Made by a program: the position numbers and the translations under genes. This document shows, one piece after another, positions 1-64,000 of a stretch of DNA of 64,000 nucleotides. Each line of letters starts with the position of its first letter. The first letter of the stretch is position 1. The stretch comes from Myxococcota bacterium (GTDB lineage Bacteria > Myxococcota > XYA12-FULL-58-9 > JALHOP01): assembly GCA_022842935.1 (NCBI GenBank), contig JALHOP010000007.1:203592-267591 (forward strand), read 5' to 3'. Below the pieces are notes generated by a model. That model saw nothing but the letters and a program-made list of their open reading frames with translations. It did no database searches and was not told where the DNA came from.

Positions 1-645
1 GCGCTTGCCGAGGTGCGCTTCTCGAGCTTCAGCTTCAACTCCGACGGTGGCATTTCCGCTGGCGCGTCGACGCTGACCGTGACGAACTCGGTGTTCTTCG
101 ACAATGGCGGGAGCGACGTGAGCGTCGGGGGGCCCGTCGCGACCACGGCCACGAATAACTGCGCGTTCCAGATCTTCGGCGCAATCGATCCGAGTAATGT
201 CTTCATCACCACTAACCCGTTCATCCAGTCACCAAGTGGCCGACTCTTCCTCGACCAGGGCAGCGCCTGCGTCGACATCGGCTCGAACGCCGCAGCGGAC
301 ACCGCCTACGGCGCGGACGTTTGGCGTGCCTACACGACCGACATCGAAGGTGCGACGATCGAAGGGGCGGGCACTGCTGACCCTGGCGTGCATCACGACC
401 CGGCCCGGGCATGGATCAAGACCTTGGTCGTCGGCGACACCAGCGTGACCTGGACCACCAACGCCCCAGCGGGCGGCACCTGCTTCCTGCGCACTTCGAC
501 AGGCACCTTCGTCTACGACATACCCGACGCCGACCGCGCCTCGGGTACGACGTCGCACACCGAGCCAGGGGGTACGCCGTTCATCTTGACCTGCGCTGAT
601 AGCGCCGGTCACCGCGATATCGCGACCGCGAACTTTTCGCCTTGA
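1..645 (+). CDS. C-terminal part of a secreted beta-helix-like surface protein (5' truncated)
   Basis: The reading frame is open from the first base of the window, so the gene starts upstream; about 214 residues are visible. The first ~110 residues have short Ser/Thr/Asn/Gly-rich strands and a segment GSACVDIGSNAAAD that resembles the end of right-handed parallel beta-helix proteins of the choice-of-anchor-Q type. A last ~80-residue stretch (ITWTTNAP-like and GTCFL strands) looks like a small beta-sandwich. Such proteins are normally exported, but the signal peptide would lie outside the window. The stop TGA overlaps the ATG of the next gene by one base, suggesting translational coupling. The family call is an inference from composition and the short motif. 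Confidence 0.6.
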   Translation, partial: ALAEVRFSSFSFNSDGGISAGASTLTVTNSVFFDNGGSDVSVGGPVATTATNNCAFQIFGAIDPSNVFITTNPFIQSPSGRLFLDQGSACVDIGSNAAADTAYGADVWRAYTTDIEGATIEGAGTADPGVHHDPARAWIKTLVVGDTSVTWTTNAPAGGTCFLRTSTGTFVYDIPDADRASGTTSHTEPGGTPFILTCADSAGHRDIATANFSP

Positions 646-3008
646 TGCGTTTGGTTGGGCTCGTAGCCCTTGCGTGCGTCGTGGCATCTTGCGACGCGCG
701 CGGCGGTGTGCGCGAGCCCAACGTCCTGCTCATCACCATCGACACACTGCGGGCTGACCATCTCCCGATGTACGGCTACAAAGATGGGCGCACGCCGGCA
801 CTCGACGCCTTGGCGCGCGAGGCGACGGTATTCGAGCATGCGACATCGCACGCGCCCATCACGCTCCCGTCACACACCACCATTCTCACCGGCCTCTACC
901 CGCCGCAGCATGGAGCGCGCAGCAATGGCAGCTACCGCGCTCCCGCCGAGCTCGACACCCTCGCCGAAAAGATGCGGGCTGCCGGCTATCGAACCGGGGC
1001 GTTCGTATCGGCGTTCGTTCTCGATTCGCGCTACGGGCTCGATCAGGGTTTCGACGTTTACGATGACGACCTCGTCGACGGTCGCAAGAAGCTCTCCAAG
1101 TTCGGCGTCAAGGACCGCCAGGCCGACAACACTCTGTCGCGAGCGCTCGCTTGGATTGACGGTGAAAGCGGCCGGTTCTTCGCGTGGGTGCACCTTTATG
1201 ACCCACACTTTCCATACGAAGCACCCGAGCCTTTCCGCAGCGCCTTCGCGAACCCATATGACGCTGAGATTGCTTACGTCGACGCGGCGCTCGGTCGCTT
1301 CTTCGACGGCTTGAAGAAGAGCGACCGTTTCGCCGAGACGCTGGTAGTGCTGACGAGCGACCATGGCGAGAGCTTTGGCGAGCACGGCGAAAGCACCCAC
1401 TCGTTGTTCGTTTACGAAGCGACACAGCACATCCCACTGCTGGTACGGCTACCCGGCGGACGCGATGGCGGACAACGCGTCAAGGAGCTCGCGCGTCACG
1501 TCGACATCCTGCCAACGGTCATGGGGGTGGTGGCGGGAGACAAGCAGCCTGGGTTACTTGCGCGCGGGCGAAGCGAAGCACCCTCGTACGCAGAGGCCTA
1601 TTTGCCGCTCGAGCAGTTCGGTTGGAGCCCGCTCTACGCCTGGCGCGATGCGCGCTACAAGTTCATCGACGCGCCCAAGCCAGAGCTCTACGACCTCGCG
1701 AGCGACCCCCATGAGCTGCGTAACCTCGCGACCGACACCGACCTCGCTCCGTACAGAAAGCGACTTGCCGCTTTGCAGGCTACCTTGATGCCGGTCGCGC
1801 GTGACGCCACGGTCGAAGTAGACGCCGCAGCCACGGACGCACTCGCCGCTCTGGGTTACGTGAACCGCGACGACAAACGTCCGAGCGATCGTGGTCGTGA
1901 CCCGAAGGACATGGTGGGGATGCACGAGATCCGCGAGCTGGCGCATGCACGCATAGAACGCGGTGAGTACCTCGAGGCCATTCCGATTCTCCAAGAAGGT
2001 CTCGTCAAGGACCCCGGCAATCACGCCATCTACAACGACTTGGGGGCCGTTTACGGTGAGCTCGCGCGCTGGGCCGAGGCCGAGCAAGCCTTCAAGGCCG
2101 CCGCGCGACTCTCGCCAGCCAACTCCGAGGCTCACTGTGGTCTCGCGAAAGTCTATTTTCGCGGACTGCGTAACTTCGCTGCCGCTGCCCCCGAAATCGC
2201 GCTAGCGCTCGAACATGACCCCAAGAACCCAGGTCTATGGACCTTGAAGGGCGATTTCCTGCACGACCAGGGCCATATGGCGCAGGCTGCCGAGGCGTAC
2301 GCCAAAGCGGTCGCATTGGGCGAGCAGAACGCTTCGCTCTACGCTGGCTACGCAAGCGCCTTGAGTAACCTCGGACGGCTCGAGGAGGCAAAGCGCACGG
2401 CGCTCGAGTCCTTGCGTATCGACGACACCAACGTCATCGCCCACTACAACCTTGCCGTTGTCCTCGAGCGCTTGGGCGACACCCGCGAAGCCGAAGCGAG
2501 CTATCGCCGGGCCATCGAACACGACCCACGTCGTACCATGCTCGTTTACGAAGGGCTGGGTAACCTGCTCGATCGCCAAGGGCGCGAAGGTGACGCATTG
2601 AGCGTCCTCAACGCTGGCCTGGGAGTCCAGCCCGACGCGCCCGGTTTACTTTACCTGGTGGGCTCCCTCCACCTGCGCCACGGGCGCGCCGAGGAGGCGC
2701 TCCCCTTCCTCGAGAAGGCTGTGCGTCTGCGTCCCGAGGCTCCGCCTGATCGAACGAATCTAGGCTACGCTTACGAAAAGCTCGGTCGACACGCTGCCGC
2801 CACCACGCAGTACACCATCTTGCGGACGCTCTATCCGAAGAACACGGGTGGGTACGCGGACGCGTCGCTGCGCATCGCCCGTATGCTCGTGCGGCAAGGC
2901 AAGCGCGACAAAGCAGAGAGCGCTGTGCGTGAGGGCCTCGCGACCGGCATCCCACTTGTCGCCGAGACGGTTCGCCAGGACCCCGAGCTCGCGGCCCTTA
3001 TCCGCTAG
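645..3008 (+). CDS. Sulfatase-family lipoprotein with C-terminal TPR array
   Basis: A 787-residue protein. The ATG at 645 is preferred to the TTG at 642. Residues 1-16 form a lipoprotein signal with lipobox VASC (Cys16). Residues ~25-370 are an alkaline-phosphatase-superfamily sulfatase domain: NVLLITIDTLRADH supplies metal-binding Asp residues, and TSDHGESFGEHGE is the second metal-site motif. At the position of the sulfatase C/S-x-P-x-R signature the sequence is TLPSHT, so the nucleophile would be Thr rather than a formylglycine precursor. This fits a phosphotransferase or phosphatase-like member better than a true sulfatase. Residues ~410-785 are consecutive TPR units, for example NHAIYNDLGAVYGEL. 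Likely anchored in the periplasm or outer membrane; substrate unknown. Confidence 0.85.
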   Translation: MRLVGLVALACVVASCDARGGVREPNVLLITIDTLRADHLPMYGYKDGRTPALDALAREATVFEHATSHAPITLPSHTTILTGLYPPQHGARSNGSYRAPAELDTLAEKMRAAGYRTGAFVSAFVLDSRYGLDQGFDVYDDDLVDGRKKLSKFGVKDRQADNTLSRALAWIDGESGRFFAWVHLYDPHFPYEAPEPFRSAFANPYDAEIAYVDAALGRFFDGLKKSDRFAETLVVLTSDHGESFGEHGESTHSLFVYEATQHIPLLVRLPGGRDGGQRVKELARHVDILPTVMGVVAGDKQPGLLARGRSEAPSYAEAYLPLEQFGWSPLYAWRDARYKFIDAPKPELYDLASDPHELRNLATDTDLAPYRKRLAALQATLMPVARDATVEVDAAATDALAALGYVNRDDKRPSDRGRDPKDMVGMHEIRELAHARIERGEYLEAIPILQEGLVKDPGNHAIYNDLGAVYGELARWAEAEQAFKAAARLSPANSEAHCGLAKVYFRGLRNFAAAAPEIALALEHDPKNPGLWTLKGDFLHDQGHMAQAAEAYAKAVALGEQNASLYAGYASALSNLGRLEEAKRTALESLRIDDTNVIAHYNLAVVLERLGDTREAEASYRRAIEHDPRRTMLVYEGLGNLLDRQGREGDALSVLNAGLGVQPDAPGLLYLVGSLHLRHGRAEEALPFLEKAVRLRPEAPPDRTNLGYAYEKLGRHAAATTQYTILRTLYPKNTGGYADASLRIARMLVRQGKRDKAESAVREGLATGIPLVAETVRQDPELAALIR

Positions 3009-3053
3009 GCAGCCGGTGGCGTAGTCACCCGCCAACCCGCGAGGGCGTTGGTA

Positions 3054-3079
3054 AGCCCCGACCGGCGACAATCGGGGCT
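3054..3079 (+). terminator. Intrinsic terminator-like hairpin after the sulfatase gene
   Basis: A perfect 8-bp inverted repeat AGCCCCGA / TCGGGGCT (3054-3061 and 3072-3079) with a 10-base loop lies 46 bases after the sulfatase stop. It is followed by a loose T-rich stretch (GCTTCTGCTATTCT) rather than a strong T run. It probably ends the 1-3008 transcript; termination efficiency is inferred. Confidence 0.55.
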
Positions 3080-3130
3080 GCTTCTGCTATTCTCTAGAAC
3101 GATTGGGAATCGACCGTTCAGCTATGGGGC

Positions 3131-4255
3131 ATGCGAGCGGCGGGGTCACTGCCACGCGGGGCCACGGCTTTGACTGACCCAATTCACCCGTTCTCGGCGC
3201 GTGTGGTCGACACGCTCCTCGAGCCGCGCGCAGGCGGGGCGCTCTCCGCCGCACAGATGGAAGCTGCCCGGGCCCAGTTCGCTGCCCTGGCACCCTTCTT
3301 TCGCGAAGAGGTGCTCGCTACGTTGAGCAACCCGAGCCATCCGGTAGCGGATCAGGCGCTGCGCGTAGGTATCGAACAAGGTTACCAAGCGTACCTGGAA
3401 ACACGAGACGGCTATAGCGGACTGCGCTCCGGCCAACGCGTCGGCGAGCTCGATTTGCTCATTGACCGGAGCGTCAACATCACCGGGCCCGGGCGCGGCT
3501 TCGCATCGCTTGCGGATGCTCAGACCGCCGCGCGCGTGGTTGCCGCTGGAAGCGAGCGCGACGCCGCCGTGTTCCGGGCTCCGAATGGCACCTTCGTCAT
3601 GCATCCCATCAGTGACCTGGGACGCCTCGGCGCCGGGCGCAATCCGGTTGTCCACGACCTCGACCAGCTCGGTGGGTATCGGCTGATCTCGATTGCCACC
3701 GAGACAAGTCAGCTTCACCTCGCAGATGACGTGACTCAGGTCGATCGGCCCATCCGAAGGACCGCGCTCGCTGCCCTCAATAGCGGACGACCAGTCACCA
3801 TCATTACGGGCGAAGGCGTCATCTACGCATCGCGAGGCTTGCAGCCTGACGGCACTTACCGCAACTCGGTCGGCAGCGAACGATTCCACCAATTCAACAT
3901 TGCGAGTAGCGACGTGCTCGAGGCAGCGCAGGCCGGCCGCGTCAATGCCAAGGTGTTGTTCGTCCTCGGCTGCTTTACATCCGAGTACAACGGTCGCCCG
4001 ACAGAGATGCCGCGGGCCTTCATGCAAGCGCCGGGTGCGCGTGCTTAAGTGGGCACGCGCGGCGAGCTCAACAACGGCGCCGAGATTGCTATCGCACAGC
4101 GGATGATGGCTGCCTGGCGAGCCCATCCACAACGCACTCTCGGGGAGCTGGTCGCCGAGGAGAATCGCCGTCCCAAAATGTACGGGCCCCAGCTCGTGCT
4201 CCATGGCGACGCCTCAGTGACCTACGACGAACTGATGCGCGACGACGCGCGCTAA
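3131..4255 (+). pseudogene. Caspase/CHAT-fold-like protein gene interrupted by an in-frame TAA
   Basis: From ATG 3131 the frame encodes 305 residues to a TAA at 4046-4048; the same frame then continues from GTG 4049 for 68 more residues to 4255. The two halves read as one protein. The part before the stop has the strand VLFVLGCFTSEYNG (Cys in a caspase-like position) and PRAFMQAPGARA. The part after it starts VGTRGELNNGAEIAIAQRM. This matches the order seen in CHAT/caspase-fold domains, where a Cys strand is followed by an AF-x-GAR-xxVGT segment. No signal peptide or membrane segment is visible, so it is probably cytosolic. The stop may be a nonsense mutation, a sequencing error, or (less likely) a read-through site. 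Family assignment is inferred from short motifs only. Confidence 0.55.
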
Positions 4256-4322
4256 CCCTTGGGGCGTCGCCCTCGAGGCGAGCGCTGCCGTCACACCTTG
4301 CCCGGAAGGCCACCCGCGACGG

Positions 4323-4727
4323 TTAGCGCCGTTTCGTCCTGATCGAGACCCCCGCGCGTCCCCGTGGCTGCGGCATGGTCGTCGGATTCTCGCGAACGCC
4401 ATCGCGGATACGCGCATGGAGCTCGCTTGGCAGGGTGGCATCGGTACGCGCGGCGAGCCGCTCGGCCAGGACTGGGATGACCTCGTGGGTCAACGTGCTC
4501 GCGACGCGGACTGCCTTGGCGTGCACGCCGACATATTGGGCGACATCCAGAAGCTCTCGAATGAGCTCGAGGAGCTCGTGGGGCTCCTGACAGCGTGGTT
4601 CCAGGTGCTCGAGAAGCCGCGCGGCGTCGAGCGATGCAGCGGCAATCGCGCCACCAGGTGGCGTACGCATACAGTCAAGTGTCGCGTCCAACGTCGCGGT
4701 CGCGACCTTCGGGGCCGGCTTACTCAA
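4323..4727 (-). CDS. Hypothetical small helical protein
   Basis: An open frame on the minus strand encodes about 134 residues from a possible TTG start at 4727; the frame stays open to 4823 and an internal ATG near 4675 is an alternative start. The product looks largely alpha-helical (ARLLEHLEPRCQEPHELLEL and VGVHAKAVRVASTL are amphipathic) and ends in a basic tail. No signal peptide, membrane segment or recognisable domain is seen. It lies between the broken gene at 3131 and the lipoprotein gene at 4894, on the opposite strand to both. There is no clear ribosome-binding site, so both the start and the existence of the gene are uncertain. Confidence 0.4.
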   Translation of the reverse strand: MSKPAPKVATATLDATLDCMRTPPGGAIAAASLDAARLLEHLEPRCQEPHELLELIRELLDVAQYVGVHAKAVRVASTLTHEVIPVLAERLAARTDATLPSELHARIRDGVRENPTTMPQPRGRAGVSIRTKRR

Positions 4728-4893
4728 TGGGGAGAAGTCTAGCAGATCCGGCTCTGTCGGTCTGCCGACGCGCCTCCTGCATCGGCTTACCGCGCCGGCG
4801 CCCACGTTCGCGTCGCCGCGCACGAAGCCGAGGGTACGCTTGGTCTTTTCAATGCGCGGTGGCTATTCTCGGAGGCCGTAAGGGGGAGCTCGC

Positions 4894-5979
4894 ATGCGGC
4901 GTATCGGTTTGGTGCTGGCGTTTGCGGCGCTTGGTCTTGCGGCGTGTTTTGCGGACGAGGGTGACGCGTCGCTCACCCTCGAGCTCGGTGTCCTGCGTGA
5001 GCGTGCCGTCGCCGCCGGTCAGCGCGTCGACGAAGCGACGGTTGGAGTCACCTCCGACCGCCTGGCGGGCGAGGTCGTGCGGCCGGTCGACCTTGACGCG
5101 CTAAGCTTCGAGCTCGACGTCCCATCGGGTGTCCCGCTCCTCTTCGAGGCTCGTGCTTGCATCGCAGCCGGTGGGCGCTGCATCGCGAACTATTGGGGTG
5201 TCGCCCGCGCGACGCCGGCTCCGCGCAGCCGGGCCGAGGTCGTCATTCCCGCGTACGCGGCGGGCGAGCTCCTGGTCGACGTCAGGCGTCTCGACGGAGG
5301 GGCTGTAACTCCGGGCTTTCGTGTCGAGCTCGAGGCCGTGGCCCCGCGCGACGCACGCGTGGCGAAGTTTGCGACACGCCAAGGCGAGCAGCTCGTGGTA
5401 CCGGCCGGGCGCTATCGGGTCGTTACGAGCGCGCTTAGCGAGGGTGGACTGACGCTGGGTCTCGTCAGCGACCCGTTGCTGACCGTGGGGCAAGGCGCGA
5501 TCGTTAGCCAGACCCTGTTCTTCGGCGTGTGTACGGCTGGAATCGATGTGGACCTGGACGGGCTGGATTGCGCGACCGACTGCGATGAGTCGAGCCCTGC
5601 CTGCGGAAGCGATTGCGCGACCGACATCGACGCCGACGGCACACCCGACTGCCGTGATACCTGCATTGACACCGACCGTGATGGCTATGGTCACGGCGCT
5701 GCGGGTTGTCTAGGCCCAGATTGTGACGACACCACCGCATCGCGGGCGCCCGACCGACCCGAGCGTTGCAATGGCGCCGACGACGACTGCGACCCAGGGA
5801 CGAGCGACGCCGCGGCCTGTGTTTTCGAAGAGGGTGGGCCGGGCCCCGACGGCATCAACGACGATGATGGTGACCCAGGCACCGGCGACCCCGACGATGA
5901 CGGGCATGGAGCGGACGGACTCGACGGTGACTGCGACCCCGCCATGGGAGACGACATGTCGGTCTGTGGGGCGCCCTGA
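4894..5979 (+). CDS. MopE-like Asp/Cys-rich lipoprotein
   Basis: A 361-residue protein with a lipoprotein signal ending LGLAAC (Cys18), so it is an exported, lipid-anchored protein. Residues ~20-200 form a beta-rich domain of unknown family. From ~210 onward the chain turns acidic and Cys-rich with motifs such as CATDCDESSPACG, DTDRDGYG and RCNGADDDCDPG. These match the MopE-type putative metal-binding repeats of Myxococcota surface proteins, whose DxDxDG loops are expected to bind calcium. The Asp/Gly tail (DPDDDGHGADGLDGD) continues that character. The start is supported by a GGGGGAG stretch just upstream. Probably monocistronic; function unknown beyond likely metal-stabilised surface folding. 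Confidence 0.75.
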   Translation: MRRIGLVLAFAALGLAACFADEGDASLTLELGVLRERAVAAGQRVDEATVGVTSDRLAGEVVRPVDLDALSFELDVPSGVPLLFEARACIAAGGRCIANYWGVARATPAPRSRAEVVIPAYAAGELLVDVRRLDGGAVTPGFRVELEAVAPRDARVAKFATRQGEQLVVPAGRYRVVTSALSEGGLTLGLVSDPLLTVGQGAIVSQTLFFGVCTAGIDVDLDGLDCATDCDESSPACGSDCATDIDADGTPDCRDTCIDTDRDGYGHGAAGCLGPDCDDTTASRAPDRPERCNGADDDCDPGTSDAAACVFEEGGPGPDGINDDDGDPGTGDPDDDGHGADGLDGDCDPAMGDDMSVCGAP

Positions 5980-6043
5980 CAGGCTCGACGCTCCACTAGA
6001 CAGCTTCGCGCGCCTCCGTTAAAGGGCAAAGCTCGAAGCGTTC

Positions 6044-6403
6044 ATGCGATCCCTCTCCTCAGCTCTGCTCGTCGCGTTGCTCGCCCTGACTCACGTCGGC
6101 TCGGCGCTGCACTACGCCCTGGTCGAGCACGCAATCGCGGAGAACGGAGCTCTCGTCCACGTCGCCGAGGGCGTCGCCGAGGCGACCCCGAATAGCATCT
6201 CGGCCGACGCGGCGATCACGCGACTGCCGAGCACGAGCTGCGCGGTCTCGGCCTTGCAACGCCAGGCTTATCAAATGCCGGTGCCCGCTCAAGCGGTCAG
6301 CACCTTCGGTACCGCCGTCAGTCCCGTGCTGGTCTTCTGTCGCCGGGTCGCCGATAGCGGCGATACCTACCGGCTCGCACCAAAGATGGGTCCACCAGCC
6401 TAA
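6044..6403 (+). CDS. Small exported His-containing protein at the head of the TonB operon
   Basis: A 119-residue product with an N-terminal export signal (MRSLSSALLVALLALTHVG), followed by a His-containing segment, ALHYALVEHAIAENG then LVHVAEG. It lacks a lipobox. It ends 92 bases before the receptor gene and runs in the same direction, so it may share a transcript with the receptor, two lipoproteins and the ExbB/ExbD/TonB motor. Clustered His residues next to an uptake receptor suggest handling of a metal or metal complex in the periplasm, but no family is recognised and this is inference. The second uptake locus (23471-27329) has no obvious counterpart. Confidence 0.6.
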   Translation: MRSLSSALLVALLALTHVGSALHYALVEHAIAENGALVHVAEGVAEATPNSISADAAITRLPSTSCAVSALQRQAYQMPVPAQAVSTFGTAVSPVLVFCRRVADSGDTYRLAPKMGPPA

Positions 6404-6495
6404 CGACGTGCGTCGTTGCGCGCTCGCGAGCTGGCGATCGTTTCGCCCACCTCGTGAACGCGGTCTGTGTCGATCCTTCTCCTGGTGGATAGAGC

Positions 6496-9042
6496 TTGCA
6501 CACCCTTTCTTCGCTGCTGACCGCTATCGCGGCATCGACGACACTTACGTTCGTCGGGGGGGCGCTGTTTTGCGTCATGCCCGCAAGCGCCGCCGCCCAA
6601 GAAGCCTCGGCGGTCTCTCCGCCGGAGGTGCTTACGAACGTCGACGCTGTGTATCCGGCGGAGGCGCTCGAGAGCCGCCAGGAAGGGACCTCCGTGCTGC
6701 TCGTGACGGTCGACAGCGATGGCGCCGTGGTGGACGCGGAGGTCGCCGAGTCGGGAGGTGCGGCCTTCGACGGCGCCGCGATGGCGGCTATTCGGCAGTG
6801 GACCTTCAGGCCGGCCTTCCGCGATGGCGCACCCGTGCGGTCGCGCCTGCGCGTGCCGTTTCGCTTCGCGGCCCCCGACGCTCCGCCTGCGCCTGAAGTT
6901 TCGCCGCCGGTCGCAGAGGGAGTCGCGGGCGACGAGCAGTCAACCACGGCCCTGTCGGAGAAGCCCATCGACGTCACGGTTCACGGCGAGCGGCAGTTGC
7001 GAACCGAAGACCGGTCGGCGAGCGACTTCACCGTCGACCGGGCGGTCCTCGAAGCGGCTCCTCGGCAGGAGGGTGCGGAGACCTTGCGGACCGTGCCCGG
7101 GCTTTACATCGCGCGCGCCGAAGGCCTCGCGGTGGCGCACCGGTATTCCTTGCGCGGCTTCGACGCCGACCACGGCCAAGACATCGAATTCCGCGTTGGC
7201 GGCCTCCCCATCAACTTGCCGTCGCATATCCACGGCCAAGGTTACGCCGACCTCGGCTTCATGATCGCCGAGGCGACGAACGAGCTGCAGGCCTCCGAGG
7301 GCGTCTACGATCCGCGCCAAGGCGACTTCGCGGTCGCTGGTAGCATCGACGCTTCACTGGGTGTCGCGCGCCGCGGGATACAGCTCAAGTCGTCGTACGG
7401 TGCCTTCGACACCTCGCGCCAGCTCCTCCTCTGGGCTCCCGAGGGCGAACCAACGGGTACCTTCGGCGCGGTTCAGTACGTCCGTACGGGCGGCTTCGGC
7501 CAGAACCGAGCGGGTCAGGCGGCGAGCGCCATGGCGCAGTCCGTCTTCGGTAGCGGACCTTGGCGCTACCGCGCGCTGGGCATTCTCTACGGCGCGCGCG
7601 CAAACCTCGCGGGCGTCGTGCGCGCCGACGACGTCGCCGACGGACGCATCGGGTACTACGACGTCTATCCCTACGCTACCGCGCGAGGACAGAACGCGCT
7701 GTCAGCTCGATTCCTTGGCGGCCTCTTTGCGGAGTACCGCGGGGCCGCTGGTGACAATGGTGAGATTGGCGTCTGGGCTGGCCTCGACAACCTGCGCTTG
7801 CAGCAGAACTTCACAGGTTTCATTCAGCGCTCCCAAACCCTCGCAAATGTCGCGGGGCGCGGCGATCTGATCGAGCAACAGAACCGCACCTTGTCGTTGG
7901 GCCTCACTGCCCGCTATCGCACACGACCCTATCGTGCCTCGGCGTCAACTCACGGAACCCTCGAGCTCGGGCTCGCAGGACGTCTCGACACCATCGAGCA
8001 AGCTCAGAACCTGCTCGACGCTGGTGTGCGTGGTCAGACCTGGGATCGCAGGGTCGACGCGAACATCTTGGGCGCCGACGTTGGCTTCTGGAGCGACATC
8101 GACACGCGCCTTACGCGCCTCGTGCACCTGCGACTCGGTGTGCGCGGCGATGTGCTCTACTACGACGTCGACGACCGCTTGGGTAACTTCGCGCCGCTCA
8201 CACGTGCGCAGGACAACTACATCGTTGGCTATCGCCGTGGCGCGTATGGGCTCGCCGCGGGGCCGAGGACGAGTCTCGAGGTCAAGCCGCGCGAGTGGCT
8301 CGCACTACGAGCGGCCTACGGTGAAGGATATCGCTCGCCGCAGGCCCGCATCCTCGACGATGGCGAGTCAGCGCCGTTTTCGAAGGTTCGCTCGGCCGAC
8401 CTCGGAGCGCGCCTATCTTGGGACGACCGCTACCAGCTCACCTTTTCCGGCTACTTCACGCAGCTCTCCGATGACGTTGCCTTCGACGCCGAGGAGGGGC
8501 GCCTCGAGCGTATCGGAGCCACCCGCCGACTCGGTGGCGTTCTGCACGCGCAGGCGCGCCCGGTCGATTGGATCATCGGAGCGTTTTCGGTCACCTATGT
8601 GAACGCCGAACTGCTCGAGCCGCCGCCCGCCTCCGCTGAAGAGCCGCAACCGCCGTTCGAGCCCGGACAGCAGCTGCCGTTCGTGCCGCCAGTCGTCGCT
8701 CGGCTCGACCTAGGCGCGACTCCGACGATCGCTCGTGGCCTTGGCGCATACGATCTTCGTGGTCGCGCGGGAGTTGGCTTCTCGTACTTGTCGCCGCGGC
8801 CCCTTCCTTACGGAGTGTTTGCTCGCCACGTCGCGCTCCTCGACGCTTCGGCCGGTCTTGGCTGGGGGCCGTTCGATCTCACCATCGAGATCTACAATCT
8901 GCTCGATAGCCGCTACGCCGCGACCGAGCTCAACTTTCCCTCGAGCTGGGACCCCGAGTCGGCGCGGTCCCGCACACCCGCCCGCCACATCGCGGCAGGA
9001 GCGCCGCTATCGTGGCTTGCGACACTGGGGGTGACGCTGTGA
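6496..9042 (+). CDS. TonB-dependent outer-membrane receptor with an N-terminal TonB C-terminal domain
   Basis: An 848-residue protein. TTG 6496 is chosen because it gives a full signal peptide (LSSLLTAIAASTTLTF...ASAAAQ) behind a GGTGGA. Residues ~45-132 are a TonB C-terminal (energy-transducer) domain: VYPAEALESRQEGTSVLLVTV, then WTFRPA and VPFRF. It is followed by a TonB-box-like IDVTVHG near residue 158. Then come a plug domain (RTVPGLYIARAEG, SLRGFDADHGQDIEFRVGG, LPSHIHGQGYADLGF, YDPRQGDFAVAGS) and a 22-strand-type barrel ending with an aromatic-rich terminus. It should import a ligand across the outer membrane, powered by the ExbB/ExbD/TonB genes at 10903-12768. It is paralogous to 24112-26556. 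Ligand unknown; His residues in the plug loop suggest a metal or metallophore. Confidence 0.88.
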   Translation: MHTLSSLLTAIAASTTLTFVGGALFCVMPASAAAQEASAVSPPEVLTNVDAVYPAEALESRQEGTSVLLVTVDSDGAVVDAEVAESGGAAFDGAAMAAIRQWTFRPAFRDGAPVRSRLRVPFRFAAPDAPPAPEVSPPVAEGVAGDEQSTTALSEKPIDVTVHGERQLRTEDRSASDFTVDRAVLEAAPRQEGAETLRTVPGLYIARAEGLAVAHRYSLRGFDADHGQDIEFRVGGLPINLPSHIHGQGYADLGFMIAEATNELQASEGVYDPRQGDFAVAGSIDASLGVARRGIQLKSSYGAFDTSRQLLLWAPEGEPTGTFGAVQYVRTGGFGQNRAGQAASAMAQSVFGSGPWRYRALGILYGARANLAGVVRADDVADGRIGYYDVYPYATARGQNALSARFLGGLFAEYRGAAGDNGEIGVWAGLDNLRLQQNFTGFIQRSQTLANVAGRGDLIEQQNRTLSLGLTARYRTRPYRASASTHGTLELGLAGRLDTIEQAQNLLDAGVRGQTWDRRVDANILGADVGFWSDIDTRLTRLVHLRLGVRGDVLYYDVDDRLGNFAPLTRAQDNYIVGYRRGAYGLAAGPRTSLEVKPREWLALRAAYGEGYRSPQARILDDGESAPFSKVRSADLGARLSWDDRYQLTFSGYFTQLSDDVAFDAEEGRLERIGATRRLGGVLHAQARPVDWIIGAFSVTYVNAELLEPPPASAEEPQPPFEPGQQLPFVPPVVARLDLGATPTIARGLGAYDLRGRAGVGFSYLSPRPLPYGVFARHVALLDASAGLGWGPFDLTIEIYNLLDSRYAATELNFPSSWDPESARSRTPARHIAAGAPLSWLATLGVTL

Positions 9043-9803
9043 AGAGACTAAACTGCTGCTCGCTCGTCGTTGCCGTCGTCGCCGCCGCTTGTGTCGACAC
9101 AGGACAAGAGACCGTCACGATTCCGCTGCGCGTTTCGGGGACGCTCGTGAGCGACGCCGTGAGCACGACTGGTGGCTGGGCAGTGACGCTCGAGAGCGCA
9201 CAACTCGCTTTTGGTCCGCTCTATCTGTGCGCGGGTTACCAAGCCGGTAGTCTCTGCGATACGGCGCGGGCCGAGTGGACCGGAAGCGCGCTCGTCGATG
9301 TGTTGAACCCAGAGTCAGTCGACGTCGGCGTGCTCACCGGTGTCACGGGTGACGTCTACTCGTGGATGTACGACCTCGGCATCACCTCGTTGCTCACCCA
9401 GCAGCGTCCCCTGGTCCTCGACGCCGCCGAAGCGCTCGACGGCAACTCGGTGCGCCTCGAAGGCGTTGCCGTGAAGGCGCCGCACGCCATCAGCTTCGTG
9501 CTCGAGGTCGCGGTGCAACAAGAAGAAGAGACCGAGATCGGCGTCTCTGTTGTACGCAAAAGCGGAAGCGACGATTTCGAGTACGCCATCACCGGGGATG
9601 AGGCCGCCTTGACGGTCGGCTTCGACCCGCGTCTCTGGGTGCGCGACGTCGACTTCGACGCGCTTCTCGACGCCTCCTGCGCGCCCGACCCCGGCTGCCA
9701 GCTCGAGACGCGCTTCCCCAAGACTAGCCAGGGATATCGCGCGGTTCGCAGTGCGTTGGTCGCTGGTGCGCGGCCAACGTTCGTGTGGAGCACCAGCCCT
9801 TGA
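9039..9803 (+). CDS. Receptor-associated lipoprotein, family L1
   Basis: The GTG at 9039 overlaps the receptor stop (GTGA), indicating translational coupling. The 254-residue product starts MKRLNCCSLVVAVVAAACVD, a lipoprotein signal with lipidated Cys about residue 18. The mature part is beta-rich with GGWAVTLESAQLAFGPLYLC. The paralogue at 26553-27329 has the equivalent FAVELTSIRLEVGAIYLF at the same distance from its signal. Both lie directly after a TonB_C-fused receptor with a 4-base overlap, so the two proteins very likely work together at the outer membrane, perhaps as a ligand-binding surface or periplasmic partner. No named family was recognised. Confidence 0.7.
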   Translation: MKRLNCCSLVVAVVAAACVDTGQETVTIPLRVSGTLVSDAVSTTGGWAVTLESAQLAFGPLYLCAGYQAGSLCDTARAEWTGSALVDVLNPESVDVGVLTGVTGDVYSWMYDLGITSLLTQQRPLVLDAAEALDGNSVRLEGVAVKAPHAISFVLEVAVQQEEETEIGVSVVRKSGSDDFEYAITGDEAALTVGFDPRLWVRDVDFDALLDASCAPDPGCQLETRFPKTSQGYRAVRSALVAGARPTFVWSTSP

Positions 9804-9838
9804 AGGGCACTACTCAAACCATGATGGAGAGAAGGACC

Positions 9839-10828
9839 ATGATATTGAAGAACTTGGCGGGCGCGGCGGTCGTCGCCTTGACGGTAGGGCTCGTTGCCTG
9901 CGGCGACGACAACGCAAGTGGCACCGGGACCTTGTCAGTGATCCTCGAGTCCGAGGACTCGATTACCGACGGCGTCGAGCCGGGCGACGACGTCGAGAAC
10001 ATCGGCGACGGCTGGCAGGTCAGCTTCGATAAGTACATCGTCGCGATCGGTGAGATTGAGATCGAGCTGTCCACCGGAGACGACGTGCACGCCCACGCCG
10101 ACGAGGTGTTCGTCGTCGACCTCAAGACCGTCCCGTCGTCGGGTCTTCCGCTCTGGACTCTCAATGACCTGCGCGCTGGGCGCTGGGAGTTCAACTACGC
10201 GACGCCAGGCGCTGGTGATAGCGCCCCGACCCGACATAGCAGCGTAACGCAGGCCGACTTCGACGCACTGGTGAACGCCGACGGCACCTACCTCATCGCC
10301 GGAGAGCTCACGAAGACCGGTGGCGTGTCGTGCCCGCCGCCGTCCCTCGCTGTCCCTGGCGGGCGCACGCCGACTGGCGAAAACGACGCCGGCCACGCTT
10401 GCTACGCCAACGCGTCGGTAAGCTTCGAGCTGCTCGTCGCCGCCGAGACCTTTTTTGGCCCCTGCGAGCTCGACGGCGTGCCCGGGGTCAGCATCGTTGA
10501 TGACACCACGCAGACCGTCGCCGCGACCATCCACGGTGACCACCTGTTCTTCAATGGCTTTCCCGAAGGCGACGAAGGCGGCACGGTTCGCCTCGCGCAG
10601 TGGCTTGCCGACTGCGACCTGAACCTCGACGGCCAGGTGACACGGGCGGAGCTCACGGCCATCGCGCCAGCGGCGCTCGCCGAGATCGACGCGCGCTACC
10701 AACTCGGTGGCTCGCCCATCACGCCGCTCGACAACATGTGGGAGTACGTCGAGGCGCAGCTCAAAACCCAGGGTCACATGAACGGCGAGGGTGAGTGCCC
10801 GTTCGATGGCCAGGCACACGAGCATTGA
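9839..10828 (+). CDS. Receptor-operon lipoprotein, family L2 (HxxH, His-rich ends)
   Basis: ATG 9839 is chosen because it follows GGAGAGAAGGACC and gives a clean lipoprotein signal (MILKNLAGAAVVALTVGLVAC, Cys21); ATG 9821 is possible. The 329-residue product has GWQVSFDKYIVAIGEIEIE, a His cluster DDVHAHADE, the motif IHGDHLFF, an EF-hand-like DLNLDGQVTRAEL, and a C-terminal GQAHEH. The paralogue at 19691-20560 keeps GWSVQFDRYLVSV, AGRW, IHVEHMFY and the LNGGGLC end. The His clusters and HxxH motif suggest metal binding. It sits between the L1 lipoprotein and exbB in one direction, so it is part of the same uptake system. The general layout recalls copper-binding MbnP-type lipoproteins, but I cannot confirm that family. 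Confidence 0.72.
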   Translation: MILKNLAGAAVVALTVGLVACGDDNASGTGTLSVILESEDSITDGVEPGDDVENIGDGWQVSFDKYIVAIGEIEIELSTGDDVHAHADEVFVVDLKTVPSSGLPLWTLNDLRAGRWEFNYATPGAGDSAPTRHSSVTQADFDALVNADGTYLIAGELTKTGGVSCPPPSLAVPGGRTPTGENDAGHACYANASVSFELLVAAETFFGPCELDGVPGVSIVDDTTQTVAATIHGDHLFFNGFPEGDEGGTVRLAQWLADCDLNLDGQVTRAELTAIAPAALAEIDARYQLGGSPITPLDNMWEYVEAQLKTQGHMNGEGECPFDGQAHEH

Positions 10829-10902
10829 GGTAGCTAGCTCTTCCGGAGCCTTTACATGCACCCACGGCCCTTGCCATCCATGATGTTGCTTGCGAGTCGA
10901 TC

Positions 10903-11571
10903 ATGAACGCCGTCGAGGCGGTCAAACATCTTCTCCTCGAATCTGGCGCGGCCTGGGTGCTGTATTTCCTCGGCATATTGTCCGTCGTCACCGTCGCCCT
11001 GGTGGTCGAGCGGGTCGTGTTCTACCGCGCCGTGAGCGCCGATCTGCGCTCACTCGTGGTCGAGGTCGACGGCCTGCTCGCCAAGGGTGACCGTTTGTCC
11101 GCGATGGCGGAGCTTGGGAAGTCGGACTCGGTAGCGGCGTCCATCGCGGTCGCGGGTATTCGCCTGTCAGACCGGGGTGTCGCCGCCGCCGAGCACGGCA
11201 TGCGCAGCGCAACGGCTCTGCAGCGCGCCCGGCTCGAGCGGTGGCTCGCGTATCTCGGTACTGTCGGAAACAACGCCCCGTTCGTTGGCCTCTTCGGGAC
11301 CGTCATTGGCGTCATCCACGCCTTCGAGGAGCTCGGCAGAAGCACAGGGCAACAGGCTGCCGCGAGCGCCTCCCAGGTGGCGTCGCAGGCGGTCATGGCT
11401 GCCGTCGCCGAGGCGTTGGTCGCCACTGCGGTAGGCATCCTCGTCGCGCTTCCGGCGGTTGCGTTCTACAACTATTTTCAGCGGCGTGTGACTGCGATCC
11501 TGGGCGAGTCGGAGGCGCTCTCGAGTCTCGTGCTCGCGTACATCGGTGACGGCGAGCAAAAGGGGGCCTGA
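10903..11571 (+). CDS. exbB: ExbB/TolQ-family proton-channel subunit
   Basis: A 222-residue inner-membrane protein. It has three membrane segments: residues ~18-40 (YFLGILSVVTVALVVERVVF), ~120-145 and ~165-190. The GNNAPFVGLFGTVIGVIHAF block is the classic MotA/TolQ/ExbB signature, and the VAEALVATAVGILVALPAV helix is the conserved channel helix. With ExbD and TonB encoded immediately downstream it forms the proton-driven motor that energises TonB-dependent receptors. It lies 74 bases after the L2 lipoprotein; exbD starts 5 bases after its stop. Only one motor is seen for the two receptors in the window, so it may serve both. Confidence 0.93.
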   Translation: MNAVEAVKHLLLESGAAWVLYFLGILSVVTVALVVERVVFYRAVSADLRSLVVEVDGLLAKGDRLSAMAELGKSDSVAASIAVAGIRLSDRGVAAAEHGMRSATALQRARLERWLAYLGTVGNNAPFVGLFGTVIGVIHAFEELGRSTGQQAAASASQVASQAVMAAVAEALVATAVGILVALPAVAFYNYFQRRVTAILGESEALSSLVLAYIGDGEQKGA

Positions 11572-11575
11572 CGCG

Positions 11576-11992
11576 ATGGCCGGCTCCCAAGAACGCGACA
11601 CCGGCATCATCAGCGGCATCAATGTCACGCCGCTCGTCGACATCACGCTCGTGCTCCTGGTCATCTTCATCGTCACCGCGAAGATCATCGTGACACCTGC
11701 GGTACATCTCGACCTGCCGGCCGCCAAGAGCACCGAAGAGCACGAGGTCGTGCTTTCGGTCATCGTGCCCAAAGACGGACCGACACTCATGAACGGCGTC
11801 ACCGTCCCCAATGACGAAGCGCTACTCACCCAAGCGCGAGCCGTGCACGATGCTGACCCATCCGCGCGAGCGGTCATCAGCGCCGATGGTGACGTGCCGC
11901 ACCGTACGATGCTGCATGTGCTCGATTTGCTCAAGCAGTCAGGCTTCTCGGCAATCGCGTTTGCGGCGCGGCCGCTCGAGACCGCGCCGTGA
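11576..11992 (+). CDS. exbD: ExbD/TolR-family motor subunit
   Basis: A 138-residue protein from ATG 11576, five bases after the exbB stop. NVTPLVDITLVLLVIFIVT is the single membrane helix with the conserved protonatable Asp (about residue 17). The rest is a periplasmic domain with the usual ExbD/TolR pattern (VVLSVIVPKDG, RAVISADGDVPHRTMLHVLD). It pairs with ExbB to couple proton flow to TonB. The gene ends in a GTGA overlap with the tonB start, so exbB, exbD and tonB are tightly coupled. Confidence 0.93.
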   Translation: MAGSQERDTGIISGINVTPLVDITLVLLVIFIVTAKIIVTPAVHLDLPAAKSTEEHEVVLSVIVPKDGPTLMNGVTVPNDEALLTQARAVHDADPSARAVISADGDVPHRTMLHVLDLLKQSGFSAIAFAARPLETAP

Positions 11993-12768
11993 ACAGGAGC
12001 ATCGCCGAGGTCATCTACGAAGGCACTCCACCCGCACCGCAGCAGCGCTGGCTGTTAGGAGTCCTGTTCGCCCTCGTGGTCCATGTCGGCATTCTCATTG
12101 CCGCACTCGAGAGCGAGCCGACCCTCGAGTTCTGGGCAAGCGATCTGGCGACACGCATCCATCACGAGCTATCCCGGCTCCACGAAGCCCCTCTCGAGCC
12201 GGACCTGCCCCCACCACCCCAGGCTCCGCCACCGCCTCCCGCGCCGGCGAAGGTGCTGCCTCCGACCGCCAAAGCGGACGCTCCCGCCGCACCAGTGAAC
12301 GCGACTCCCGCCGCAGCACCGGCTCAGGCCGCCGATGTCGTTGCTGCAAGCGATGTTGCCGAAGACTTCACAGGTACGACGATCGTGACCGGCAAGGCTT
12401 CTGTCTACGCCGGCGGCGTCACAACGAGCTCCGGAACCACGTCCACCGCCGTACCACCAGGAACACCTGTCGCCCAGGACGCTCGCTCGTACGCCAAAGC
12501 GATCGAGCCTACCAATGCGGATTGGGCCTGCCCCTGGCCCAAAGAGGCCGAGCGCGCCGACGTCAATGAAGAGTCTGCCACTGTGCGCGTCACGGTGGGC
12601 GTCGACGGTACCCCCCTTTCGGTTCGAATCGTCCGCGACCCTGGCTTTGGCTTCGGAGCAGCCGCAGCTGCGTGCGCCATGCGTGAGCGCTACGCCGCGG
12701 CGCGTGACGCCGCAGGCACACCTATACGCACCGAGTCGGCCCCAATCCGGGTGACGTTCAGCAGATGA
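11989..12768 (+). CDS. tonB: TonB-family energy transducer
   Basis: A 259-residue protein starting at GTG 11989 (GTGA overlap with exbD). One N-terminal membrane segment (residues ~20-40, GVLFALVVHVGILIAAL) includes the His of the TonB SxxxH-type signal anchor. A Pro-rich periplasmic linker follows (PDLPPPPQAPPPPPAPAK), then a C-terminal TonB domain from ~165 (ATVRVTVGVDGTPLSVRIV, VTFSR). It would carry energy from ExbB/ExbD to receptors such as 6496-9042. The linker is short (~60 residues of Pro/Ala). The C-terminal domain carries Cys residues (NADWACPWP and AAAACAM) that could form a disulfide. Confidence 0.88.
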   Translation: MNRSIAEVIYEGTPPAPQQRWLLGVLFALVVHVGILIAALESEPTLEFWASDLATRIHHELSRLHEAPLEPDLPPPPQAPPPPPAPAKVLPPTAKADAPAAPVNATPAAAPAQAADVVAASDVAEDFTGTTIVTGKASVYAGGVTTSSGTTSTAVPPGTPVAQDARSYAKAIEPTNADWACPWPKEAERADVNEESATVRVTVGVDGTPLSVRIVRDPGFGFGAAAAACAMRERYAAARDAAGTPIRTESAPIRVTFSR

Positions 12769-13058
12769 AGGTCGTTGCGCTGACCATAATGATCGCGGCA
12801 CTCGTCGGCTGCCAGCGGCACGAGCGCGCTGACATCCACCTCTGCGAATCCATCATGGACCGCATCGTCGACCTCGAGCTCACCGCCATGAATATTCACG
12901 ACCGCACGTTGGCCGAGCGCCGGCGTCTCGAGCTGCGTCGGGACCTCGCGCCCGAGTTACAGGCTTGCGTTGGCCGCCGCGCACCCAAGAACGCACACGT
13001 TTGCGTAGAGTCCGCTCGCACGATGACTGAGCTGACACACGCGTGCCTCGCGTTATGA
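12765..13058 (+). CDS. Small lipoprotein at the end of the TonB operon
   Basis: ATG 12765 overlaps the tonB stop (ATGA). The 97-residue product begins MKVVALTIMIAALVGCQRHE, a lipoprotein signal with Cys16. The mature chain is helical and charged and contains four Cys residues (LCES, QACVG, VCVES, HACLAL) that could form two disulfides. No known family is recognised. Its position as the last coupled gene of the exbB-exbD-tonB unit suggests a periplasmic accessory of the motor or uptake system. It converges with the large minus-strand gene ending at 13096. Confidence 0.65.
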   Translation: MKVVALTIMIAALVGCQRHERADIHLCESIMDRIVDLELTAMNIHDRTLAERRRLELRRDLAPELQACVGRRAPKNAHVCVESARTMTELTHACLAL

Positions 13059-13095
13059 AGCGCTTTCGCGGCCGAGCATGCGAGACGCTCGTTTC

Positions 13096-16000
13096 TCAGC
13101 GCCGTTCCCGGTCCATATACCACTGAATCAAGAGGACCTCCGCCGTGAGGAGTCCGGCCATCCCGGCACCGAAGTAGAGAACCTCTGGTGGAACGTTGGC
13201 GCGCGAGGTGACGTCGTCGCGAAAGCTGCTCTCGATCCTTTCGCGCCCGAAGCGAAAGCCCCGCCCGGGCTCGTAGCGAATCATTGGCGTATTCTGGACC
13301 ATCGTGTTCGGTACGCCATAGTAGGCGTTGCCAGATGCCACGGTGCCTGGACGCTCCGCGAGGAGTACGTTGACTGGGTCGATGCCCATCCCGTGTAAGT
13401 GACGATTGAGCGCTGTACGAAACACGTGTCCGCTAGAACGGCCAATGACCATCAGGCGCCGATCGGTCTGGAAGCAGGAGTCCAAGACCACATGGAGTGG
13501 ACGCCGCTCCGGAGGGAGGCTCGCGATGGTATCCGCGATGTTGCGTGCCGCGGCTGAAGGACTCATGCCGGGGCCTCCGTGCCAGCCGTGTGTGCCGAAG
13601 ACCAGCACCCGGTTGAGATTCGCGAGCGGTTCCCCGTTGACGATGAGTTGCCGTGGGTTCAGCGCGCCCATACCGGTGAATGTCGATGCCATACTTCGCG
13701 CACCAAACAGACCAGGTGGCAGAGCAACATGATAGTGCATGGCGCTGTTGTGGTCCGCGATGTGGTTCTGCATGACGGAGACCTCGGGCATCCACGCTGG
13801 AGCATCCGGACCCCGCCGCATCAGAAGGAAGTTGCGCATCGTTGGGTGTGGCTCGATCGTCGGCAGCATGCGGCGCGCTCGAGCGGCCGCGTTTTCGAAG
13901 CCCTGCGTTTCGATCAGGTGACGGGGGTTCTCCATCATCGCCGTCGCGTGAATCAGGTCGCGGGCACCACTTGGATTGGCCCTGGCGAAGTTTGCGAAAC
14001 CAGGCATGTCACCGATGAGCGACGCGACCCACGGCCCAGGCCGATCGCCAAAGATCGCCCCCATTTCCGCTGCACTGAGCGTCCCCATCTCCGCGCGCAC
14101 GGACGCCGGTGCACTCGCGAGAAAGGCATCACGCCGCATCTCGGGGGTCCAACGCTCGGGCGGTAGGTGTGAGCGAACCCATGTGCGGAATCCCTCGGCG
14201 CGGCCGAGGTCCGCAACGACTTCGGCCGAGCGACCGAGGCCCACACGGTCGGCAACTTCGGCGATCACGCTGTTGAGCTCGGCATCTGTGAGTGGTGCGC
14301 CGCGGGCCGCTTGCTCGCGCACCAAGCGCTCCGTGGCTCCGCGTTGGAACGCTTCACGCTGAACATCCGCGAGCACCAGGTCAGCGTCACTGTTATGGAG
14401 CCCGAGCGCGCGCAGGCGCCTGTTGAGCTCGGCGCGTGCTCTGTCGACCTCGGTACGCGTCACGGGTTCCCGCGCTGCCGCGAGCTCGCGCATCCTCTGC
14501 AGCTCGCGGGCGACGAGGTTCTCGAGATCACCGCCCGCTGCCGGGTTCAGCTCGGGCAGGCCCGCTCGGATCTCGGCGGCCGTCACGCGGTCGAACAGCA
14601 CGCCGCGTGCTTCGGGATCCGCCCTGAGCGCCCGACCAACGGCTTGCATCGCTTCCGAGAAAACGTTCGTGGGCGGCACACTGTCGGGTGCACCGCGCGA
14701 CTCCTCGATGCGCCGTTGGACGCGATCGATGAGCTGAGGAAGCTCGGCCGCCGTAACGCTGGTGCGTCCGCCCAGCTCGAGCTCGGCGGCGCGAGTGGCC
14801 TGCAGCTCGAGGAGGACGCGGCGCGCGAGCTGCGCACGGTCGCTTCCGGGGAGGTCAGCGGCGCTCTGCTCGAGGGCTCGAACGAGGTTTGCCCCTTCGG
14901 ACTCCGTCATGACTCGGCCGCGGGTCGTCTCGAGGAGGCGAGTGAGCTCGCGGTACGCTTCGCCGCGCGCGCCCAACGTCGCCGGATCGGGGTCGACTTG
15001 ACCGCGTGTCCCGATGGAGAACGGCTCGATGCCAGGGTCTGCCTGCCATCGCGGACTTCCCCTAACCATCCGCGCCGCGTAGGCGGCGGTGCCCAGGGTC
15101 GCCGCCGTGATCAACATGCCAGAGGCCAGGCTCTCGTTGAACCGCCGCGACGCCGCCTCACGCTCGGGTCCCGGCGGCATCCCCTGAATGCGTACGGCCT
15201 CGGCGGCAAGGGGCGCGGTGATCGCTGTCGCCCCCGCGAGCGCCAGAGGACGTCCGCCAAAGCTCAAGGTTCCTTCGGCGAATGCCTGGTACACGAGACG
15301 CCGAGCCTCGCGCTCGATCTCCTGCCGAGTCGCGGCGACTCCCATCGCTCCAACCGATCGCTCGAGCGCACCGATGAGCTCGGTGGGACGGGCGAGAGCG
15401 CTTACCCCTCCCAGGCGTGAAACCCGCGCGAGGCCCCCCAGCGGCGCGGTGCTCGCGACGGTGTTGAGGCCAAGAAAAGCGGTGTCGGTGAGGGTGTCCA
15501 TAAAGGACAGCGGCGAGAGCCCGGTGCGATAAGCCTGCGCGACTTGATCCCAAGACCGGTAGGCGTGATGCGCCGCCGCAAGCGTTGCACCGACCGCGCT
15601 TCCCGCGATGAAGCCGCCTGCGGCACCTGGGCCGTTCCCGAATAGGAAGCCAACGCCTGCGCCGGCAAGGCCTGCACCAAAGGTGTAGCTCAAGGCGAGC
15701 TCGGGGGGAGCGCTGCCGGCGGCATGGAGCACCTGCTGCATGGCGGCGACGAAGCCTGGGCGGGATGCTTCCTCGCGTAGTTGCGCGGCGGCACGGTGCG
15801 CCTCGGGGACGTCGCGGAAGATCGCATCGACGTAGCGGAAAACGTGGTCAGCGAGCTCGGCGCGTCCCTGTTGCAGATAGGTCTGCGCCTCGAGCACCGC
15901 GAGTCGCGCAACCTGGTCCCGTGAGAGACCTTGGCCGTTTTGTTCCAGCGCTCGCCGCAGGTCGGTAAGCCGCTCGGCGGCGCGATGCCGCGCCTCTTCG

Positions 16001-17694
16001 GTGCCCCCGGCGAATGCTTCGGCACGATGTGTCGCGATGAGACCGACGGTTGCCTCCACCTCGAGGTCGCGCCCGCGCGCGTCGCCTAGGGCGCGGGCCT
16101 CTTCGAGCGCGCGACCAAGCAGCTCACGCGCACCACCGAAGTTGCGCACACGCGAGGCGTAACGCGCCTCGACGAATGTTGCGCGTACAGCGAGCTCGGC
16201 GTCCCCCGCCTGTGTCGCCAGTGCGCTAAGCACTTGTTGCGCTCCGCGAAAGCGTCCGCGATCATCGCGTGTGCCGTAGATGTCCGCGAGCTCGAGCAAC
16301 CCGGCCATGGCGCTACGCCTTTGTTCGGCAGGTAGCTGCATGATTTGCCTGACCACCTCGGCGCGCCGAGCCTCGGAAAGCTGCGGTACGTGCGTGCCCG
16401 AAGTGAAAAGACTCAAGATGCCAGTCAGCGGCTGCCCGTCGGCGCCGACGCGCATCGACGTGTCTGGGCGCAGAAGTTCGCCGCCGCGCGCTAGTGCTTC
16501 GGGTAGAAACACCCGCTCAGCCGCGGCTGGGTCGCCACTCGCGAGATGGACCTGAGCCAACGCCCGCTGACGTTCGCGCTCGAGAGCCGCGATGGCCGAT
16601 GTTACGTTCGCCCCGGCATCTGGATTTGCCGCCGCCAACGCTTCGAGCCGCTCCCGCGCGGTGGTCGTCGCCTGTTCGATGGCGCGCACCGTCGGCTCAC
16701 GGTGTTGGGCGATGTATCGGTCGAGCTGACGCGAATGGTGGATGACTGCCATACCCCCACTTGGGTCGTACCCCTCGATACGGCTCTGATGGGTTTGAAC
16801 CTCCCGGGCGAATCCGGCGCCAAGGCTCGTGACCGCGTTTGTCAGTCGGCTCGCTTCGGCGGCGTCAATGTGCCGGCGCGCGAGTGCAGCTTGCTCCGGC
16901 GTGAGCTCGCCCGCATCCAGGCGGCGAGCCACATCGCGCCGCACGTGTTCGTAGGCGCTGGGGATAGCGTCGATACGACGCTCACGAACCAGAGCATCAG
17001 TCGTGGTGTTCGCGTGGTCCAAGTGGCGGCCGATCGCTTGCGCCTGCAGGCGACCGTTCACCTCCGTCAATCGAGCATTCACGGCCTCGCGCTGAGCGTC
17101 GCGTTCAGGGCTTGCGGGTTCGCTTTCGAGGTACGTTTGTGCGAGCTGCAGGTGTTCACGCGCGAGCCGCAGGGACAGCGGAGTTCCACGCAGCTCGACC
17201 TCGGTGTTGGCGGGTACGTCGTCACGAACCAACGTGGGATTGGCGCGTCGAAAGGCCGCAATCTCGGCTTCACTTGGTTGCGGATTGTCGTACGCGAGCC
17301 CAGTGAGGTCGCGGACGCTCATCGGCCTGCGTGTTTTGCCCGGCGGCTCGAGGGTCGCGTGGCGAACGTCGACCTCGAGACCCGCTTCCCGCAAGCGCGC
17401 GGCCTCGCGCGTCAGCGCCTCGACATGGTGCTGGGCGCGCGCTGTCGGTACGGATGGCGAGTCGGGCGGAGGTGGTTCCCCACGCTCTTTATCGCCTTGG
17501 GCTGGCTCTTCGGGCCGCACGTCGAGGTGCGGCTGCGCCTCACCTGGGCGCTGCGGCGGCGCCGGATCGACCACGTCCGGCTGGGGGGGCCCTGCGCGTG
17601 TGGTTTCGGGAGGGCTTGGGCGGGCTGGGGGAAGCTCCGGCGGCGTATCGACGCGGCGGCGGGGAGCTTCGACTCTGATGACTGGCTCCGCCAT
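13096..17694 (-). CDS. Giant protein with helical repeats, Gly-zipper segment, caspase-like His/Cys domain and tail anchor
   Basis: A 1,532-residue protein with no signal peptide. Residues ~1-90 are Pro-rich and disordered. About 90-640 is helical, repeat-like (TPR-like arrays such as GDAELAVRATFVEARYASRV). Near 670-715 is a hydrophobic glycine-zipper stretch (FGAGLAGAGVGFLFGNGPGA) typical of membrane-inserting proteins. About 870-1200 is again helical. Near 1365-1410 the motifs VLVFGTHGWHGG (His1369/His1372) and HVVLDSCFQ (Cys1407) form a His/Cys pair in the order and spacing of clan-CD cysteine peptidases (caspase, C80, CHAT). The last ~25 residues (EVLYFGAGMAGLLTAEVLLI) look like a membrane tail anchor followed by a basic end. 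Substrate and role unknown; a self-processing or effector-type protein is one possibility. A subtilisin-like gene is divergent from it. Confidence 0.7.
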   Translation of the reverse strand: MAEPVIRVEAPRRRVDTPPELPPARPSPPETTRAGPPQPDVVDPAPPQRPGEAQPHLDVRPEEPAQGDKERGEPPPPDSPSVPTARAQHHVEALTREAARLREAGLEVDVRHATLEPPGKTRRPMSVRDLTGLAYDNPQPSEAEIAAFRRANPTLVRDDVPANTEVELRGTPLSLRLAREHLQLAQTYLESEPASPERDAQREAVNARLTEVNGRLQAQAIGRHLDHANTTTDALVRERRIDAIPSAYEHVRRDVARRLDAGELTPEQAALARRHIDAAEASRLTNAVTSLGAGFAREVQTHQSRIEGYDPSGGMAVIHHSRQLDRYIAQHREPTVRAIEQATTTARERLEALAAANPDAGANVTSAIAALERERQRALAQVHLASGDPAAAERVFLPEALARGGELLRPDTSMRVGADGQPLTGILSLFTSGTHVPQLSEARRAEVVRQIMQLPAEQRRSAMAGLLELADIYGTRDDRGRFRGAQQVLSALATQAGDAELAVRATFVEARYASRVRNFGGARELLGRALEEARALGDARGRDLEVEATVGLIATHRAEAFAGGTEEARHRAAERLTDLRRALEQNGQGLSRDQVARLAVLEAQTYLQQGRAELADHVFRYVDAIFRDVPEAHRAAAQLREEASRPGFVAAMQQVLHAAGSAPPELALSYTFGAGLAGAGVGFLFGNGPGAAGGFIAGSAVGATLAAAHHAYRSWDQVAQAYRTGLSPLSFMDTLTDTAFLGLNTVASTAPLGGLARVSRLGGVSALARPTELIGALERSVGAMGVAATRQEIEREARRLVYQAFAEGTLSFGGRPLALAGATAITAPLAAEAVRIQGMPPGPEREAASRRFNESLASGMLITAATLGTAAYAARMVRGSPRWQADPGIEPFSIGTRGQVDPDPATLGARGEAYRELTRLLETTRGRVMTESEGANLVRALEQSAADLPGSDRAQLARRVLLELQATRAAELELGGRTSVTAAELPQLIDRVQRRIEESRGAPDSVPPTNVFSEAMQAVGRALRADPEARGVLFDRVTAAEIRAGLPELNPAAGGDLENLVARELQRMRELAAAREPVTRTEVDRARAELNRRLRALGLHNSDADLVLADVQREAFQRGATERLVREQAARGAPLTDAELNSVIAEVADRVGLGRSAEVVADLGRAEGFRTWVRSHLPPERWTPEMRRDAFLASAPASVRAEMGTLSAAEMGAIFGDRPGPWVASLIGDMPGFANFARANPSGARDLIHATAMMENPRHLIETQGFENAAARARRMLPTIEPHPTMRNFLLMRRGPDAPAWMPEVSVMQNHIADHNSAMHYHVALPPGLFGARSMASTFTGMGALNPRQLIVNGEPLANLNRVLVFGTHGWHGGPGMSPSAAARNIADTIASLPPERRPLHVVLDSCFQTDRRLMVIGRSSGHVFRTALNRHLHGMGIDPVNVLLAERPGTVASGNAYYGVPNTMVQNTPMIRYEPGRGFRFGRERIESSFRDDVTSRANVPPEVLYFGAGMAGLLTAEVLLIQWYMDRERR

Positions 17695-18196
17695 TCTTCA
17701 ACCGTAAACTTACACGCATGCGTCCGAATCGGCTCTAGGGACCAACGCTCTGCGTGGCACTGTGCCGCTAACCCCCGATGATCGTTGGGCTACTCGCCAT
17801 CCCCCATGCGCCCTGCGCGCCAACCGCGCGCTTGGGTTTCGTTCGTGAGCTCGGCTTGGAGGCGCGCTTGGTTTCGTGCGTGCTTTCGTGTTGGGAGCGC
17901 GTTGGGGTTGGGCTTCCGTGCCGAAGTCTTCTTCTTGGCCATCGCTAGGAGCTACGCGACGTCGGGGAGTGGACAAAAACGCGACGCGGGTTCATGGCAC
18001 ACCTGAACGTGCGCCCTTGATCGCTTGAGTAACGCAACAAGCAAGGACACCCTGCCGATATGTCAGGGCCCCCCGGGGGCCTTGGCTTCGCCTCGGTCTT
18101 CAGGGCGGTACGTCGCGGCTTTGCTGCGGCATGGCCGCTTCCGTTGCGGTCATTCCACGCGCGAATCAATCCAAAAAAAGTCCTGGAGCAATCGTC
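17695..18196. other. Divergent intergenic region between the giant protein and the subtilase
   Basis: About 500 bases separating two divergent genes, so both promoters must lie here. It holds a GC-only near-palindrome GGGCCCCCCGGGGGCC near 18067-18082 and a poly-A run before the subtilase start. One small basic open frame on the minus strand (17790-17942) is listed separately. No clear promoter boxes, tRNA or repeat were found. Confidence 0.5.
17790..17942 (-). CDS. Possible small basic protein (50 aa)
   Basis: An ATG at 17942 on the minus strand opens a frame for 50 residues that begins MAKKKTSARKPNPNALPTRK and continues basic and helical (HARNQARLQAEL). The Lys/Arg-rich start resembles small nucleic-acid-binding or histone-H1-like proteins. 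There is no good Shine-Dalgarno sequence, and the GC-rich background makes chance open frames common, so this is only a candidate. Confidence 0.25.
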   Translation of the reverse strand: MAKKKTSARKPNPNALPTRKHARNQARLQAELTNETQARGWRAGRMGDGE

Positions 18197-19594
18197 ATGG
18201 GCGACCCCACCGTCCGTCCGGCGCAGTCCATCGCTGCGACCGCACCTGGTTCAACTGCCGCTGTCACCGCGCCCGCGACTCCAGCGCCTGCCACGTCGAT
18301 CATCCGCCGTTTCACCGACCTCATCGACCTTCGTCAGCGTAGCTACATCGTCTTCGGGGATCCGGGCGTCATGGAGTTGCAGGCGCCCAAAGCTTTCACC
18401 ATGCGCGGCACGTCGCCGACTGGCGAAGCCTGGACGACCGCGCTCCTCACCAGCGGACAAGCTCGCGCTCTTCAAGAGCGCGGCGTGCGCGTCGTCGAGG
18501 ACATCGAGTTCTCCGTCCCGCAACCGCCCATGGAGAGCTCGGAAGATTTCGAAGCCGACAACATCTTCGGGCGCGACATCCACCAGGTGACCCAGCTCAA
18601 CGCCATGGGCCCAGCGTTCGAGGGCGAAGGTGGTTTGTTCATCACGGTCGACACCGGCGTTGGCCGTCATCGTGACCTCCCCGCGACTGTCCGCTTCGAC
18701 AACGTGTACACCGAGGCTCCAGAAGATCCGCAGGCCGACGCGCGTAGCCACGGGACCCACGTGAGCGGCTCTGCCGTGGCCCGCGGCAATCCCGACACGG
18801 GCGGCACGCGCGGCATGGCGCCACGCGCGAGTCTCGCCGGCGTGCAGGTGTTGCAGGACAACGGTCGCGGTAACCTCTCGGCGATCCTTCGCGGCATCGA
18901 ACGTGCCGTCGAATTTGCGCGCGAGCACGACGGCTTCGTGGTCGTCAACATGTCGCTCGGCGCGAACGCCCGTCAGGACGCAGCCAATGATCCGATGGTG
19001 CAAGCCATCGAGCGCGCCACCCGTGAGCACGGCATCTTGTTCACCATCTCGGCGGGCAACCGCGGCCCCGGCCTCGGCACCGTCGGTACCCCCGGCATCA
19101 CGCCGAACGCCATCACGGTCGGCGCCATGGACCACCGCAATACGCCGGCTACCAATGACGACGTTGTCGCGCGTTTCTCGTCGCGTGACCGCGAAGGCGG
19201 ACCGAAGCCGACGCTCACCGCCCGCGGTGTCAACGTGCGCTCGACGCTGCCGAACGACGGCTACGGTAGCATGAGTGGAACGTCCATGGCCTCGCCCATC
19301 GCTGGCGGGGCAACGCTTGCGCTCGGCCAGGGTCTCCTCGCCATGTATCGGCGCGGCGAGCTCCGCGTCGACCCGCGTGAGCTGGTGAAGACCGGCGAGT
19401 TTCAACGCATCGTCGCCGAAGCGTCGCTCGATAACCCCGCCGTGGCGTCGAACCACGAAGGCGCGGGGGACCTGCGCATCATGGCCGCCTACCGCCTCTT
19501 CGTGCAGCGCTTCGGCACCGCGACCACCGCGGGGCCGGCGCCATACGTGCCGAATGGTCGCCTGCCGCAGGCGTCGTATCGGACGCCGTTCTAA
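18197..19594 (+). CDS. Subtilisin-like serine protease (S8 family)
   Basis: ATG 18197 is chosen because GGAG lies 8-11 bases upstream; ATG 18131 is in frame but lacks a site. The 465-residue product has the S8 catalytic triad: Asp in FITVDTGVGRHRD, His in SHGTHVSGSAV, and Ser in GTSMASPIAGG. The oxyanion Asn is in ISAGNRGPG. About 120 residues precede the catalytic domain and may act as a propeptide. No export signal is visible, so it may act inside the cell or be released by another route. It is divergent from the 1,532-residue caspase-like protein, making a protease pair. Convergent with the lipoprotein gene ending at 19691. Confidence 0.88.
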   Translation: MGDPTVRPAQSIAATAPGSTAAVTAPATPAPATSIIRRFTDLIDLRQRSYIVFGDPGVMELQAPKAFTMRGTSPTGEAWTTALLTSGQARALQERGVRVVEDIEFSVPQPPMESSEDFEADNIFGRDIHQVTQLNAMGPAFEGEGGLFITVDTGVGRHRDLPATVRFDNVYTEAPEDPQADARSHGTHVSGSAVARGNPDTGGTRGMAPRASLAGVQVLQDNGRGNLSAILRGIERAVEFAREHDGFVVVNMSLGANARQDAANDPMVQAIERATREHGILFTISAGNRGPGLGTVGTPGITPNAITVGAMDHRNTPATNDDVVARFSSRDREGGPKPTLTARGVNVRSTLPNDGYGSMSGTSMASPIAGGATLALGQGLLAMYRRGELRVDPRELVKTGEFQRIVAEASLDNPAVASNHEGAGDLRIMAAYRLFVQRFGTATTAGPAPYVPNGRLPQASYRTPF

Positions 19595-19690
19595 GGGTTC
19601 TGGGCCCGGCTAGCCCTTGCGTGGGGTACGGCACGCGCCAACGTTTGCCGCACGGTCGCGGGGTTTGCAGGAGCTTGCGCGAGCCTTCCG

Positions 19691-20560
19691 TCAATCAAGC
19701 GTTGCGAGGCGCGACGTCGAGCAAAGGCCGCCTCCGTTGAGATGTGCCTGGTCGACGATACTTTGAGTCACGAATTCGCGCAGGTTCGTGACGTCGTATG
19801 CGCCTGGGTCATAGACCACCGGAGTGCCATTGGAGTCGCGAAGAGGCTGACCGGAGCGATCTTTCAGGTCGAGGATGGGTTGGCTACCGAGCGCTTCGGC
19901 GCGAATGACCCCAGCCTCGTCCGCAACCGCCGCAAGCGCAGCGAAACGCAGCTTGACGCCGCGATGTGTCCCCAGCTTGTCGTAGAACATGTGCTCAACA
20001 TGAATCGTGATTTCTGCTTGCGCGGCCGAGCCTTCCGGAACCACGACGCCGAGCGTTCCGTCGACACCGTTCGTGCACTCGCTCATGACGACGTCGCTCG
20101 CGAAGCCCATGGCGAAGGTAAAGACGCCTTCGGGTTGCCGCACGGCGACCCCCTCGAGCCAGTAGGTGAAGCCCGAAGCCTGCATGCGCTCAACGTCCGC
20201 TGTCGCGACATGGCCGTCTGGCGTCTGCGTCGAAGTCGTCGGCGCAGCCGTCACGAACGAAACGCCCCATCGTCCAGCCGGGATGCCCTCGAGCGCGCCC
20301 AGCTCCACGTCGCCCTTCTGCAGATCCACCAGCACATCACCAGCGATGGCGCGGCGCTCTCCATCGGCAGCGACGAGCTCGACGTTTCGTACTGACACCA
20401 GATAGCGATCGAACTGCACCGACCAACCGTCGTGAAACAGACTCGAGGGATAGCCTCGTTGAGCACCTATTTCGCCGCTCACGGTGACCACGACATCGCC
20501 GGGCGTCGCCTGCCCGCACGCGGCACAGAAGCAAGTGAGCACGACGCCAAAGCGGATCAT
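19691..20560 (-). CDS. Receptor-system lipoprotein, family L2 (paralogue of 9839-10828)
   Basis: A 289-residue lipoprotein whose signal ends FCAAC (Cys15). The mature chain shares a series of motifs with the gene at 9839: GWSVQFDRYLVSVRNVEL, a VDL strand, AGRWGVSF, IHVEHMFY and the end AHLNGGGLC. The conserved IHxxHxF is a plausible metal site. It is the last gene of a three-gene minus-strand lipoprotein operon (23349 to 19691) that diverges from the second receptor operon. In the first locus the L2 gene lies directly downstream of the receptor, so here the same part is kept but on the opposite strand. Not assigned to any named family. Confidence 0.7.
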   Translation of the reverse strand: MIRFGVVLTCFCAACGQATPGDVVVTVSGEIGAQRGYPSSLFHDGWSVQFDRYLVSVRNVELVAADGERRAIAGDVLVDLQKGDVELGALEGIPAGRWGVSFVTAAPTTSTQTPDGHVATADVERMQASGFTYWLEGVAVRQPEGVFTFAMGFASDVVMSECTNGVDGTLGVVVPEGSAAQAEITIHVEHMFYDKLGTHRGVKLRFAALAAVADEAGVIRAEALGSQPILDLKDRSGQPLRDSNGTPVVYDPGAYDVTNLREFVTQSIVDQAHLNGGGLCSTSRLATLD

Positions 20561-20629
20561 GGGTTCAGTTCCGTAGCACCCGGCAGACCCAGGAGCGCAC
20601 GAGGACAGAGGTTGGCAACACCAGGGCCG

Positions 20630-22327
20630 TCACCGCACCACCCCGCTGCGCTCGAACACGATTTGAACCGAGGGCACGCTCGTTGGCCCGAGCTCCACCA
20701 CGTGCGTCCCCTCCGCTGAGAGCAAGACCTGCAGCCAGTAGAGAATCCCGTCGCAATGCGCCGACCGCTCGCCGGCCTCCGGCACTACGACCGTACCATC
20801 GGGGGCGCGCACGACGATGGGGACCAGGTGGTCGACGAAAAGACTCACGGTCTGCCCGGCCCGGGAGGGGCGTAGTGACACGAAGCCCCGCTGCGGCCCA
20901 CCGCCCGGCGGCATGGTCACCCGGTACGCGACGTGACCGCGCGCGAGCTCGGACTCGCCCGCTGCGCTCACCGTCTCCATCGCGAGCACGTCAGCAAAGG
21001 GGCCGTCAGCCGCATGGCCGCACGCATGATCAACGCTCCCGAGCACCGGCACCGACTCCGGCTCGAGCTCGAGGCCAACCGGGGGAGGCTGCGCCGGTGT
21101 GAGGCGGTAGGAGCGCACGAACCCGAGGAGGTCGCGAAACGCGCCCACGACCTCGGTACCGTTGGTTCCGTGCGCCCAGGTGTCGAGCGCGAACGCGAAG
21201 TCGAAGCTGGAGCGCGCCGGGAGACCGCTAGAAACGAAACCCCGCCAGCCGCGGGCGCCGACCCGTTCACTCCCGACATAGAGGAGCTCCCCGCCAGCCG
21301 CGCCCACGTCCTCGACGCGAACCTCTCCGCCATCGACGGGGGGTGCCGTGATCAGGGTGTCCCCCTCGAGCACGAAGCCCGCGCCGTCCCCGAGAACCCC
21401 AGTGATGCGTGTTCCGCCAGCGCTCAGCGCGCGCACCGCCCCGTCCACCGGGAACTGGAACGGTTCGAGCGTGTCGCTGCGGGCGGCATGGAGCCTCGGG
21501 CCGGCCCCTGTGTCGGCAGTCATGATTAGGGTGCCGTCCGTGAGCGTGCCGGCGGGTTGAGTGCCGGTGGCCCCAGACACGCGCCAGCGGCCAACGACCG
21601 CCGCCTGCCACTCTATCGCTTCCTCGACCCCGCCGTGTCGCGAGGCGCCGAAGGCGACGCCACTGGAATCGAAACGCTGGAGTCGAGTCTCGTCCGCGCC
21701 TGGGTCCTGCACCTCCGCCATCGCGCCGGCAGTACCTTCGACCCCGGTCCAAACCCCAGACCGCAGCGTGCGCCCGATCATCCTCCCGCCGTGGTCAACG
21801 TCGGCGAGCTCGCTCCCGTGTTGCTCGGGCATCACGCCGGCCGGTGGGGCGAAGCCGGTGGGCCCGGACTCGACGTCCAGGGCGACGTCGTAGGCGCGCC
21901 CCCCTGCCGTGATGCGGATCGCGGGGCGAACCAGCACGGTCACCTCGGCAGAGCCTATCTCGTCGGCGCCCTCACGGATTCGATAGCGAAACCGGTCCGT
22001 GCCGTTGAAGTGCCAGTCAGGCGTGTAACGGATGGCGCTGCCGAGCGTCTCCGACTGCACGACCGTGGCGCGGCCCCCTGTGGGTGCGACCGCGACCTCG
22101 AGTTGGGCCTGTTGGGGGACGGTCGTGGCGTCGTTGGCGAGGACCGCAATGACGGCGCTCCAGTTCTCCGGCGTGTCGAGCGTGTCGGGTCGCGCGAGGC
22201 CGGTATAGCCTTGCCCGCCGATCACGTCCGTGGTGTCGCTGTCAGAGTCGCCACCGCACGCCGATAGCGTCGCGAGTAGTGAGACCACCAGTCGGCGCGA
22301 GGCCGTAGGCCGCAGGAGCTCGATCAC
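20630..22327 (-). CDS. Lipoprotein with Ig-like N-terminal domain and C-terminal HAC-motif domain
   Basis: GTG 22327 with an upstream GAGG gives a 565-residue protein with a lipoprotein signal ending TLSAC (Cys about 24). Residues ~45-130 form a cadherin/Ig-like module (ANDATTVPQQ, FNGTDRFRYRIRE). Residues ~150-430 have repeated short strands reminiscent of extracellular propeller repeats. Residues ~455-565 contain VDHACGHAADGPFADV and a following VAYRVTMP strand. These correspond to EHACWHVANGPYETV and HYTVTLAE in the lipoprotein at 23471. That shared C-terminal domain, with H-A-C-x-H, may bind a metal. The gene is 11 bases downstream of its neighbour and 69 bases upstream of the L2 lipoprotein gene, so it is probably co-transcribed with both. 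Confidence 0.7.
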   Translation of the reverse strand: MIELLRPTASRRLVVSLLATLSACGGDSDSDTTDVIGGQGYTGLARPDTLDTPENWSAVIAVLANDATTVPQQAQLEVAVAPTGGRATVVQSETLGSAIRYTPDWHFNGTDRFRYRIREGADEIGSAEVTVLVRPAIRITAGGRAYDVALDVESGPTGFAPPAGVMPEQHGSELADVDHGGRMIGRTLRSGVWTGVEGTAGAMAEVQDPGADETRLQRFDSSGVAFGASRHGGVEEAIEWQAAVVGRWRVSGATGTQPAGTLTDGTLIMTADTGAGPRLHAARSDTLEPFQFPVDGAVRALSAGGTRITGVLGDGAGFVLEGDTLITAPPVDGGEVRVEDVGAAGGELLYVGSERVGARGWRGFVSSGLPARSSFDFAFALDTWAHGTNGTEVVGAFRDLLGFVRSYRLTPAQPPPVGLELEPESVPVLGSVDHACGHAADGPFADVLAMETVSAAGESELARGHVAYRVTMPPGGGPQRGFVSLRPSRAGQTVSLFVDHLVPIVVRAPDGTVVVPEAGERSAHCDGILYWLQVLLSAEGTHVVELGPTSVPSVQIVFERSGVVR

Positions 22328-22338
22328 GTCACGCCTCC

Positions 22339-23349
22339 TCAGGGACCGAAGTACGTCGCGGTGCCCCAGATGCGCCCGTTGCCAATCCCGGCGTACGACA
22401 TGAAGCCGCCACCCTCCGCGCGGAAGATGAGCGGCGGGTCGGCAACCGGGACCGGCCGCGCGGCGCCAGGAGGCCAGGTCGCGATCACCGTGGACGGCAC
22501 GTCACCTGGCAGATCGTACGAGACGAGCAGGGTGCCGTCTCTGTCGACTCCGATCACCCAAGTCTCCACTGCTGTCCCGTCCTCGAGGACGACGTCGACG
22601 AACTCGTGTTGCAAGGTCCCGTCGGTGCGGAGGGTCGAGAGCACCGCACCGGCGGGATCGCCGGGCCGGCTCGCGACCAGTCGTCCGTCGGCAGCAAAGC
22701 CCTGGTACGTGAGCGACCGCTCGAATCCGGGTCGCCCGAGGTCCACGCGCTCGCCATCCGGGCGCTCGACAAAGTAGCCATTCTGCGCCGAGTCCTCGCC
22801 GAAGAAAACATTACCGAGAGCGTTGCCGGCCTCATCGATGGACACGAAAGAGGTCGCGACCGCACCCGGAACCGCGCTTTCCTGGACGGTCCTCGTCGCC
22901 AAGTCGACGCGAAACGCTATCGTGACGTCCGAGCCATCGCTCAACCGACGGACGAAGCTGCCCACACCGATCCCTGCTTCGTTCGCACCCTGGATCCACA
23001 CGTCGGAGCCATCCGGAACACGGAGCAGCGTTGCGTCGCCTGTCGAGAGGTCCTGGATATAGCTCTCTGATCCTTCGGTCGTGAGGGTGCGACCGATGAG
23101 GTAGCGCGAGGTCAAGACGTCGATGACCGTGTCCGTGGCGAAGAGCTCAACGTACACGAACGAATTCTCCGTCAGGACGAAACCCACCCGGACATAGTCA
23201 TTCACCGTGTCGGGGGAAAAGTTTCCCGCGACCGGGTAGACGGTGGTCGTGTTGTCGGTCGTATCGTCGGGGACCCCAGGCTCGTCATTGGAACAGGATG
23301 CGGCGATCGCGATCAGGGCAACGGAGAGAACGGTGAGCGCGCGTTTCAT
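22339..23349 (-). CDS. Lipoprotein with propeller-like repeats, first gene of the divergent operon
   Basis: ATG 23349 gives a 336-residue protein beginning MKRALTVLSVALIAIAASCS, a lipoprotein signal (Cys19); the frame is open further upstream but that would place the signal internally. The mature part has repeats of the type GNALGNVFFGEDSAQNGYF and GFAADGRLVASRPGDP, resembling extracellular propeller or HAF-type repeats, and ends with IWGTATYFG. No family is certain. It leads a three-gene lipoprotein operon that diverges from the second TonB-type operon at 23471, and the two share one short promoter region. A role in presenting or binding the ligand at the cell surface is inference. Confidence 0.65.
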   Translation of the reverse strand: MKRALTVLSVALIAIAASCSNDEPGVPDDTTDNTTTVYPVAGNFSPDTVNDYVRVGFVLTENSFVYVELFATDTVIDVLTSRYLIGRTLTTEGSESYIQDLSTGDATLLRVPDGSDVWIQGANEAGIGVGSFVRRLSDGSDVTIAFRVDLATRTVQESAVPGAVATSFVSIDEAGNALGNVFFGEDSAQNGYFVERPDGERVDLGRPGFERSLTYQGFAADGRLVASRPGDPAGAVLSTLRTDGTLQHEFVDVVLEDGTAVETWVIGVDRDGTLLVSYDLPGDVPSTVIATWPPGAARPVPVADPPLIFRAEGGGFMSYAGIGNGRIWGTATYFGP

Positions 23350-23470
23350 GGCAGTTTCTGCACCAGCGGTGAGTGAGTGTGTCGCGGCTGCTAACACACC
23401 AAGCGTGCATATGCAATCATGTTGCGTTTCCATCGCGAAGCGGCTAGAACCCAAGTCGCCGAGGTTGTGC
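23350..23470. promoter_or_regulatory. Divergent promoter region with palindrome TGCATATGCA
   Basis: Only ~120 bases separate the divergent lipoprotein operons, so both promoters and any shared operator lie here. A perfect 10-bp palindrome TGCATATGCA sits at 23406-23415, followed by a second imperfect dyad GCAATCATGTTGC (23413-23425). TGCAT/ATGCA half-sites also occur in the 19-bp palindrome at 27355-27373, at the far end of the same operon. A metal-responsive repressor of the Fur/Zur type is a reasonable guess, not shown. Confidence 0.4.
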
Positions 23471-24097
23471 ATGCTGTTGCGGTCCCGGTTGGCCTTTCTG
23501 ACATGCGTCACTGCTGTGGCCGCCTGCGGTGATGAGGCGTCGCCCGTGGCGGACGTGGATAACGCCGACCCGTGCGCGCCAAACGGGCACGTTCACCGTG
23601 AGCCAGAGGGCGATTGGTGTCACTGCAACCGTGGCTACCTCGCCGCCGAAACCGAGCTCGCCTGCGTCGCCGACCCAAGCTACGTGCCCAGGGTCGGCTT
23701 CGACTTTGGCGACAACGGCGAACACGCCTGCTGGCACGTCGCCAACGGCCCCTACGAGACGGTGCAAGCGTCGACGTCCAGCGCTCCCGACGTTGGTCGC
23801 TTCCACACCCACTACACGGTGACCCTCGCCGAGATCGAGGCCGGTAGCTACGAAGCAAGGCTCACCTACCCGGCGCGCACGACCGGCGACTACGTCGTCT
23901 ACCTCAGCCAGGACGTTCCACTGACCGTTTACGAGGGTGAGCTCCTGGTCGATCCAGTCGACCGGGAACCCACGAACGCCTGCGCCGGGCTCGTGATTCA
24001 AGCGGGTTACGAGCTGACCGAGCGGGTGACGTACACGCTGGTCATCGGCCCCACGAGCAGCGCTGAGCTCGCGCTCGTCATCGAAGAAGTGTATTAA
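23471..24097 (+). CDS. Lipoprotein with HAC-motif domain upstream of the second receptor
   Basis: ATG 23471 gives a 208-residue lipoprotein (MLLRSRLAFLTCVTAVAAC, Cys19). After a short Cys-rich, EGF-like part (GHVHREPEGDWCHCNRGY) comes a domain with GEHACWHVANGPYETVQAS, then HTHYTVTLAE, and C-terminal beta strands. The H-A-C-x-H plus N/DGP pattern is shared with the C-terminus of the lipoprotein at 20630-22327. The N-terminal HxH and CxC groups and HTH add more potential metal ligands. It ends 14 bases before the receptor GTG, so it is co-transcribed with receptor and L1 lipoprotein. No named family recognised. Confidence 0.68.
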   Translation: MLLRSRLAFLTCVTAVAACGDEASPVADVDNADPCAPNGHVHREPEGDWCHCNRGYLAAETELACVADPSYVPRVGFDFGDNGEHACWHVANGPYETVQASTSSAPDVGRFHTHYTVTLAEIEAGSYEARLTYPARTTGDYVVYLSQDVPLTVYEGELLVDPVDREPTNACAGLVIQAGYELTERVTYTLVIGPTSSAELALVIEEVY

Positions 24098-24111
24098 CTG
24101 ACGGGGTTAGC

Positions 24112-26556
24112 GTGCTGGCCGTCATGCTGGTCGCGGTGTACGCCGCGGCGGACTTAGATCCAGCGTCGCAAGACGACGACCTTGTCCCCCCCGAGGTTGT
24201 GGAGGCGCAACCGCCGGTGCTCGCGGAGGAGGTCCTGCCATCGGCTGTGACCTACGTCGTGGCGATCGCATCGGTCGATGCGGACGGCGCGGTCACCGCG
24301 ACGCAGATCGAGACGTCTGGTGGCGAAGCCCTCGACGCAGCGGTCATGCGGGCCCTCGCCACGTGGCGCTTCACTCCGGCGAGGCGCAACGGCCTGCCAA
24401 TCCCGTCAACCGTGCGTGTACCCTTCACATTCGCTCCGAACGACGCGGCAGCCGAAACACCCACGCCTCCACCACCCCCCGTCGCTCCAGAACCCGAGGC
24501 TCCCGCGTCGCCGACCTACGAAACCGTGGTGTCGACGCGTGGGCATCGCGCCATGGTCTCGGTCTCCGATTTCGGCGTCGAGCTCGGCGAACTGAAGCGC
24601 ATTCCGCGGCGGTCGGCGACTTCGTACCTGACGCTGGTTCCGAGCGTCATGCTCACGAACCATGGCGGCGAGGGCCACGCCGATTCCGTCTTCCTGCGCG
24701 GCATCGCTGCCGGCGAAGGCAAGGACATCGCCATGTCGGTCCAGGGGGTACCCCTGAACGAGGTCGCGAACGCGCATGGCCACGGCTACGCCGATACGTA
24801 TTTCATCATCCCCGAGCTCGTAAGCCGACTCCGAGTGGTCGAAGGCCCTTTCGATCCTGCGCAGGGTGACTTCGCGGTAGCTGGCTCGGCAAGCTTCGAG
24901 CTCGGTGTCGAGCGTCGGGGCGTGTCGGTAAGCGGGTCGGTCGGCAACTTCGGCAGCAAGCGCTTGAGTGGCGTGTGGGGTCCAGGTGCGAGCTCGGACA
25001 CGTTCGTGGGCATGCTCGTGCGCCGTGGCGATGGCTTCGGCCCCAATCGCGCGTACAGCAACGTCTCTGCGATGGCGCAACACAAACTGGTGCTCGACCA
25101 GGCGACCACATTGACGCTCTTCGCGGCGAGCTACGCCGGACGCTTCTCCTCGGCGGGCGTCTTGCGGGACCCCGATCTCCGCCGCGGCGACATTGACTGT
25201 GGCAACAGCGAGCCGTTCTTTTGCAGCTACGACCGCAATCAGGGCGGTGCCATTCAGCGACACATCGGCTCCGTGTCCTTAGCCTGGCGCGGCGAGGATG
25301 GCAGCAGCGCCGAACAAAACGTCTATGCCCACCTGCGTACGCAGCGCATGCGCGAGAATTTCACGGGCTTCCTCAACGACGTGCCGCCGCTAGGCGAAAC
25401 GCAGCGGGGCGATCTCAACGAGCAGTCGTACGGGGGCATCACCATCGGCGCCGCCGGTCACTACCGCGCGCGCGCGCGCATGGTGGACATCGAGCTGGGC
25501 TACTTCACGCGCTACGACGATGTGAACACACGCTCACGCCGTCTGCGGGCGAGCAATGGCGCGCCCTATGCGCAGCTCTTCGACAACGACGTGCGGTCGA
25601 CCAATGTAGCCGGCTATGTCACCGCGCGCGGCCGCTGGGCGTGGCTGACTGCACGCGTTGGCTTGCGGCTCGAGAGCTTCTTCTTCACGGTTCGCGATCG
25701 CAATCGATCCACTGTCGACCGCGAGGGCACGCGCTTGAGCGACGACAGCATCGACGCGTACGGCCAGACGGTGAACCCGCGGGCATCGCTCGAAGCCAAG
25801 CTCAACTCGACGAGCTCACTGTTCGCGAGCTTCGGTATGGGAGCCCGCTCGAGTGACGCCGCCGCGCTCTCGAATGGCGAGCTTGCGCCCTTCGCGCGTA
25901 TCGTCGCCGCGGACTTCGGAGCCCGGGATGTGCGTGCCATAGCGGATACGCAAATCGACTCGCGAGCTGGCGTCTTCGCGACCCGCGTGAGCCGCGACCT
26001 CGTGTTCGACGAGGTTGCCGGACGCAATCAGCCCATCGGGGCGAGCAACCGCTCGGGCGCATTCACGAGCGTGCGTGTCACCCATGGCTCGCACCTCGAT
26101 CTGCTAGCGAGTGCATCATACACCCGCGCCTATCAGCCCGCGCCAGGCACGAGCGTCTGGCGGATCTTCGACGGGCCAGAGCTCCCGTACGCTCCACGCG
26201 GTCTCGTCCGCTTCGACGGATGGGTCGGAGACGAGGGCACGCTGTTCGGCCACGCCTCGACCTACGGATTCGCGCTCGGGGTCGGCGTCATAGGCCCCCG
26301 CCCCCTGCCGCTCGGCACCTCGAGCCAGGCGATCGTGCTGGTCGACACCTCACTCAACTTCGGCGTTGGTCCACTCGAGATCACGGCCTCGGTGACGAAC
26401 CTCTTCGATCGGCGCTGGCGCGAGAGTGAGTTCAACTATGCGTCGAACTTCCGCGAGGCCGGTGCCGAGCCGTCGCTGGTGGCGGTACGTCACTTCTCGG
26501 CGGGGGCACCGCGCATGGTCTTGTTCACCACGGCTCTTCATTGGGACGCACCATGA
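24112..26556 (+). CDS. TonB-dependent receptor with N-terminal TonB C-terminal domain (second copy)
   Basis: GTG 24112 gives 814 residues; ATG 24124 is an alternative. A short signal (MLAVMLVAVYAAA) precedes a TonB C-terminal domain at ~35-108 (VVAIASVDADGAVTATQIE, TWRFTPARRNG, VPFTF). It is followed by a Pro-rich linker and a TonB-box-like ETVVST at residue 137. The plug has VPSVMLTNHGGEGHADSVF, NAHGHGYADTYF and FDPAQGDFAVAGS, which align motif by motif with the receptor at 6496. The barrel ends near residue 814. The HGHGYAD loop parallels HIHGQGYAD in the first receptor, so ligand chemistry is probably shared. No motor genes follow; it likely uses exbB-exbD-tonB at 10903-12768. The downstream lipoprotein overlaps by 4 bases (ATGA). 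Confidence 0.86.
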   Translation: MLAVMLVAVYAAADLDPASQDDDLVPPEVVEAQPPVLAEEVLPSAVTYVVAIASVDADGAVTATQIETSGGEALDAAVMRALATWRFTPARRNGLPIPSTVRVPFTFAPNDAAAETPTPPPPPVAPEPEAPASPTYETVVSTRGHRAMVSVSDFGVELGELKRIPRRSATSYLTLVPSVMLTNHGGEGHADSVFLRGIAAGEGKDIAMSVQGVPLNEVANAHGHGYADTYFIIPELVSRLRVVEGPFDPAQGDFAVAGSASFELGVERRGVSVSGSVGNFGSKRLSGVWGPGASSDTFVGMLVRRGDGFGPNRAYSNVSAMAQHKLVLDQATTLTLFAASYAGRFSSAGVLRDPDLRRGDIDCGNSEPFFCSYDRNQGGAIQRHIGSVSLAWRGEDGSSAEQNVYAHLRTQRMRENFTGFLNDVPPLGETQRGDLNEQSYGGITIGAAGHYRARARMVDIELGYFTRYDDVNTRSRRLRASNGAPYAQLFDNDVRSTNVAGYVTARGRWAWLTARVGLRLESFFFTVRDRNRSTVDREGTRLSDDSIDAYGQTVNPRASLEAKLNSTSSLFASFGMGARSSDAAALSNGELAPFARIVAADFGARDVRAIADTQIDSRAGVFATRVSRDLVFDEVAGRNQPIGASNRSGAFTSVRVTHGSHLDLLASASYTRAYQPAPGTSVWRIFDGPELPYAPRGLVRFDGWVGDEGTLFGHASTYGFALGVGVIGPRPLPLGTSSQAIVLVDTSLNFGVGPLEITASVTNLFDRRWRESEFNYASNFREAGAEPSLVAVRHFSAGAPRMVLFTTALHWDAP

Positions 26557-27329
26557 TCCGAACCACCTGTGTCTTTTGCCTGCTGGTGTTGTCATCGTGC
26601 GGTAGCGCCACCGGCGGCCGTCCTGTCGACTTCACGATGCAGATGGAGCTGGTCACCGCGCCGGGAGACGCCGATGGTGACCCACGCACGTTCACGGTGA
26701 ACGACTTCGCCGTCGAGTTGACTTCGATTCGCCTCGAGGTGGGCGCGATCTACTTGTTCGAGAAGCAGCCACTCGTGGACGCGCGCCGATGGCTCGACAC
26801 GCTGGGTAACGCGCTCCTCCCCGCGGCGCACGCCCACCCGGGCGACAGCTTCTTTGCCGGCGGCCGAGCGCTGGGAGAGTGGGTGTCTGCTTTCACGTAC
26901 GAGCTTGACCGCGATGACGACACCCTCATGCAACTCGGAGACGTCGAGGGCATCGCGGGCTGGGTGCGTTCGTTTTCGATCGTGTTCGCTGCGCGCGGAA
27001 CGCAAGTTGGACACGTTGCCATCGCCGGAACCGCGACGCGCGCCGAAACGACGATCCCGTTTCGCATGACGGTGACGTTTCCGGCCGACATCGAGTCACG
27101 GCGTCTCGACTTCGCGAGCGCAACGGTGGAGCTCTCGGAAAGCGGAGCGCTCCTTGTCCGGGCGAACCCCGCGGCATGGTTCGAGGGAGCGATGTTCGAG
27201 AGGCTGAGCCCGCCCGTCGCGACTAGCACGGTCGAGCTTGACCCCGACGACCAGGTTCACCGCGCGGTCACCACGAACTTGCGCCGCGGACGTCCCTACA
27301 GCCTCGAGTGGCAGCAGGCGCTACCGTGA
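26553..27329 (+). CDS. Receptor-associated lipoprotein, family L1 (second copy)
   Basis: ATG 26553 overlaps the receptor stop. The 258-residue product has the lipoprotein signal MIRTTCVFCLLVLSSC (Cys16). The mature N-terminal part has FAVELTSIRLEVGAIYLF, equivalent to WAVTLESAQLAFGPLYLC in 9039-9803. A His pair AAHAHPGD and later beta strands (TTIPFRMTVTF) follow. Same gene order and same 4-base coupling to the receptor as the first locus show a conserved pair. It is the last gene of the 23471-27329 operon; a 19-bp palindrome lies 25 bases further on. Function unknown. Confidence 0.7.
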   Translation: MIRTTCVFCLLVLSSCGSATGGRPVDFTMQMELVTAPGDADGDPRTFTVNDFAVELTSIRLEVGAIYLFEKQPLVDARRWLDTLGNALLPAAHAHPGDSFFAGGRALGEWVSAFTYELDRDDDTLMQLGDVEGIAGWVRSFSIVFAARGTQVGHVAIAGTATRAETTIPFRMTVTFPADIESRRLDFASATVELSESGALLVRANPAAWFEGAMFERLSPPVATSTVELDPDDQVHRAVTTNLRRGRPYSLEWQQALP

Positions 27330-27354
27330 TGAACAACCCTCCGAAGCCTTGCGA

Positions 27355-27373
27355 ATTGCATCACTGATGCAAT
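27355..27373. promoter_or_regulatory. Perfect 19-bp palindrome ATTGCATCACTGATGCAAT
   Basis: A perfect inverted repeat with a single central base, 25 bases after the second uptake operon. The one-base loop makes it unsuitable as a terminator, and the symmetry is that of an operator for a dimeric regulator. The gene it would have controlled is unclear, because the downstream 99-bp repeat and truncated permease look like later insertions; the original partner may have been lost. Half-sites TGCAT/ATGCA recur in the divergent promoter at 23406. Confidence 0.5.
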
Positions 27374-27414
27374 AAGTAGGTTGGGCCTCGTTTTGTCGGA
27401 CCTCACGCGGGGGA

Positions 27415-27513
27415 GTGCCTAGGAAACACAAAGCCCCTCTCCAGTGCCAGACGGTGGAGTTTACGGAACCGCCGTTATCAGCCAAGCGGCACCGAGGCAC
27501 CTCTCACCGGCCG
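27415..27513 (+). repeat. Dispersed 99-bp repeat, copy 1
   Basis: Matches copy 2 (31619-31717) over 99 bases with two mismatches by my count, and copy 3 (34288-34386, inverted) more loosely. It contains a 7-bp stem (27451-27457 with 27469-27475) around the loop AGTTTACGGAA. It runs into the truncated APC permease frame; the permease's apparent N-terminus is encoded by the repeat. Confidence 0.85.
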
Positions 27514-28622
27514 GCCTCGTCCGCTCAGTCGGTCTGTTCGCCTTCCTCACCACCATCATCAACTGCGTGATTGGAGCGGGCGCGCTCGCGGCTGGCGGTA
27601 TCTCGGTGGCCTTCGCCGAGACCATGGGTGTGCTGGTGCCCGCGCTTTCTGGTCCGCTTGGGCGGAATATTCTCGTCGTTCTGGTCGCCCTGGTGTTCAC
27701 GGCCGTGAACCTCGCGAGCGTCGCCACCGCAGCGCGTATCATCTCGTGGGCGACACTGGTAAAGCTGATGCCGCTCATCGTGTTTCTCGCGGTCGCTGCC
27801 TTCGCCGTGCACGGCGAGAACTTCGCGATGCCCGAGACCTTCGACGTCGGCGCCTTCGGTCGCGCGAGCGTCCTCGGCTTGTTCGCGTTCACCGGCATGG
27901 AGACGGCGCTCGGCGCGAGCGGAGAGGTTCGCGACCCAGCGCGCACCGTGCCGCGCGCCTTGATGTGGGCCATGGGTATCGTGGCGGTCGCCTACGTCGC
28001 CATTCAGGTGGTCGCCCAGGGTCTGCTCGGTGGCGCCCTCGGTGGCTCGCCCGCCCCCATCGCCGATGGCCTCGCCACCGTGAGCCCCGCCCTGCGCAAC
28101 CTGGTGCTCGCCGGCATGCTCGTGTCGATGCTCGGGTGGCTGACGGGCAACGCACTGGGCTCGCCGCGCGTCCTGTTCGCCTTCGCGCGTGACGGCTTGC
28201 TCCCGAAGGCCATGGGCAGGGTGCATCCCAAGACGCGCGTGCCGCACGTCGCGATCATCGTGAACTCGGTCATCACCATGTCGCTCGCGCTCAGTGGCAC
28301 GTTCACCAAGCTGGTCGTGCTGCCGACCCTGGCGGCGGCGATCGTCTATTTCATGGGCTGCATCGCCTGCCTCATCTTGCGCAAGCGCGACGTGAAGAGC
28401 GTCGGCGAGCCCTTGAACCTACGGATCACCCCGGCGGTCGCGATGATGGGCATGCTCGGGATGGCGGCCATCGTGGTCCAAGCCACCAAGGACGAGATCA
28501 TCGCTTGGGTCGGCACCATCGTGGTCTGCGTCGGCTACTACTCCGTCTTGAAGCGCCTCGGCCGGGCGGGGGGCGAGCGCCCAGGTGGCCCCGCAGCCGC
28601 AGTAGTGAAGCAATGTCGCTAG
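27444..28622 (+). pseudogene. APC-family amino-acid permease with an internal deletion and a replaced N-terminus
   Basis: The 392-codon frame starts inside the 99-bp repeat, so its first ~24 residues are not native. Native sequence starts near LVRSVGLFAFLTTIINCVIG, the first membrane helix with the GAG turn. It then jumps to ALAAGGISVAFAETMGVLVP, which corresponds to helix 3. Compared with normal APC permeases (about 430-460 residues, 12 helices), roughly 75 residues covering the rest of helix 1 to helix 3 are missing. The remainder is intact: GLFAFTGMETALGASGEVRD, LGWLTGNALGSPRVLFAFAR, and C-terminal helices. The reading frame is preserved, but transport is very unlikely because substrate-binding helices are lost. 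Original substrate unknown. Confidence 0.7.
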
Positions 28623-29305
28623 CCGGCGCGCATACGGAACCTGATGGAGCCGATAAGCTCCGCATGGAAACGTCCGTGACGACCCCGTTAGCTGCTAGCA
28701 ATCGCGACATCGGCGAGACTGTCGCCCCCGCCACGACGCCAACCGCGCTACTCGTGCCGCTCGCGACGCAGGCCAAACGATCAGCGGTCGCGGAGACCTG
28801 GGAGCGAGTCAAAGCGAGTCCCCATCTCCGCGCGGCCAGGGAGCTCGTCGCCGGCACCCCCACATTTCTCGCAGCCACCACACCAGCAGTGGTGCTGGCC
28901 GGCGTAGGCTATGCCGTGGGCGCCCACAATGCGCACGAAGGCTCGCAACAGTTTGGGTGGGCTCTCGGTGCCATGGGGGGGCTGTTGCTGACGATCCCGC
29001 AGTTCGCCGGCAGACTGAGCTTGACCGAGACGTTCGCGCGACTTGGGCACAGATACCCAAACCTCGCGAGCTGCCTCAATGTAACCTTGTGCACCGCGCT
29101 ACCAAGCGCAACACTGGGGCTGGCGGCGGCGCACTATGCGCACGGCGGCTGGGGTGTGGGGGCCGCGGTCCTCGGCGGCATTTTGGGCGCCTTCTTTTGC
29201 GATGCGGTCCAGACCGAACGCGTGGGCGACGCCGCTTGGGCAGAGGCAAGGCGCAAATGGGAAAGCCGCCCGGTCGTCGTGGTTGACGTCGAGGCGCGCG
29301 CCTAG
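28613..29305 (+). CDS. Membrane protein of unknown function
   Basis: The frame from ATG 28613 (overlapping the permease stop) gives 230 residues; ATG 28664 is an alternative start. Residues ~80-230 have several hydrophobic, Gly/Ala-rich segments (FLAATTPAVVLAGVGYAVGA, FGWALGAMGGLLLTIPQF, GVGAAVLGGILGAFFCDA) that suggest four short membrane helices. A cytosolic helical N-terminus (AETWERVKASPHLRAAREL) precedes them. There is no signal peptide. No family is recognised. It lies between the defective permease and a gene fragment cut by an IS3 element, so its own integrity is uncertain. Confidence 0.55.
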   Translation: MSLAGAHTEPDGADKLRMETSVTTPLAASNRDIGETVAPATTPTALLVPLATQAKRSAVAETWERVKASPHLRAARELVAGTPTFLAATTPAVVLAGVGYAVGAHNAHEGSQQFGWALGAMGGLLLTIPQFAGRLSLTETFARLGHRYPNLASCLNVTLCTALPSATLGLAAAHYAHGGWGVGAAVLGGILGAFFCDAVQTERVGDAAWAEARRKWESRPVVVVDVEARA

Positions 29306-29379
29306 GCGGAAGGCCCGCGGGATTGCCCGCCACCACCGCCGACGACAAAAGTAGGCGAGCCACGACCCACGGGCGCGAC

Positions 29380-29552
29380 CTACGTCGGGCGTGAGCTACG
29401 CCCCAGGATGGCTTCGTCGTTCTTCGGATCGACGGGGACACCGAAGCGGGTGTTCGCGTCGTCCGCCTTGGCGGACTTCTTCATCTCGCGAACCTTCTTG
29501 TTGCCGGCAACTTCGGCGAGCTTGCCGTAATACACGCCAGCCTCGGCACAAC
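29380..29552 (-). pseudogene. 3' fragment of a gene cut by the IS3-family insertion
   Basis: The minus-strand frame encodes about 57 residues with strong coding-type codon use, ending in a stop at 29380: AEAGVYYGKLAEVAGNKKVR, then KSAKADDANTRFGVPVD. Its upstream side stops exactly where the IS3-type left end (TGAATCGCCCCGGGTTT, from 29553) begins, so the 5' part has been displaced. The original function cannot be told. Confidence 0.5.
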
Positions 29553-29603
29553 TGAATCGCCCCGGGTTTCCCAGAGCCTCCCAAAGTTGGGAGACTGGAA
29601 GCC

Positions 29604-30286
<683 letters not shown>

Positions 30287-30309
30287 CTTCGCAACCGCGT
30301 CAGAGCGCA

Positions 30310-30855
30310 ATGAATATGATTACTTTGGAAGAAATACTCAAATCGCAAAATCGAGTAATAGAGCTACTCAACCGTAACCAACTATTTGGAACTCCCTTTG
30401 CGGGTTTAAGCGGAGATGTTGTGACGACGCGTGACGTGCGTCTCGCGGATCGCTATTCCTGGATGCAAGATGTCAGTGAGCTAGATGATCTGACCCGTAC
30501 AGCAATTGATGCTGGATTTTCAGGTGACTTCTCTTTTTGGCCCGGCTTACGAGAAGAAGAATTAGCCAACCTTAAGCACGATAAACCGAAGATTCAAAAT
30601 AACGTTAGTAAGTTTTTATCGGATCATGTTTGGAAAAATCTGTCGCTTCCGATGCTACTAGAACAGCAAACTAATTCAATACGTGATGAAATTTTTGTTG
30701 ATTTTCATGGAGCGCTGTTAAACGAGTTTTTCGGCCGACCTAGCGCGCTCTTCGCAAGAATCCTTGAGGTCTACGAACAAGGCGGCTGGCCCTGCGGCTG
30801 GCTAGGCAAATACCCAGAAGGCAAGCTGATCGTTCTCGATCCGAATCCGAAGTAG
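30310..30855 (+). CDS. AT-rich foreign gene, immunity-like small protein
   Basis: A 181-residue product from ATG 30310. Two 60-base lines inside it count as about 43% and 37% GC, far below the flanks, and codon use follows. The chain is acidic and cytosolic-looking (ADRYSWMQDVSELDDLTRTA, FSFWPGLREEELANLKHDK). It ends with ILEVYEQGGWPCGWLGKYPE then GKLIVLDP. From memory, a C-terminal GG-[FW]-PCGW-x-G-x-[FY]-P-x-G-[KR]-L-x-V pattern is common in small proteins beside polymorphic or contact-dependent toxins, where they are thought to be immunity proteins. That link is an inference, and no matching toxin gene is seen in the window. It sits between a cut IS3 element and a decayed IS630 element, consistent with horizontal arrival. 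Confidence 0.6.
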   Translation: MNMITLEEILKSQNRVIELLNRNQLFGTPFAGLSGDVVTTRDVRLADRYSWMQDVSELDDLTRTAIDAGFSGDFSFWPGLREEELANLKHDKPKIQNNVSKFLSDHVWKNLSLPMLLEQQTNSIRDEIFVDFHGALLNEFFGRPSALFARILEVYEQGGWPCGWLGKYPEGKLIVLDPNPK

Positions 30856-31618
30856 CGTTGAACCCGGTATCCTGCGTGGGCAAACCACTGCCGACAGTGA
30901 CGCGGTTTTACGCGATGACGCGCTCGTCGTGTGACGCGGCGAAGAGCGAGTCGATCTCTGGGGGCATGGCGTCGGACGTACTGCTTCTGAAGCGCCCAGC
31001 CGGACTCGATCGGATTGAAGTCGTGTGAGTAGGGGGGCAGGTAGATCACCCGCACGCCGAAGCGGCGACATAGGGGAGCGACGCGCTTGTCGTGGTGAGC
31101 TGCGAGATTGTCGAGCACGAGCACGTCGCCGCGATTGAGGCGCGGTAGCAATTGCGCACCGAGCCAGGCGACAAAGCGTTCCTTATTGGTGGTAGCGAAC
31201 ATGGTGCTCAACACAACCCACCCCGTGAGACGCATCGCGCCGAGGAGGGTCAAGTTCGTGCCCCAGTTCATGGGCGTGCGCTCGACGTACTCTGTTCCTC
31301 TTTTCACCCAGGCGTGGCTCCGGGTCATCGAAGCGTTCAGCCCCGACTCGTCGAGGAAGACGAGCTTGGAGGCGGGCACGCGCCGGATCACTCTCCAGAA
31401 GGGCTTGGCGCTTGATGACGACGTCCGGCCGGAGTTGCTCCAGCGCACGGAGCCGCTTTTTTTCACGACGTACCCAGCGCGGTATAGAGCGCGCTTGATG
31501 CTCGAGACGTGTCGCCGAGCCTTTCCGCGGCGACCACGGTTGTACGCTACGGCAATCTCTCCTGCGTTGGCGTCACCGAGGTCGACGACAATCCGCTCTA
31601 GCGCATCGACGTCTACGT
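30856..31618 (-). pseudogene. Decayed IS630-family transposase
   Basis: The minus strand holds an IS630-type DDE transposase. Its N-terminal helices are EIAVAYNRGRRGKARRHVSS. The first catalytic Asp is in LVFLDESGLN, the second in VLVLDNLAAHHDK, and the Glu is in YSHDFNPIESGW. There is no start codon before GTG 31466, because the 5' end is cut by 99-bp repeat copy 2 at 31619. Between an A7 run and PFWRVIRR the expected residues (KKRLRALEQLRPDVV) appear in another frame, showing a pair of indels or a lost frameshift context. The C-terminal part is also scrambled before WFAHAGY. The element is dead. Confidence 0.75.
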
Positions 31619-31717
31619 GTGCGTAGGAAACACAAAGCCCCTCTCCAGCGCCAGACGGTGGAGTTTACGGAACCGCCGTTATCAGCCAAGCGGCACCGAG
31701 GCACCTCTCACCGGCCG
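31619..31717 (+). repeat. Dispersed 99-bp repeat, copy 2
   Basis: Same orientation as copy 1 and 97/99 identical by my count. It carries the same stem (31655-31661 with 31673-31679) and loop. Its left edge cuts the IS630 transposase frame. The 215 bases after it (31718-31932) hold nothing I can identify before the next gene. Confidence 0.85.
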
Positions 31718-31932
31718 CATCCCTAGCGCCGACCTCGAGCGCGACGTTCTTCCCTAAGACTGGTGAGCGTCCCGTCGGTGACTAACCTGACGCAGTGGCA
31801 CTTCGAGTCAGGCGCTGCTGCTTCACGCGCTACCGATAAGGAAGCCACCTGAATCGGTGAAAGGCCTGCCCGTGCATCACGCCATTGCTGCAATTGCCGC
31901 GCGCTCAGGCGCGACCTTGACGTGGGTGAAGC

Positions 31933-33126
31933 ATGGATAGCGCCGCCGCAATTCGTAGTTTGCCGGCGGTTGCCGCGTTTCAGGACGGCAATCTCTTCGA
32001 GGCCTACGGACTTGCGCGGACGGACGTCGAGGCGTTGGCGGCCGCTCGTGCTGCGGTCGACACGTATGTCGATCGTCTCGATGCCGCGGTCACGGCGCAC
32101 TTTTCGGCGATGAAAGAGTCCGGGCAGAATCCCTACCTTCCAAGCGTCGAGCTCGTGGACGAGAAGTTTCGTTTCGCGACGCTCGTCGAGCTGCCAGCGC
32201 CCCACGATCTATATTCTGTTCCCGATGCGACTGGCAGCGTGCTCTTCAAGCGCGCCATCGAGCTATTCGGCGAGCGCTTGCGCACCCATGGCTTCGAGCT
32301 CGCGAAAGCGGGTGAGACGCGCTACGGCAGAACATGCGCGGTCATTCGCGACCGAGTCTACGTCGAGGAGGCCACGAAACAAGCGCTCGCAGCCGATGAT
32401 GGTCTGCGCCTCGTGGGGGACGTCGGCATTCGCGGTCCGGTGAACGCCGAACAGATGCGCGCGGTTCGTCAGATAGCCAGCGACTTCTGTACGACGGCAA
32501 TGGAGCACATCGCGGTTCAGCTGCGCGGCATGTACGCTGGAGGGGGAACGCCGTTCGGTCACGCTGATTACGAGCTCCCAAGCGAGCACCTCACGGTCGT
32601 CGACAACACGAAGGTCAAACGCGGCAAACGCGACTTCGTCCCTGGAGGGTTGCCTGTCGTCGTGGCCCGCTTGGCTGACCTCTGGCGCGCGACAGACGCC
32701 CATACCTCGGTCGACCACACCGTGTTCCTCGCGTTCCTCGGCGCAAATCTCGCCGAGCGTTTGCGGCAGAGACCCGATCTGAAAGCCGCCGCCATCGCGA
32801 CCACCGGCATCGGCTATCATCTCCAAGACGTCGTGGTCGTGTGCGCCGAAGACCGCAGTGGCAGCGCACCGCGAGCGATGCTGCCACAGACCACCTCCTC
32901 GCAGGTGGAGGTCGCCACGACGTCGGTCACCACTCCTCCATCGCAGCCTCTCGTCACCACGCCGCAGCCGGTGCCGACCCGCTGGTATGATCGCCTCCTC
33001 GCGCTCGTAGGTCTGCAGCGTCGTGCCATAGCCGCGTCACCCCAACTGCTCGCACTACCCGCGCCAGCCGAGCGTCAAGTCGTCGGGCCTGTCACCACGG
33101 GCCCCTACGCCATCAGACAGAAATGA
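31933..33126 (+). CDS. Hypothetical cytosolic protein, 397 aa
   Basis: From ATG 31933 the product has no signal or membrane segment. The N-terminal ~230 residues are mixed helix/strand (FRFATLVELPAPHDLYSVP, GPVNAEQMRAVRQIASDFC). A middle part includes YELPSEHLTVVDNTKVKRGK, VDHTVFLAFLGANLAERL and VVVVCAED. From ~305 on the chain is a Thr/Pro-rich linker and a short amphipathic C-terminus. Codon use is normal for this genome, in contrast to the AT-rich gene 1.1 kb upstream. No family is recognised. The LOG/SLOG-like pseudogene begins 58 bases downstream in the same direction. Confidence 0.6.
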   Translation: MDSAAAIRSLPAVAAFQDGNLFEAYGLARTDVEALAAARAAVDTYVDRLDAAVTAHFSAMKESGQNPYLPSVELVDEKFRFATLVELPAPHDLYSVPDATGSVLFKRAIELFGERLRTHGFELAKAGETRYGRTCAVIRDRVYVEEATKQALAADDGLRLVGDVGIRGPVNAEQMRAVRQIASDFCTTAMEHIAVQLRGMYAGGGTPFGHADYELPSEHLTVVDNTKVKRGKRDFVPGGLPVVVARLADLWRATDAHTSVDHTVFLAFLGANLAERLRQRPDLKAAAIATTGIGYHLQDVVVVCAEDRSGSAPRAMLPQTTSSQVEVATTSVTTPPSQPLVTTPQPVPTRWYDRLLALVGLQRRAIAASPQLLALPAPAERQVVGPVTTGPYAIRQK

Positions 33127-33184
33127 GCGCCCGGCCGATACGAAGCCACTGATTCGCCGGTTCGGTCCAGGTGTCAAACGCCGG

Positions 33185-34189
33185 GTGGACGTCAAGGTTG
33201 AAGGCAGGGCGTCTGCCGGCATCCCGCCGGAAACAGCCACTGTACCTGCGATAGCGGACGATAACTCCGCTCGCGCGGTGGGAAGAGGCTGCACGGCTGT
33301 AACTCAGGCCGCCGGCGCGACAGGGGGCGGGCGCGCAACTGGCTGGGGCGAGCGCCGAGGATGGCTTTACGGTCATCGGTCGACATCGTAAGGACGGCGT
33401 CACGTGTTACTTGCTCCAGAAGGTCTACGACGGCCGTCGCGTCGGCGAGAAGACGGTGACGCTCCCGCAACTTCGCGAGCTCGACCCAAAGCCGGCCACG
33501 ACGGAGGTTGTCGAAGAAGCGGTGGCTCACCTCGAGATGCTGCTTGAGACGCTGGCCTCCCGCGTGGACGACGCTGGACGGGCGAAGCATGTGCTTCATG
33601 CGGTCACCGATGTCACCGACAACCTCGTGGGCGAGCGCATCCCCGTCGTATTCTGCGGCGCATCGGGTGTTGGGCAACTCGCTCAGCCAGCGGACGACAT
33701 CGAGCGCACGTTGCGTGACTGGCGAGCATCGACCTGAGCAAGGTCATTTTCTTCACCGGCGGAACTGACATGGAGGGTGGTTTCGAGTTGATCGTCCACA
33801 AGCTTGCCTCCGAGCTCGGCGTCCCTGTCGTCGGCTTCATCAACGAAGGAACCGTGCCCGGTCAGATCGCGATGGTCAAAGACCTGGTGCTCGCTGGTGC
33901 CTACAAGGACTGGGTGGCGCCCGCCGCTGCAGCCATGGGGATCGCGGACGAAGCTGGCGGCTACACCATCTTTGCTGGTGGTGGCGGCACAGTGACCAAA
34001 GCGATCGCCGAGGCGCGTCGCATGGGAGTACGTTTCGCCCTTATGCAAAAGCGGAATGTTCCGGGCGACGGTGGCTCGTCCGCTATTGCGTGTGCCGACG
34101 ACCCAGACCGAGCGTTTCATTCGGTCGACGATCTACTACGGCTGGTCCAGGTACCGACGAGCAGAGCGTTGCCGCGAGCCCGGCAATGA
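33185..34189 (+). pseudogene. Frameshifted LOG/SLOG-like nucleotide-binding protein gene
   Basis: Coding signal moves between frames. GTG 33185 opens a frame (VDVKVEGRASAGIPPETATV) that hands over near 33325-33335, at a G-rich run, to a second frame (EDGFTVIGRHRKDGVTCYLL, VVFCGASGVGQL, DDIERTLRDW). That frame stops at 33735, but a third register from 33719 carries on with DLSKVIFFTGGTDMEGGFEL, GVPVVGFINEG and FAGGGGTVTKAIAEARRMG, ending at 34189. Joined, these give one Rossmann-like protein of about 330 residues. The GGxxG-like strand ends and the GGGGT motif before an acidic helix recall LOG/SLOG-type nucleotide-binding proteins. SLOG members often act as sensors in conflict systems, but this gene is broken in at least one and probably two places. 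Confidence 0.5.
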
Positions 34190-34287
34190 CGACATAGGAG
34201 TGAAACGTGTCTCTTCGCGCGGTCGTCATGGTGCCACGAGTCTTCGTATGAGCGTGAGAAGCCAGGTGTGGCGGGGGTCCCTGTCGC

Positions 34288-34386
34288 GCGCCGGTCAGAG
34301 GTGCCTCGGTGCCGCTTGGCTGATAGCGCCGGTTCCGTAAACTACAGCGTCTGGCGTGGGACGGGGCCTTTGTGCCGCCTACGCAC
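34288..34386 (-). repeat. Dispersed 99-bp repeat, copy 3 (inverted)
   Basis: Read on the minus strand, this is the same repeat with about 15 mismatches to copy 2 by my count. The core AGTTTACGGAACCG and TATCAGCCAAGCGGCACCGA are unchanged. Its stem (34344-34350 with 34326-34332) keeps pairing at the fourth position through a G-C to C-G swap. Its start abuts an IS91-family transposase fragment. Confidence 0.8.
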
Positions 34387-34590
34387 GGACAGATCCCACG
34401 CCCCTTGCACGCGAAAGCGACCAGTCTATCGAAGCCGCATCCGCTGCAGCGCACCCGCGCGAAGCCATGTGCGAGAACACCGCACGCTAGGAACCCCTCG
34501 AGCTCGCGTGTGACGAACCTTGGCAGCGACGCCGGGGCCAGGCGCGCGAGGAACGTGTCGAGGTGCTCCTGAACGCACAGATAGCGCCTC
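34387..34590 (-). pseudogene. IS91-family transposase, N-terminal zinc-finger fragment
   Basis: The minus-strand frame reads QEHLDTFLARLAPASLPRFV, GVLAHGFARVRCSGCGF and RLVAFACKGRGICPC. This is the conserved N-terminal region of IS91-type transposases, with CxxC pairs of the zinc-binding domain. It breaks at 34387, exactly where 99-bp repeat copy 3 begins; the catalytic Tyr region is absent. Roughly 65 residues remain of an expected ~370-400. The close contact suggests that the 99-bp repeat could be an end or target of this element. Confidence 0.75.
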
Positions 34591-34649
34591 GCGCGCTGTG
34601 TGCGCAGCCTCTATTCCAACGGGCCTCCGGAGCGGTAGAGCGTGAACCC

Positions 34650-36836
34650 ATGCGTCAGCTCATTCCCTTTTTTTTGGTCTGGACCGCGTGCGCTTCACCG
34701 TCGCCCACGGTCAATGACGTGTCTCTCTCTGCCTTGGTGGTCACTGGCATCACCGCCAATTCGGCGACGGTTTCATGGACCACGAACGTGACGACGCCGC
34801 GAACGGTCGAAGTCGCCACTGACGCGTCTTTCAGCGATTCTGAGAGGCTGCAGACGGACATGAATGTCATCTTCCTCACCGGCCTCGCCGCGGGCACGGA
34901 GTACTTCGTGCGTGTCACGGCCGGCACATGGGCACGAGTGGCGGCGTTCACGACGCTGCGGGGCGACACGAACGCATTGCTGGCCACACTGACGGTGGAC
35001 GGTGTGACGCCGCCGACGTTTTTGCCTGACGTGTTCGCGAATACGATCGCCGTCGACAGCAACCTCGACGCCGTGGTCGTCGCGGCCAGCGCGCAAGCGG
35101 CCACTGCGACGGTCACGGGTGGCGGCATGCAGGTGTTGTCCGGGGAGGATACGGTCGTCGAGATCACCGTCACCGCCGAAGCGGGCAACACGCAGACGTA
35201 CACGCTCACCGTGCATCGTTATCCGCAGACGTTGGGTGCCGGGTTCTCCGTGACGGGGGTGGTGGCGGTGGAAGACTCCGGCGATGCGACGGATGCGCGC
35301 GCGTACGTCTCTCAAGACACCACGACCGTGTCGGTCAGCTCGTTGTGCAGCTCGAATTGCCCCACCTTCAGCGCGACCTACCAGACGAGTCCGTACACGC
35401 TCGGTGATGCCGTCGCGCCTAACGACGGGGCGATTTTTGCGATCTCGGCGACCGACAACGTCACAGGTGTGGTGAGCACGCGGCAGTACACGATCGTCCG
35501 CAACATATTGCTGACGTTTTTGGCGCGCGACGATTCGGACAACTCGACACTGTCTCTGTCGCCTGCGTACACTCCCGGGACGAAGACCTACGCGGTGGGT
35601 CCGACGACCAGCGCCGGTCTCGTACCGATCCTGACACGGGTAGCAAGCGGCAGCGTCCTGCCCGCGACCAATACGTTCATCGGGCTGCTTCCGGGCGTGA
35701 ACAACCTCACTTTCAACGCACGCTCGTCGGCGGGAACCACGGTCGACACCTATGTTTTTCAAGCCACACATCACCGGCTGATGCCAATCAACTACGACGT
35801 CACGAACGACCGCTTCTTCTTCGGCCACTCGCGGCCGCAGCCTTTGTCCGTGTTGCCCAGCGTTTGGGCGACGAGCGGCACGGCGCCCGGCAATCCGATC
35901 ACGTTCTTCAAGCAACGGCCCAACACGCGTTACGTCTACGCGATCCACAGCGGCACGGGAAACGACGGGGTCAGTGTCGCGCGTGTGGACGTCACGGCGC
36001 CAACGAGCAACAGCAGCTCGGCCGCGACCATCGCGTTTCGCGATCGTGGCAGCGCCGTTTTCGTGCTCGACGTCGGGCCGACGTTCACGCCGACGGACAT
36101 CGTGTTTCATCCGACGCTGCCGATTTTCTACGCGTGGGCAGAGGATGGGCTCGTCTACAAGTTCCCGCTGACGGGTACGTTCATCGACGGCCCCGACAGC
36201 GGACAGCCCGGATTGCCCTTGGCACCAACGGTTCAAAACGTTGCGGATCCCTTCGGTGCCAGCGGCACACGCAAGTTGCTCATCTCTAGCGACGGCTCGT
36301 TCTTGCTGGCGGTAAATCTCGCCAGCGTCGGGCAGGTGCGGACCATGCCGCTATCCACCGCTGGCGACGCGACTGCCTTCGCACCGGCGTTCACGCTTGC
36401 GGCGGCGCCCATCGATGTGGGGCTGTCCATTGACGACGTGACCCTGTTTTTGACGACGTCGGCGGGCATCACGCGCTACCCCGTCGCTGCTGGGTTCGTG
36501 TCCTCCGCGAGCGGCAGCGATGTTTTCGCTGGCGCGTCGAGTCTCATCATGCACCCTACGCTGCGCACGCTATACCTGAGGGTCGGGACCGCGTGGCAAG
36601 CACACGCCTACGGCAGCAGTTCAGGGGTGGCGGTCAGCGCGGGCAGCGGCGGTACCCTCGGGGTGACCGCCGCATCGATCGACTGGACTGGCGCGTATTT
36701 CTACGGCCGTACAGGCCAGGACTACAGCTTGAACGTGCTCAACGCGACCAACGGCAACATCGGCGGCGGCGGCGGCGAAATCGGGGCGCTCCCCGCGGGA
36801 ACCACGAACAGCGTGCTGCTCCTCTTCACGCAATGA
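34650..36836 (+). CDS. Large lipoprotein with FN3-like and cadherin-like beta-sandwich domains and a propeller-like C-terminus
   Basis: ATG 34650 gives 728 residues starting MRQLIPFFLVWTACASPS, a lipoprotein signal with Cys14. Residues ~25-105 look like a fibronectin-III domain (TANSATVSWTTNVTTPRTVE, LAAGTEYFVRVTAG). About 110-385 contains three cadherin-like beta-sandwich modules (LLATLTVDGVTPPTFLPD, QTYTLTVHRYPQTLG, TYVFQATHHR). About 390-725 has repeated strands such as HPTLPIFYAWAEDG and DGSFLLAVNLASVG, typical of a beta-propeller. It is probably a surface protein with adhesive or binding function. Codon use has less extreme GC than neighbours, but the gene looks intact. It follows the IS91 fragment and is followed by decayed DNA. 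Confidence 0.75.
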   Translation: MRQLIPFFLVWTACASPSPTVNDVSLSALVVTGITANSATVSWTTNVTTPRTVEVATDASFSDSERLQTDMNVIFLTGLAAGTEYFVRVTAGTWARVAAFTTLRGDTNALLATLTVDGVTPPTFLPDVFANTIAVDSNLDAVVVAASAQAATATVTGGGMQVLSGEDTVVEITVTAEAGNTQTYTLTVHRYPQTLGAGFSVTGVVAVEDSGDATDARAYVSQDTTTVSVSSLCSSNCPTFSATYQTSPYTLGDAVAPNDGAIFAISATDNVTGVVSTRQYTIVRNILLTFLARDDSDNSTLSLSPAYTPGTKTYAVGPTTSAGLVPILTRVASGSVLPATNTFIGLLPGVNNLTFNARSSAGTTVDTYVFQATHHRLMPINYDVTNDRFFFGHSRPQPLSVLPSVWATSGTAPGNPITFFKQRPNTRYVYAIHSGTGNDGVSVARVDVTAPTSNSSSAATIAFRDRGSAVFVLDVGPTFTPTDIVFHPTLPIFYAWAEDGLVYKFPLTGTFIDGPDSGQPGLPLAPTVQNVADPFGASGTRKLLISSDGSFLLAVNLASVGQVRTMPLSTAGDATAFAPAFTLAAAPIDVGLSIDDVTLFLTTSAGITRYPVAAGFVSSASGSDVFAGASSLIMHPTLRTLYLRVGTAWQAHAYGSSSGVAVSAGSGGTLGVTAASIDWTGAYFYGRTGQDYSLNVLNATNGNIGGGGGEIGALPAGTTNSVLLLFTQ

Positions 36837-37068
36837 GCTCGCCACGTTGGGATCGGCGGAACTCGCTTCTGCACCTCCGCCTCCCCTCTCAGCCGCTTCC
36901 CCAAGCACGCGCCCAGGACTCGCCTCAGTTCGAGCTCCACGCCTGATTCACCTCCACACTCGGGCTACACCTTTCGCCTTTCTTGCCAAGGACGGCGAAG
37001 CCTTGCCCTTCCACCTTCACGCAGCACTCCGCGCGCTGGGCAAGGACGGTGACGCTATCGCGTACTGA

Positions 37069-37155
37069 AGGGAGGATGTCGAAGTGCGCAGACTTGCCGA
37101 GCAACGACGGTTCGACCATTTGCTCATCGAGTCGACGGGAATATCCGAGCCCATC
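37069..37155 (+). pseudogene. COG0523 (CobW/zinc metallochaperone GTPase) fragment
   Basis: About 29 codons read REDVEVRRLAEQRRFDHLLI then ESTGISEPI. This is the conserved segment of COG0523 GTPases (EVRRLAxxxRFDxLLIESTGISEP) that follows the CxCC metal motif. The Walker A part and the C-terminal domain are absent. It is directly joined to an AraC-type fragment. COG0523 proteins are often regulated by zinc and act as metallochaperones, so this remnant hints that a metal-homeostasis gene was once here. Confidence 0.65.
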
Positions 37156-37384
37156 CGAGCGGACTTTCTACCGTCGCTTCAGGAAAGCAGCGGGCGTGAC
37201 CCCGGCAACCTTCGTCGAGACCATTCGACTCGACCACGCGAAGCGACTGCTCGAGGCGGGCGCGTCGGTCAAGGTGACCGCCGCGAACGTTGGCTTTCGA
37301 TCGGAAGGCGGGTTCCGAGCTTCGTTCGTCGCGCGTTTTGGCGTGTCGCCATCGAAACATCGTCTCTTGAACGGGTCGCCATGA
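37154..37384 (+). pseudogene. AraC-family regulator, C-terminal HTH fragment
   Basis: In a different frame from the preceding COG0523 fragment, the sequence reads SERTFYRRFRKAAGVTPATF, RLDHAKRLLEAG and ANVGFRSEGGFRASFVARFG. This is the second half of an AraC-type double HTH (GlxA-like members have this form). The ligand-binding domain and the first HTH are missing. The joining of two unrelated fragments within two bases of each other marks a deletion endpoint. The bases from 37385 to 37607 contain no recognisable gene. Confidence 0.65.
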
Positions 37385-37607
37385 CGCGTGCCGAGCGGCG
37401 TCTTCTACGGAGCTCATCGCTTGTGAATAGCGCCATTGAGCGCGAAGCCGAGCTGCGCCCGACGCGACCGGACGCCATCACGACGCCGCCTGCGATTCGA
37501 GCTTCGTCTGATTCCACCTCCCCGAAGCCGGCAAGGACTTGCTGACACCCGAGTGACCTTCCCTGGAGGTCGCCGGCGATGCAACTTACGCGACGAGCGT
37601 CGTAATT

Positions 37608-40382
37608 ATGGGGGAGTCGAGTTTGTTGCTCACCGAGCGTTCTCGTTTCTTTTTGCCAATCGGGTTAATCGGGGCGCTCTTCGCGGCCTGCCATGACGAA
37701 GGCGACGACCTCGTCGGGGACTCCTATGGGGACAGCGACCTGGCGCCAAGCGACGACGTCCAAGCGGGCGATGGTGACGACGCGGGTGTTGAGGAAAGCG
37801 ACAGCACACCTGTCGATGACGACCCGCCCCCGGTCTTCGGCCTCGACGAGCGTCCGTCGCAGCAGACATGTAAGGCCTTTACAGCGCCGCCGGTGACCGA
37901 CAACATCGAGTTCGTCGACCGCTTTCCGGGCATCCGCTTCGACGCAGCAGTGTCCATGTCGCAGCGCCCCGGCGACAACTCACGCATCTACGTCAACGAG
38001 CGCGGCGGCCGCATCTACTCGTTCCCTAACGACCCAACGGCCACCGCCGCCGATAAGGCCCTCGCCCTCGACCTCTCGGACGTGCAGTACGAGGGCTGGG
38101 ACTGCTCGACGGCGGCGCTGGTCTTCCCGAACGACTTCGAGGCCGTTGACGCGGCTTACGTGGCCTACTGCCACGAGTTCGCCTCGGACGGCGGCAATCC
38201 TCACATCCAGATCCGCCTGTCGCGTTTCCGCACCGAGGATGGGGGCATGACCTTCGACCGCGATAGCGAACAGGTGCTCATAGCCATCAACTACAACGAG
38301 ACGGACGACCCCGCGGACGCCGACCCGGGCTACACACGCCCCTGCAGCCACACGGTCAACGAGAGCGGCCTACACGCGGGCAACGCCGCGCACTTCGGCA
38401 CCGATGGCTACCTCTACTGGGCAGTCGGCGACGGCGGACCACAAGGCCATTGCGGTGGTAAGCAGGCGCAACACCTGTCGACCCTCCGTGGCAAGCTCCT
38501 GCGCATCGACGTCTCGGACCTCAACAAGGCGATCGATCCGTCGTTGCTCGCGTTCAACGAGGGTTGGCAATACACTGCGGTCGACGCACCGCCGGACAAT
38601 CCGTATTACGGCACCGGCGTCGACCCGAACCCGACATACAACATCGAAGCAGGCGTCGTTCAGCCGCTCATCTACGCGCGCGGCTTTCGCAACCCGTGGC
38701 AATGGAGCTTCGATCCCGCCGACAACAGCATCTGGCTCGGCGATGTGGGCAACGGCGTTTGGGAAGAAGTGAACCGCAACGTCGTCGCCGGTGGCAACTA
38801 CGGCTGGGGCTACTTTGAGGGCTACGGCTGCGCCTCTGATAGCGGTTGGACAAACAACGAATATCCGTTCGTGGATGACGGCATCCTGAACCCGGCATGC
38901 ACCGCCTACCTGCCGCTCGTGAAGCAGCCGATGCTCCAAGTTTGCCATTCGGCGACCTACAACCGCAGCGAAACACCGGAGGACGCGCGCCTGCCGGCCG
39001 ACATCTACGGACGCGCCATCAGCGGCGGCTTGGTGTACCGCGGCACCGGCGTTCCTGCCTTCACCGGTAGCTATTTCTTCGGCGACTACTCCGAGGCTCG
39101 CATCTGGGCCGTCCGCAATGTCGATGGCATATCCGAGAACACGGGTGTTGCGTGCACGACGTCCGCCGACTGCGGGCCCGGCCTCGTGTGCAAAGCGCTC
39201 GAGATCCCGTGGGAGAACGGCATCGACCCCGACATCGACGACGACTCGCCGCCGCTCGCGAGCGACGCGCGCTGCACGGCTGACTATCAAACGGTGCAGA
39301 CGGGTGTGCCTGTCGCCTCGTTCGGACGCGACCAGGATGGTGAGATCTACGCCGTCATGCTGTACGGCGCCCCAGGCACCGGCAACGGCTGGATTGGAAT
39401 GCTCCGCGCTACAGCGGCGACCGGCGGCACCGGCGGACCACCGGCTCTGCTATCGGACACCAACTGCTTCGAGGTCGTCGACAACGCGGGCACGCCGTCG
39501 GTTGGCGGTCCCGTCGTCGACCTCATCCCATTCGAACCGGCTGCCGAGCTCTGGTCGGACGGCGCGACGAAGCGACGCTGGCTCACGGTGCCCGACAATC
39601 AGACCGTCACGCTCGACGCCAGCGGTGACTTCGAGTTCCCGCCCGGCAGCGTGCTCATCAAGGAGTTCAGCCTCTTCGGTCGGAAGATTGAGACGCGCTT
39701 CCTGGTTCGCCAGACTAATGACGACCGCTGGGCGGGTTATACCTACGAGTGGAACGACGCGGGCACCGACGCGGCTCTGGTTGCGGAGATTGGCGACGAG
39801 AAAGACTGGGGCACCGCTCCCAACGACCAGCTTTGGCACTACCCGGGCCGCTCGCAGTGCTTCCGCTGCCACAACGTCGTGGACAAGGTGACGCTAGGAC
39901 CGGAGGCCGCGCAGCTCAATCACGCAATCGAGTATCCCTCTACCGGCAGGACAGCGAACCAGATGGCGACGCTCGAGCACATCGGCCTCGTCGATACGAC
40001 GAACGATCCGGCGCCTTGGGCGAGCTTGGCCTCTATCGCGGACGAGTCACGCACTGTCGCGGAGCGCGCACGCTCCTACCTGCACGCCAACTGCTCGATC
40101 TGTCACCGCCCCAACGGACCGACATTCACCGCATCCGACATGCGCTTCAGCACGGCGTTCGCGGAGATGAACATCTGCGGCCAACAACCGAGCATCAGCG
40201 ATATGGGAGAGCCAACGTCCCGCCTGCTACTCCCCGGCGACGCCACACGATCACAGGTGTACATGCGTCCGGCTTCGACCAACGCCGCGTACCGCATGCC
40301 GCCGCTAGCGACGGACATTCCGCACGCCCAGGCACTCGAGGTGCTCGCGGCGTGGATCGAATCGATCACCGCCTGCGAATGA
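37608..40382 (+). CDS. PQQ-type sugar dehydrogenase fused to a di-haem cytochrome c domain, lipoprotein
   Basis: A 924-residue protein with a lipoprotein signal ending GALFAAC. After an acidic linker (~30-75) comes a glucose/sorbosone-dehydrogenase propeller at ~90-600: RIYVNERGGRIYSFP, GLHAGNAAHFGTDGYLYWAV, YARGFRNPWQWSFD, WLGDVGNGVWEEVN and YFFGDYSEARIW. Residues ~610-735 form a beta-rich linker (LIPFEPAAELWSDGATKRRW). The C-terminal part has two CxxCH haem sites, CFRCH (Cys751) and CSICH (Cys829), plus MPPLATD as a likely haem Met ligand region. It probably oxidises a sugar or aldose with PQQ at the cell surface and passes electrons to its own haems. Haem attachment would need the ccm genes at 48741-51299. 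No PQQ biosynthesis genes are in the window. Confidence 0.82.
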   Translation: MGESSLLLTERSRFFLPIGLIGALFAACHDEGDDLVGDSYGDSDLAPSDDVQAGDGDDAGVEESDSTPVDDDPPPVFGLDERPSQQTCKAFTAPPVTDNIEFVDRFPGIRFDAAVSMSQRPGDNSRIYVNERGGRIYSFPNDPTATAADKALALDLSDVQYEGWDCSTAALVFPNDFEAVDAAYVAYCHEFASDGGNPHIQIRLSRFRTEDGGMTFDRDSEQVLIAINYNETDDPADADPGYTRPCSHTVNESGLHAGNAAHFGTDGYLYWAVGDGGPQGHCGGKQAQHLSTLRGKLLRIDVSDLNKAIDPSLLAFNEGWQYTAVDAPPDNPYYGTGVDPNPTYNIEAGVVQPLIYARGFRNPWQWSFDPADNSIWLGDVGNGVWEEVNRNVVAGGNYGWGYFEGYGCASDSGWTNNEYPFVDDGILNPACTAYLPLVKQPMLQVCHSATYNRSETPEDARLPADIYGRAISGGLVYRGTGVPAFTGSYFFGDYSEARIWAVRNVDGISENTGVACTTSADCGPGLVCKALEIPWENGIDPDIDDDSPPLASDARCTADYQTVQTGVPVASFGRDQDGEIYAVMLYGAPGTGNGWIGMLRATAATGGTGGPPALLSDTNCFEVVDNAGTPSVGGPVVDLIPFEPAAELWSDGATKRRWLTVPDNQTVTLDASGDFEFPPGSVLIKEFSLFGRKIETRFLVRQTNDDRWAGYTYEWNDAGTDAALVAEIGDEKDWGTAPNDQLWHYPGRSQCFRCHNVVDKVTLGPEAAQLNHAIEYPSTGRTANQMATLEHIGLVDTTNDPAPWASLASIADESRTVAERARSYLHANCSICHRPNGPTFTASDMRFSTAFAEMNICGQQPSISDMGEPTSRLLLPGDATRSQVYMRPASTNAAYRMPPLATDIPHAQALEVLAAWIESITACE

Positions 40383-40621
40383 CCGTTCAGGTCGTCGAGA
40401 CCAGAACCTCGGCGACCGGTTCACGCTGTTGCGACGATCAGGCGATCGAACGGGTCACGCCGCGGCAGAGGACTGTTCGCAGCGTCAGCTGCGATCTGCG
40501 CGTCGATCGGGAGCACGCGTCCGGCTACCGCGTCATGTCATGCAGTCAGACGCGCGAGCGCATCACCATCGTTCGGTCTCGCGATAACCAGACACCTAGA
40601 ACGACGACTGAGGCAACGTAC

Positions 40622-42274
40622 ATGCGCATTCCGGACAGGACCACCCAGAGCGAGCCTTCGGGGCCGAGTCGCGTAACCCCGCTCGCAATGCCCGCGTCAC
40701 GCGTCGCCGAGCCAGCGAGACCGAACCCCATTAGCCGGATGCTCGCTGCTTGTGCTTCACGCTTGGGTGGCGGTCGGGGTCCGGCGGCGCTGGTCACCGT
40801 GCGCATGTCGCGCCCGACACTCACCTCGTGCGAGGAAATGTCGCGACAATCGCTGACCGCCCTCACCAGCGACCTCGCAAGAGCCGCAGGCCTAAAACGT
40901 GAGCCGTTGCTCGTGCTCGAGCGTGCCACGGCGCTTCGGTCGCGCGTCCCCGCGAGCGAGCTCGAGGTTCATGTCGTTGCGGCGCTTCGCTACCTCGACC
41001 AGATGTTCTCGACGGTGCGCCCGTACGCTGAAGCGTACACAGACCTTGCTCGTCAGCAGGTCGAACGTGACGGGCATCACTACGTCTCCTTCGTGCCCAC
41101 CGCGCTTTCAGCTACGCAGGCCGCGATCGATGCGGGGCTCTCCGACCCACAAGCCCAGCAGCTTGCTGCGTCCGTCATCGCACACGGCAACGATGTCCTC
41201 GCGAAGGCCGCGGATCCTCGCCTTATTGCCGTTCCCGAGCCGCGCGCGCCGGGCGAACCGGGTAACTATGAACGCAGCGTCATGGCGGCGGCGCGAGCGA
41301 GCCTGGTCCCTGGTAAGCCGCCTATCGCGTGCCTCACCGAGGCTCGCAAGGTCGTGGGCGCGGCCGGACTCGCCTACCACGGGCCAATTCTGGTTGCTGA
41401 CGATCACCCAGTTCTCGCGCCGTTTTTCCGGGAAGTTCTCGAAGGCGTTTGCGCTCGAGCGGTCGATGCGCGCAGCAGCGCGCTTCGGGACGTGCTCTCC
41501 TGGCAAGAGGTGTGTTCTGACCTCGCAAAGCCGTATGCCACTGCGACGTTCGGCCCGGAGCTCGAGGCGTTACGACAGCGTGCCCGCGATGCCGCAGCAG
41601 AGTGTCTACGTGCCATCAACATTGCGCCCTATGACGACGCTATCGCCCGCGGTGATGACGGCATTCACGAAGCCCTGTCAGTTATCGCGTTCGACCGTGG
41701 GCTCGCGAAACACGATCCGGTGCGACGGCGTCTCGCTCAGGCATATAGCGAGCTCTTCGTTCGAAGTACGTTGCAACGTCGTGAAGCAAGCTCGCTCGAT
41801 CTCGACGACTTATGGCGGAAGCTGAACGACACCGGCGCGGCCTGGAGCTCAGCGGAGGTTGCAAGCGTCGTGAATCGTGTCGCCGCGCATCAGCTCGGGC
41901 TCATCGACGCGGCAACGGAGAACCTGATCACGAACGCAACCCAGTACCAGACCCGCGACGACGCGGTCGCCGCCGCGAGAGAGGCGGCACGACTCAGCCA
42001 TCTGTACTACGAAGTTGGCGCGGTCCCGCGGCCGGAGATCTCCCAGATCGCCGCGTCTGCAGCGCAGGCGAGCAACGCGTTCCGTAGCGCGCAAGTAGCG
42101 GCCGAGGTAGAGGCGCGCAGCGCTAGCGCCTGGAGCACGGCCTACGCTGATTGGGGCGTTCGCACCCAGTACGTCCCGCGCGTCGGGGACGTTTTTCGGG
42201 GGCGCACTGTCGTGGCGGTGGAGTATGACAAAGGCGGCGGCATCAATCCCGGGTGGCGTGTGCGTTTCGCCTAG
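40622..42274 (+). CDS. Hypothetical helical protein, 550 aa
   Basis: ATG 40622 is preferred; the frame is also open from ATG 40379, which overlaps the upstream stop (ATGA), but the 243 bases in between do not look like coding sequence. The product is largely alpha-helical without signal or membrane segments: SRQSLTALTSDLARAAGLKR, ASELEVHVVAALRYLDQMFS, AAWSSAEVASVVNRVAAHQL. It ends in a small beta module (GVRTQYVPRVGDVFRGRTVV, NPGWRVRF). No family is recognised. In style it resembles the other long cytosolic-looking proteins here (13096-17694, 31933-33126), but I cannot show homology. Confidence 0.62.
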   Translation: MRIPDRTTQSEPSGPSRVTPLAMPASRVAEPARPNPISRMLAACASRLGGGRGPAALVTVRMSRPTLTSCEEMSRQSLTALTSDLARAAGLKREPLLVLERATALRSRVPASELEVHVVAALRYLDQMFSTVRPYAEAYTDLARQQVERDGHHYVSFVPTALSATQAAIDAGLSDPQAQQLAASVIAHGNDVLAKAADPRLIAVPEPRAPGEPGNYERSVMAAARASLVPGKPPIACLTEARKVVGAAGLAYHGPILVADDHPVLAPFFREVLEGVCARAVDARSSALRDVLSWQEVCSDLAKPYATATFGPELEALRQRARDAAAECLRAINIAPYDDAIARGDDGIHEALSVIAFDRGLAKHDPVRRRLAQAYSELFVRSTLQRREASSLDLDDLWRKLNDTGAAWSSAEVASVVNRVAAHQLGLIDAATENLITNATQYQTRDDAVAAAREAARLSHLYYEVGAVPRPEISQIAASAAQASNAFRSAQVAAEVEARSASAWSTAYADWGVRTQYVPRVGDVFRGRTVVAVEYDKGGGINPGWRVRFA

Positions 42275-42400
42275 CCGCCGGCCGTCGTTGTCTTGGCGTG
42301 GTGGCTCGGAACTCGGCTAGTGCTCCCGCAGGGCATCCGATGGCTAAGCTCCATGTCACGACCAGCAACCGTGACGGTAGCCTCGGCGTAAACCGCTCGC

Positions 42401-43825
42401 TCACGTCCCGCAAAACGTCGCGCGCACGACCTCGTCGGGTGTTGGTGGCTGAGCGTACGTCGCAAGCTCGGGCCGCCGCTCGTACGGCGCGCGCACCACC
42501 GCGAGGAGCTCATCGAAGGTACCGAGGTCCCCAGTCAGGGCCGCTGCCAGCGCCGCCTCGACGCGATGATTTCGGCAGATGTAGACCGGGTTGACGGCGC
42601 GCATCGAGGCGTCGTCGTGTCCAGAACGCGCACGCCGCGCACGCCATGCGTCGCGCCAGTCACCTAGCGCCTCGGGAACGTCGCCTTCCGCCAGCGCCCG
42701 AAAGGTATTCGTGAAGTCGAGCTTGGCCGCCGTCATGCGCTCGAGCAGGTCGGTCACCAGGTCTTGATCTCCGTCTTCAGAGCCAGCCAAGCCGAGCTTT
42801 GCGCGCATCGCCTCGTCGTAGCGAGCTTCGAAGGCACCAGGAAACTCGTCGATCGCGCGCTGCAGCCGATCGATCGCGACCGCCTCATCGGTGTCCGCGA
42901 TAGGAAGCAGGCTTTGAGCTAGCCGCGCCATATTCCATTGCGCGATACGCGGTTGATTCGCATACGCGTAACGCCCTGCACGGTCGATCGAGCTGAAGAC
43001 GGTGTTGGGATGGTAGACGTCCATGAAAGCACACGGACCGTAGTCGATGGTCTCCGCAGAAATGGACATGTTGTCGGTGTTCATGACGCCATGGATGAAG
43101 CCGACGCTTTGCCACTTGGCGACGAGGGCCGCCGTCCGCTGAAGCACGACTTCGAGGAGCGCGACATAACGATCGGATCGTTCGGCGATCTCTGGGTACA
43201 AACGCGCGATTGCATAGTCAGCAAGGAGGCGTAGCCCGTCGATGTCACCCCGCGCCGCGAAATGCTCGAAGGTACCAACGCGCAGGTGGCCGAGCGCGAC
43301 ACGTGCGAGGACAGCGCCGGGTAGCGGCCCCTCCTGACGTGCGACCTGTTCGCCAGTCGCCACAGCGGACAGTACGCGGGTGGTCGGCACGCCGAGAGCG
43401 AACATCGCCTCGCTTACCACCAGCTCCCTTAGGACCGGCCCGAGTGCAGCGCGTCCGTCGCCGCCGCGCGAGAACGGTGTGCGTCCGGATCCTTTGAGAT
43501 GGATATCGTACCGATTGCCGTCGCGTCCGATGGTCTCGCCCAACAGAATGGCGCGTCCGTCGCCCAGTTGTCCCGCCCAGTTTCCGAATTGGTGCCCGGA
43601 GTAGGCCATGGCAACGGGTTCGGCGCCCGGCGGAAGCTCGTTGCCCGCTATTGCGGACACACCTTCGGCACTTGCAAGCCAGTCGGGCTCGATGTCGAGC
43701 GTGCTAGCCAGCGCTGCGTTGAGTCGCAGCAACGTCGGCCTAGCAACCGGTGTCGGCGGCACACGCGCGTAGAATCGCGATGGGAGACGGGCGAACGAGT
43801 TGTCGAAGCGAATGGGAGCTCGCAT
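42401..43825 (-). CDS. selO: Protein adenylyltransferase SelO (YdiU/UPF0061 family)
   Basis: A 474-residue protein with the full SelO layout. YSGHQFGNWAGQLGDGRAIL is the conserved N-terminal block. DIHLKGSGRTPFSRGGDGRA carries the Lys that contacts ATP phosphates. FIHGVMNTDNMSISAETIDY supplies the metal-binding Asn/Asp, DYGPCAFMD follows, and the C-terminal end is TFCGT. SelO is a pseudokinase-fold enzyme that transfers AMP to Ser/Thr/Tyr of proteins in redox control. The terminal Cys replaces the selenocysteine of eukaryotic homologues, as usual in bacteria. It lies 20 bases from the hydrolase gene upstream on the same strand, so the two may be co-transcribed. Confidence 0.95.
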   Translation of the reverse strand: MRAPIRFDNSFARLPSRFYARVPPTPVARPTLLRLNAALASTLDIEPDWLASAEGVSAIAGNELPPGAEPVAMAYSGHQFGNWAGQLGDGRAILLGETIGRDGNRYDIHLKGSGRTPFSRGGDGRAALGPVLRELVVSEAMFALGVPTTRVLSAVATGEQVARQEGPLPGAVLARVALGHLRVGTFEHFAARGDIDGLRLLADYAIARLYPEIAERSDRYVALLEVVLQRTAALVAKWQSVGFIHGVMNTDNMSISAETIDYGPCAFMDVYHPNTVFSSIDRAGRYAYANQPRIAQWNMARLAQSLLPIADTDEAVAIDRLQRAIDEFPGAFEARYDEAMRAKLGLAGSEDGDQDLVTDLLERMTAAKLDFTNTFRALAEGDVPEALGDWRDAWRARRARSGHDDASMRAVNPVYICRNHRVEAALAAALTGDLGTFDELLAVVRAPYERRPELATYAQPPTPDEVVRATFCGT

Positions 43826-43845
43826 GGCGCACCTTACCTTGCGCT

Positions 43846-45282
43846 CTATTCGATTTCTTTCTCGTCCGCTCCCTCTTTCACATCCGGCACCTTGATTGCG
43901 TCCGGCGAGGTCGGAAGCATGGCCGGGGCGTCCTTTGTGGAGGTCACGATCGCGTGAATCGCTTCCGCAAGCCGGGCATGGTCCTCAGCGGCGTTGCGCT
44001 TGAGCTCGTTCGACATGACTGCGACCAGGTAAATGTAGGGTTTGCCCGCCGCGTTCACGCTGGGGGTCTTGGCGGCGAGGTCGGCGGTCGCCCCTGTGAC
44101 CGCGGCAAGCGCCTCGGGCGGCGGCGGCGTGGTGTCGATCTCGATGAGTGAGTTGAGGACGTTCTGAAGATCGCCCTCGTACTGCACGCGCTCGGTGGTC
44201 TCGGGCTTGAACTTGAAGAGGCTGCCGCTCTTGAAGAAGGCAGCGAAGTTGTCGAGCTTGTGCGTGTGCAGGTAACGAACGCGGCGGCGCGTGAGGTACA
44301 TCATCTTCTTGAGCTCGAGGCTCGACCACTCATCGACCATGCGACCCTGCTCGACGCGGAGCAGCCACTGCACGAGTGAAAGTGCCGTCGCGCTGCTTGT
44401 TTGCGAGCGGATGTATTTGCCCGCGCCCGTCGTGAAGTAGAGGCGCAAGCGGAACACCTCGGGGTCGAGTCCGGCGTCGGACAGCGGTTTGCTAACGACC
44501 TCGAACGAGGCTTGCGTGAGCGCGTCGCGGCCGAGCTGCTTCCACAGGTCAGCGTTGGCCTTGGGGGGAGGGTAGTCCGCGCCCAAGAGTCGCATCAACG
44601 TGGCCTCGCGCCACAACATCGCCGCCGCCGAGTTGTTGCTCGCCGAAAGCGCGCCGTCCATCCACTCCCACAGGCTGAACTTGTCGCCAATCACCACGCG
44701 CCGGCTCGTACTCTTGTCGAGGTTTGCGCCCGTGATGACGGGAAGGTCGTGCGAGTCCTTCATCGCCCAATCGTCGGCGGTGACGATGGTTTCTCGGAGT
44801 AGTTTCTCGCGTGCGGCGATGTCGTTCGGAAAACGCTGTTTGAGTTGTTCGAACATGCCTGACGCAACGAGGACCTTGGCGACGCTGCCCGGCGTGAGAG
44901 GCACCTGCTCGTTGACCGCGGCGTAGCGTGGGCGCGCGGGATCGGTGATGTCGAGAATGGCGACGTCGTACTTGTGCCACGCCCACTGCTTGAGCACTTT
45001 CTCGAGGGCCGGTTGCAGAATGGGATCTTTGGGCGTTGCGCTCGTCAGCTCGAAGTCGCGACCCTGATCGCGCATGCGTAGCTTGATGTTTGCGGAGGGC
45101 CAGCGCGCACCCGGTACGAGCCTGGGCCCTCGGTGCAAACCGTTGAGCGCGTCCTGCTGGAACTTGAGTCGGCGGATACCGGTGCGCGCGTAGTCGTCGA
45201 CTGGATAGGCGCGCGCCGAGGTGGCCCACGCACAAGCGAGCAGCGCAGCACAGAACCACGGCAGGAGGGATGTGAGTTTCAT
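43846..45282 (-). CDS. Exported serine beta-lactamase-fold hydrolase
   Basis: ATG 45282 gives 478 residues with a cleavable signal peptide (MKLTSLLPWFCAALLACAWA...SARA). The catalytic motifs of the penicillin-binding/beta-lactamase fold are visible: TPGSVAKVLV (SxxK), SASNNSAA (SxN) and FFKSGSLF (KSG). This combination, with an open C-terminus rich in Pro/Ala/Asp/Glu, fits a D,D-carboxypeptidase-like or class-A-like periplasmic hydrolase. Compared with class A beta-lactamases (~290 residues) it is long, so a peptidoglycan or ester substrate is more likely than antibiotic resistance. It precedes selO on the minus strand. Confidence 0.8.
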   Translation of the reverse strand: MKLTSLLPWFCAALLACAWATSARAYPVDDYARTGIRRLKFQQDALNGLHRGPRLVPGARWPSANIKLRMRDQGRDFELTSATPKDPILQPALEKVLKQWAWHKYDVAILDITDPARPRYAAVNEQVPLTPGSVAKVLVASGMFEQLKQRFPNDIAAREKLLRETIVTADDWAMKDSHDLPVITGANLDKSTSRRVVIGDKFSLWEWMDGALSASNNSAAAMLWREATLMRLLGADYPPPKANADLWKQLGRDALTQASFEVVSKPLSDAGLDPEVFRLRLYFTTGAGKYIRSQTSSATALSLVQWLLRVEQGRMVDEWSSLELKKMMYLTRRRVRYLHTHKLDNFAAFFKSGSLFKFKPETTERVQYEGDLQNVLNSLIEIDTTPPPPEALAAVTGATADLAAKTPSVNAAGKPYIYLVAVMSNELKRNAAEDHARLAEAIHAIVTSTKDAPAMLPTSPDAIKVPDVKEGADEKEIE

Positions 45283-45463
45283 ATGGAGTTCCCGCAGCTC
45301 CTCATGATGCAAGTATCCTTCGCCCCGGGGCGCAAGTCACGTTCAGCCCCACGCAACCGGTTCGCCGTTGTCACATTGGGGCCCGTATCGAGTCGAGACA
45401 TGCGGTGCTTTTGACAGGTCGCGCGTTGCGCCGTCAGCCGAGCGGCGCGCGCCTTTGCAGCCT

Positions 45464-46804
45464 TCAAACGAAGTGCGCGCCCAAGAGCTCGGGAATACCG
45501 AGGGTCAGCATCGAGCGGTATCCCAGCAGAAACGCCGCCAAGAGCAGCGCCCACGCAAGCCGCTTTGGCGGACGGGTATCGTGTGTCCAGGCAAGCGCGA
45601 TGATCGGGATGATTGCGAAGATGTAACGCCCTTGCGGCTGGAAGTCATAGGTCCACGCGAAGTTCAGCGCCGCTGCGATGACGCCGAATCCGAGTATCAA
45701 CGCCGCCGCCAGCGACAACGGATTGCTCCGCGCCCCCCACAATGCGAGGAGCGCGAGCGTTAGGAAGGCAAGGCCGCGCAGGACATACTCCCACGGCGGA
45801 AACCAGATCGACATGGGTCCGTAGACTCCGAGGAATGTCTTGTAGATGCCCTCTGCCCAGTTCCAGGGCTTGCCGACGACATCGAGGAGCGGCACGCCCT
45901 TCTGCTTGAGCCCGAGACCATTCATTGCGGTACCGTTGTCGATCGAGCTCTGCTTCCACGGCTGCATCGCGTGCGCCTCACGCAAGACGAGCGCACGCCC
46001 CTCCTTATCGAAGCCATTGCGTGCTTCGTCGAACACCAAGACCGAGCCTGCCAAGAGGGCGCCGACGCCGAGTGCCAGCGCCCACCGTTGCATGCGGATC
46101 CGATCCCGGAAAGAGATCAAAGTCCCGTACGCCAAAGCGTACATAAAGAACGGCACATAGTTGCGTTTGCACAGCGCCAACGCTGCGAGCGCGAGCCCCA
46201 GTGTGACGATACCCCAGCGCGAGCATGCCGACTCGATGTAGCGCCGTCCCATGGCGCTGGGGTTTCCGAGCTGCCAAACGACCCAGAACGAAGCGAACAT
46301 GCCGAACGCATCGCCGTTCACGTATGCGAAGACGTACCAAACTTGCGGCGTCGCCAAGATGACGAAGGCGTGCGCAGGGTGCTCGGGACGTTTCACGACC
46401 AGCCAGCCGCAGAGCAGGGCGAAGAGAAGGAGGGCACCGTACCGGCACCCGTCCGAGAAATCGCCGCCGACGGTGGTTACGATGGCGCCCACCTTGCCAT
46501 AGATGAAGTAGACCGCTTCTGGCGGCACCGACAGCGCGTAGGACACGCCATAGGCGGGGTCGAGGTATGGAACGAACGCGTCGTCGGCGCGCGGTGGTAG
46601 CCAATGCTCCTCGAAGTAACGCGCGCTGTTGATGTGGAGAGGCTCATCGGGATGAACGCCGACGCGACTCTTGATGCCAATGATCGCGACACACACGAAG
46701 ACGACGACGAGCATCGCGGCTTCTAGGCTGCGCAATAAACGCCGTGTCACGCCCCGTTCGACGATTTCCGTCACGTCGCCCATCTCGTGGCAGGGCTTTC
46801 GCAT
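45464..46804 (-). CDS. Multi-pass membrane protein, DUF2142/GT-C-like
   Basis: A 446-residue protein with about 10 membrane helices, including MLVVVFVCVAIIGI, YGALLLFALLCGWLVV and AFLTLALLALWGA. After the first helix there is VGVHPDEPLHINSARYFEEH, an extracytoplasmic loop with the HPDE...H pattern. This is typical of GT-C-fold glycosyltransferases and DUF2142 proteins that use lipid-linked sugars. The C-terminal helices contain NFAWTYDFQPQGRYIFAIIP, also a GT-C-like feature. It might add sugars to a surface polymer; no partner gene is nearby. It diverges from the lipoprotein at 46846 with only about 40 bases between them. Confidence 0.72.
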   Translation of the reverse strand: MRKPCHEMGDVTEIVERGVTRRLLRSLEAAMLVVVFVCVAIIGIKSRVGVHPDEPLHINSARYFEEHWLPPRADDAFVPYLDPAYGVSYALSVPPEAVYFIYGKVGAIVTTVGGDFSDGCRYGALLLFALLCGWLVVKRPEHPAHAFVILATPQVWYVFAYVNGDAFGMFASFWVVWQLGNPSAMGRRYIESACSRWGIVTLGLALAALALCKRNYVPFFMYALAYGTLISFRDRIRMQRWALALGVGALLAGSVLVFDEARNGFDKEGRALVLREAHAMQPWKQSSIDNGTAMNGLGLKQKGVPLLDVVGKPWNWAEGIYKTFLGVYGPMSIWFPPWEYVLRGLAFLTLALLALWGARSNPLSLAAALILGFGVIAAALNFAWTYDFQPQGRYIFAIIPIIALAWTHDTRPPKRLAWALLLAAFLLGYRSMLTLGIPELLGAHFV

Positions 46805-46845
46805 GACTGGCGCTTCCCCCGCAAATGAGGTTTAGGGCGGCAGCG

Positions 46846-48180
46846 ATGCGTGGCTCGGTTGCAATCTTCGGTATTTGTATTGCGGTGCTGTCGGCCTGCG
46901 GTGGCGACAGCAACGACGGCTCGGATAACACCTTCAGGCGGGCCCAGGTGCGCGTCGTCCAGGCGGTCATCGACGCACCCGCCCTCGACGTTTACATCGC
47001 GACCTCAGCGCGGCTGCCGGCTTTCCCGAACATCGCGAGTGGCACGGCCACAGGCTACGTCGGTCTCGACCAGGGAACCCCCTATCAGTTCATCGTGCGC
47101 CAGGCCGGGGACCCCGACATCCTCGCCCAGCTCGACCTGACCCTGAGCGAGTCGGAGCGAAGACTCCTCTTCGTGTCCGGAGCGCGCACTCCCGCGGCTG
47201 ACGAGCAACCCATCACCATCACTGCTTTCGACGATGCGCGGGTCGATTTGGGCCCAGGCCTCACCCAGATGCGGGTCGTCAACGCGATCCTCGAAGGCAC
47301 GCCGATCGAGGCCAGGGTGGCTGGCGAGAGTCGCGTGCTCGAAGCCAATGCCGAAGCGGTCCTCGCGGTCGCTGCCAACGAAGCCTTGCCCACCGTTGTC
47401 ACGTGGCCCCCGCCACCGCCTTCAGCCCTGCCACCGGGTACAACCGTCAAGGCGTTTACCACCCCGGCGCTCGCTTCGGCGACGGACGTCATCGTTGCGG
47501 TCATCGGCGCGTCGAATCCAGGCAAAGGCGATGCGCGTGCCTTGCGCCTGCTGAACATCCCGGCCGTTGGCATCAGCAACACGACGGTGACTAGCACCAC
47601 GCAGCCGAACCCCACCGTCATTTTCGTCAACGGTGTGCCTGGCGGGGACGGAGCGCTCGTCGTTGACGGCGGGACGGAACGTACGGTGCCCTTTGCGGCG
47701 GTTTCGCTCCCAACTCAGGTTTCGACCTCACCGCGTCTCACCCTCGACGGCGAAGACGCAACACTCAACGGCGCCCTCGACGCCGGTGCGACTTACCTCG
47801 TGGTCATCGCGCAAGACCCCTCGGGGGGCATCACCATGTTCGCTTACCGCGACACGTTAGCGGACGCCGCTGAGACCCGCATCCGCGCCATCAACGCGAC
47901 CATCGGATCCGGCGCGCGCGACGTCGCCTTGTCACCCGCGCCGGTCCTCGGGAGCGATCTGGTGTTTGGCGCCGCGTCTTCAAGCGGCGGAACAGTGGTC
48001 AACGATCCCGCGGCGGTCACCGCCATTACTGCAACGGCCACCAGTGGAGCGCCGTTCGTTTATCCGACCACCATCGCCGCAGCGACCCGCTATGTGGTGC
48101 TGGTTGGCGACGCCGCGAGCGACTTCGGCGCCGTCGTTATCGCCTCCGATTGGTCGGCGAGCTTCGTCGCCGCCGATTAG
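46846..48180 (+). CDS. DUF4397-domain lipoprotein
   Basis: ATG 46846 gives 444 residues with the lipoprotein signal MRGSVAIFGICIAVLSAC (Cys18); ATG 46825 is also in frame. The mature N-terminus AQVRVVQAVIDAPALDVYI is the DUF4397 signature (RVxHASPDAPxVDVY in other members). Related strands recur at ~150 (TQMRVVNAILEGTPIEARV), ~235 and ~350 (TRIRAINATIGSGARDVAL), so the protein has several DUF4397-like Ig-type repeats. It is probably a surface or periplasmic structural protein. A Pro-rich spacer (WPPPPPSALPPG) separates two of the repeats. Confidence 0.8.
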   Translation: MRGSVAIFGICIAVLSACGGDSNDGSDNTFRRAQVRVVQAVIDAPALDVYIATSARLPAFPNIASGTATGYVGLDQGTPYQFIVRQAGDPDILAQLDLTLSESERRLLFVSGARTPAADEQPITITAFDDARVDLGPGLTQMRVVNAILEGTPIEARVAGESRVLEANAEAVLAVAANEALPTVVTWPPPPPSALPPGTTVKAFTTPALASATDVIVAVIGASNPGKGDARALRLLNIPAVGISNTTVTSTTQPNPTVIFVNGVPGGDGALVVDGGTERTVPFAAVSLPTQVSTSPRLTLDGEDATLNGALDAGATYLVVIAQDPSGGITMFAYRDTLADAAETRIRAINATIGSGARDVALSPAPVLGSDLVFGAASSSGGTVVNDPAAVTAITATATSGAPFVYPTTIAAATRYVVLVGDAASDFGAVVIASDWSASFVAAD

Positions 48181-48333
48181 AGATAGCTGTTGCGCGCGTG
48201 CCTCGCGCGGCACACCGACATCGTGGCGCATTGCGCAACTCCCTCGCACCAGAGCCGAAACTAGGCCCGCTGTGTTGCATGGGCTGCAACGCGGCATGGG
48301 CTACGGGCTGCAGAAAAAACTTGGGAGCATGGA

Positions 48334-48663
48334 ATGTCCAGCGTTCGTTGTGAAGGTGTGCAAGTTGGTTTGGGTATCGATGTTCGTTTCGGCACGTGCC
48401 GCGATGAGCAAGGGAATACCTTCCTCGATGTCGGTGCCGGTATCGGTCCGAACGGCGGTCTCTACTACTTCCGTAACGAGACCCCTGTTCAGCGTGACGG
48501 CTTCAACGTCGAAGGTCGCCTCTACGGCGGACTCGGCGTCGCCGGCTCGGCTTCGACTCTGCGCGGCGAGCGTGGCTACGGCCTCGGTCTCGGCGCTACG
48601 GTCGGCATTCGCGCGCTGATCCCGACGGGCAATTCGGGCGTGAACACGCGTCGGTCGCAGTAG
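48334..48663 (+). CDS. Small hypothetical Gly-rich protein
   Basis: ATG 48334 follows GGGAGC at a good distance. The 109-residue product has no signal peptide and reads as short glycine-rich strands: VGLGIDVRFGTCRDEQGN, VGAGIGPNGGLYYF, RLYGGLGVAGSA and GYGLGLGATVGIR. This looks like a small beta-barrel or beta-sandwich. No family is known to me. It is monocistronic and ends just before a strong hairpin. Confidence 0.6.
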   Translation: MSSVRCEGVQVGLGIDVRFGTCRDEQGNTFLDVGAGIGPNGGLYYFRNETPVQRDGFNVEGRLYGGLGVAGSASTLRGERGYGLGLGATVGIRALIPTGNSGVNTRRSQ

Positions 48664-48676
48664 TTTCGAGCGAGCG

Positions 48677-48711
48677 AAAGGGAGGCCGGCGTGAACCGCC
48701 GGTCTCCCTTT
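48677..48711. terminator. Bidirectional intrinsic terminator
   Basis: A long hairpin with arms AAAGGGAG...CCGGC and GCCGG...CTCCCTTT, loop about 7 bases, lies between the convergent genes ending at 48663 (+) and 48741 (-). The A-tract on one side and T-tract on the other let it act in both directions. Confidence 0.85.
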
Positions 48712-48740
48712 ACGCGTTTTGTCCGCGCACTTCGCCCCTA

Positions 48741-49208
48741 CTACTCGACGAGGGTGCTGTAGATCTCACTCGCCTTTTCACCCGGCGCGGGCGGTCGGTA
48801 TTCGTTGGAGTGTTTCACCAGAACCCGATCCGCGGTGAACACCTGTCCGTCATAACGTCCCTCGACGACGACGCCCATGCCTTCGCGGAACATTTGCGGC
48901 GGCGCCCCGGTGGCGTGCACGACGACCGAGGGGCCCACCGCCTCGGGTGCGATGCCCACCGCGAAGTCGAGCTTCAGGGTCGAGGCGTCCCACTTCACCG
49001 ATCCGTTTTTGACGACGCCGCCCAAGCGGACGGTGGCGCCGTATGCCTTCTCGCCGCGGTCGAGCAGCTCTTGCGCGTTCCAGTAGTATACGAGGTTCTG
49101 CTCGAGGCCGCCGAGCGCGATGAACGAAAGAGCGCCACCCGCCACGAGCACGGCGACGAGCGCGACGAGCCGTTTCTTGCCCGCGTTGGTCATTTGCTTC
49201 TCCGCCAT
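48741..49208 (-). CDS. ccmE: Cytochrome c maturation protein CcmE
   Basis: ATG 49208 gives 155 residues. One N-terminal membrane anchor (RLVALVAVLVAGGALSFIAL) is followed by a periplasmic OB-fold: ATVRLGGVVKNGSVKWDA, GVVVEGRYDGQVFTADRVLV. The haem-binding His is in LVKHSNEYRPP. CcmE holds haem covalently and passes it to apocytochrome c. The start lies inside ccmD (20-base overlap), and it is the last gene of the ccmA-ccmB-ccmC-ccmD-ccmE operon. Confidence 0.93.
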   Translation of the reverse strand: MAEKQMTNAGKKRLVALVAVLVAGGALSFIALGGLEQNLVYYWNAQELLDRGEKAYGATVRLGGVVKNGSVKWDASTLKLDFAVGIAPEAVGPSVVVHATGAPPQMFREGMGVVVEGRYDGQVFTADRVLVKHSNEYRPPAPGEKASEIYSTLVE

Positions 49209-49288
49209 AGCGACACGGCGTAGCCGCCTGCCGCGAGCCAGGCGAACCCATAGGCCGCCCAAACGAATTCCCAGTGGGCCTCAATCAT
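49190..49288 (-). CDS. ccmD: CcmD, small haem-exporter subunit
   Basis: A 32-residue protein from ATG 49288 that overlaps the ccmC stop (ATGA) and the ccmE start. Sequence features HWEFVWAAYGFAWLAAGG, YAVSL and a basic end (WRRSK) match CcmD: one membrane helix that begins with an aromatic WEFVWAAYG motif and ends with positive charges. It links CcmABC to CcmE. It is short enough to be missed by gene callers that use a length cut-off. Confidence 0.88.
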   Translation of the reverse strand: MIEAHWEFVWAAYGFAWLAAGGYAVSLWRRSK

Positions 49289-49977
49289 GAGCTCATCCGC
49301 AGCACGGCCTTGGGCTCGCCCGTCGGTGTGCTCTGTTCACGGTCTTGCTCGGCGCGGCCGATACGGTAACGCGTCCACAAGAGCGCGAGGAACACGAGGA
49401 ACCACGCCGTGATATTGATGCGCAATGGACCCGCCATGCGTGGGTCGACGGTGCTCGGGTTCGACTGCATCTGGTGCAGGCTGTTCCACCACTTCACCGA
49501 GAAGTAGACGATCGGCACATCGACCGAAATGATGATGGCCGTGACAGCGCTCCAGGTCGCGCGCTTGTCTGGATCGTCTACGAAGCGGCGCAGTGCGAGA
49601 TAGCCGATGAAGGCGATCCACAAGATGGCGACGCTTGTGAGTCGCGGGTCCCAGGTCCACCAGACGCCCCAGGTCGGGCGCCCGAAGATGCTCCCCGTCA
49701 CCAGGCACAACGTCGAGAATAGGACCGAGACTTCGGCACCTGCCTCGGCGAGCGCGTCGGCTGCCCGAGTGCTCTTCATGAGATACGCAAGGCTTGCGAT
49801 ACACACGACCGTTGGTGCGAGTAGCGACATCATGGCCGTCGGCACGTGCACGTACATGATGCGATAGACCTCGCCCATCATCCGCTCTGCCGGTGCCACC
49901 GCGAGGCCCTGATAGGCGCCCCAGACGACCAGCACGAGGGCTACGATGGGAAGGCCGATGTTCAAGGCGCGTTTCAT
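49285..49977 (-). CDS. ccmC: CcmC, haem-handling membrane protein
   Basis: A 230-residue protein with six membrane helices. The WWD signature RPTWGVWWTWDPRLTS is intact, and flanking His residues are in IMYVHVPTAMMS and NSLHQMQSN. CcmC loads haem onto CcmE. The ATG at 49977 follows directly after the ccmB stop (TGAATG), and the gene ends in an ATGA overlap with ccmD. Confidence 0.94.
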   Translation of the reverse strand: MKRALNIGLPIVALVLVVWGAYQGLAVAPAERMMGEVYRIMYVHVPTAMMSLLAPTVVCIASLAYLMKSTRAADALAEAGAEVSVLFSTLCLVTGSIFGRPTWGVWWTWDPRLTSVAILWIAFIGYLALRRFVDDPDKRATWSAVTAIIISVDVPIVYFSVKWWNSLHQMQSNPSTVDPRMAGPLRINITAWFLVFLALLWTRYRIGRAEQDREQSTPTGEPKAVLRMSS

Positions 49978-50655
49978 TCAGTCCTCGATGACTCGACCGT
50001 ACATGAGTGTACACAAGATCCAGTAGAGCGCGTCGAACACGGCAAGCAAAAGAAGCCAGCTGCCCGTCTGGTCCATGGGATCGCCTTGCATGATCAGGCT
50101 GCTCGCGCGGACCGAGGCGAGGAGTCCAGGTACCAGAACCGGAAACAAAAGTAGCGGCAGCAAAACGTCGCGGGCGCGAATTTGCACGGCGATGGTCGCG
50201 TACAGCGTTCCAGGAGCTGCGATGGCGAGGGTGCCAAGGGCGACGACGCCAACCAGGCGAGGGAAACCAAGCTTCACCTCGGCCCCATAGAGACCCACCG
50301 CGACTGGGACGAGGACGACGCCGAGGAGGAAACAAAATAGCGCGTTGGTGAGCGCCTTGGACACGAAGAGCGCGCGCGCGTCGACCGCCATGGCGCGCAG
50401 GGCTTCCAGGCTGTCGTTCTCCAGCTCGATACGCAGGGACTCCCCGAGCAAGAGGACGCTCGACAGGAGCAGAGCGAGCCACAGATAGCCCGGTGCGTTG
50501 GCCGCTTGCAGAGCCTGCGCCGGACCCGCGGCGAACGAGAACAGCAGCAGCGTCAGCAGGGCGAAAAAGAGAGTCGCGTTGATACGCGCGCGGCTGCGCC
50601 ACTCAAGGCGCAGATCTTTCGCAACCAGGGTCAGGACCTCGCCCACGAAGGTCAC
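49978..50655 (-). CDS. ccmB: CcmB, ABC-transporter membrane subunit
   Basis: A 225-residue protein with six hydrophobic segments (for example LWLALLLSSVLLLGESL). The N-terminal EVLTLVAKDLRLEWRSRARI, preceding a membrane helix, is typical of CcmB. It pairs with the ATPase CcmA to form the CcmABCD complex that releases holo-CcmE. The start overlaps ccmA by 4 bases. Confidence 0.92.
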   Translation of the reverse strand: MTFVGEVLTLVAKDLRLEWRSRARINATLFFALLTLLLFSFAAGPAQALQAANAPGYLWLALLLSSVLLLGESLRIELENDSLEALRAMAVDARALFVSKALTNALFCFLLGVVLVPVAVGLYGAEVKLGFPRLVGVVALGTLAIAAPGTLYATIAVQIRARDVLLPLLLFPVLVPGLLASVRASSLIMQGDPMDQTGSWLLLLAVFDALYWILCTLMYGRVIED

Positions 50656-51299
50656 GCGGCCACCTTCGTCAGGGATTCGGCCGTGCCCTGTGCAAGCGTG
50701 AGGTGCGCATCGGCGAGCGCCTTGCCCCTGTCGATGTCGTGGGTGGCCAGGATGACGAGCGAGCCCGCCCCGCGCAGCTCGCGGACGACCTCCTCCATGA
50801 GCTCGACACCGCCGGGGTCGAGCTGTGTGAACGGCTCGTCGAGCAAAGCGATTTGGGGGCGCTGCAGGAGCAACTTGGCAACGCTCACGCGCCGTTTCTG
50901 TCCTGCGGACATCGTGCGGACCAGTTGCGATCTGCGATCGGCCAGGCCGACGCGTGCGAGGAGTCCGTCGACCGCTTGGGGGTCGCCGCCGGTGAGTCGG
51001 GCCACCAGGAGGAGGTTTTCGCGCGCCGTCAGGTCGAAATAGAGGTGTGCTTGGTGTGTAATGAGACCCAGTCGGCGTCGAACAGATTTGAGGTTATCCA
51101 AGGCTCGAACGCCGAAGAGCTCGACTTCGCCGGAGGTGGGGCGCTGCAAGGTCGCGATGATTTTGAGCAGCGTGGTCTTGCCGGCGCCGTTGTCACCCGT
51201 CAGCAGGACCACGGCGGAGCGGTCGAGCTCGAGTGACACACGCGCCACGGCCCAGCGGCCACCATAACGCTTGGAGACATCGACGAGGCGAACGAACAC
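50652..51299 (-). CDS. ccmA: CcmA, ABC-transporter ATPase of cytochrome c maturation
   Basis: A 215-residue ATPase. Walker A is LTGDNGAGKTTLLK, the signature is MSAGQKRRV, Walker B is IALLDEPF, and the switch His is in LATHDID. Its position as first gene before ccmB, with a 4-base overlap, and its small size identify it as CcmA. The operon promoter must lie between 51300 and the divergent kinase gene at 51540. Confidence 0.93.
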   Translation of the reverse strand: MFVRLVDVSKRYGGRWAVARVSLELDRSAVVLLTGDNGAGKTTLLKIIATLQRPTSGEVELFGVRALDNLKSVRRRLGLITHQAHLYFDLTARENLLLVARLTGGDPQAVDGLLARVGLADRRSQLVRTMSAGQKRRVSVAKLLLQRPQIALLDEPFTQLDPGGVELMEEVVRELRGAGSLVILATHDIDRGKALADAHLTLAQGTAESLTKVAA

Positions 51300-51539
51300 C
51301 GCGGCAAGCTAACCCGGTCCAGGCGACCAAACCAAGGATTGGGCGGCGCATGGCTCCGGTGCCACGACTGCTCCTCGTTTCGGCGACGGGAGCAAAGTGC
51401 CCGGCCATTTTATTAATGGCAGTCGCGCCCTGGACTTGGACGATGTTTGTCGCAAGGGGTATGATGTCAGCCGGGGATCTCGCTGCCACCTTCGACCGTC
51501 ACGTCCGTGGCGGGGGCGGCGAGAGCGTGCAATCGAGTC

Positions 51540-53117
51540 ATGAGAACCTGTCCGCAATGCGGCAAACAATTCGCTGACGGCGTCGCCTATTGCGAAGGTG
51601 ATGGCACTCGCTTGTCGACGCTCGATTCGAGCGACAGTCCGCAGAACCCGAACATCGGCCGCGTCCTTGGGTCCTACCGGCTGCTGCAGTTGCTCGGCGA
51701 GGGCGGCATGGGCCAGGTCTACCTCGGCGAGCACACGCGTCTTGGCCGCAAGGTGGCTCTCAAGCTCCTACGCCCGGAGTATGCGCGCCACACCAAGGCA
51801 GTGCAGCGTTTCTTCGGCGAGGCGCGCGCCGTCAATCAGATCAGCCACGACAACATCGTCGAGATCACGGACTTCATCGAGAACGAAGTCGACGCCGAAG
51901 GTAAGCCCGCCGAAAAGTACTACATCATGGAGCTCCTGAAGGGTCGCTCGCTGGGCGACGTTCAGAAGACCGAGGGGATTATTCCGCTACAGCGGACGCT
52001 CCCGATCATGCTCCAGGTCTGTAGCGCCCTCGCGGCGGTTCACGAGGCGGGTATTGTCCACCGTGACCTCAAGCCCGACAACATCTTCCTCATCGAGAAA
52101 GCCGGCAAGACGGATTTCGTGAAGCTACTCGACTTCGGGGTCGCGAAGTTCACGGACCTCTCGGCGAGCCAGCAGATGGGCCGGACCGGTGTTGGCGCGC
52201 TCGTCGGTACGCCCGAATACATGTCGCCCGAACAAATGAGCGGCAAGACCGTCGACCATCGCTCGGACATCTACGCGCTCGGTATCATCCTTTACGAGGT
52301 CGTGACGGGTCGCCAGCCGTTCACCGCGAAGTCGCTGGGTGAGATGGCCATCAAACACCTTACGGTAACGCCACCCAAGCCCTCGAAGCTCAAGGACCTT
52401 CCGCACATGCCCTCGCGTGAGCTCGAGCAGCTCATCATGCAGTGCTTGCAGAAGGATCCTCTGAAGCGGCCGCAAAACGTGGGCGAGATCAACGAGCGCT
52501 TGGCGCCGATCGCCGCCGAGATCGCGGCGGCGGTCCCCGGAGCTGAGTCGCCGGTGCGCAGAGCGCGGAACACACGTTACGCGATCGCGGCGGGTCTTGC
52601 GCTCGTGGTCGCCGCGGGCGCCGGAGTCGTTACATTGCGGTCTTCGCGAGGTCAGGCTCAGGGCGACGCGCAACCTTCGCAGGAGCTGGCCGCGGCACCG
52701 TCCGCGCAGCCGCAGGTGACCGATACCCTACCGCCGCCCGACAAGGCCGAACCGCCCCCGGCCGACAACGCTCTGGCCCTCGAAGCGCTGCCAGCGCCCC
52801 CGCCATCGGTGCCCAAGGTTCAGATCCACCTCGATTCGACACCCTCCGGAGCCGAGGTCTATCGCGATGGCGTCGAAGCGCCGCTGGGGGTGACGCCGTT
52901 CATCTTGAGCGCCGAGCGCTCCGAAGTCTCACAGGTCCTCGAGTTCCGCCGCAGCGGTTACCGCTCGAGTCGTGAGACCGTCGCGTTCAATAGCGACCAC
53001 CATGTCAGCACGACGCTCGCGAAGCTCGACTCCGGAAAGCCCCGCCGGAAACCCGAGGATGGCAAGCCGGAGTCCGATCCGTCGAGCCGCGGAACCATCG
53101 ACCCCTTTGCTGACTGA
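51540..53117 (+). CDS. Zinc-ribbon eukaryote-like Ser/Thr protein kinase with PEGA domain
   Basis: ATG 51540 gives 525 residues. Residues 4-18 hold CPQCGKQFADGVAYC, a zinc-ribbon. The kinase domain spans ~40-305: LGEGGMGQVYLGE (P-loop), VALKLLRPE (ATP Lys), IVHRDLKPDNIF (catalytic loop), LLDFGVAKF (metal site) and GTPEYMSPEQ (activation segment end). One membrane helix (~345-368, YAIAAGLALVVAAGAGVV) is followed by a Pro/Ala-rich stretch. A PEGA domain lies at ~430-500 (VQIHLDSTPSGAEVYRDGV), outside the membrane. This layout is common in Myxococcota signalling kinases. The TPR gene starts 93 bases downstream, and an FHA protein is encoded 5 kb away, so both may belong to the same phospho-signalling locus. 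Confidence 0.93.
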   Translation: MRTCPQCGKQFADGVAYCEGDGTRLSTLDSSDSPQNPNIGRVLGSYRLLQLLGEGGMGQVYLGEHTRLGRKVALKLLRPEYARHTKAVQRFFGEARAVNQISHDNIVEITDFIENEVDAEGKPAEKYYIMELLKGRSLGDVQKTEGIIPLQRTLPIMLQVCSALAAVHEAGIVHRDLKPDNIFLIEKAGKTDFVKLLDFGVAKFTDLSASQQMGRTGVGALVGTPEYMSPEQMSGKTVDHRSDIYALGIILYEVVTGRQPFTAKSLGEMAIKHLTVTPPKPSKLKDLPHMPSRELEQLIMQCLQKDPLKRPQNVGEINERLAPIAAEIAAAVPGAESPVRRARNTRYAIAAGLALVVAAGAGVVTLRSSRGQAQGDAQPSQELAAAPSAQPQVTDTLPPPDKAEPPPADNALALEALPAPPPSVPKVQIHLDSTPSGAEVYRDGVEAPLGVTPFILSAERSEVSQVLEFRRSGYRSSRETVAFNSDHHVSTTLAKLDSGKPRRKPEDGKPESDPSSRGTIDPFAD

Positions 53118-53210
53118 CATTCGCGGCGCGGCCGCTAGTCTTTGCTGCGTCCCCTGTGGCGCTTGAACGGTAGTTTGACGATGTGCGATCCGGGTGGGAG
53201 AGTTCTGCGG

Positions 53211-53867
53211 ATGCTTCGGCGGATCCTTGCGGCGATAGTGGTAAGTGCTCTTTTTTCCGCGAGCGCGTCAGCCGCCCCCAGGAAAGAAGTCGCAGAAGAC
53301 GAAGGCACGAAGAAGGCGAAGGCGCTCTTCAAGGCGGCAGAGACCGACTTCGCGCTCGGCCGTTTCCAGGAAGCGCTCGAGGGCTATTCGATGGCCTATG
53401 AAGCCAAGCCCTTGCCCGCGATGCTCTTCAACATTGGTCAGTGCCACTTCGAGCTCGCGAGCTATGAGCGCGCCATCTTCTTCTACGAGCAGTTTCTCCG
53501 TGGCGACGTCGATACCAAGAAGCGCCAGCTCGCCAACAAACGCCTGCAAGAGGCGAAAGTCGCTTACGCGGCGGCCGAAGAGAAGCGTCAGCGTGAAGAG
53601 GCCGAGGAGCGCGAACGTCAAGAGCTAGCGATGCGCGCGCAAGAGCAAGCCCACATGGCGGCCGTGAAACAGGCCGAGCTCGATGCGCAGCGACTGCGCC
53701 TTACCGAGCAGACGGCGGCTCCGGTTTATAAGAAGTGGTGGTTCTGGGCCGCTGCCGCCGGGGTGGTCGCCATCGCGACCACGACGATCATCCTCACCAC
53801 CCGCGGCGGCGATGACGAGCTGCCGAGCGGGGATTTGCCGACCATCGACGCCCGAGATCCTCTATGA
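53211..53867 (+). CDS. Exported TPR/coiled-coil protein with C-terminal membrane anchor
   Basis: ATG 53211 behind GGGAG gives 218 residues, with a signal peptide (MLRRILAAIVVSALFSASAS). Residues ~30-105 form TPR-type helices (LFKAAETDFALGRFQEALEG, MLFNIGQCHFELASYERAIF). About 110-160 is a highly charged coiled coil (AAEEKRQREEAEERERQEL). A C-terminal membrane helix (~175-200, YKKWWFWAAAAGVVAIATTT) ends in a short acidic tail. The stop overlaps the next gene (ATGA), so the TPR protein and the giant repeat lipoprotein are made together. Confidence 0.8.
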   Translation: MLRRILAAIVVSALFSASASAAPRKEVAEDEGTKKAKALFKAAETDFALGRFQEALEGYSMAYEAKPLPAMLFNIGQCHFELASYERAIFFYEQFLRGDVDTKKRQLANKRLQEAKVAYAAAEEKRQREEAEERERQELAMRAQEQAHMAAVKQAELDAQRLRLTEQTAAPVYKKWWFWAAAAGVVAIATTTIILTTRGGDDELPSGDLPTIDARDPL

Positions 53868-56800
53868 GCTACCGTCGTCTCGCGCGGGTTTGGGCCGCGG
53901 TGTGTTTGCTCCTGGTTGCCGCCTGTAGTGGTGGCGGCACCGCGGTGGTGACCGCGGTCAAGCTCACCGTCGAGTTCGGTGACGCCGCGGGCCTCGATCA
54001 GATCCGCGTCTATGCGAACTTCGCGAGCGGCGGCGGCAACGTCTTGCCGCCTGTCGTACGTCCCGAGGCGCGAGCGACGCTCGAAGGCACGAACACGAGC
54101 GTCGTCATCGTCTTTCCCGACGAGTACGCCGGCCGCGCCATGGTCTTGCGCGTCGACGGCATGCGAAGCGGTGCCATCGTCGGCTCGGGCATCGTGCCCG
54201 TAACGCTCAGCCGGCGCCGGCTCATCGAGACCTCCGTCCAGCTCGGCACAGCGGTCACATGCGGCGACAACATCACCGCCGAGGGCATCGAAGAGTGCGA
54301 CGACGGTAACGCAAACCAAGGCGACGGCTGCGATCAATATTGCTTCGCCGAGGGCGGCTTCACCTGCTTCATCGTTGGTTCACAGTCGACCTGCGTGTCT
54401 GCCAACACCCCAGCCTGCGGCAACACTGTCGACGACGACGGCGACGGCCTCACTGATTTGCAAGACCCAGGCTGCACCGGCAGCGGCGACGGAAGCGAAC
54501 GCAGCGACGCCAGTGGACCTCCGTGCGACAACGGAGTCGACGATGATGGTGACGGGACGCTCGACTACCGCATCGATGGCCGCGGCGATCCGGGTTGTGC
54601 TGACATCTTCGATTTCTCCGAGCGCGGTACAAGCAGCTGTGACGACGGCGTCGACAACGATGGCGATGGTCTTGCGGATGCGGGACCTAGCGCCGAAAAC
54701 GATCCCGGCTGCACCGGCCCCAACGACGGCGACGAGCGGGGCGCCCTCGCGTGTGACAACGGTGTCGACGACGACGGCGACGGGCGTGGTGACTTTTCGA
54801 TCGACGGCAATGGTGACATTGGCTGCACGTCAGCGACCGACCCTTCGGAGCGCGGCACCAACGCCTGCGACAACGGACTCGACGACGACAACGATGGTCG
54901 TGGTGACTTCAGCCTCGACGCCGAGATCTCGGATCCGGGCTGCGACTCTCCGCTCGACAACAGCGAGCGAGGATCACGACCCTGCGACGACGACGTCGAC
55001 AACGACAACGACGGGGTCAGGGACTACAGTCCGAGTGGCCTCGGCGATCCAGGTTGTGAGTCGTCACTCGACCTGTCCGAGCGTGGGGTCGCTCAGTGCG
55101 ATGACGGGATCGACCAAGACAACGACGGTCGAGCCGACTTTACGCTGAGCGAGCAGACCCGCGACCCGGGCTGCGCTGATCCCAACGACAACGACGAGAA
55201 GTGCTCTCCAGGTGCGGGTTGCCCGGCTTGCGACGACGGCATCAGTAACGGTGATTCCGACTCGCTGATCGACGCGCGTTTGGACCTCTTGGGCGACCCC
55301 GAGTGCACGGGACCGGACGACACGAGCGAAGACGGCTTCCCGGCCTGCAACGACGGTGAAGACAACGACAACGACGGCTTCGACGACCTCAACGACCCGG
55401 GCTGCTTCAATCTCTCCGACACCAGTGAGCGCGGTACGCTCGCCTGCGATGACGGCATGGATAACGACGGCGATGGGCTCGTCGACTACGTCTTCGAGCT
55501 GGGCGCGCCAACCGCCGATAGTGATCCGGGTTGTACTGGTCCCGACGACCCTTCAGAGCTCGGTATCGTCGTCTGCGATGACGGACTCGACAACGACGGC
55601 GACGGACGCATCGACTACAAGAGTAACGGCAGTGGCGATCCTGGCTGCGTCGCCGCGAGTGACACGAGTGAGCGTGGTGTTGCGCCGTGCGATGACGGGG
55701 CAGACAACGATGGCGACGGTCGCGCCGACTTCACCGTCGTCGGTACGAGCAGTGACCCGGGCTGCGCAAGCCTCGCGGATACCAGCGAGGTCGGTACGGC
55801 GGTTTGTGACGACGATATCGACAACGACAACGACGGCTTGCGCGACTTCCGACTGAGCGGCGGAGATCCGGGTTGTGCGTCACTGGCCGCGACTCTCGAG
55901 CGCTGCACCGGTGGCGGCTGCCCCGCCTGCGACAACGACGCGGACGACGACAACGACGGTCTACGCAATTTCCGGCTCGACGGCACCGGCGACCCAGGCT
56001 GTACCGACCGGGCCGACACCAATGAGCGATGTGTCAGCGGCGCCCTCGGTTGTGCCCAATGCGACGACGGCATCGACAACGAGCCGGACGGCGCGATCGA
56101 TTTCCGCCTCGATGGCAGCGGCGACATCCAGTGCACCAGCGCAACCGACCCCGCCGAGACGGGCAGCACCGCCTGCGCCGACGGACTCGACAACGATGGC
56201 GACGGCCGCGCTGACTTCAAGGTCGATGGGACCGGCGATCCGGGATGCACGAGCTCCGTCGACACAGACGAGCGCGAGTCGACTCTTGTCTGCGATAACG
56301 GTGTCGACGACGACAATGATGGCTTGCTCGGCGGTGGTATCGGCGGCGACCCCGGCTGCTCCGGACCGACCGACAGCACGGAGAAGTGCGCGCCCGGCGC
56401 CGGCTGCCCGCAGTGCGACGACGGTATCGACAACGACGGCGACGGGCGCGTCGACTTCAACCTGAATGCGGCGCTCTCCGACCCCGGCTGCGCGAGTCCC
56501 AACGACGACACCGAGACCGGCGCCAACGAGTGCGATGACGGCAGCGACAACGACAATGATGGGCGTACTGATTACAGGGTGCTCGCTGGCGGCGCGGTCG
56601 ATACCGCGACCTCCGACCCAGGGTGCACTGGGCCAAGCGACACGAGCGAGAAGCAAAACGGTATTCCCTGTGACGACAATCTCGACAATGACAGTGACGG
56701 CCGCACCGACTTCAACCTGAACGCGGGCCTCCTCGACCCCGGCTGTAGCGGCCCCGCCGACGGCAGCGAAAAGTGCGTGCCGGGCGCTGGGTGCCCACGG

Positions 56801-58012
56801 TGCGACGACGGCGTCGACAACGACGGCGACTCGTTCACCGACGTCAACGCGTTCGTGAGCACCTCGACCGACCTAGGCTGTGCAACGCCCGCGGACGATC
56901 TGGAGACCTGCAGCGGCACGACGTGTGCGGCGTGCGACAACGGTGTCGACGACGAGCCCGATGGCGCGACCGACATGGCGGACAGTGGTTGCTCCGATGG
57001 GCGCGACGACTCGGAGAATACCCTCACCATCGCGTGTCAAGACCTCATCGACAACGATGGCGACGGGCTCATCGACGCGGGGTCCGGCAACGACCCGGGT
57101 TGCAGCGACGCCAACGACACGAGCGAGCGCGGTACCACGGCGTGCGACAACGACTCCGACGACGACAACGATGGGCTATCGAACTTCCGCGTCGATGGCA
57201 GTGGCGACCCCGGTTGCTGGTCACCTATTGACACGAGCGAACGGTGTGTCACCGGCGCCCCCATTCCTGGCGGATGCCCGACGTGTGGCTGCTCGCTCTG
57301 CGATAACGGAATCGATGACGACGCCGACAACCGCAATGACTTTTCGAATGCGGCTTATGATCCGGGTGGCGCGGTCGGTAGTCGCGACCCAGGCTGTGAC
57401 GGGGTGACCGACAACACCGAGACCAGCGATGGTCTGGCCTGTGACAACACCCTCGATGACGACGGCGACGGTCTCAACAACTTCCGCGCTTCGGGCGGGG
57501 ACCCTGGCTGCACATCGCTCACCGACGCAAGCGAGCGCGAGGCCGGCCGCGTCTGCGACGATGACCTCGACAACGACAACGATGCCCTCTCGGATTTCGT
57601 CAGTGACCCAGGCAACCCCGCCTATGCCAATCGTGACCCAGGGTGCATTGGCCCGAACGACACCGATGAGCGCGAGAGCGGCGGCGCTGATTGTGACGAC
57701 GGCGTCGACAACGACAACGACGGCGCCATTGACTTCGTGCAAGGCGGAACAGGTGACTTGGGCTGCGACAGCGCCCTCGACGTCAGCGAGCTCAGCCCCA
57801 CGCTTGTTTGCGACGACGGCATCGACAACGACGTTCCCGCTGACGGGCTCGCCGACTTCCGCCTCACCGGGGGGGACCCGGCATGCTCGAGCACGAGTGA
57901 CTCCTCCGAAGCCTTCGCTTGTGAAGATGGTCTCGACAATGATGGTCAGGGCGGAATCGACCTCGCCGACTCGGATTGCAGTGGCCCGACCGACGACGAC
58001 GAAAGCCAATGA
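53864..58012 (+). CDS. Giant lipoprotein with DUF4215 module and 30 Cys/Asp repeats
   Basis: A 1,382-residue protein, signal MSYRRLARVWAAVCLLLVAAC (Cys21). Residues ~25-125 are a beta domain. About 130-180 is a DUF4215/Myxococcus Cys-rich module (EECDDGNANQGDGCDQYCF). From ~185 to the end I count 30 tandem units of 28-44 residues. Each follows the plan CDDG-x-DNDGDG-x-x-D ... DPGC ... D-x-SE, with two Cys and an EF-hand-like DxDxDG loop. Several units are preceded by an extra CxxGxGCPxC-type link. Expected properties are calcium binding, one disulfide per unit and a long rod on the cell surface. It overlaps the TPR gene by 4 bases. Repeat number may vary between strains. Confidence 0.85.
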   Translation: MSYRRLARVWAAVCLLLVAACSGGGTAVVTAVKLTVEFGDAAGLDQIRVYANFASGGGNVLPPVVRPEARATLEGTNTSVVIVFPDEYAGRAMVLRVDGMRSGAIVGSGIVPVTLSRRRLIETSVQLGTAVTCGDNITAEGIEECDDGNANQGDGCDQYCFAEGGFTCFIVGSQSTCVSANTPACGNTVDDDGDGLTDLQDPGCTGSGDGSERSDASGPPCDNGVDDDGDGTLDYRIDGRGDPGCADIFDFSERGTSSCDDGVDNDGDGLADAGPSAENDPGCTGPNDGDERGALACDNGVDDDGDGRGDFSIDGNGDIGCTSATDPSERGTNACDNGLDDDNDGRGDFSLDAEISDPGCDSPLDNSERGSRPCDDDVDNDNDGVRDYSPSGLGDPGCESSLDLSERGVAQCDDGIDQDNDGRADFTLSEQTRDPGCADPNDNDEKCSPGAGCPACDDGISNGDSDSLIDARLDLLGDPECTGPDDTSEDGFPACNDGEDNDNDGFDDLNDPGCFNLSDTSERGTLACDDGMDNDGDGLVDYVFELGAPTADSDPGCTGPDDPSELGIVVCDDGLDNDGDGRIDYKSNGSGDPGCVAASDTSERGVAPCDDGADNDGDGRADFTVVGTSSDPGCASLADTSEVGTAVCDDDIDNDNDGLRDFRLSGGDPGCASLAATLERCTGGGCPACDNDADDDNDGLRNFRLDGTGDPGCTDRADTNERCVSGALGCAQCDDGIDNEPDGAIDFRLDGSGDIQCTSATDPAETGSTACADGLDNDGDGRADFKVDGTGDPGCTSSVDTDERESTLVCDNGVDDDNDGLLGGGIGGDPGCSGPTDSTEKCAPGAGCPQCDDGIDNDGDGRVDFNLNAALSDPGCASPNDDTETGANECDDGSDNDNDGRTDYRVLAGGAVDTATSDPGCTGPSDTSEKQNGIPCDDNLDNDSDGRTDFNLNAGLLDPGCSGPADGSEKCVPGAGCPRCDDGVDNDGDSFTDVNAFVSTSTDLGCATPADDLETCSGTTCAACDNGVDDEPDGATDMADSGCSDGRDDSENTLTIACQDLIDNDGDGLIDAGSGNDPGCSDANDTSERGTTACDNDSDDDNDGLSNFRVDGSGDPGCWSPIDTSERCVTGAPIPGGCPTCGCSLCDNGIDDDADNRNDFSNAAYDPGGAVGSRDPGCDGVTDNTETSDGLACDNTLDDDGDGLNNFRASGGDPGCTSLTDASEREAGRVCDDDLDNDNDALSDFVSDPGNPAYANRDPGCIGPNDTDERESGGADCDDGVDNDNDGAIDFVQGGTGDLGCDSALDVSELSPTLVCDDGIDNDVPADGLADFRLTGGDPACSSTSDSSEAFACEDGLDNDGQGGIDLADSDCSGPTDDDESQ
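54416..58009 (+). repeat. In-gene tandem repeat array (30 units, about 84-132 bases each)
   Basis: Each unit encodes a CDDGxDNDGDG...DPGC...SE module. The units vary in length and in the middle section but keep the first and last parts. DNA repetition of GACAACGAC-type runs is visible throughout and would make the region prone to recombination and to assembly errors. Confidence 0.85.
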
Positions 58013-58087
58013 AGGGGTTCTGCCGCGTCCTGGGGGACGATTTGAGGCTTGATCAGCAGCCCCCGGCGTGGAGATAGTGTTCGCTAG

Positions 58088-58639
58088 ATGAACGTTGTGT
58101 TGACGCCGGGTGAGTACGAGACCCTGTCCCACTACGTGGCAGACGCTCGCCTTTTACCTCCCGAGGACTTCCGCCAGCGCCACGGCGACGCCTTCCTGGT
58201 GCATGAGGCGGGCATGAACAGCTTAAAGCCTGTTCCGCGCACCAAGGCGACAGTGGCCATCGACACGATGGCCGAGAGCACGACACCGGGAGCGCCGGCC
58301 ATCAGGCTCAACTTCGCGGTGTTTCCGGTGCGCCGCACGGGCCGATCGCCGTTTCCGAATTTCATCTCCATCGGTCGGGCCAAGAGCAACGACGTCATCA
58401 TCGAGGACGAGTCAGTCTCGAAGTTTCATGCGTTCTTTCGCCGCACCGACAGCGGTGAGTTCGTGTTGCAAGATGGTGGTTCGAAGAACGGCACGTCCGT
58501 CGATGGTGACGAGGTCCCCGAGAAGAACAAGGGGGGCCCCGTCGTCGTCGAGTCGGGCATGCGGATCCGTTTTGGCAATGTCGAAATGACGTTCTTGGTC
58601 GCCTCCGAGTTCGCGGACCTCGTGAAGCGAAGTATGTAG
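58088..58639 (+). CDS. FHA-domain protein
   Basis: A 183-residue cytosolic protein. The FHA fold occupies ~75-175: ISIGRAKSNDVIIEDESVSK (the GR..xxDI signature), FHAFFRRTDSGEFVLQDGGS, KNGTSVDG and IRFGNVEMTFL. FHA domains bind phosphothreonine, so it is a natural reader for the kinase encoded at 51540. The N-terminal ~70 residues (LTPGEYETLSHYVADARLLP, DFRQRHGDAFLV) are of unknown fold. The start at ATG 58088 follows a weak site. Confidence 0.88.
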   Translation: MNVVLTPGEYETLSHYVADARLLPPEDFRQRHGDAFLVHEAGMNSLKPVPRTKATVAIDTMAESTTPGAPAIRLNFAVFPVRRTGRSPFPNFISIGRAKSNDVIIEDESVSKFHAFFRRTDSGEFVLQDGGSKNGTSVDGDEVPEKNKGGPVVVESGMRIRFGNVEMTFLVASEFADLVKRSM

Positions 58640-58675
58640 ATAACCCGCTCGGGGCCGGGCTCGGTCATCGGCGGT

Positions 58676-58713
58676 CGGTCTTCGGCAATCGGTCTTCGGG
58701 CAATCGGTCTTCG
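58676..58713 (+). repeat. Short tandem repeat of CGGTCTTCGG(G)CAAT
   Basis: Two full units (CGGTCTTCGGCAAT and CGGTCTTCGGGCAAT) and one partial unit CGGTCTTCG lie in tandem upstream of the phosphomutase start. This is a small variable-number repeat in the leader of that gene; no function is assigned. Confidence 0.7.
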
Positions 58714-58735
58714 TTTCTGGGGAAGGGGTTCCAAC

Positions 58736-60445
58736 GTGTCTCTGGTAGAAATCGCTCGCGCCTGGCTCGCCCAGGATCCCGACCCCAACACCCGCGCCGA
58801 AGTCGAACGACTGATCACCGCCGCCGACCAAACAGGCCTCGCCGACCGCTTCGGCACGCGCCTCGCCTTTGGCACTGCCGGCCTGCGTGGCCTCTTCGGT
58901 GCGGGGCCCAACCGCATGAATCGCCTCGTCGTTCGCCAGACCACGAGTGGGCTCGCCGCCTACCTCCTCGAGCACATCAACGAAGCCGGTCGCCGTGGCG
59001 TTGTTGTCGGCTATGACGGCCGCCGCCAATCGCGCGAGTTCGCGCGTGACACGGCCTCGGTGCTCGCTGGGTACGGGATTGTCGTGCACCTGTTCGACCG
59101 TGAGCTGCCGACGCCACTGACTGCTTTCGCGGTCAAAGAGTACGGCGCCGCTGCTGGCGTGATGATTACGGCCAGCCACAACCCGCCAGACTACAACGGC
59201 TACAAGGTTTACTGGGAAAACGGCGCCCAGATCATCTCACCCATCGACGAAGGCATCGCCTTCGCTATCGAAAAAGCCGCCAAGAGCGAGATCCTTTGGC
59301 GAGACTGCGACGGGGCGGCGCGTGACGGCATCGTACGGACTCTCGGTAGCGACTCCATCGAGGCCTACTTGAAGGCGGTGCGGGCTCTGTCCGTCCATCC
59401 GGTGACGCCTGCCCGCGGCAACATGGTCATCGCCTACACCCCAATGCACGGCGTCGGTGCGGCGGTCACGGAGACCGCGCTCGCGCGCGCCGGCTTCACG
59501 AAGGTCCACACCGTCGCGGAGCAACGGCTGCCGGACGGCGAGTTCCCGACTGTGAAGTTTCCGAATCCAGAAGAGCCCGGCGCGATGGATCTCGCCATCG
59601 CGTTGGCGACGAAGGTCAAGGCTGACCTGGTCATGGCCAACGACCCTGACGCCGATCGGCTAGCAGTCGGACTGCCACACCCGAGCGGCGGCTATCGCAT
59701 GCTCACTGGAGATCAGGTCGGCGTGCTTCTCGGCGACGACCTCATCGCCGCGCAGCCCAAGAACGCGGTGGTCGGCTGTTCGATCGTGTCCTCGCGCATG
59801 CTCGGCCTCATTGCCCGCGCTCGCGGCGCCGACCACTTCGAGACGCTGACGGGCTTCAAGTGGATCGCCAACGCCGCCATCGCCCACCGCGCGCGCGGCC
59901 GGCACTTCGTCTTCGGCTACGAAGAGGCGCTCGGCTACACCATCGGCGAGCTCGTGCGCGACAAGGATGGGGTGTCCGCGGTAGTCGCCTTTGCCGAGCT
60001 CGCGGCCAGCTGTGCGGAGCGGGGCGAGACCCTCTGGCAGCGACTCGAGAAGCTCTACCGTGAGCACGGCCTGTTTCTCACCATGCAAAAGAGCCTGGCG
60101 CTCAAACCCGGCGCCTCCGTTGGCGCAGCTCTACGCGCAAACCCCCCCAGGCAGATCGGGCGTCGCGCAGTCGTGCGCACCTTGGACTTCGCCACCGCTA
60201 CGGCGACCACCCATCGTGGCGACGAGGAGCCAATCGACCTACCGAAGAGCGATGTGCTGATCTATCTGCTCGAGGACGACGCGCGGGTCATCGTCAGGCC
60301 CTCCGGTACCGAGCCGAAGCTCAAGTGCTACTACGAGGTGCGCGAGACGGTGGCGGCGGGCGAGCCCATCGAGCAAGCGGAAGGTCGGGCCAAGCGGATG
60401 CTCGACGAGCTCGCACAGCAGCACGGGGCGACGCTTAGCGGCTGA
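58736..60445 (+). CDS. Phosphohexomutase (phosphoglucomutase/phosphomannomutase family)
   Basis: GTG 58736 behind GGGGAAGGGG gives 569 residues, a length like PGM2-type mutases. All four active-site loops are present: GVMITASHNPPDYNGYK (phosphoserine), NDPDADRLAVGLPH (metal), FGYEEALGYTIG (sugar) and VIVRPSGTEPKLKC (phosphate). It interconverts hexose 1- and 6-phosphates, supplying precursors for glycogen, polysaccharide or nucleotide sugars. The exact sugar specificity (glucose, mannose or pentose) cannot be read from sequence alone. Confidence 0.93.
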   Translation: MSLVEIARAWLAQDPDPNTRAEVERLITAADQTGLADRFGTRLAFGTAGLRGLFGAGPNRMNRLVVRQTTSGLAAYLLEHINEAGRRGVVVGYDGRRQSREFARDTASVLAGYGIVVHLFDRELPTPLTAFAVKEYGAAAGVMITASHNPPDYNGYKVYWENGAQIISPIDEGIAFAIEKAAKSEILWRDCDGAARDGIVRTLGSDSIEAYLKAVRALSVHPVTPARGNMVIAYTPMHGVGAAVTETALARAGFTKVHTVAEQRLPDGEFPTVKFPNPEEPGAMDLAIALATKVKADLVMANDPDADRLAVGLPHPSGGYRMLTGDQVGVLLGDDLIAAQPKNAVVGCSIVSSRMLGLIARARGADHFETLTGFKWIANAAIAHRARGRHFVFGYEEALGYTIGELVRDKDGVSAVVAFAELAASCAERGETLWQRLEKLYREHGLFLTMQKSLALKPGASVGAALRANPPRQIGRRAVVRTLDFATATATTHRGDEEPIDLPKSDVLIYLLEDDARVIVRPSGTEPKLKCYYEVRETVAAGEPIEQAEGRAKRMLDELAQQHGATLSG

Positions 60446-60919
60446 CACGCGGACCAGCGTGCTCATCTAGCATCCGCCTGAGTGATGAACGCTTTCCTCT
60501 ACCGCTCGATGTCGAGGGGGGCTCCCCGACCCTGACAGCGTGCCGACGCATCACGTCGATTCTTCAGGCGACTTGTTTGGCCGCAATAGCGGTCACAAAT
60601 GAACTGTGAATTAATAGAAGAAACGTTCATAATCTGGCGCCGAACAAAGTACTTTACCTTAAATTGCGTGATAAATTACGCGGTTTTGTGCGGTAAAGCC
60701 TTACAAACACGTGCATGTCAGGTTTATTGGGGTGATTGTTGTTGCGGGTGTTGATTGATTCGGGCTAAACAATGGCCCTGTGGTTGAGCGTGGAAAGCAG
60801 CTGTTCGGCGCCAGGGTAACTCTTACCTCGACCCCGTTCAGACGGCCTTCCGCGACGCGCTGCAATGGTTTCCCTGTCGGTTGGTCGACCGACAACGTCA
60901 CAGAGAGCTGAGGTGCGGC
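60446..60919. other. AT-rich intergenic leader upstream of the cold-shock gene
   Basis: About 470 bases without a gene. Between ~60590 and ~60770 the sequence is markedly AT-rich (AATGAACTGTGAATTAATAG, TTTACCTTAAATTGCG, GATAAATTACGC), unlike the rest of the window. An AT-rich promoter and a long untranslated leader are usual for CspA-type genes, where the leader RNA changes fold with temperature. I see no clear terminator for the phosphomutase gene in the first part. Confidence 0.55.
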
Positions 60920-61147
60920 ATGGCAGGTGAGCAGATGGAGAAGGCGAGCGGTACGGTGAAGTGGTTCAACGACAGCAAGGGATTCGGCTTCATCACCCCT
61001 GCTGACGGCGGCGAAGACGTGTTCGTCCATTTCACAGCAATTATGGCGGATGGCTTCAAGTCGCTCGCCGAGGGCCAGCGCGTGGAGTTCGAGGTCGTTC
61101 GTGGCGACAAGGGCCTTCAGGCCAAGTCGGTTCGCGCCCTCGCGTAA
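60920..61147 (+). CDS. Cold-shock domain protein (Csp family)
   Basis: ATG 60920 gives 75 residues; ATG 60935 is an alternative. A single cold-shock domain with [20 protein letters not shown] (RNP1) and [10 protein letters not shown] (RNP2) binds single-stranded RNA and DNA. The long AT-rich leader upstream and a hairpin just after the stop suggest a monocistronic, strongly expressed unit. It converges with comM, whose last codons form part of the downstream hairpin. Confidence 0.95.
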
Positions 61148-61160
61148 CTTATAGGGGAGA

Positions 61161-62699
61161 TCATGCCGCTAGCTCTTCGGCTAGCGGCTGTCTATCCAAG
61201 ACACGAAAGCCCAGCGCCTCACGCACGTGCCCGATATCAACGTCGGCTGCGCCCGCGAGGTCCGCGATGGTTCGTGCCACTTTCAAGGCTCGCGTCACTG
61301 CACGGGTGGACAGCCCGTGCCTCTCGATCGCTTGCTCGAGCAGGCGAACGACCTCGGTGTCGAGCTGGACGTGCGCTTCGATATCGGGCTGCCCCATCAT
61401 CGCATTGCAGCGGCCGTTACCCAGCCGCGTGGTTTGGCGCACCCGCGCCGCTTCGACGCGCCCGCGTACGACAGAGCTACTCTCGGCCGCGCCATCGCGT
61501 CGCGTGAGCTCGCGGTAAGGGACCGCGTCGACGGTGACGTGAAGGTCGATGCGGTCGAGAAGCGGGCCGGAAACGCGCGAGCGATAGCGCTGGACTACGT
61601 CGAGTCCGCACAGGCACGGGCGGGACGACGCGCTGGTCGCGTCACTGTAGTGTCCGCAGGGGCAGGGGTTCATCGCCGCGATCAGCAGACTCCGTGCCGG
61701 ATAGATGACCGCGATGGCGGCCCGTGAAACGTGGATGACGCCATCTTCGAGGGGCTCACGTAGGGCCTCGAGGGCGCGTCGAGAAAACTCTGGTAGCTCG
61801 TCGAGAAAGAGCACGCCGCAGTGAGCGAGCGAGACTTCTCCTGGTCGTGGCGGCGAGCCACCCCCGCACAATGCAACGTCGCTGGCGGTGTGATGCGGGG
61901 CTCGAAACGGGCGAGCGTCGTAGGCCGTGTCGAAGTCTCCCACAGCCGAGCGTATGCGCATCGACTCGATCTGCTCCTCGGGTGTGAGCGGGGGCATGAT
62001 CGTCGGCAACCGTCGCGCGAGCATGGTCTTGCCGCTGCCGGGGGGCCCGATCATCAGCATGTTGTGGCCGCCAGCCGCCGCGATCTCGAGCGCTCTCTTG
62101 GCGCGCGGTTGACCGTAGACTTCCGAAAGACACGGACCTCGCCTCGTCACGTGCGACCTGGGCGCCCTGATGTGCGGCGCGATCACTGTTTTGCCCGTGA
62201 GATGAGCGACCACGTCGCTCAAGTTGCGCGCTCCGATGATGTCGATGCCGGTGATATGGCTCGCCTCGTCCGCGTTCGCGGCGGCCAAGACGAGCTCGCG
62301 GTCACCACGACGCTTGGCGAGATCAGCCACCATCAGCGCGCCGCGTACCGATTGCAGCGCGCCGCTCAACGAAAGCTCGCCGTAGAACATGCGGCCTTCG
62401 AGGCTCGCGTCAGCCAACGCGCCGTAGACCTTGAGCAAGCCGATGACGACCGCCAGATCGAGCGCACTCGCGGTCTTGGGGAGCTCGGCAGGCAGCAGGC
62501 TGACGATGGTGCGCTCTTTGGAGAGGGCGAGCCCCGAGCCGGTCACCGCGGAGGTGATGCGCGGCAGAGACTCGCGCATCGCGCCACGCGCAAGGCCAAC
62601 CAGATGAATACCCGGGAGGCCTCCGCCTTTGAATACCTCCGCGATAACGGGCAGGGCTTCGATACCAAAGATGGTCGCAGTCGTGCATCGCGTGAACAT
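61161..62699 (-). CDS. comM: ComM/YifB-family Mg-chelatase-like AAA+ ATPase
   Basis: ATG 62699 gives 512 residues. The N-terminal domain has TATIFGIEALPVIAEVFKGG, GLPGIHLVGLA and SLLPAELPKTASALDLAVVI. The AAA+ core has LMIGPPGSGKTMLARRLP (Walker A) and GVLFLDELPEF (Walker B). APHHTASDVALCGGG and MNPCPCGHYSD form the Mg-chelatase-type insert with Cys residues, and the C-terminal helices follow (LSTRAVTRALKVARTIADLA). ComM is a hexameric branch-migration helicase for natural transformation. The gene is alone on its strand; comM homologues are widespread, so its presence does not by itself prove competence. Confidence 0.93.
   Translation of the reverse strand: MFTRCTTATIFGIEALPVIAEVFKGGGLPGIHLVGLARGAMRESLPRITSAVTGSGLALSKERTIVSLLPAELPKTASALDLAVVIGLLKVYGALADASLEGRMFYGELSLSGALQSVRGALMVADLAKRRGDRELVLAAANADEASHITGIDIIGARNLSDVVAHLTGKTVIAPHIRAPRSHVTRRGPCLSEVYGQPRAKRALEIAAAGGHNMLMIGPPGSGKTMLARRLPTIMPPLTPEEQIESMRIRSAVGDFDTAYDARPFRAPHHTASDVALCGGGSPPRPGEVSLAHCGVLFLDELPEFSRRALEALREPLEDGVIHVSRAAIAVIYPARSLLIAAMNPCPCGHYSDATSASSRPCLCGLDVVQRYRSRVSGPLLDRIDLHVTVDAVPYRELTRRDGAAESSSVVRGRVEAARVRQTTRLGNGRCNAMMGQPDIEAHVQLDTEVVRLLEQAIERHGLSTRAVTRALKVARTIADLAGAADVDIGHVREALGFRVLDRQPLAEELAA
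61165..61188. terminator. Hairpin after csp, overlapping the comM 3' end
   Basis: A perfect 9-bp stem GCCGCTAGC / GCTAGCGGC with the loop TCTTCG follows the csp stop by 18 bases and lies within the last codons of comM on the other strand. It is followed by TGTCTATCC and not by a T run, so termination may be partial. Confidence 0.6.
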
Positions 62700-62797
62700 G
62701 CACGCACGACTAAGCAACTCCCGCGCCAGTGACTTTACCTAGGACAGGGGCCCGTCATGCGTGGCCCGTGTCGCACGTTGCTACGCGCTTTTTGGGG

Positions 62798-63283
62798 TTA
62801 CTGAGCGGCGATGACCTGGTCGAGCATGAGCTCGACACCAGTTGCTCCCTTGGGCACCGCCATCTTCACGACGCCGGTCAGGTCGCCCGGCGATTTCGAG
62901 ATGGCATCCCCGTCCTGGTCGTAGCGTGCGGAAACCGTGAGCTTCTCAGGCAGCGGCGCCCCCTGCATCATCACGTCGTCAGACGCCAGAGTGAACGTGT
63001 AGGGAAAGCCAACACCTGCGACACGCTTCACCAAGATGGGCGGGCCGCCTCCGCCTTCAGCCTTGGCGACGATGAAGAGCGTGGCTGCCGCGGGCGTCTT
63101 ATCCTTCAGGTCGTCGGCGATCTTGATGGTGCCGGTGATGATGTCTTGACCCGGGGCCGTGGCGGGCTGAGCGGCTTGGGCGGTTTGGCCGGGGCGCGCG
63201 CCGAGTGGGACGTCCTCCGGTGGCTTCTGGTGGTCATTGCAGGCGACGAGGGCAAATACAGGCAAAAGGGCCAAGACTTTCAT
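62798..63283 (-). CDS. Lipoprotein with CcmI/CcmH C-terminal-type domain
   Basis: A 161-residue lipoprotein (MKVLALLPVFALVACNDHQ, Cys15). After a Pro/Ala linker, residues ~50-160 match the C-terminal beta domain of cytochrome-c biogenesis protein CcmI: ITGTIKIADDL, ATLFIVAKAEGGGGPPILVK, VGFPYTFTLASDDVM, LTVSARYDQDGDAISKSPGD. In most bacteria this domain is fused to a TPR protein; here it stands alone as a lipoprotein, 11 kb away from the ccm operon. A role in apocytochrome handling is possible but inferred. Confidence 0.72.
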   Translation of the reverse strand: MKVLALLPVFALVACNDHQKPPEDVPLGARPGQTAQAAQPATAPGQDIITGTIKIADDLKDKTPAAATLFIVAKAEGGGGPPILVKRVAGVGFPYTFTLASDDVMMQGAPLPEKLTVSARYDQDGDAISKSPGDLTGVVKMAVPKGATGVELMLDQVIAAQ

Positions 63284-63346
63284 GGGGCGGACCTTACGCC
63301 GGCACCTTCTTCAGGTCCACGCCCTGGTATGATCGGTTAGCGGTCA

Positions 63347-64000
63347 ATGAAGCTGACGAAGACAGACCTGGTGGCGGGCTTGACCGTGGCGGCGGTCGGC
63401 GCACCGCAATGTCTCGCGTACGCCATGATGGCCGGACTGCCGCCGGTCTACGGGCTCGTGTCGGCCGCAGTCCCTGGACTCATCGCCGCCGCAATGAGCC
63501 GCAGCCACAACATGGTGACTGGCCCGACCAACACGACCGCGCTCCTCGTGCTCGCGGCGTTGTTGCCCCACCTCACCGCGGACGGCGTCGTCGACGCCAG
63601 AGGCCTCGCGGCCCTCGGTACACTCACGTTGCTTACTGGCGTGCTTCGTCTTGCCCTCTCCGGGATCGGTGGCTCGACGCTAGTACGTTTCCTTCCCGAG
63701 TCGGTGCTGGTGGGTTTCATGTGCGGCGTTGCCGTGCTCATCGTCGTCATGCAGCTCGACGAGGCCATGGGACTCTCGCACGTCGTTGGCACCGGCCTTG
63801 CCTCGGAAGCCGCGAGCCTCACGCGCGCGTTTCAGGCTGGCATCTATCCCAAGTGGACCGCTATCGCGGTCACAGTCGTCACCGTGGCCATGCTCATTCC
63901 GCTCCAGCGCCGCTATCCGCGCCTGCCCATGGCCCTCATCGTCATGGTCGGGTCGAGCTTGCTCGCCTACGCCCTGGGCCTCGACGAGACCAACGGTCTG
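63347..64000 (+). CDS. SulP-family anion transporter (3' truncated)
   Basis: The frame from ATG 63347 remains open to the window end (218 codons). The N-terminal half of a SulP transporter is clear: DLVAGLTVAAVGAPQCLAYA, MMAGLPPVYGLVSAAVPGLI, MVTGPTNTTALLVLAALLP and LPESVLVGFMCGVAVLIVVM. The first motif corresponds to the conserved helix-1 substrate site. SulP proteins move sulfate, bicarbonate or other anions; a STAS domain, if any, lies beyond the window. Confidence 0.9.
   Translation, partial: MKLTKTDLVAGLTVAAVGAPQCLAYAMMAGLPPVYGLVSAAVPGLIAAAMSRSHNMVTGPTNTTALLVLAALLPHLTADGVVDARGLAALGTLTLLTGVLRLALSGIGGSTLVRFLPESVLVGFMCGVAVLIVVMQLDEAMGLSHVVGTGLASEAASLTRAFQAGIYPKWTAIAVTVVTVAMLIPLQRRYPRLPMALIVMVGSSLLAYALGLDETNGL

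Follow-up and report, generated by a model that had tools for sequence, protein, structure and literature searches.

The window (the whole stretch of DNA that was analysed, 64,000 nucleotides) contains two genes for TonB-dependent receptors with an N-terminal TonB C-terminal domain (CTD), and both receptor genes, with the genes that follow them, lie on its forward strand. Receptor 1 (P0001; 6496-9042, 848 aa) comprises a probable signal peptide recognised by eye from the sequence (residues 1-36; 6496-6603), the fused CTD (residues 43-124; 6622-6867; PF03544 and a structural model), a Pro/Ala-rich linker predicted to be disordered from pLDDT and the family alignment (residues 125-156; 6868-6963), a TonB-box-like segment, PIDVTVHG (residues 157-164; 6964-6987), a plug domain (7018-7341; PF07715) and a beta-barrel whose Pfam-matched portion lies at 7741-8901 (PF00593, AlphaFold2). 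Pfam places PF03544 at residues 52-124 (E 4.8e-18; 65.8 bits against a curated cut-off of 24.6), PF07715 at 175-282 and PF00593 at 416-802, and the plug and 22-strand-type barrel (PF07715, PF00593) are those of a TonB-dependent transporter. The putative box, read from the sequence and the family alignment, continues as PIDVTVHGE over residues 157-165, and its position before the plug is conserved in 105 relatives.

Receptor 2 (P0002; 24112-26556, 814 aa) has its CTD at residues 49-108 (24256-24435; PF03544, E 2.5e-9; 37.9 bits, cut-off 24.6), a box-like segment, YETVVSTR (24517-24540), that reads YETVVSTRG from residue 136, and a plug at residues 160-258 (24589-24885; PF07715). Its signal peptide is short and ill-defined, and the start codons (TTG, GTG) of the two receptors are putative. 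Both CTDs score above the curated PF03544 cut-off, and both proteins run from a signal-peptide-like segment through the CTD, a linker rich in Pro and Ala and the box-like segment to plug and barrel. An earlier sequence-only reading of the two genes had proposed the order CTD, box and plug, and the anatomy bears it out. That reading put the box about 25 residues from the domain; the box is indeed close by, but slightly farther away, at 32 residues from the end of the CTD in receptor 1 and about 27 in receptor 2.

Receptor 1 is followed by two genes for lipoprotein-like proteins of no known family (9012-9803, 263 aa, conserved beside the fused receptor; 9785-10828, 347 aa, conserved in the operon; both from family searches and comparison of loci), an ExbB/TolQ-type proton channel (10903-11571; PF01618, E 2.4e-27), ExbD/TolR (11546-11992; PF02472, E 3.9e-23) and a free operon TonB with a divergent two-cysteine, or CPWP, CTD (11989-12768; PF03544, E 7.1e-5; 130 bits with a CPWP profile). 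This order, from receptor through the two lipoprotein-like genes to ExbB, ExbD and TonB, is found in many of 80 loci. Comparison of loci also places a lipoprotein-like protein of 262 aa (26541-27329) after receptor 2 in the position equivalent to 9012-9803; no TonB gene was found near receptor 2. Searches of Pfam and NCBIfam gave no match for these lipoprotein-like families (9012-9803, 9785-10828, 26541-27329), both of which lie directly 3' of fused receptors across Myxococcota and possibly bind metal, as some His pairs suggest. Upstream of receptor 1 lies a gene for a secreted protein of 119 aa and no known family (6044-6403), relatives of which precede fused receptors in loci L068, L104 and L109, and a little upstream of the operon a lipoprotein-like protein is encoded that carries a metal-binding motif of the MopE type (4894-5979; PF11617).

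Fold and distribution of the fused domain

AlphaFold2 modelled the mature receptor 1 with 77 relatives at a mean pLDDT of 91 and a pTM of 0.83; the CTD is confident in this whole-receptor model, whose PDB matches include PqqU, FecA and FhuA, and mature residues 97-130 (the box and the greater part of the linker) have pLDDT below 50 and no strand. Modelling of residues 39-177 alone, with 72 relatives, put the CTD at pLDDT 94-98, and the box, with a pLDDT below 60 in both predictions, once more formed no strand. The best PDB matches of this shorter model are TonB CTDs (9ddz, Z 12.9; 6i97_D, Z 12.6; 9dc4_T, 12.5; 2gsk_B, Z 11.2), and thus the N-terminal domain is, as modelled for receptor 1 as a single chain, a genuine TonB CTD fold. 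The sequence-only reading had assigned a TonB fold, with a signalling (STN) domain as the result that would overturn it, and the assignment holds: neither receptor has a Pfam match to STN at E<=1, and the only STN match of the genome lies elsewhere. The fold searches with the CTD model likewise returned no STN structure, which proves nothing alone, and a search of PHROGs gave only a marginal match.

The genome has 14 PF03544 matches and 14 plug matches, with five proteins carrying both, and since the order recurs in five of the 14 plug proteins and in over 100 relatives the fusion is not a chance event. A combined CTD and plug profile matched 121 of 195 Myxococcota genomes at E<=1e-25, mostly over the full length, and almost all of the 80 public loci of the receptor 1 family, which are nearly all myxobacterial to judge by their titles, are fused. 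Distribution was examined in Myxococcota genomes and in plasmid records. On plasmids of Alphaproteobacteria, Cupriavidus and Bacteroidota, the related plugs start, in all matches listed, with the box or close to it; none of these plasmid-borne plugs has a CTD, and no match listed covers 80% of the query. The receptors of L113 and L119 and one receptor in L068 also have no CTD and retain the box. Taken as a whole, this distribution makes the CTD look like an old, optional addition in Myxococcota. Where the CTD would be, the receptor of L113 (7686-10073) has three acidic box-like repeats before its box (EIVDVETGDG, TIIDVEASDG and TIIDVEAGED). In C20, one of the five fused receptors of the genome, CarboxypepD-like sequence separates the CTD from the box; the order TonB CTD, CarboxypepD_reg-type domain, box and plug, with two kinds of N-terminal extension on one chain, is seen in L005 (genome C20:78218-78445) and in L161 (8109-10988).

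Alignment of 105 fused N-termini shows that the TonB core of the CTD is kept and that the linker, 25% of which is Pro, ranges in length between 19 and 113 residues, with a median of 45. In a tree of 216 CTDs, based on 83 columns and with many forks poorly resolved, the 123 fused CTDs form two old clades that are separate from the free TonB CTDs, and a fused CTD is not grouped with the TonB from the same operon. Origin of the fused CTD by local duplication of the operon TonB finds no support in this tree, with its poorly resolved forks. Two sequence features were considered as marks of altered function and rejected. The glycine of the GIEG motif, near-invariant in canonical TonBs, is present in 98% of free and 12-19% of fused CTDs, and the two-cysteine TonBs have lost the motif too, so its loss is no sign of lost TonB function. 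A proline in the edge strand occurs in 75% of one fused clade and also in 26% of free TonBs; it therefore does not discriminate, and was set aside as a bar to box pairing.

The two-cysteine TonB and its operons

A W.CPWP motif and a second cysteine in the later helix region mark the CTD of the operon TonBs, and the two cysteines probably form a disulfide. In this subclade (11989-12768 and L142-L156) the pattern is W.CPWP followed by CA, and the C-terminus stops right after the last strand. The two-cysteine TonBs form a single clade in the CTD tree (SH-aLRT 94), and the CPWP profile separates them sharply, at about 98-138 bits against at most 55 for other TonBs. All 18 two-cysteine TonBs with readable surroundings adjoin a fused receptor, in several gene orders; a nineteenth, cut by a contig end, is outside this count, and because the fifteen profile rows derive from loci that had been selected for having a fused receptor, the independent part of the 18 is mainly the Myxococcaceae-type set.

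Among loci chosen for other TonBs, all seven that combine ExbB and ExbD with a receptor have a fused one, and the receptors next to TonBs that have no ExbB or ExbD (eight or nine TonB genes) are unfused. Counted over all sampled loci, ExbB and ExbD lie within 8 kb of 38 receptors, 37 of them fused, as compared with 31 of 119 plug proteins (roughly 26%) in nine genomes, where frames of at least 780 aa with a clear PF03544 match were counted as receptors; no p-value is given for this comparison because the loci are kin to one another. Most fused receptors of the sample (91, including receptor 2) have no TonB gene nearby, in a sample that was partly selected for having a fused receptor and in which some stretches are too short to show neighbours. 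The idea of a fused receptor in every full Ton operon is weakened: L119 retains ExbB-ExbD beside a receptor that lost its CTD, M. xanthus Oar belongs to a complete Ton cluster and has a CarboxypepD domain and no CTD (PMC6434023), and there are the eight or nine TonB genes near unfused receptors.

A possible docking role and its alternatives

The reading tentatively favoured here, at something short of an even chance, is that the fused CTD serves on the receptor as a docking domain and captures TonB close to the box. Tethered by the flexible Pro/Ala-rich linker, the CTD would sit in the periplasm ahead of an ordinary TonB box and would work alongside TonB, not instead of it, recruiting or selecting a TonB perhaps through CTD-CTD contact or contact with ExbD. 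Such docking would raise the local concentration of TonB; ligand binding would then free the box, TonB would grip it, and the plug would be pulled. For many fused receptors the dedicated partner would be the divergent two-cysteine TonB encoded beside them. Docking is favoured over the other readings because fused receptors are linked to TonB-ExbB-ExbD operons; the box is also kept together with the CTD, the two-cysteine TonBs, a clade of their own, adjoin fused receptors, the fused CTDs group apart from the TonB of the operon, and FoxA provides a precedent in its two-step capture of TonB through residues upstream of the box (PMC6699858). Against docking stand the many fused receptors with no nearby TonB gene, the unfused Oar, the loss of the CTD in L119, the fact that a shared operon does not show contact, and the suggestion that CTD dimers in crystals may be artefacts (PMC13253070). 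The more specific proposal that the two CTDs, of TonB and of the receptor, bind each other or pass the box, with the divergent two-cysteine clade as the dedicated partner of fused receptors, is doubtful. Of the four options named in the sequence-only reading (blocking the box, pre-engaging it, handing over to TonB, or replacing the TonB tip), handing over is the candidate that fits best.

Blocking and pre-engagement correspond to a latch in cis: the CTD would take up the box of its own receptor by strand addition, keep it covered while no ligand is bound and cede it to TonB once ligand has bound. In favour of this, the fold is the one that binds TonB boxes, TonBs in complex with a receptor (6i97_D, 2gsk_B) are among the best structural matches, and a linker never shorter than 19 residues would allow the chain to fold back; the arrangement resembles the strand exchange described for the FpvA signalling domain, and the box of apo-FpvA is a strand paired with the N-terminal domain of the same protein (PMC2729926). 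Yet neither AlphaFold2 model (whole receptor or isolated N-terminus) shows pairing of the box with the CTD or lends support to blocking or pre-engagement, although single-chain models may miss a weak strand contact; the length of the linker is unconstrained, and a CarboxypepD-like domain intervenes in the C20 type and, by Pfam, in the same order in L161. Such a latch lies on the unlikely side. A role as an envelope anchor or spacer, with the CTD binding peptidoglycan or, for example, the two operon lipoproteins and taking no direct part in energy transfer, is unlikely. Binding of peptidoglycan has been reported for TonB CTDs, the fused CTD is accompanied by two conserved genes for lipoprotein-like proteins that belong to no known family, and the domain was dispensable in evolution, with close relatives in L113 and L119 having lost it and kept the box, but this role leaves the link to TonB-ExbB-ExbD operons unexplained.

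Two further explanations have very little in their favour. In one, the fused CTD, being the receptor-binding end of TonB, replaces the periplasmic TonB tip, so that the receptor is energised with no separate TonB CTD; this fourth option of the sequence-only reading is very unlikely, given that no transmembrane anchor precedes the CTD, that a TonB with its own CTD is encoded with ExbB and ExbD in the same conserved operon, and that the box is kept. With TonB present and the box kept, the CTD cannot simply substitute for TonB. In the other, the domain signals as STN does, by contact with an anti-sigma factor, and it does occupy the position on the chain that STN has in TonB-dependent transducers; VreA, moreover, combines STN with a TolA/TonB-like domain (PMC2729926). 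Signalling of this kind is hardly to be expected here, as there is no STN match, the 17 FecR matches of the genome are all distant from the five fused receptors (about 49 kb for the nearest), and the most frequent matches in 148 neighbouring frames include neither sigma nor FecR families.

Relation to known systems

A survey of 34,893 receptors named five N-terminal architectures, with TonB_C absent (PMC6434023), and the fused receptors would add a class to it. No description or test of a CTD-fused receptor was found in the open-access literature that was searched. These receptors bear on the way in which TonB locates and selects one receptor among many, and on whether contacts between CTDs have a role in vivo. 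They provide a natural, conserved set in which a CTD is tethered beside the box, with relatives that lost the CTD and a matching TonB subclade, and the question is therefore testable by deletion and binding experiments.

The domain order itself is already known to annotators through MxcH, the myxochelin receptor (NCBIfam NF038079), which also has an N-terminal TonB CTD followed by plug and barrel; the remark in the sequence-only reading that such fusions were known from sequence is borne out by this profile, which begins with the same domain. NF038079 is the nearest NCBIfam family over the N-terminal 280 residues of receptor 1, of which residues 42-325 align to profile positions 1-277 (E 2.8e-31). 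Receptors 1 and 2 score 108.4 and 60.3 bits, respectively, against an equivalog cut-off of 925; at 108 bits receptor 1 is not MxcH, and its barrel differs, as probably does its substrate. The STN transducers FpvA, FecA and FoxA likewise carry an extra periplasmic domain before the TonB box, whereas here a TonB CTD takes the place of STN and no FecR-type partner lies near the fused receptors of this genome. Oar/SusC-type receptors (CarboxypepD_reg) also have an N-terminal extension before the box, and the C20 type and L161 have both domains; receptors 1 and 2 have no Pfam match to CarboxypepD and are not of the Oar type. With the TonB energy transducer, receptors 1 and 2 have the CTD fold in common, but they have no inner-membrane anchor, and their CTD is N-terminal on an outer-membrane protein, before the plug and barrel.
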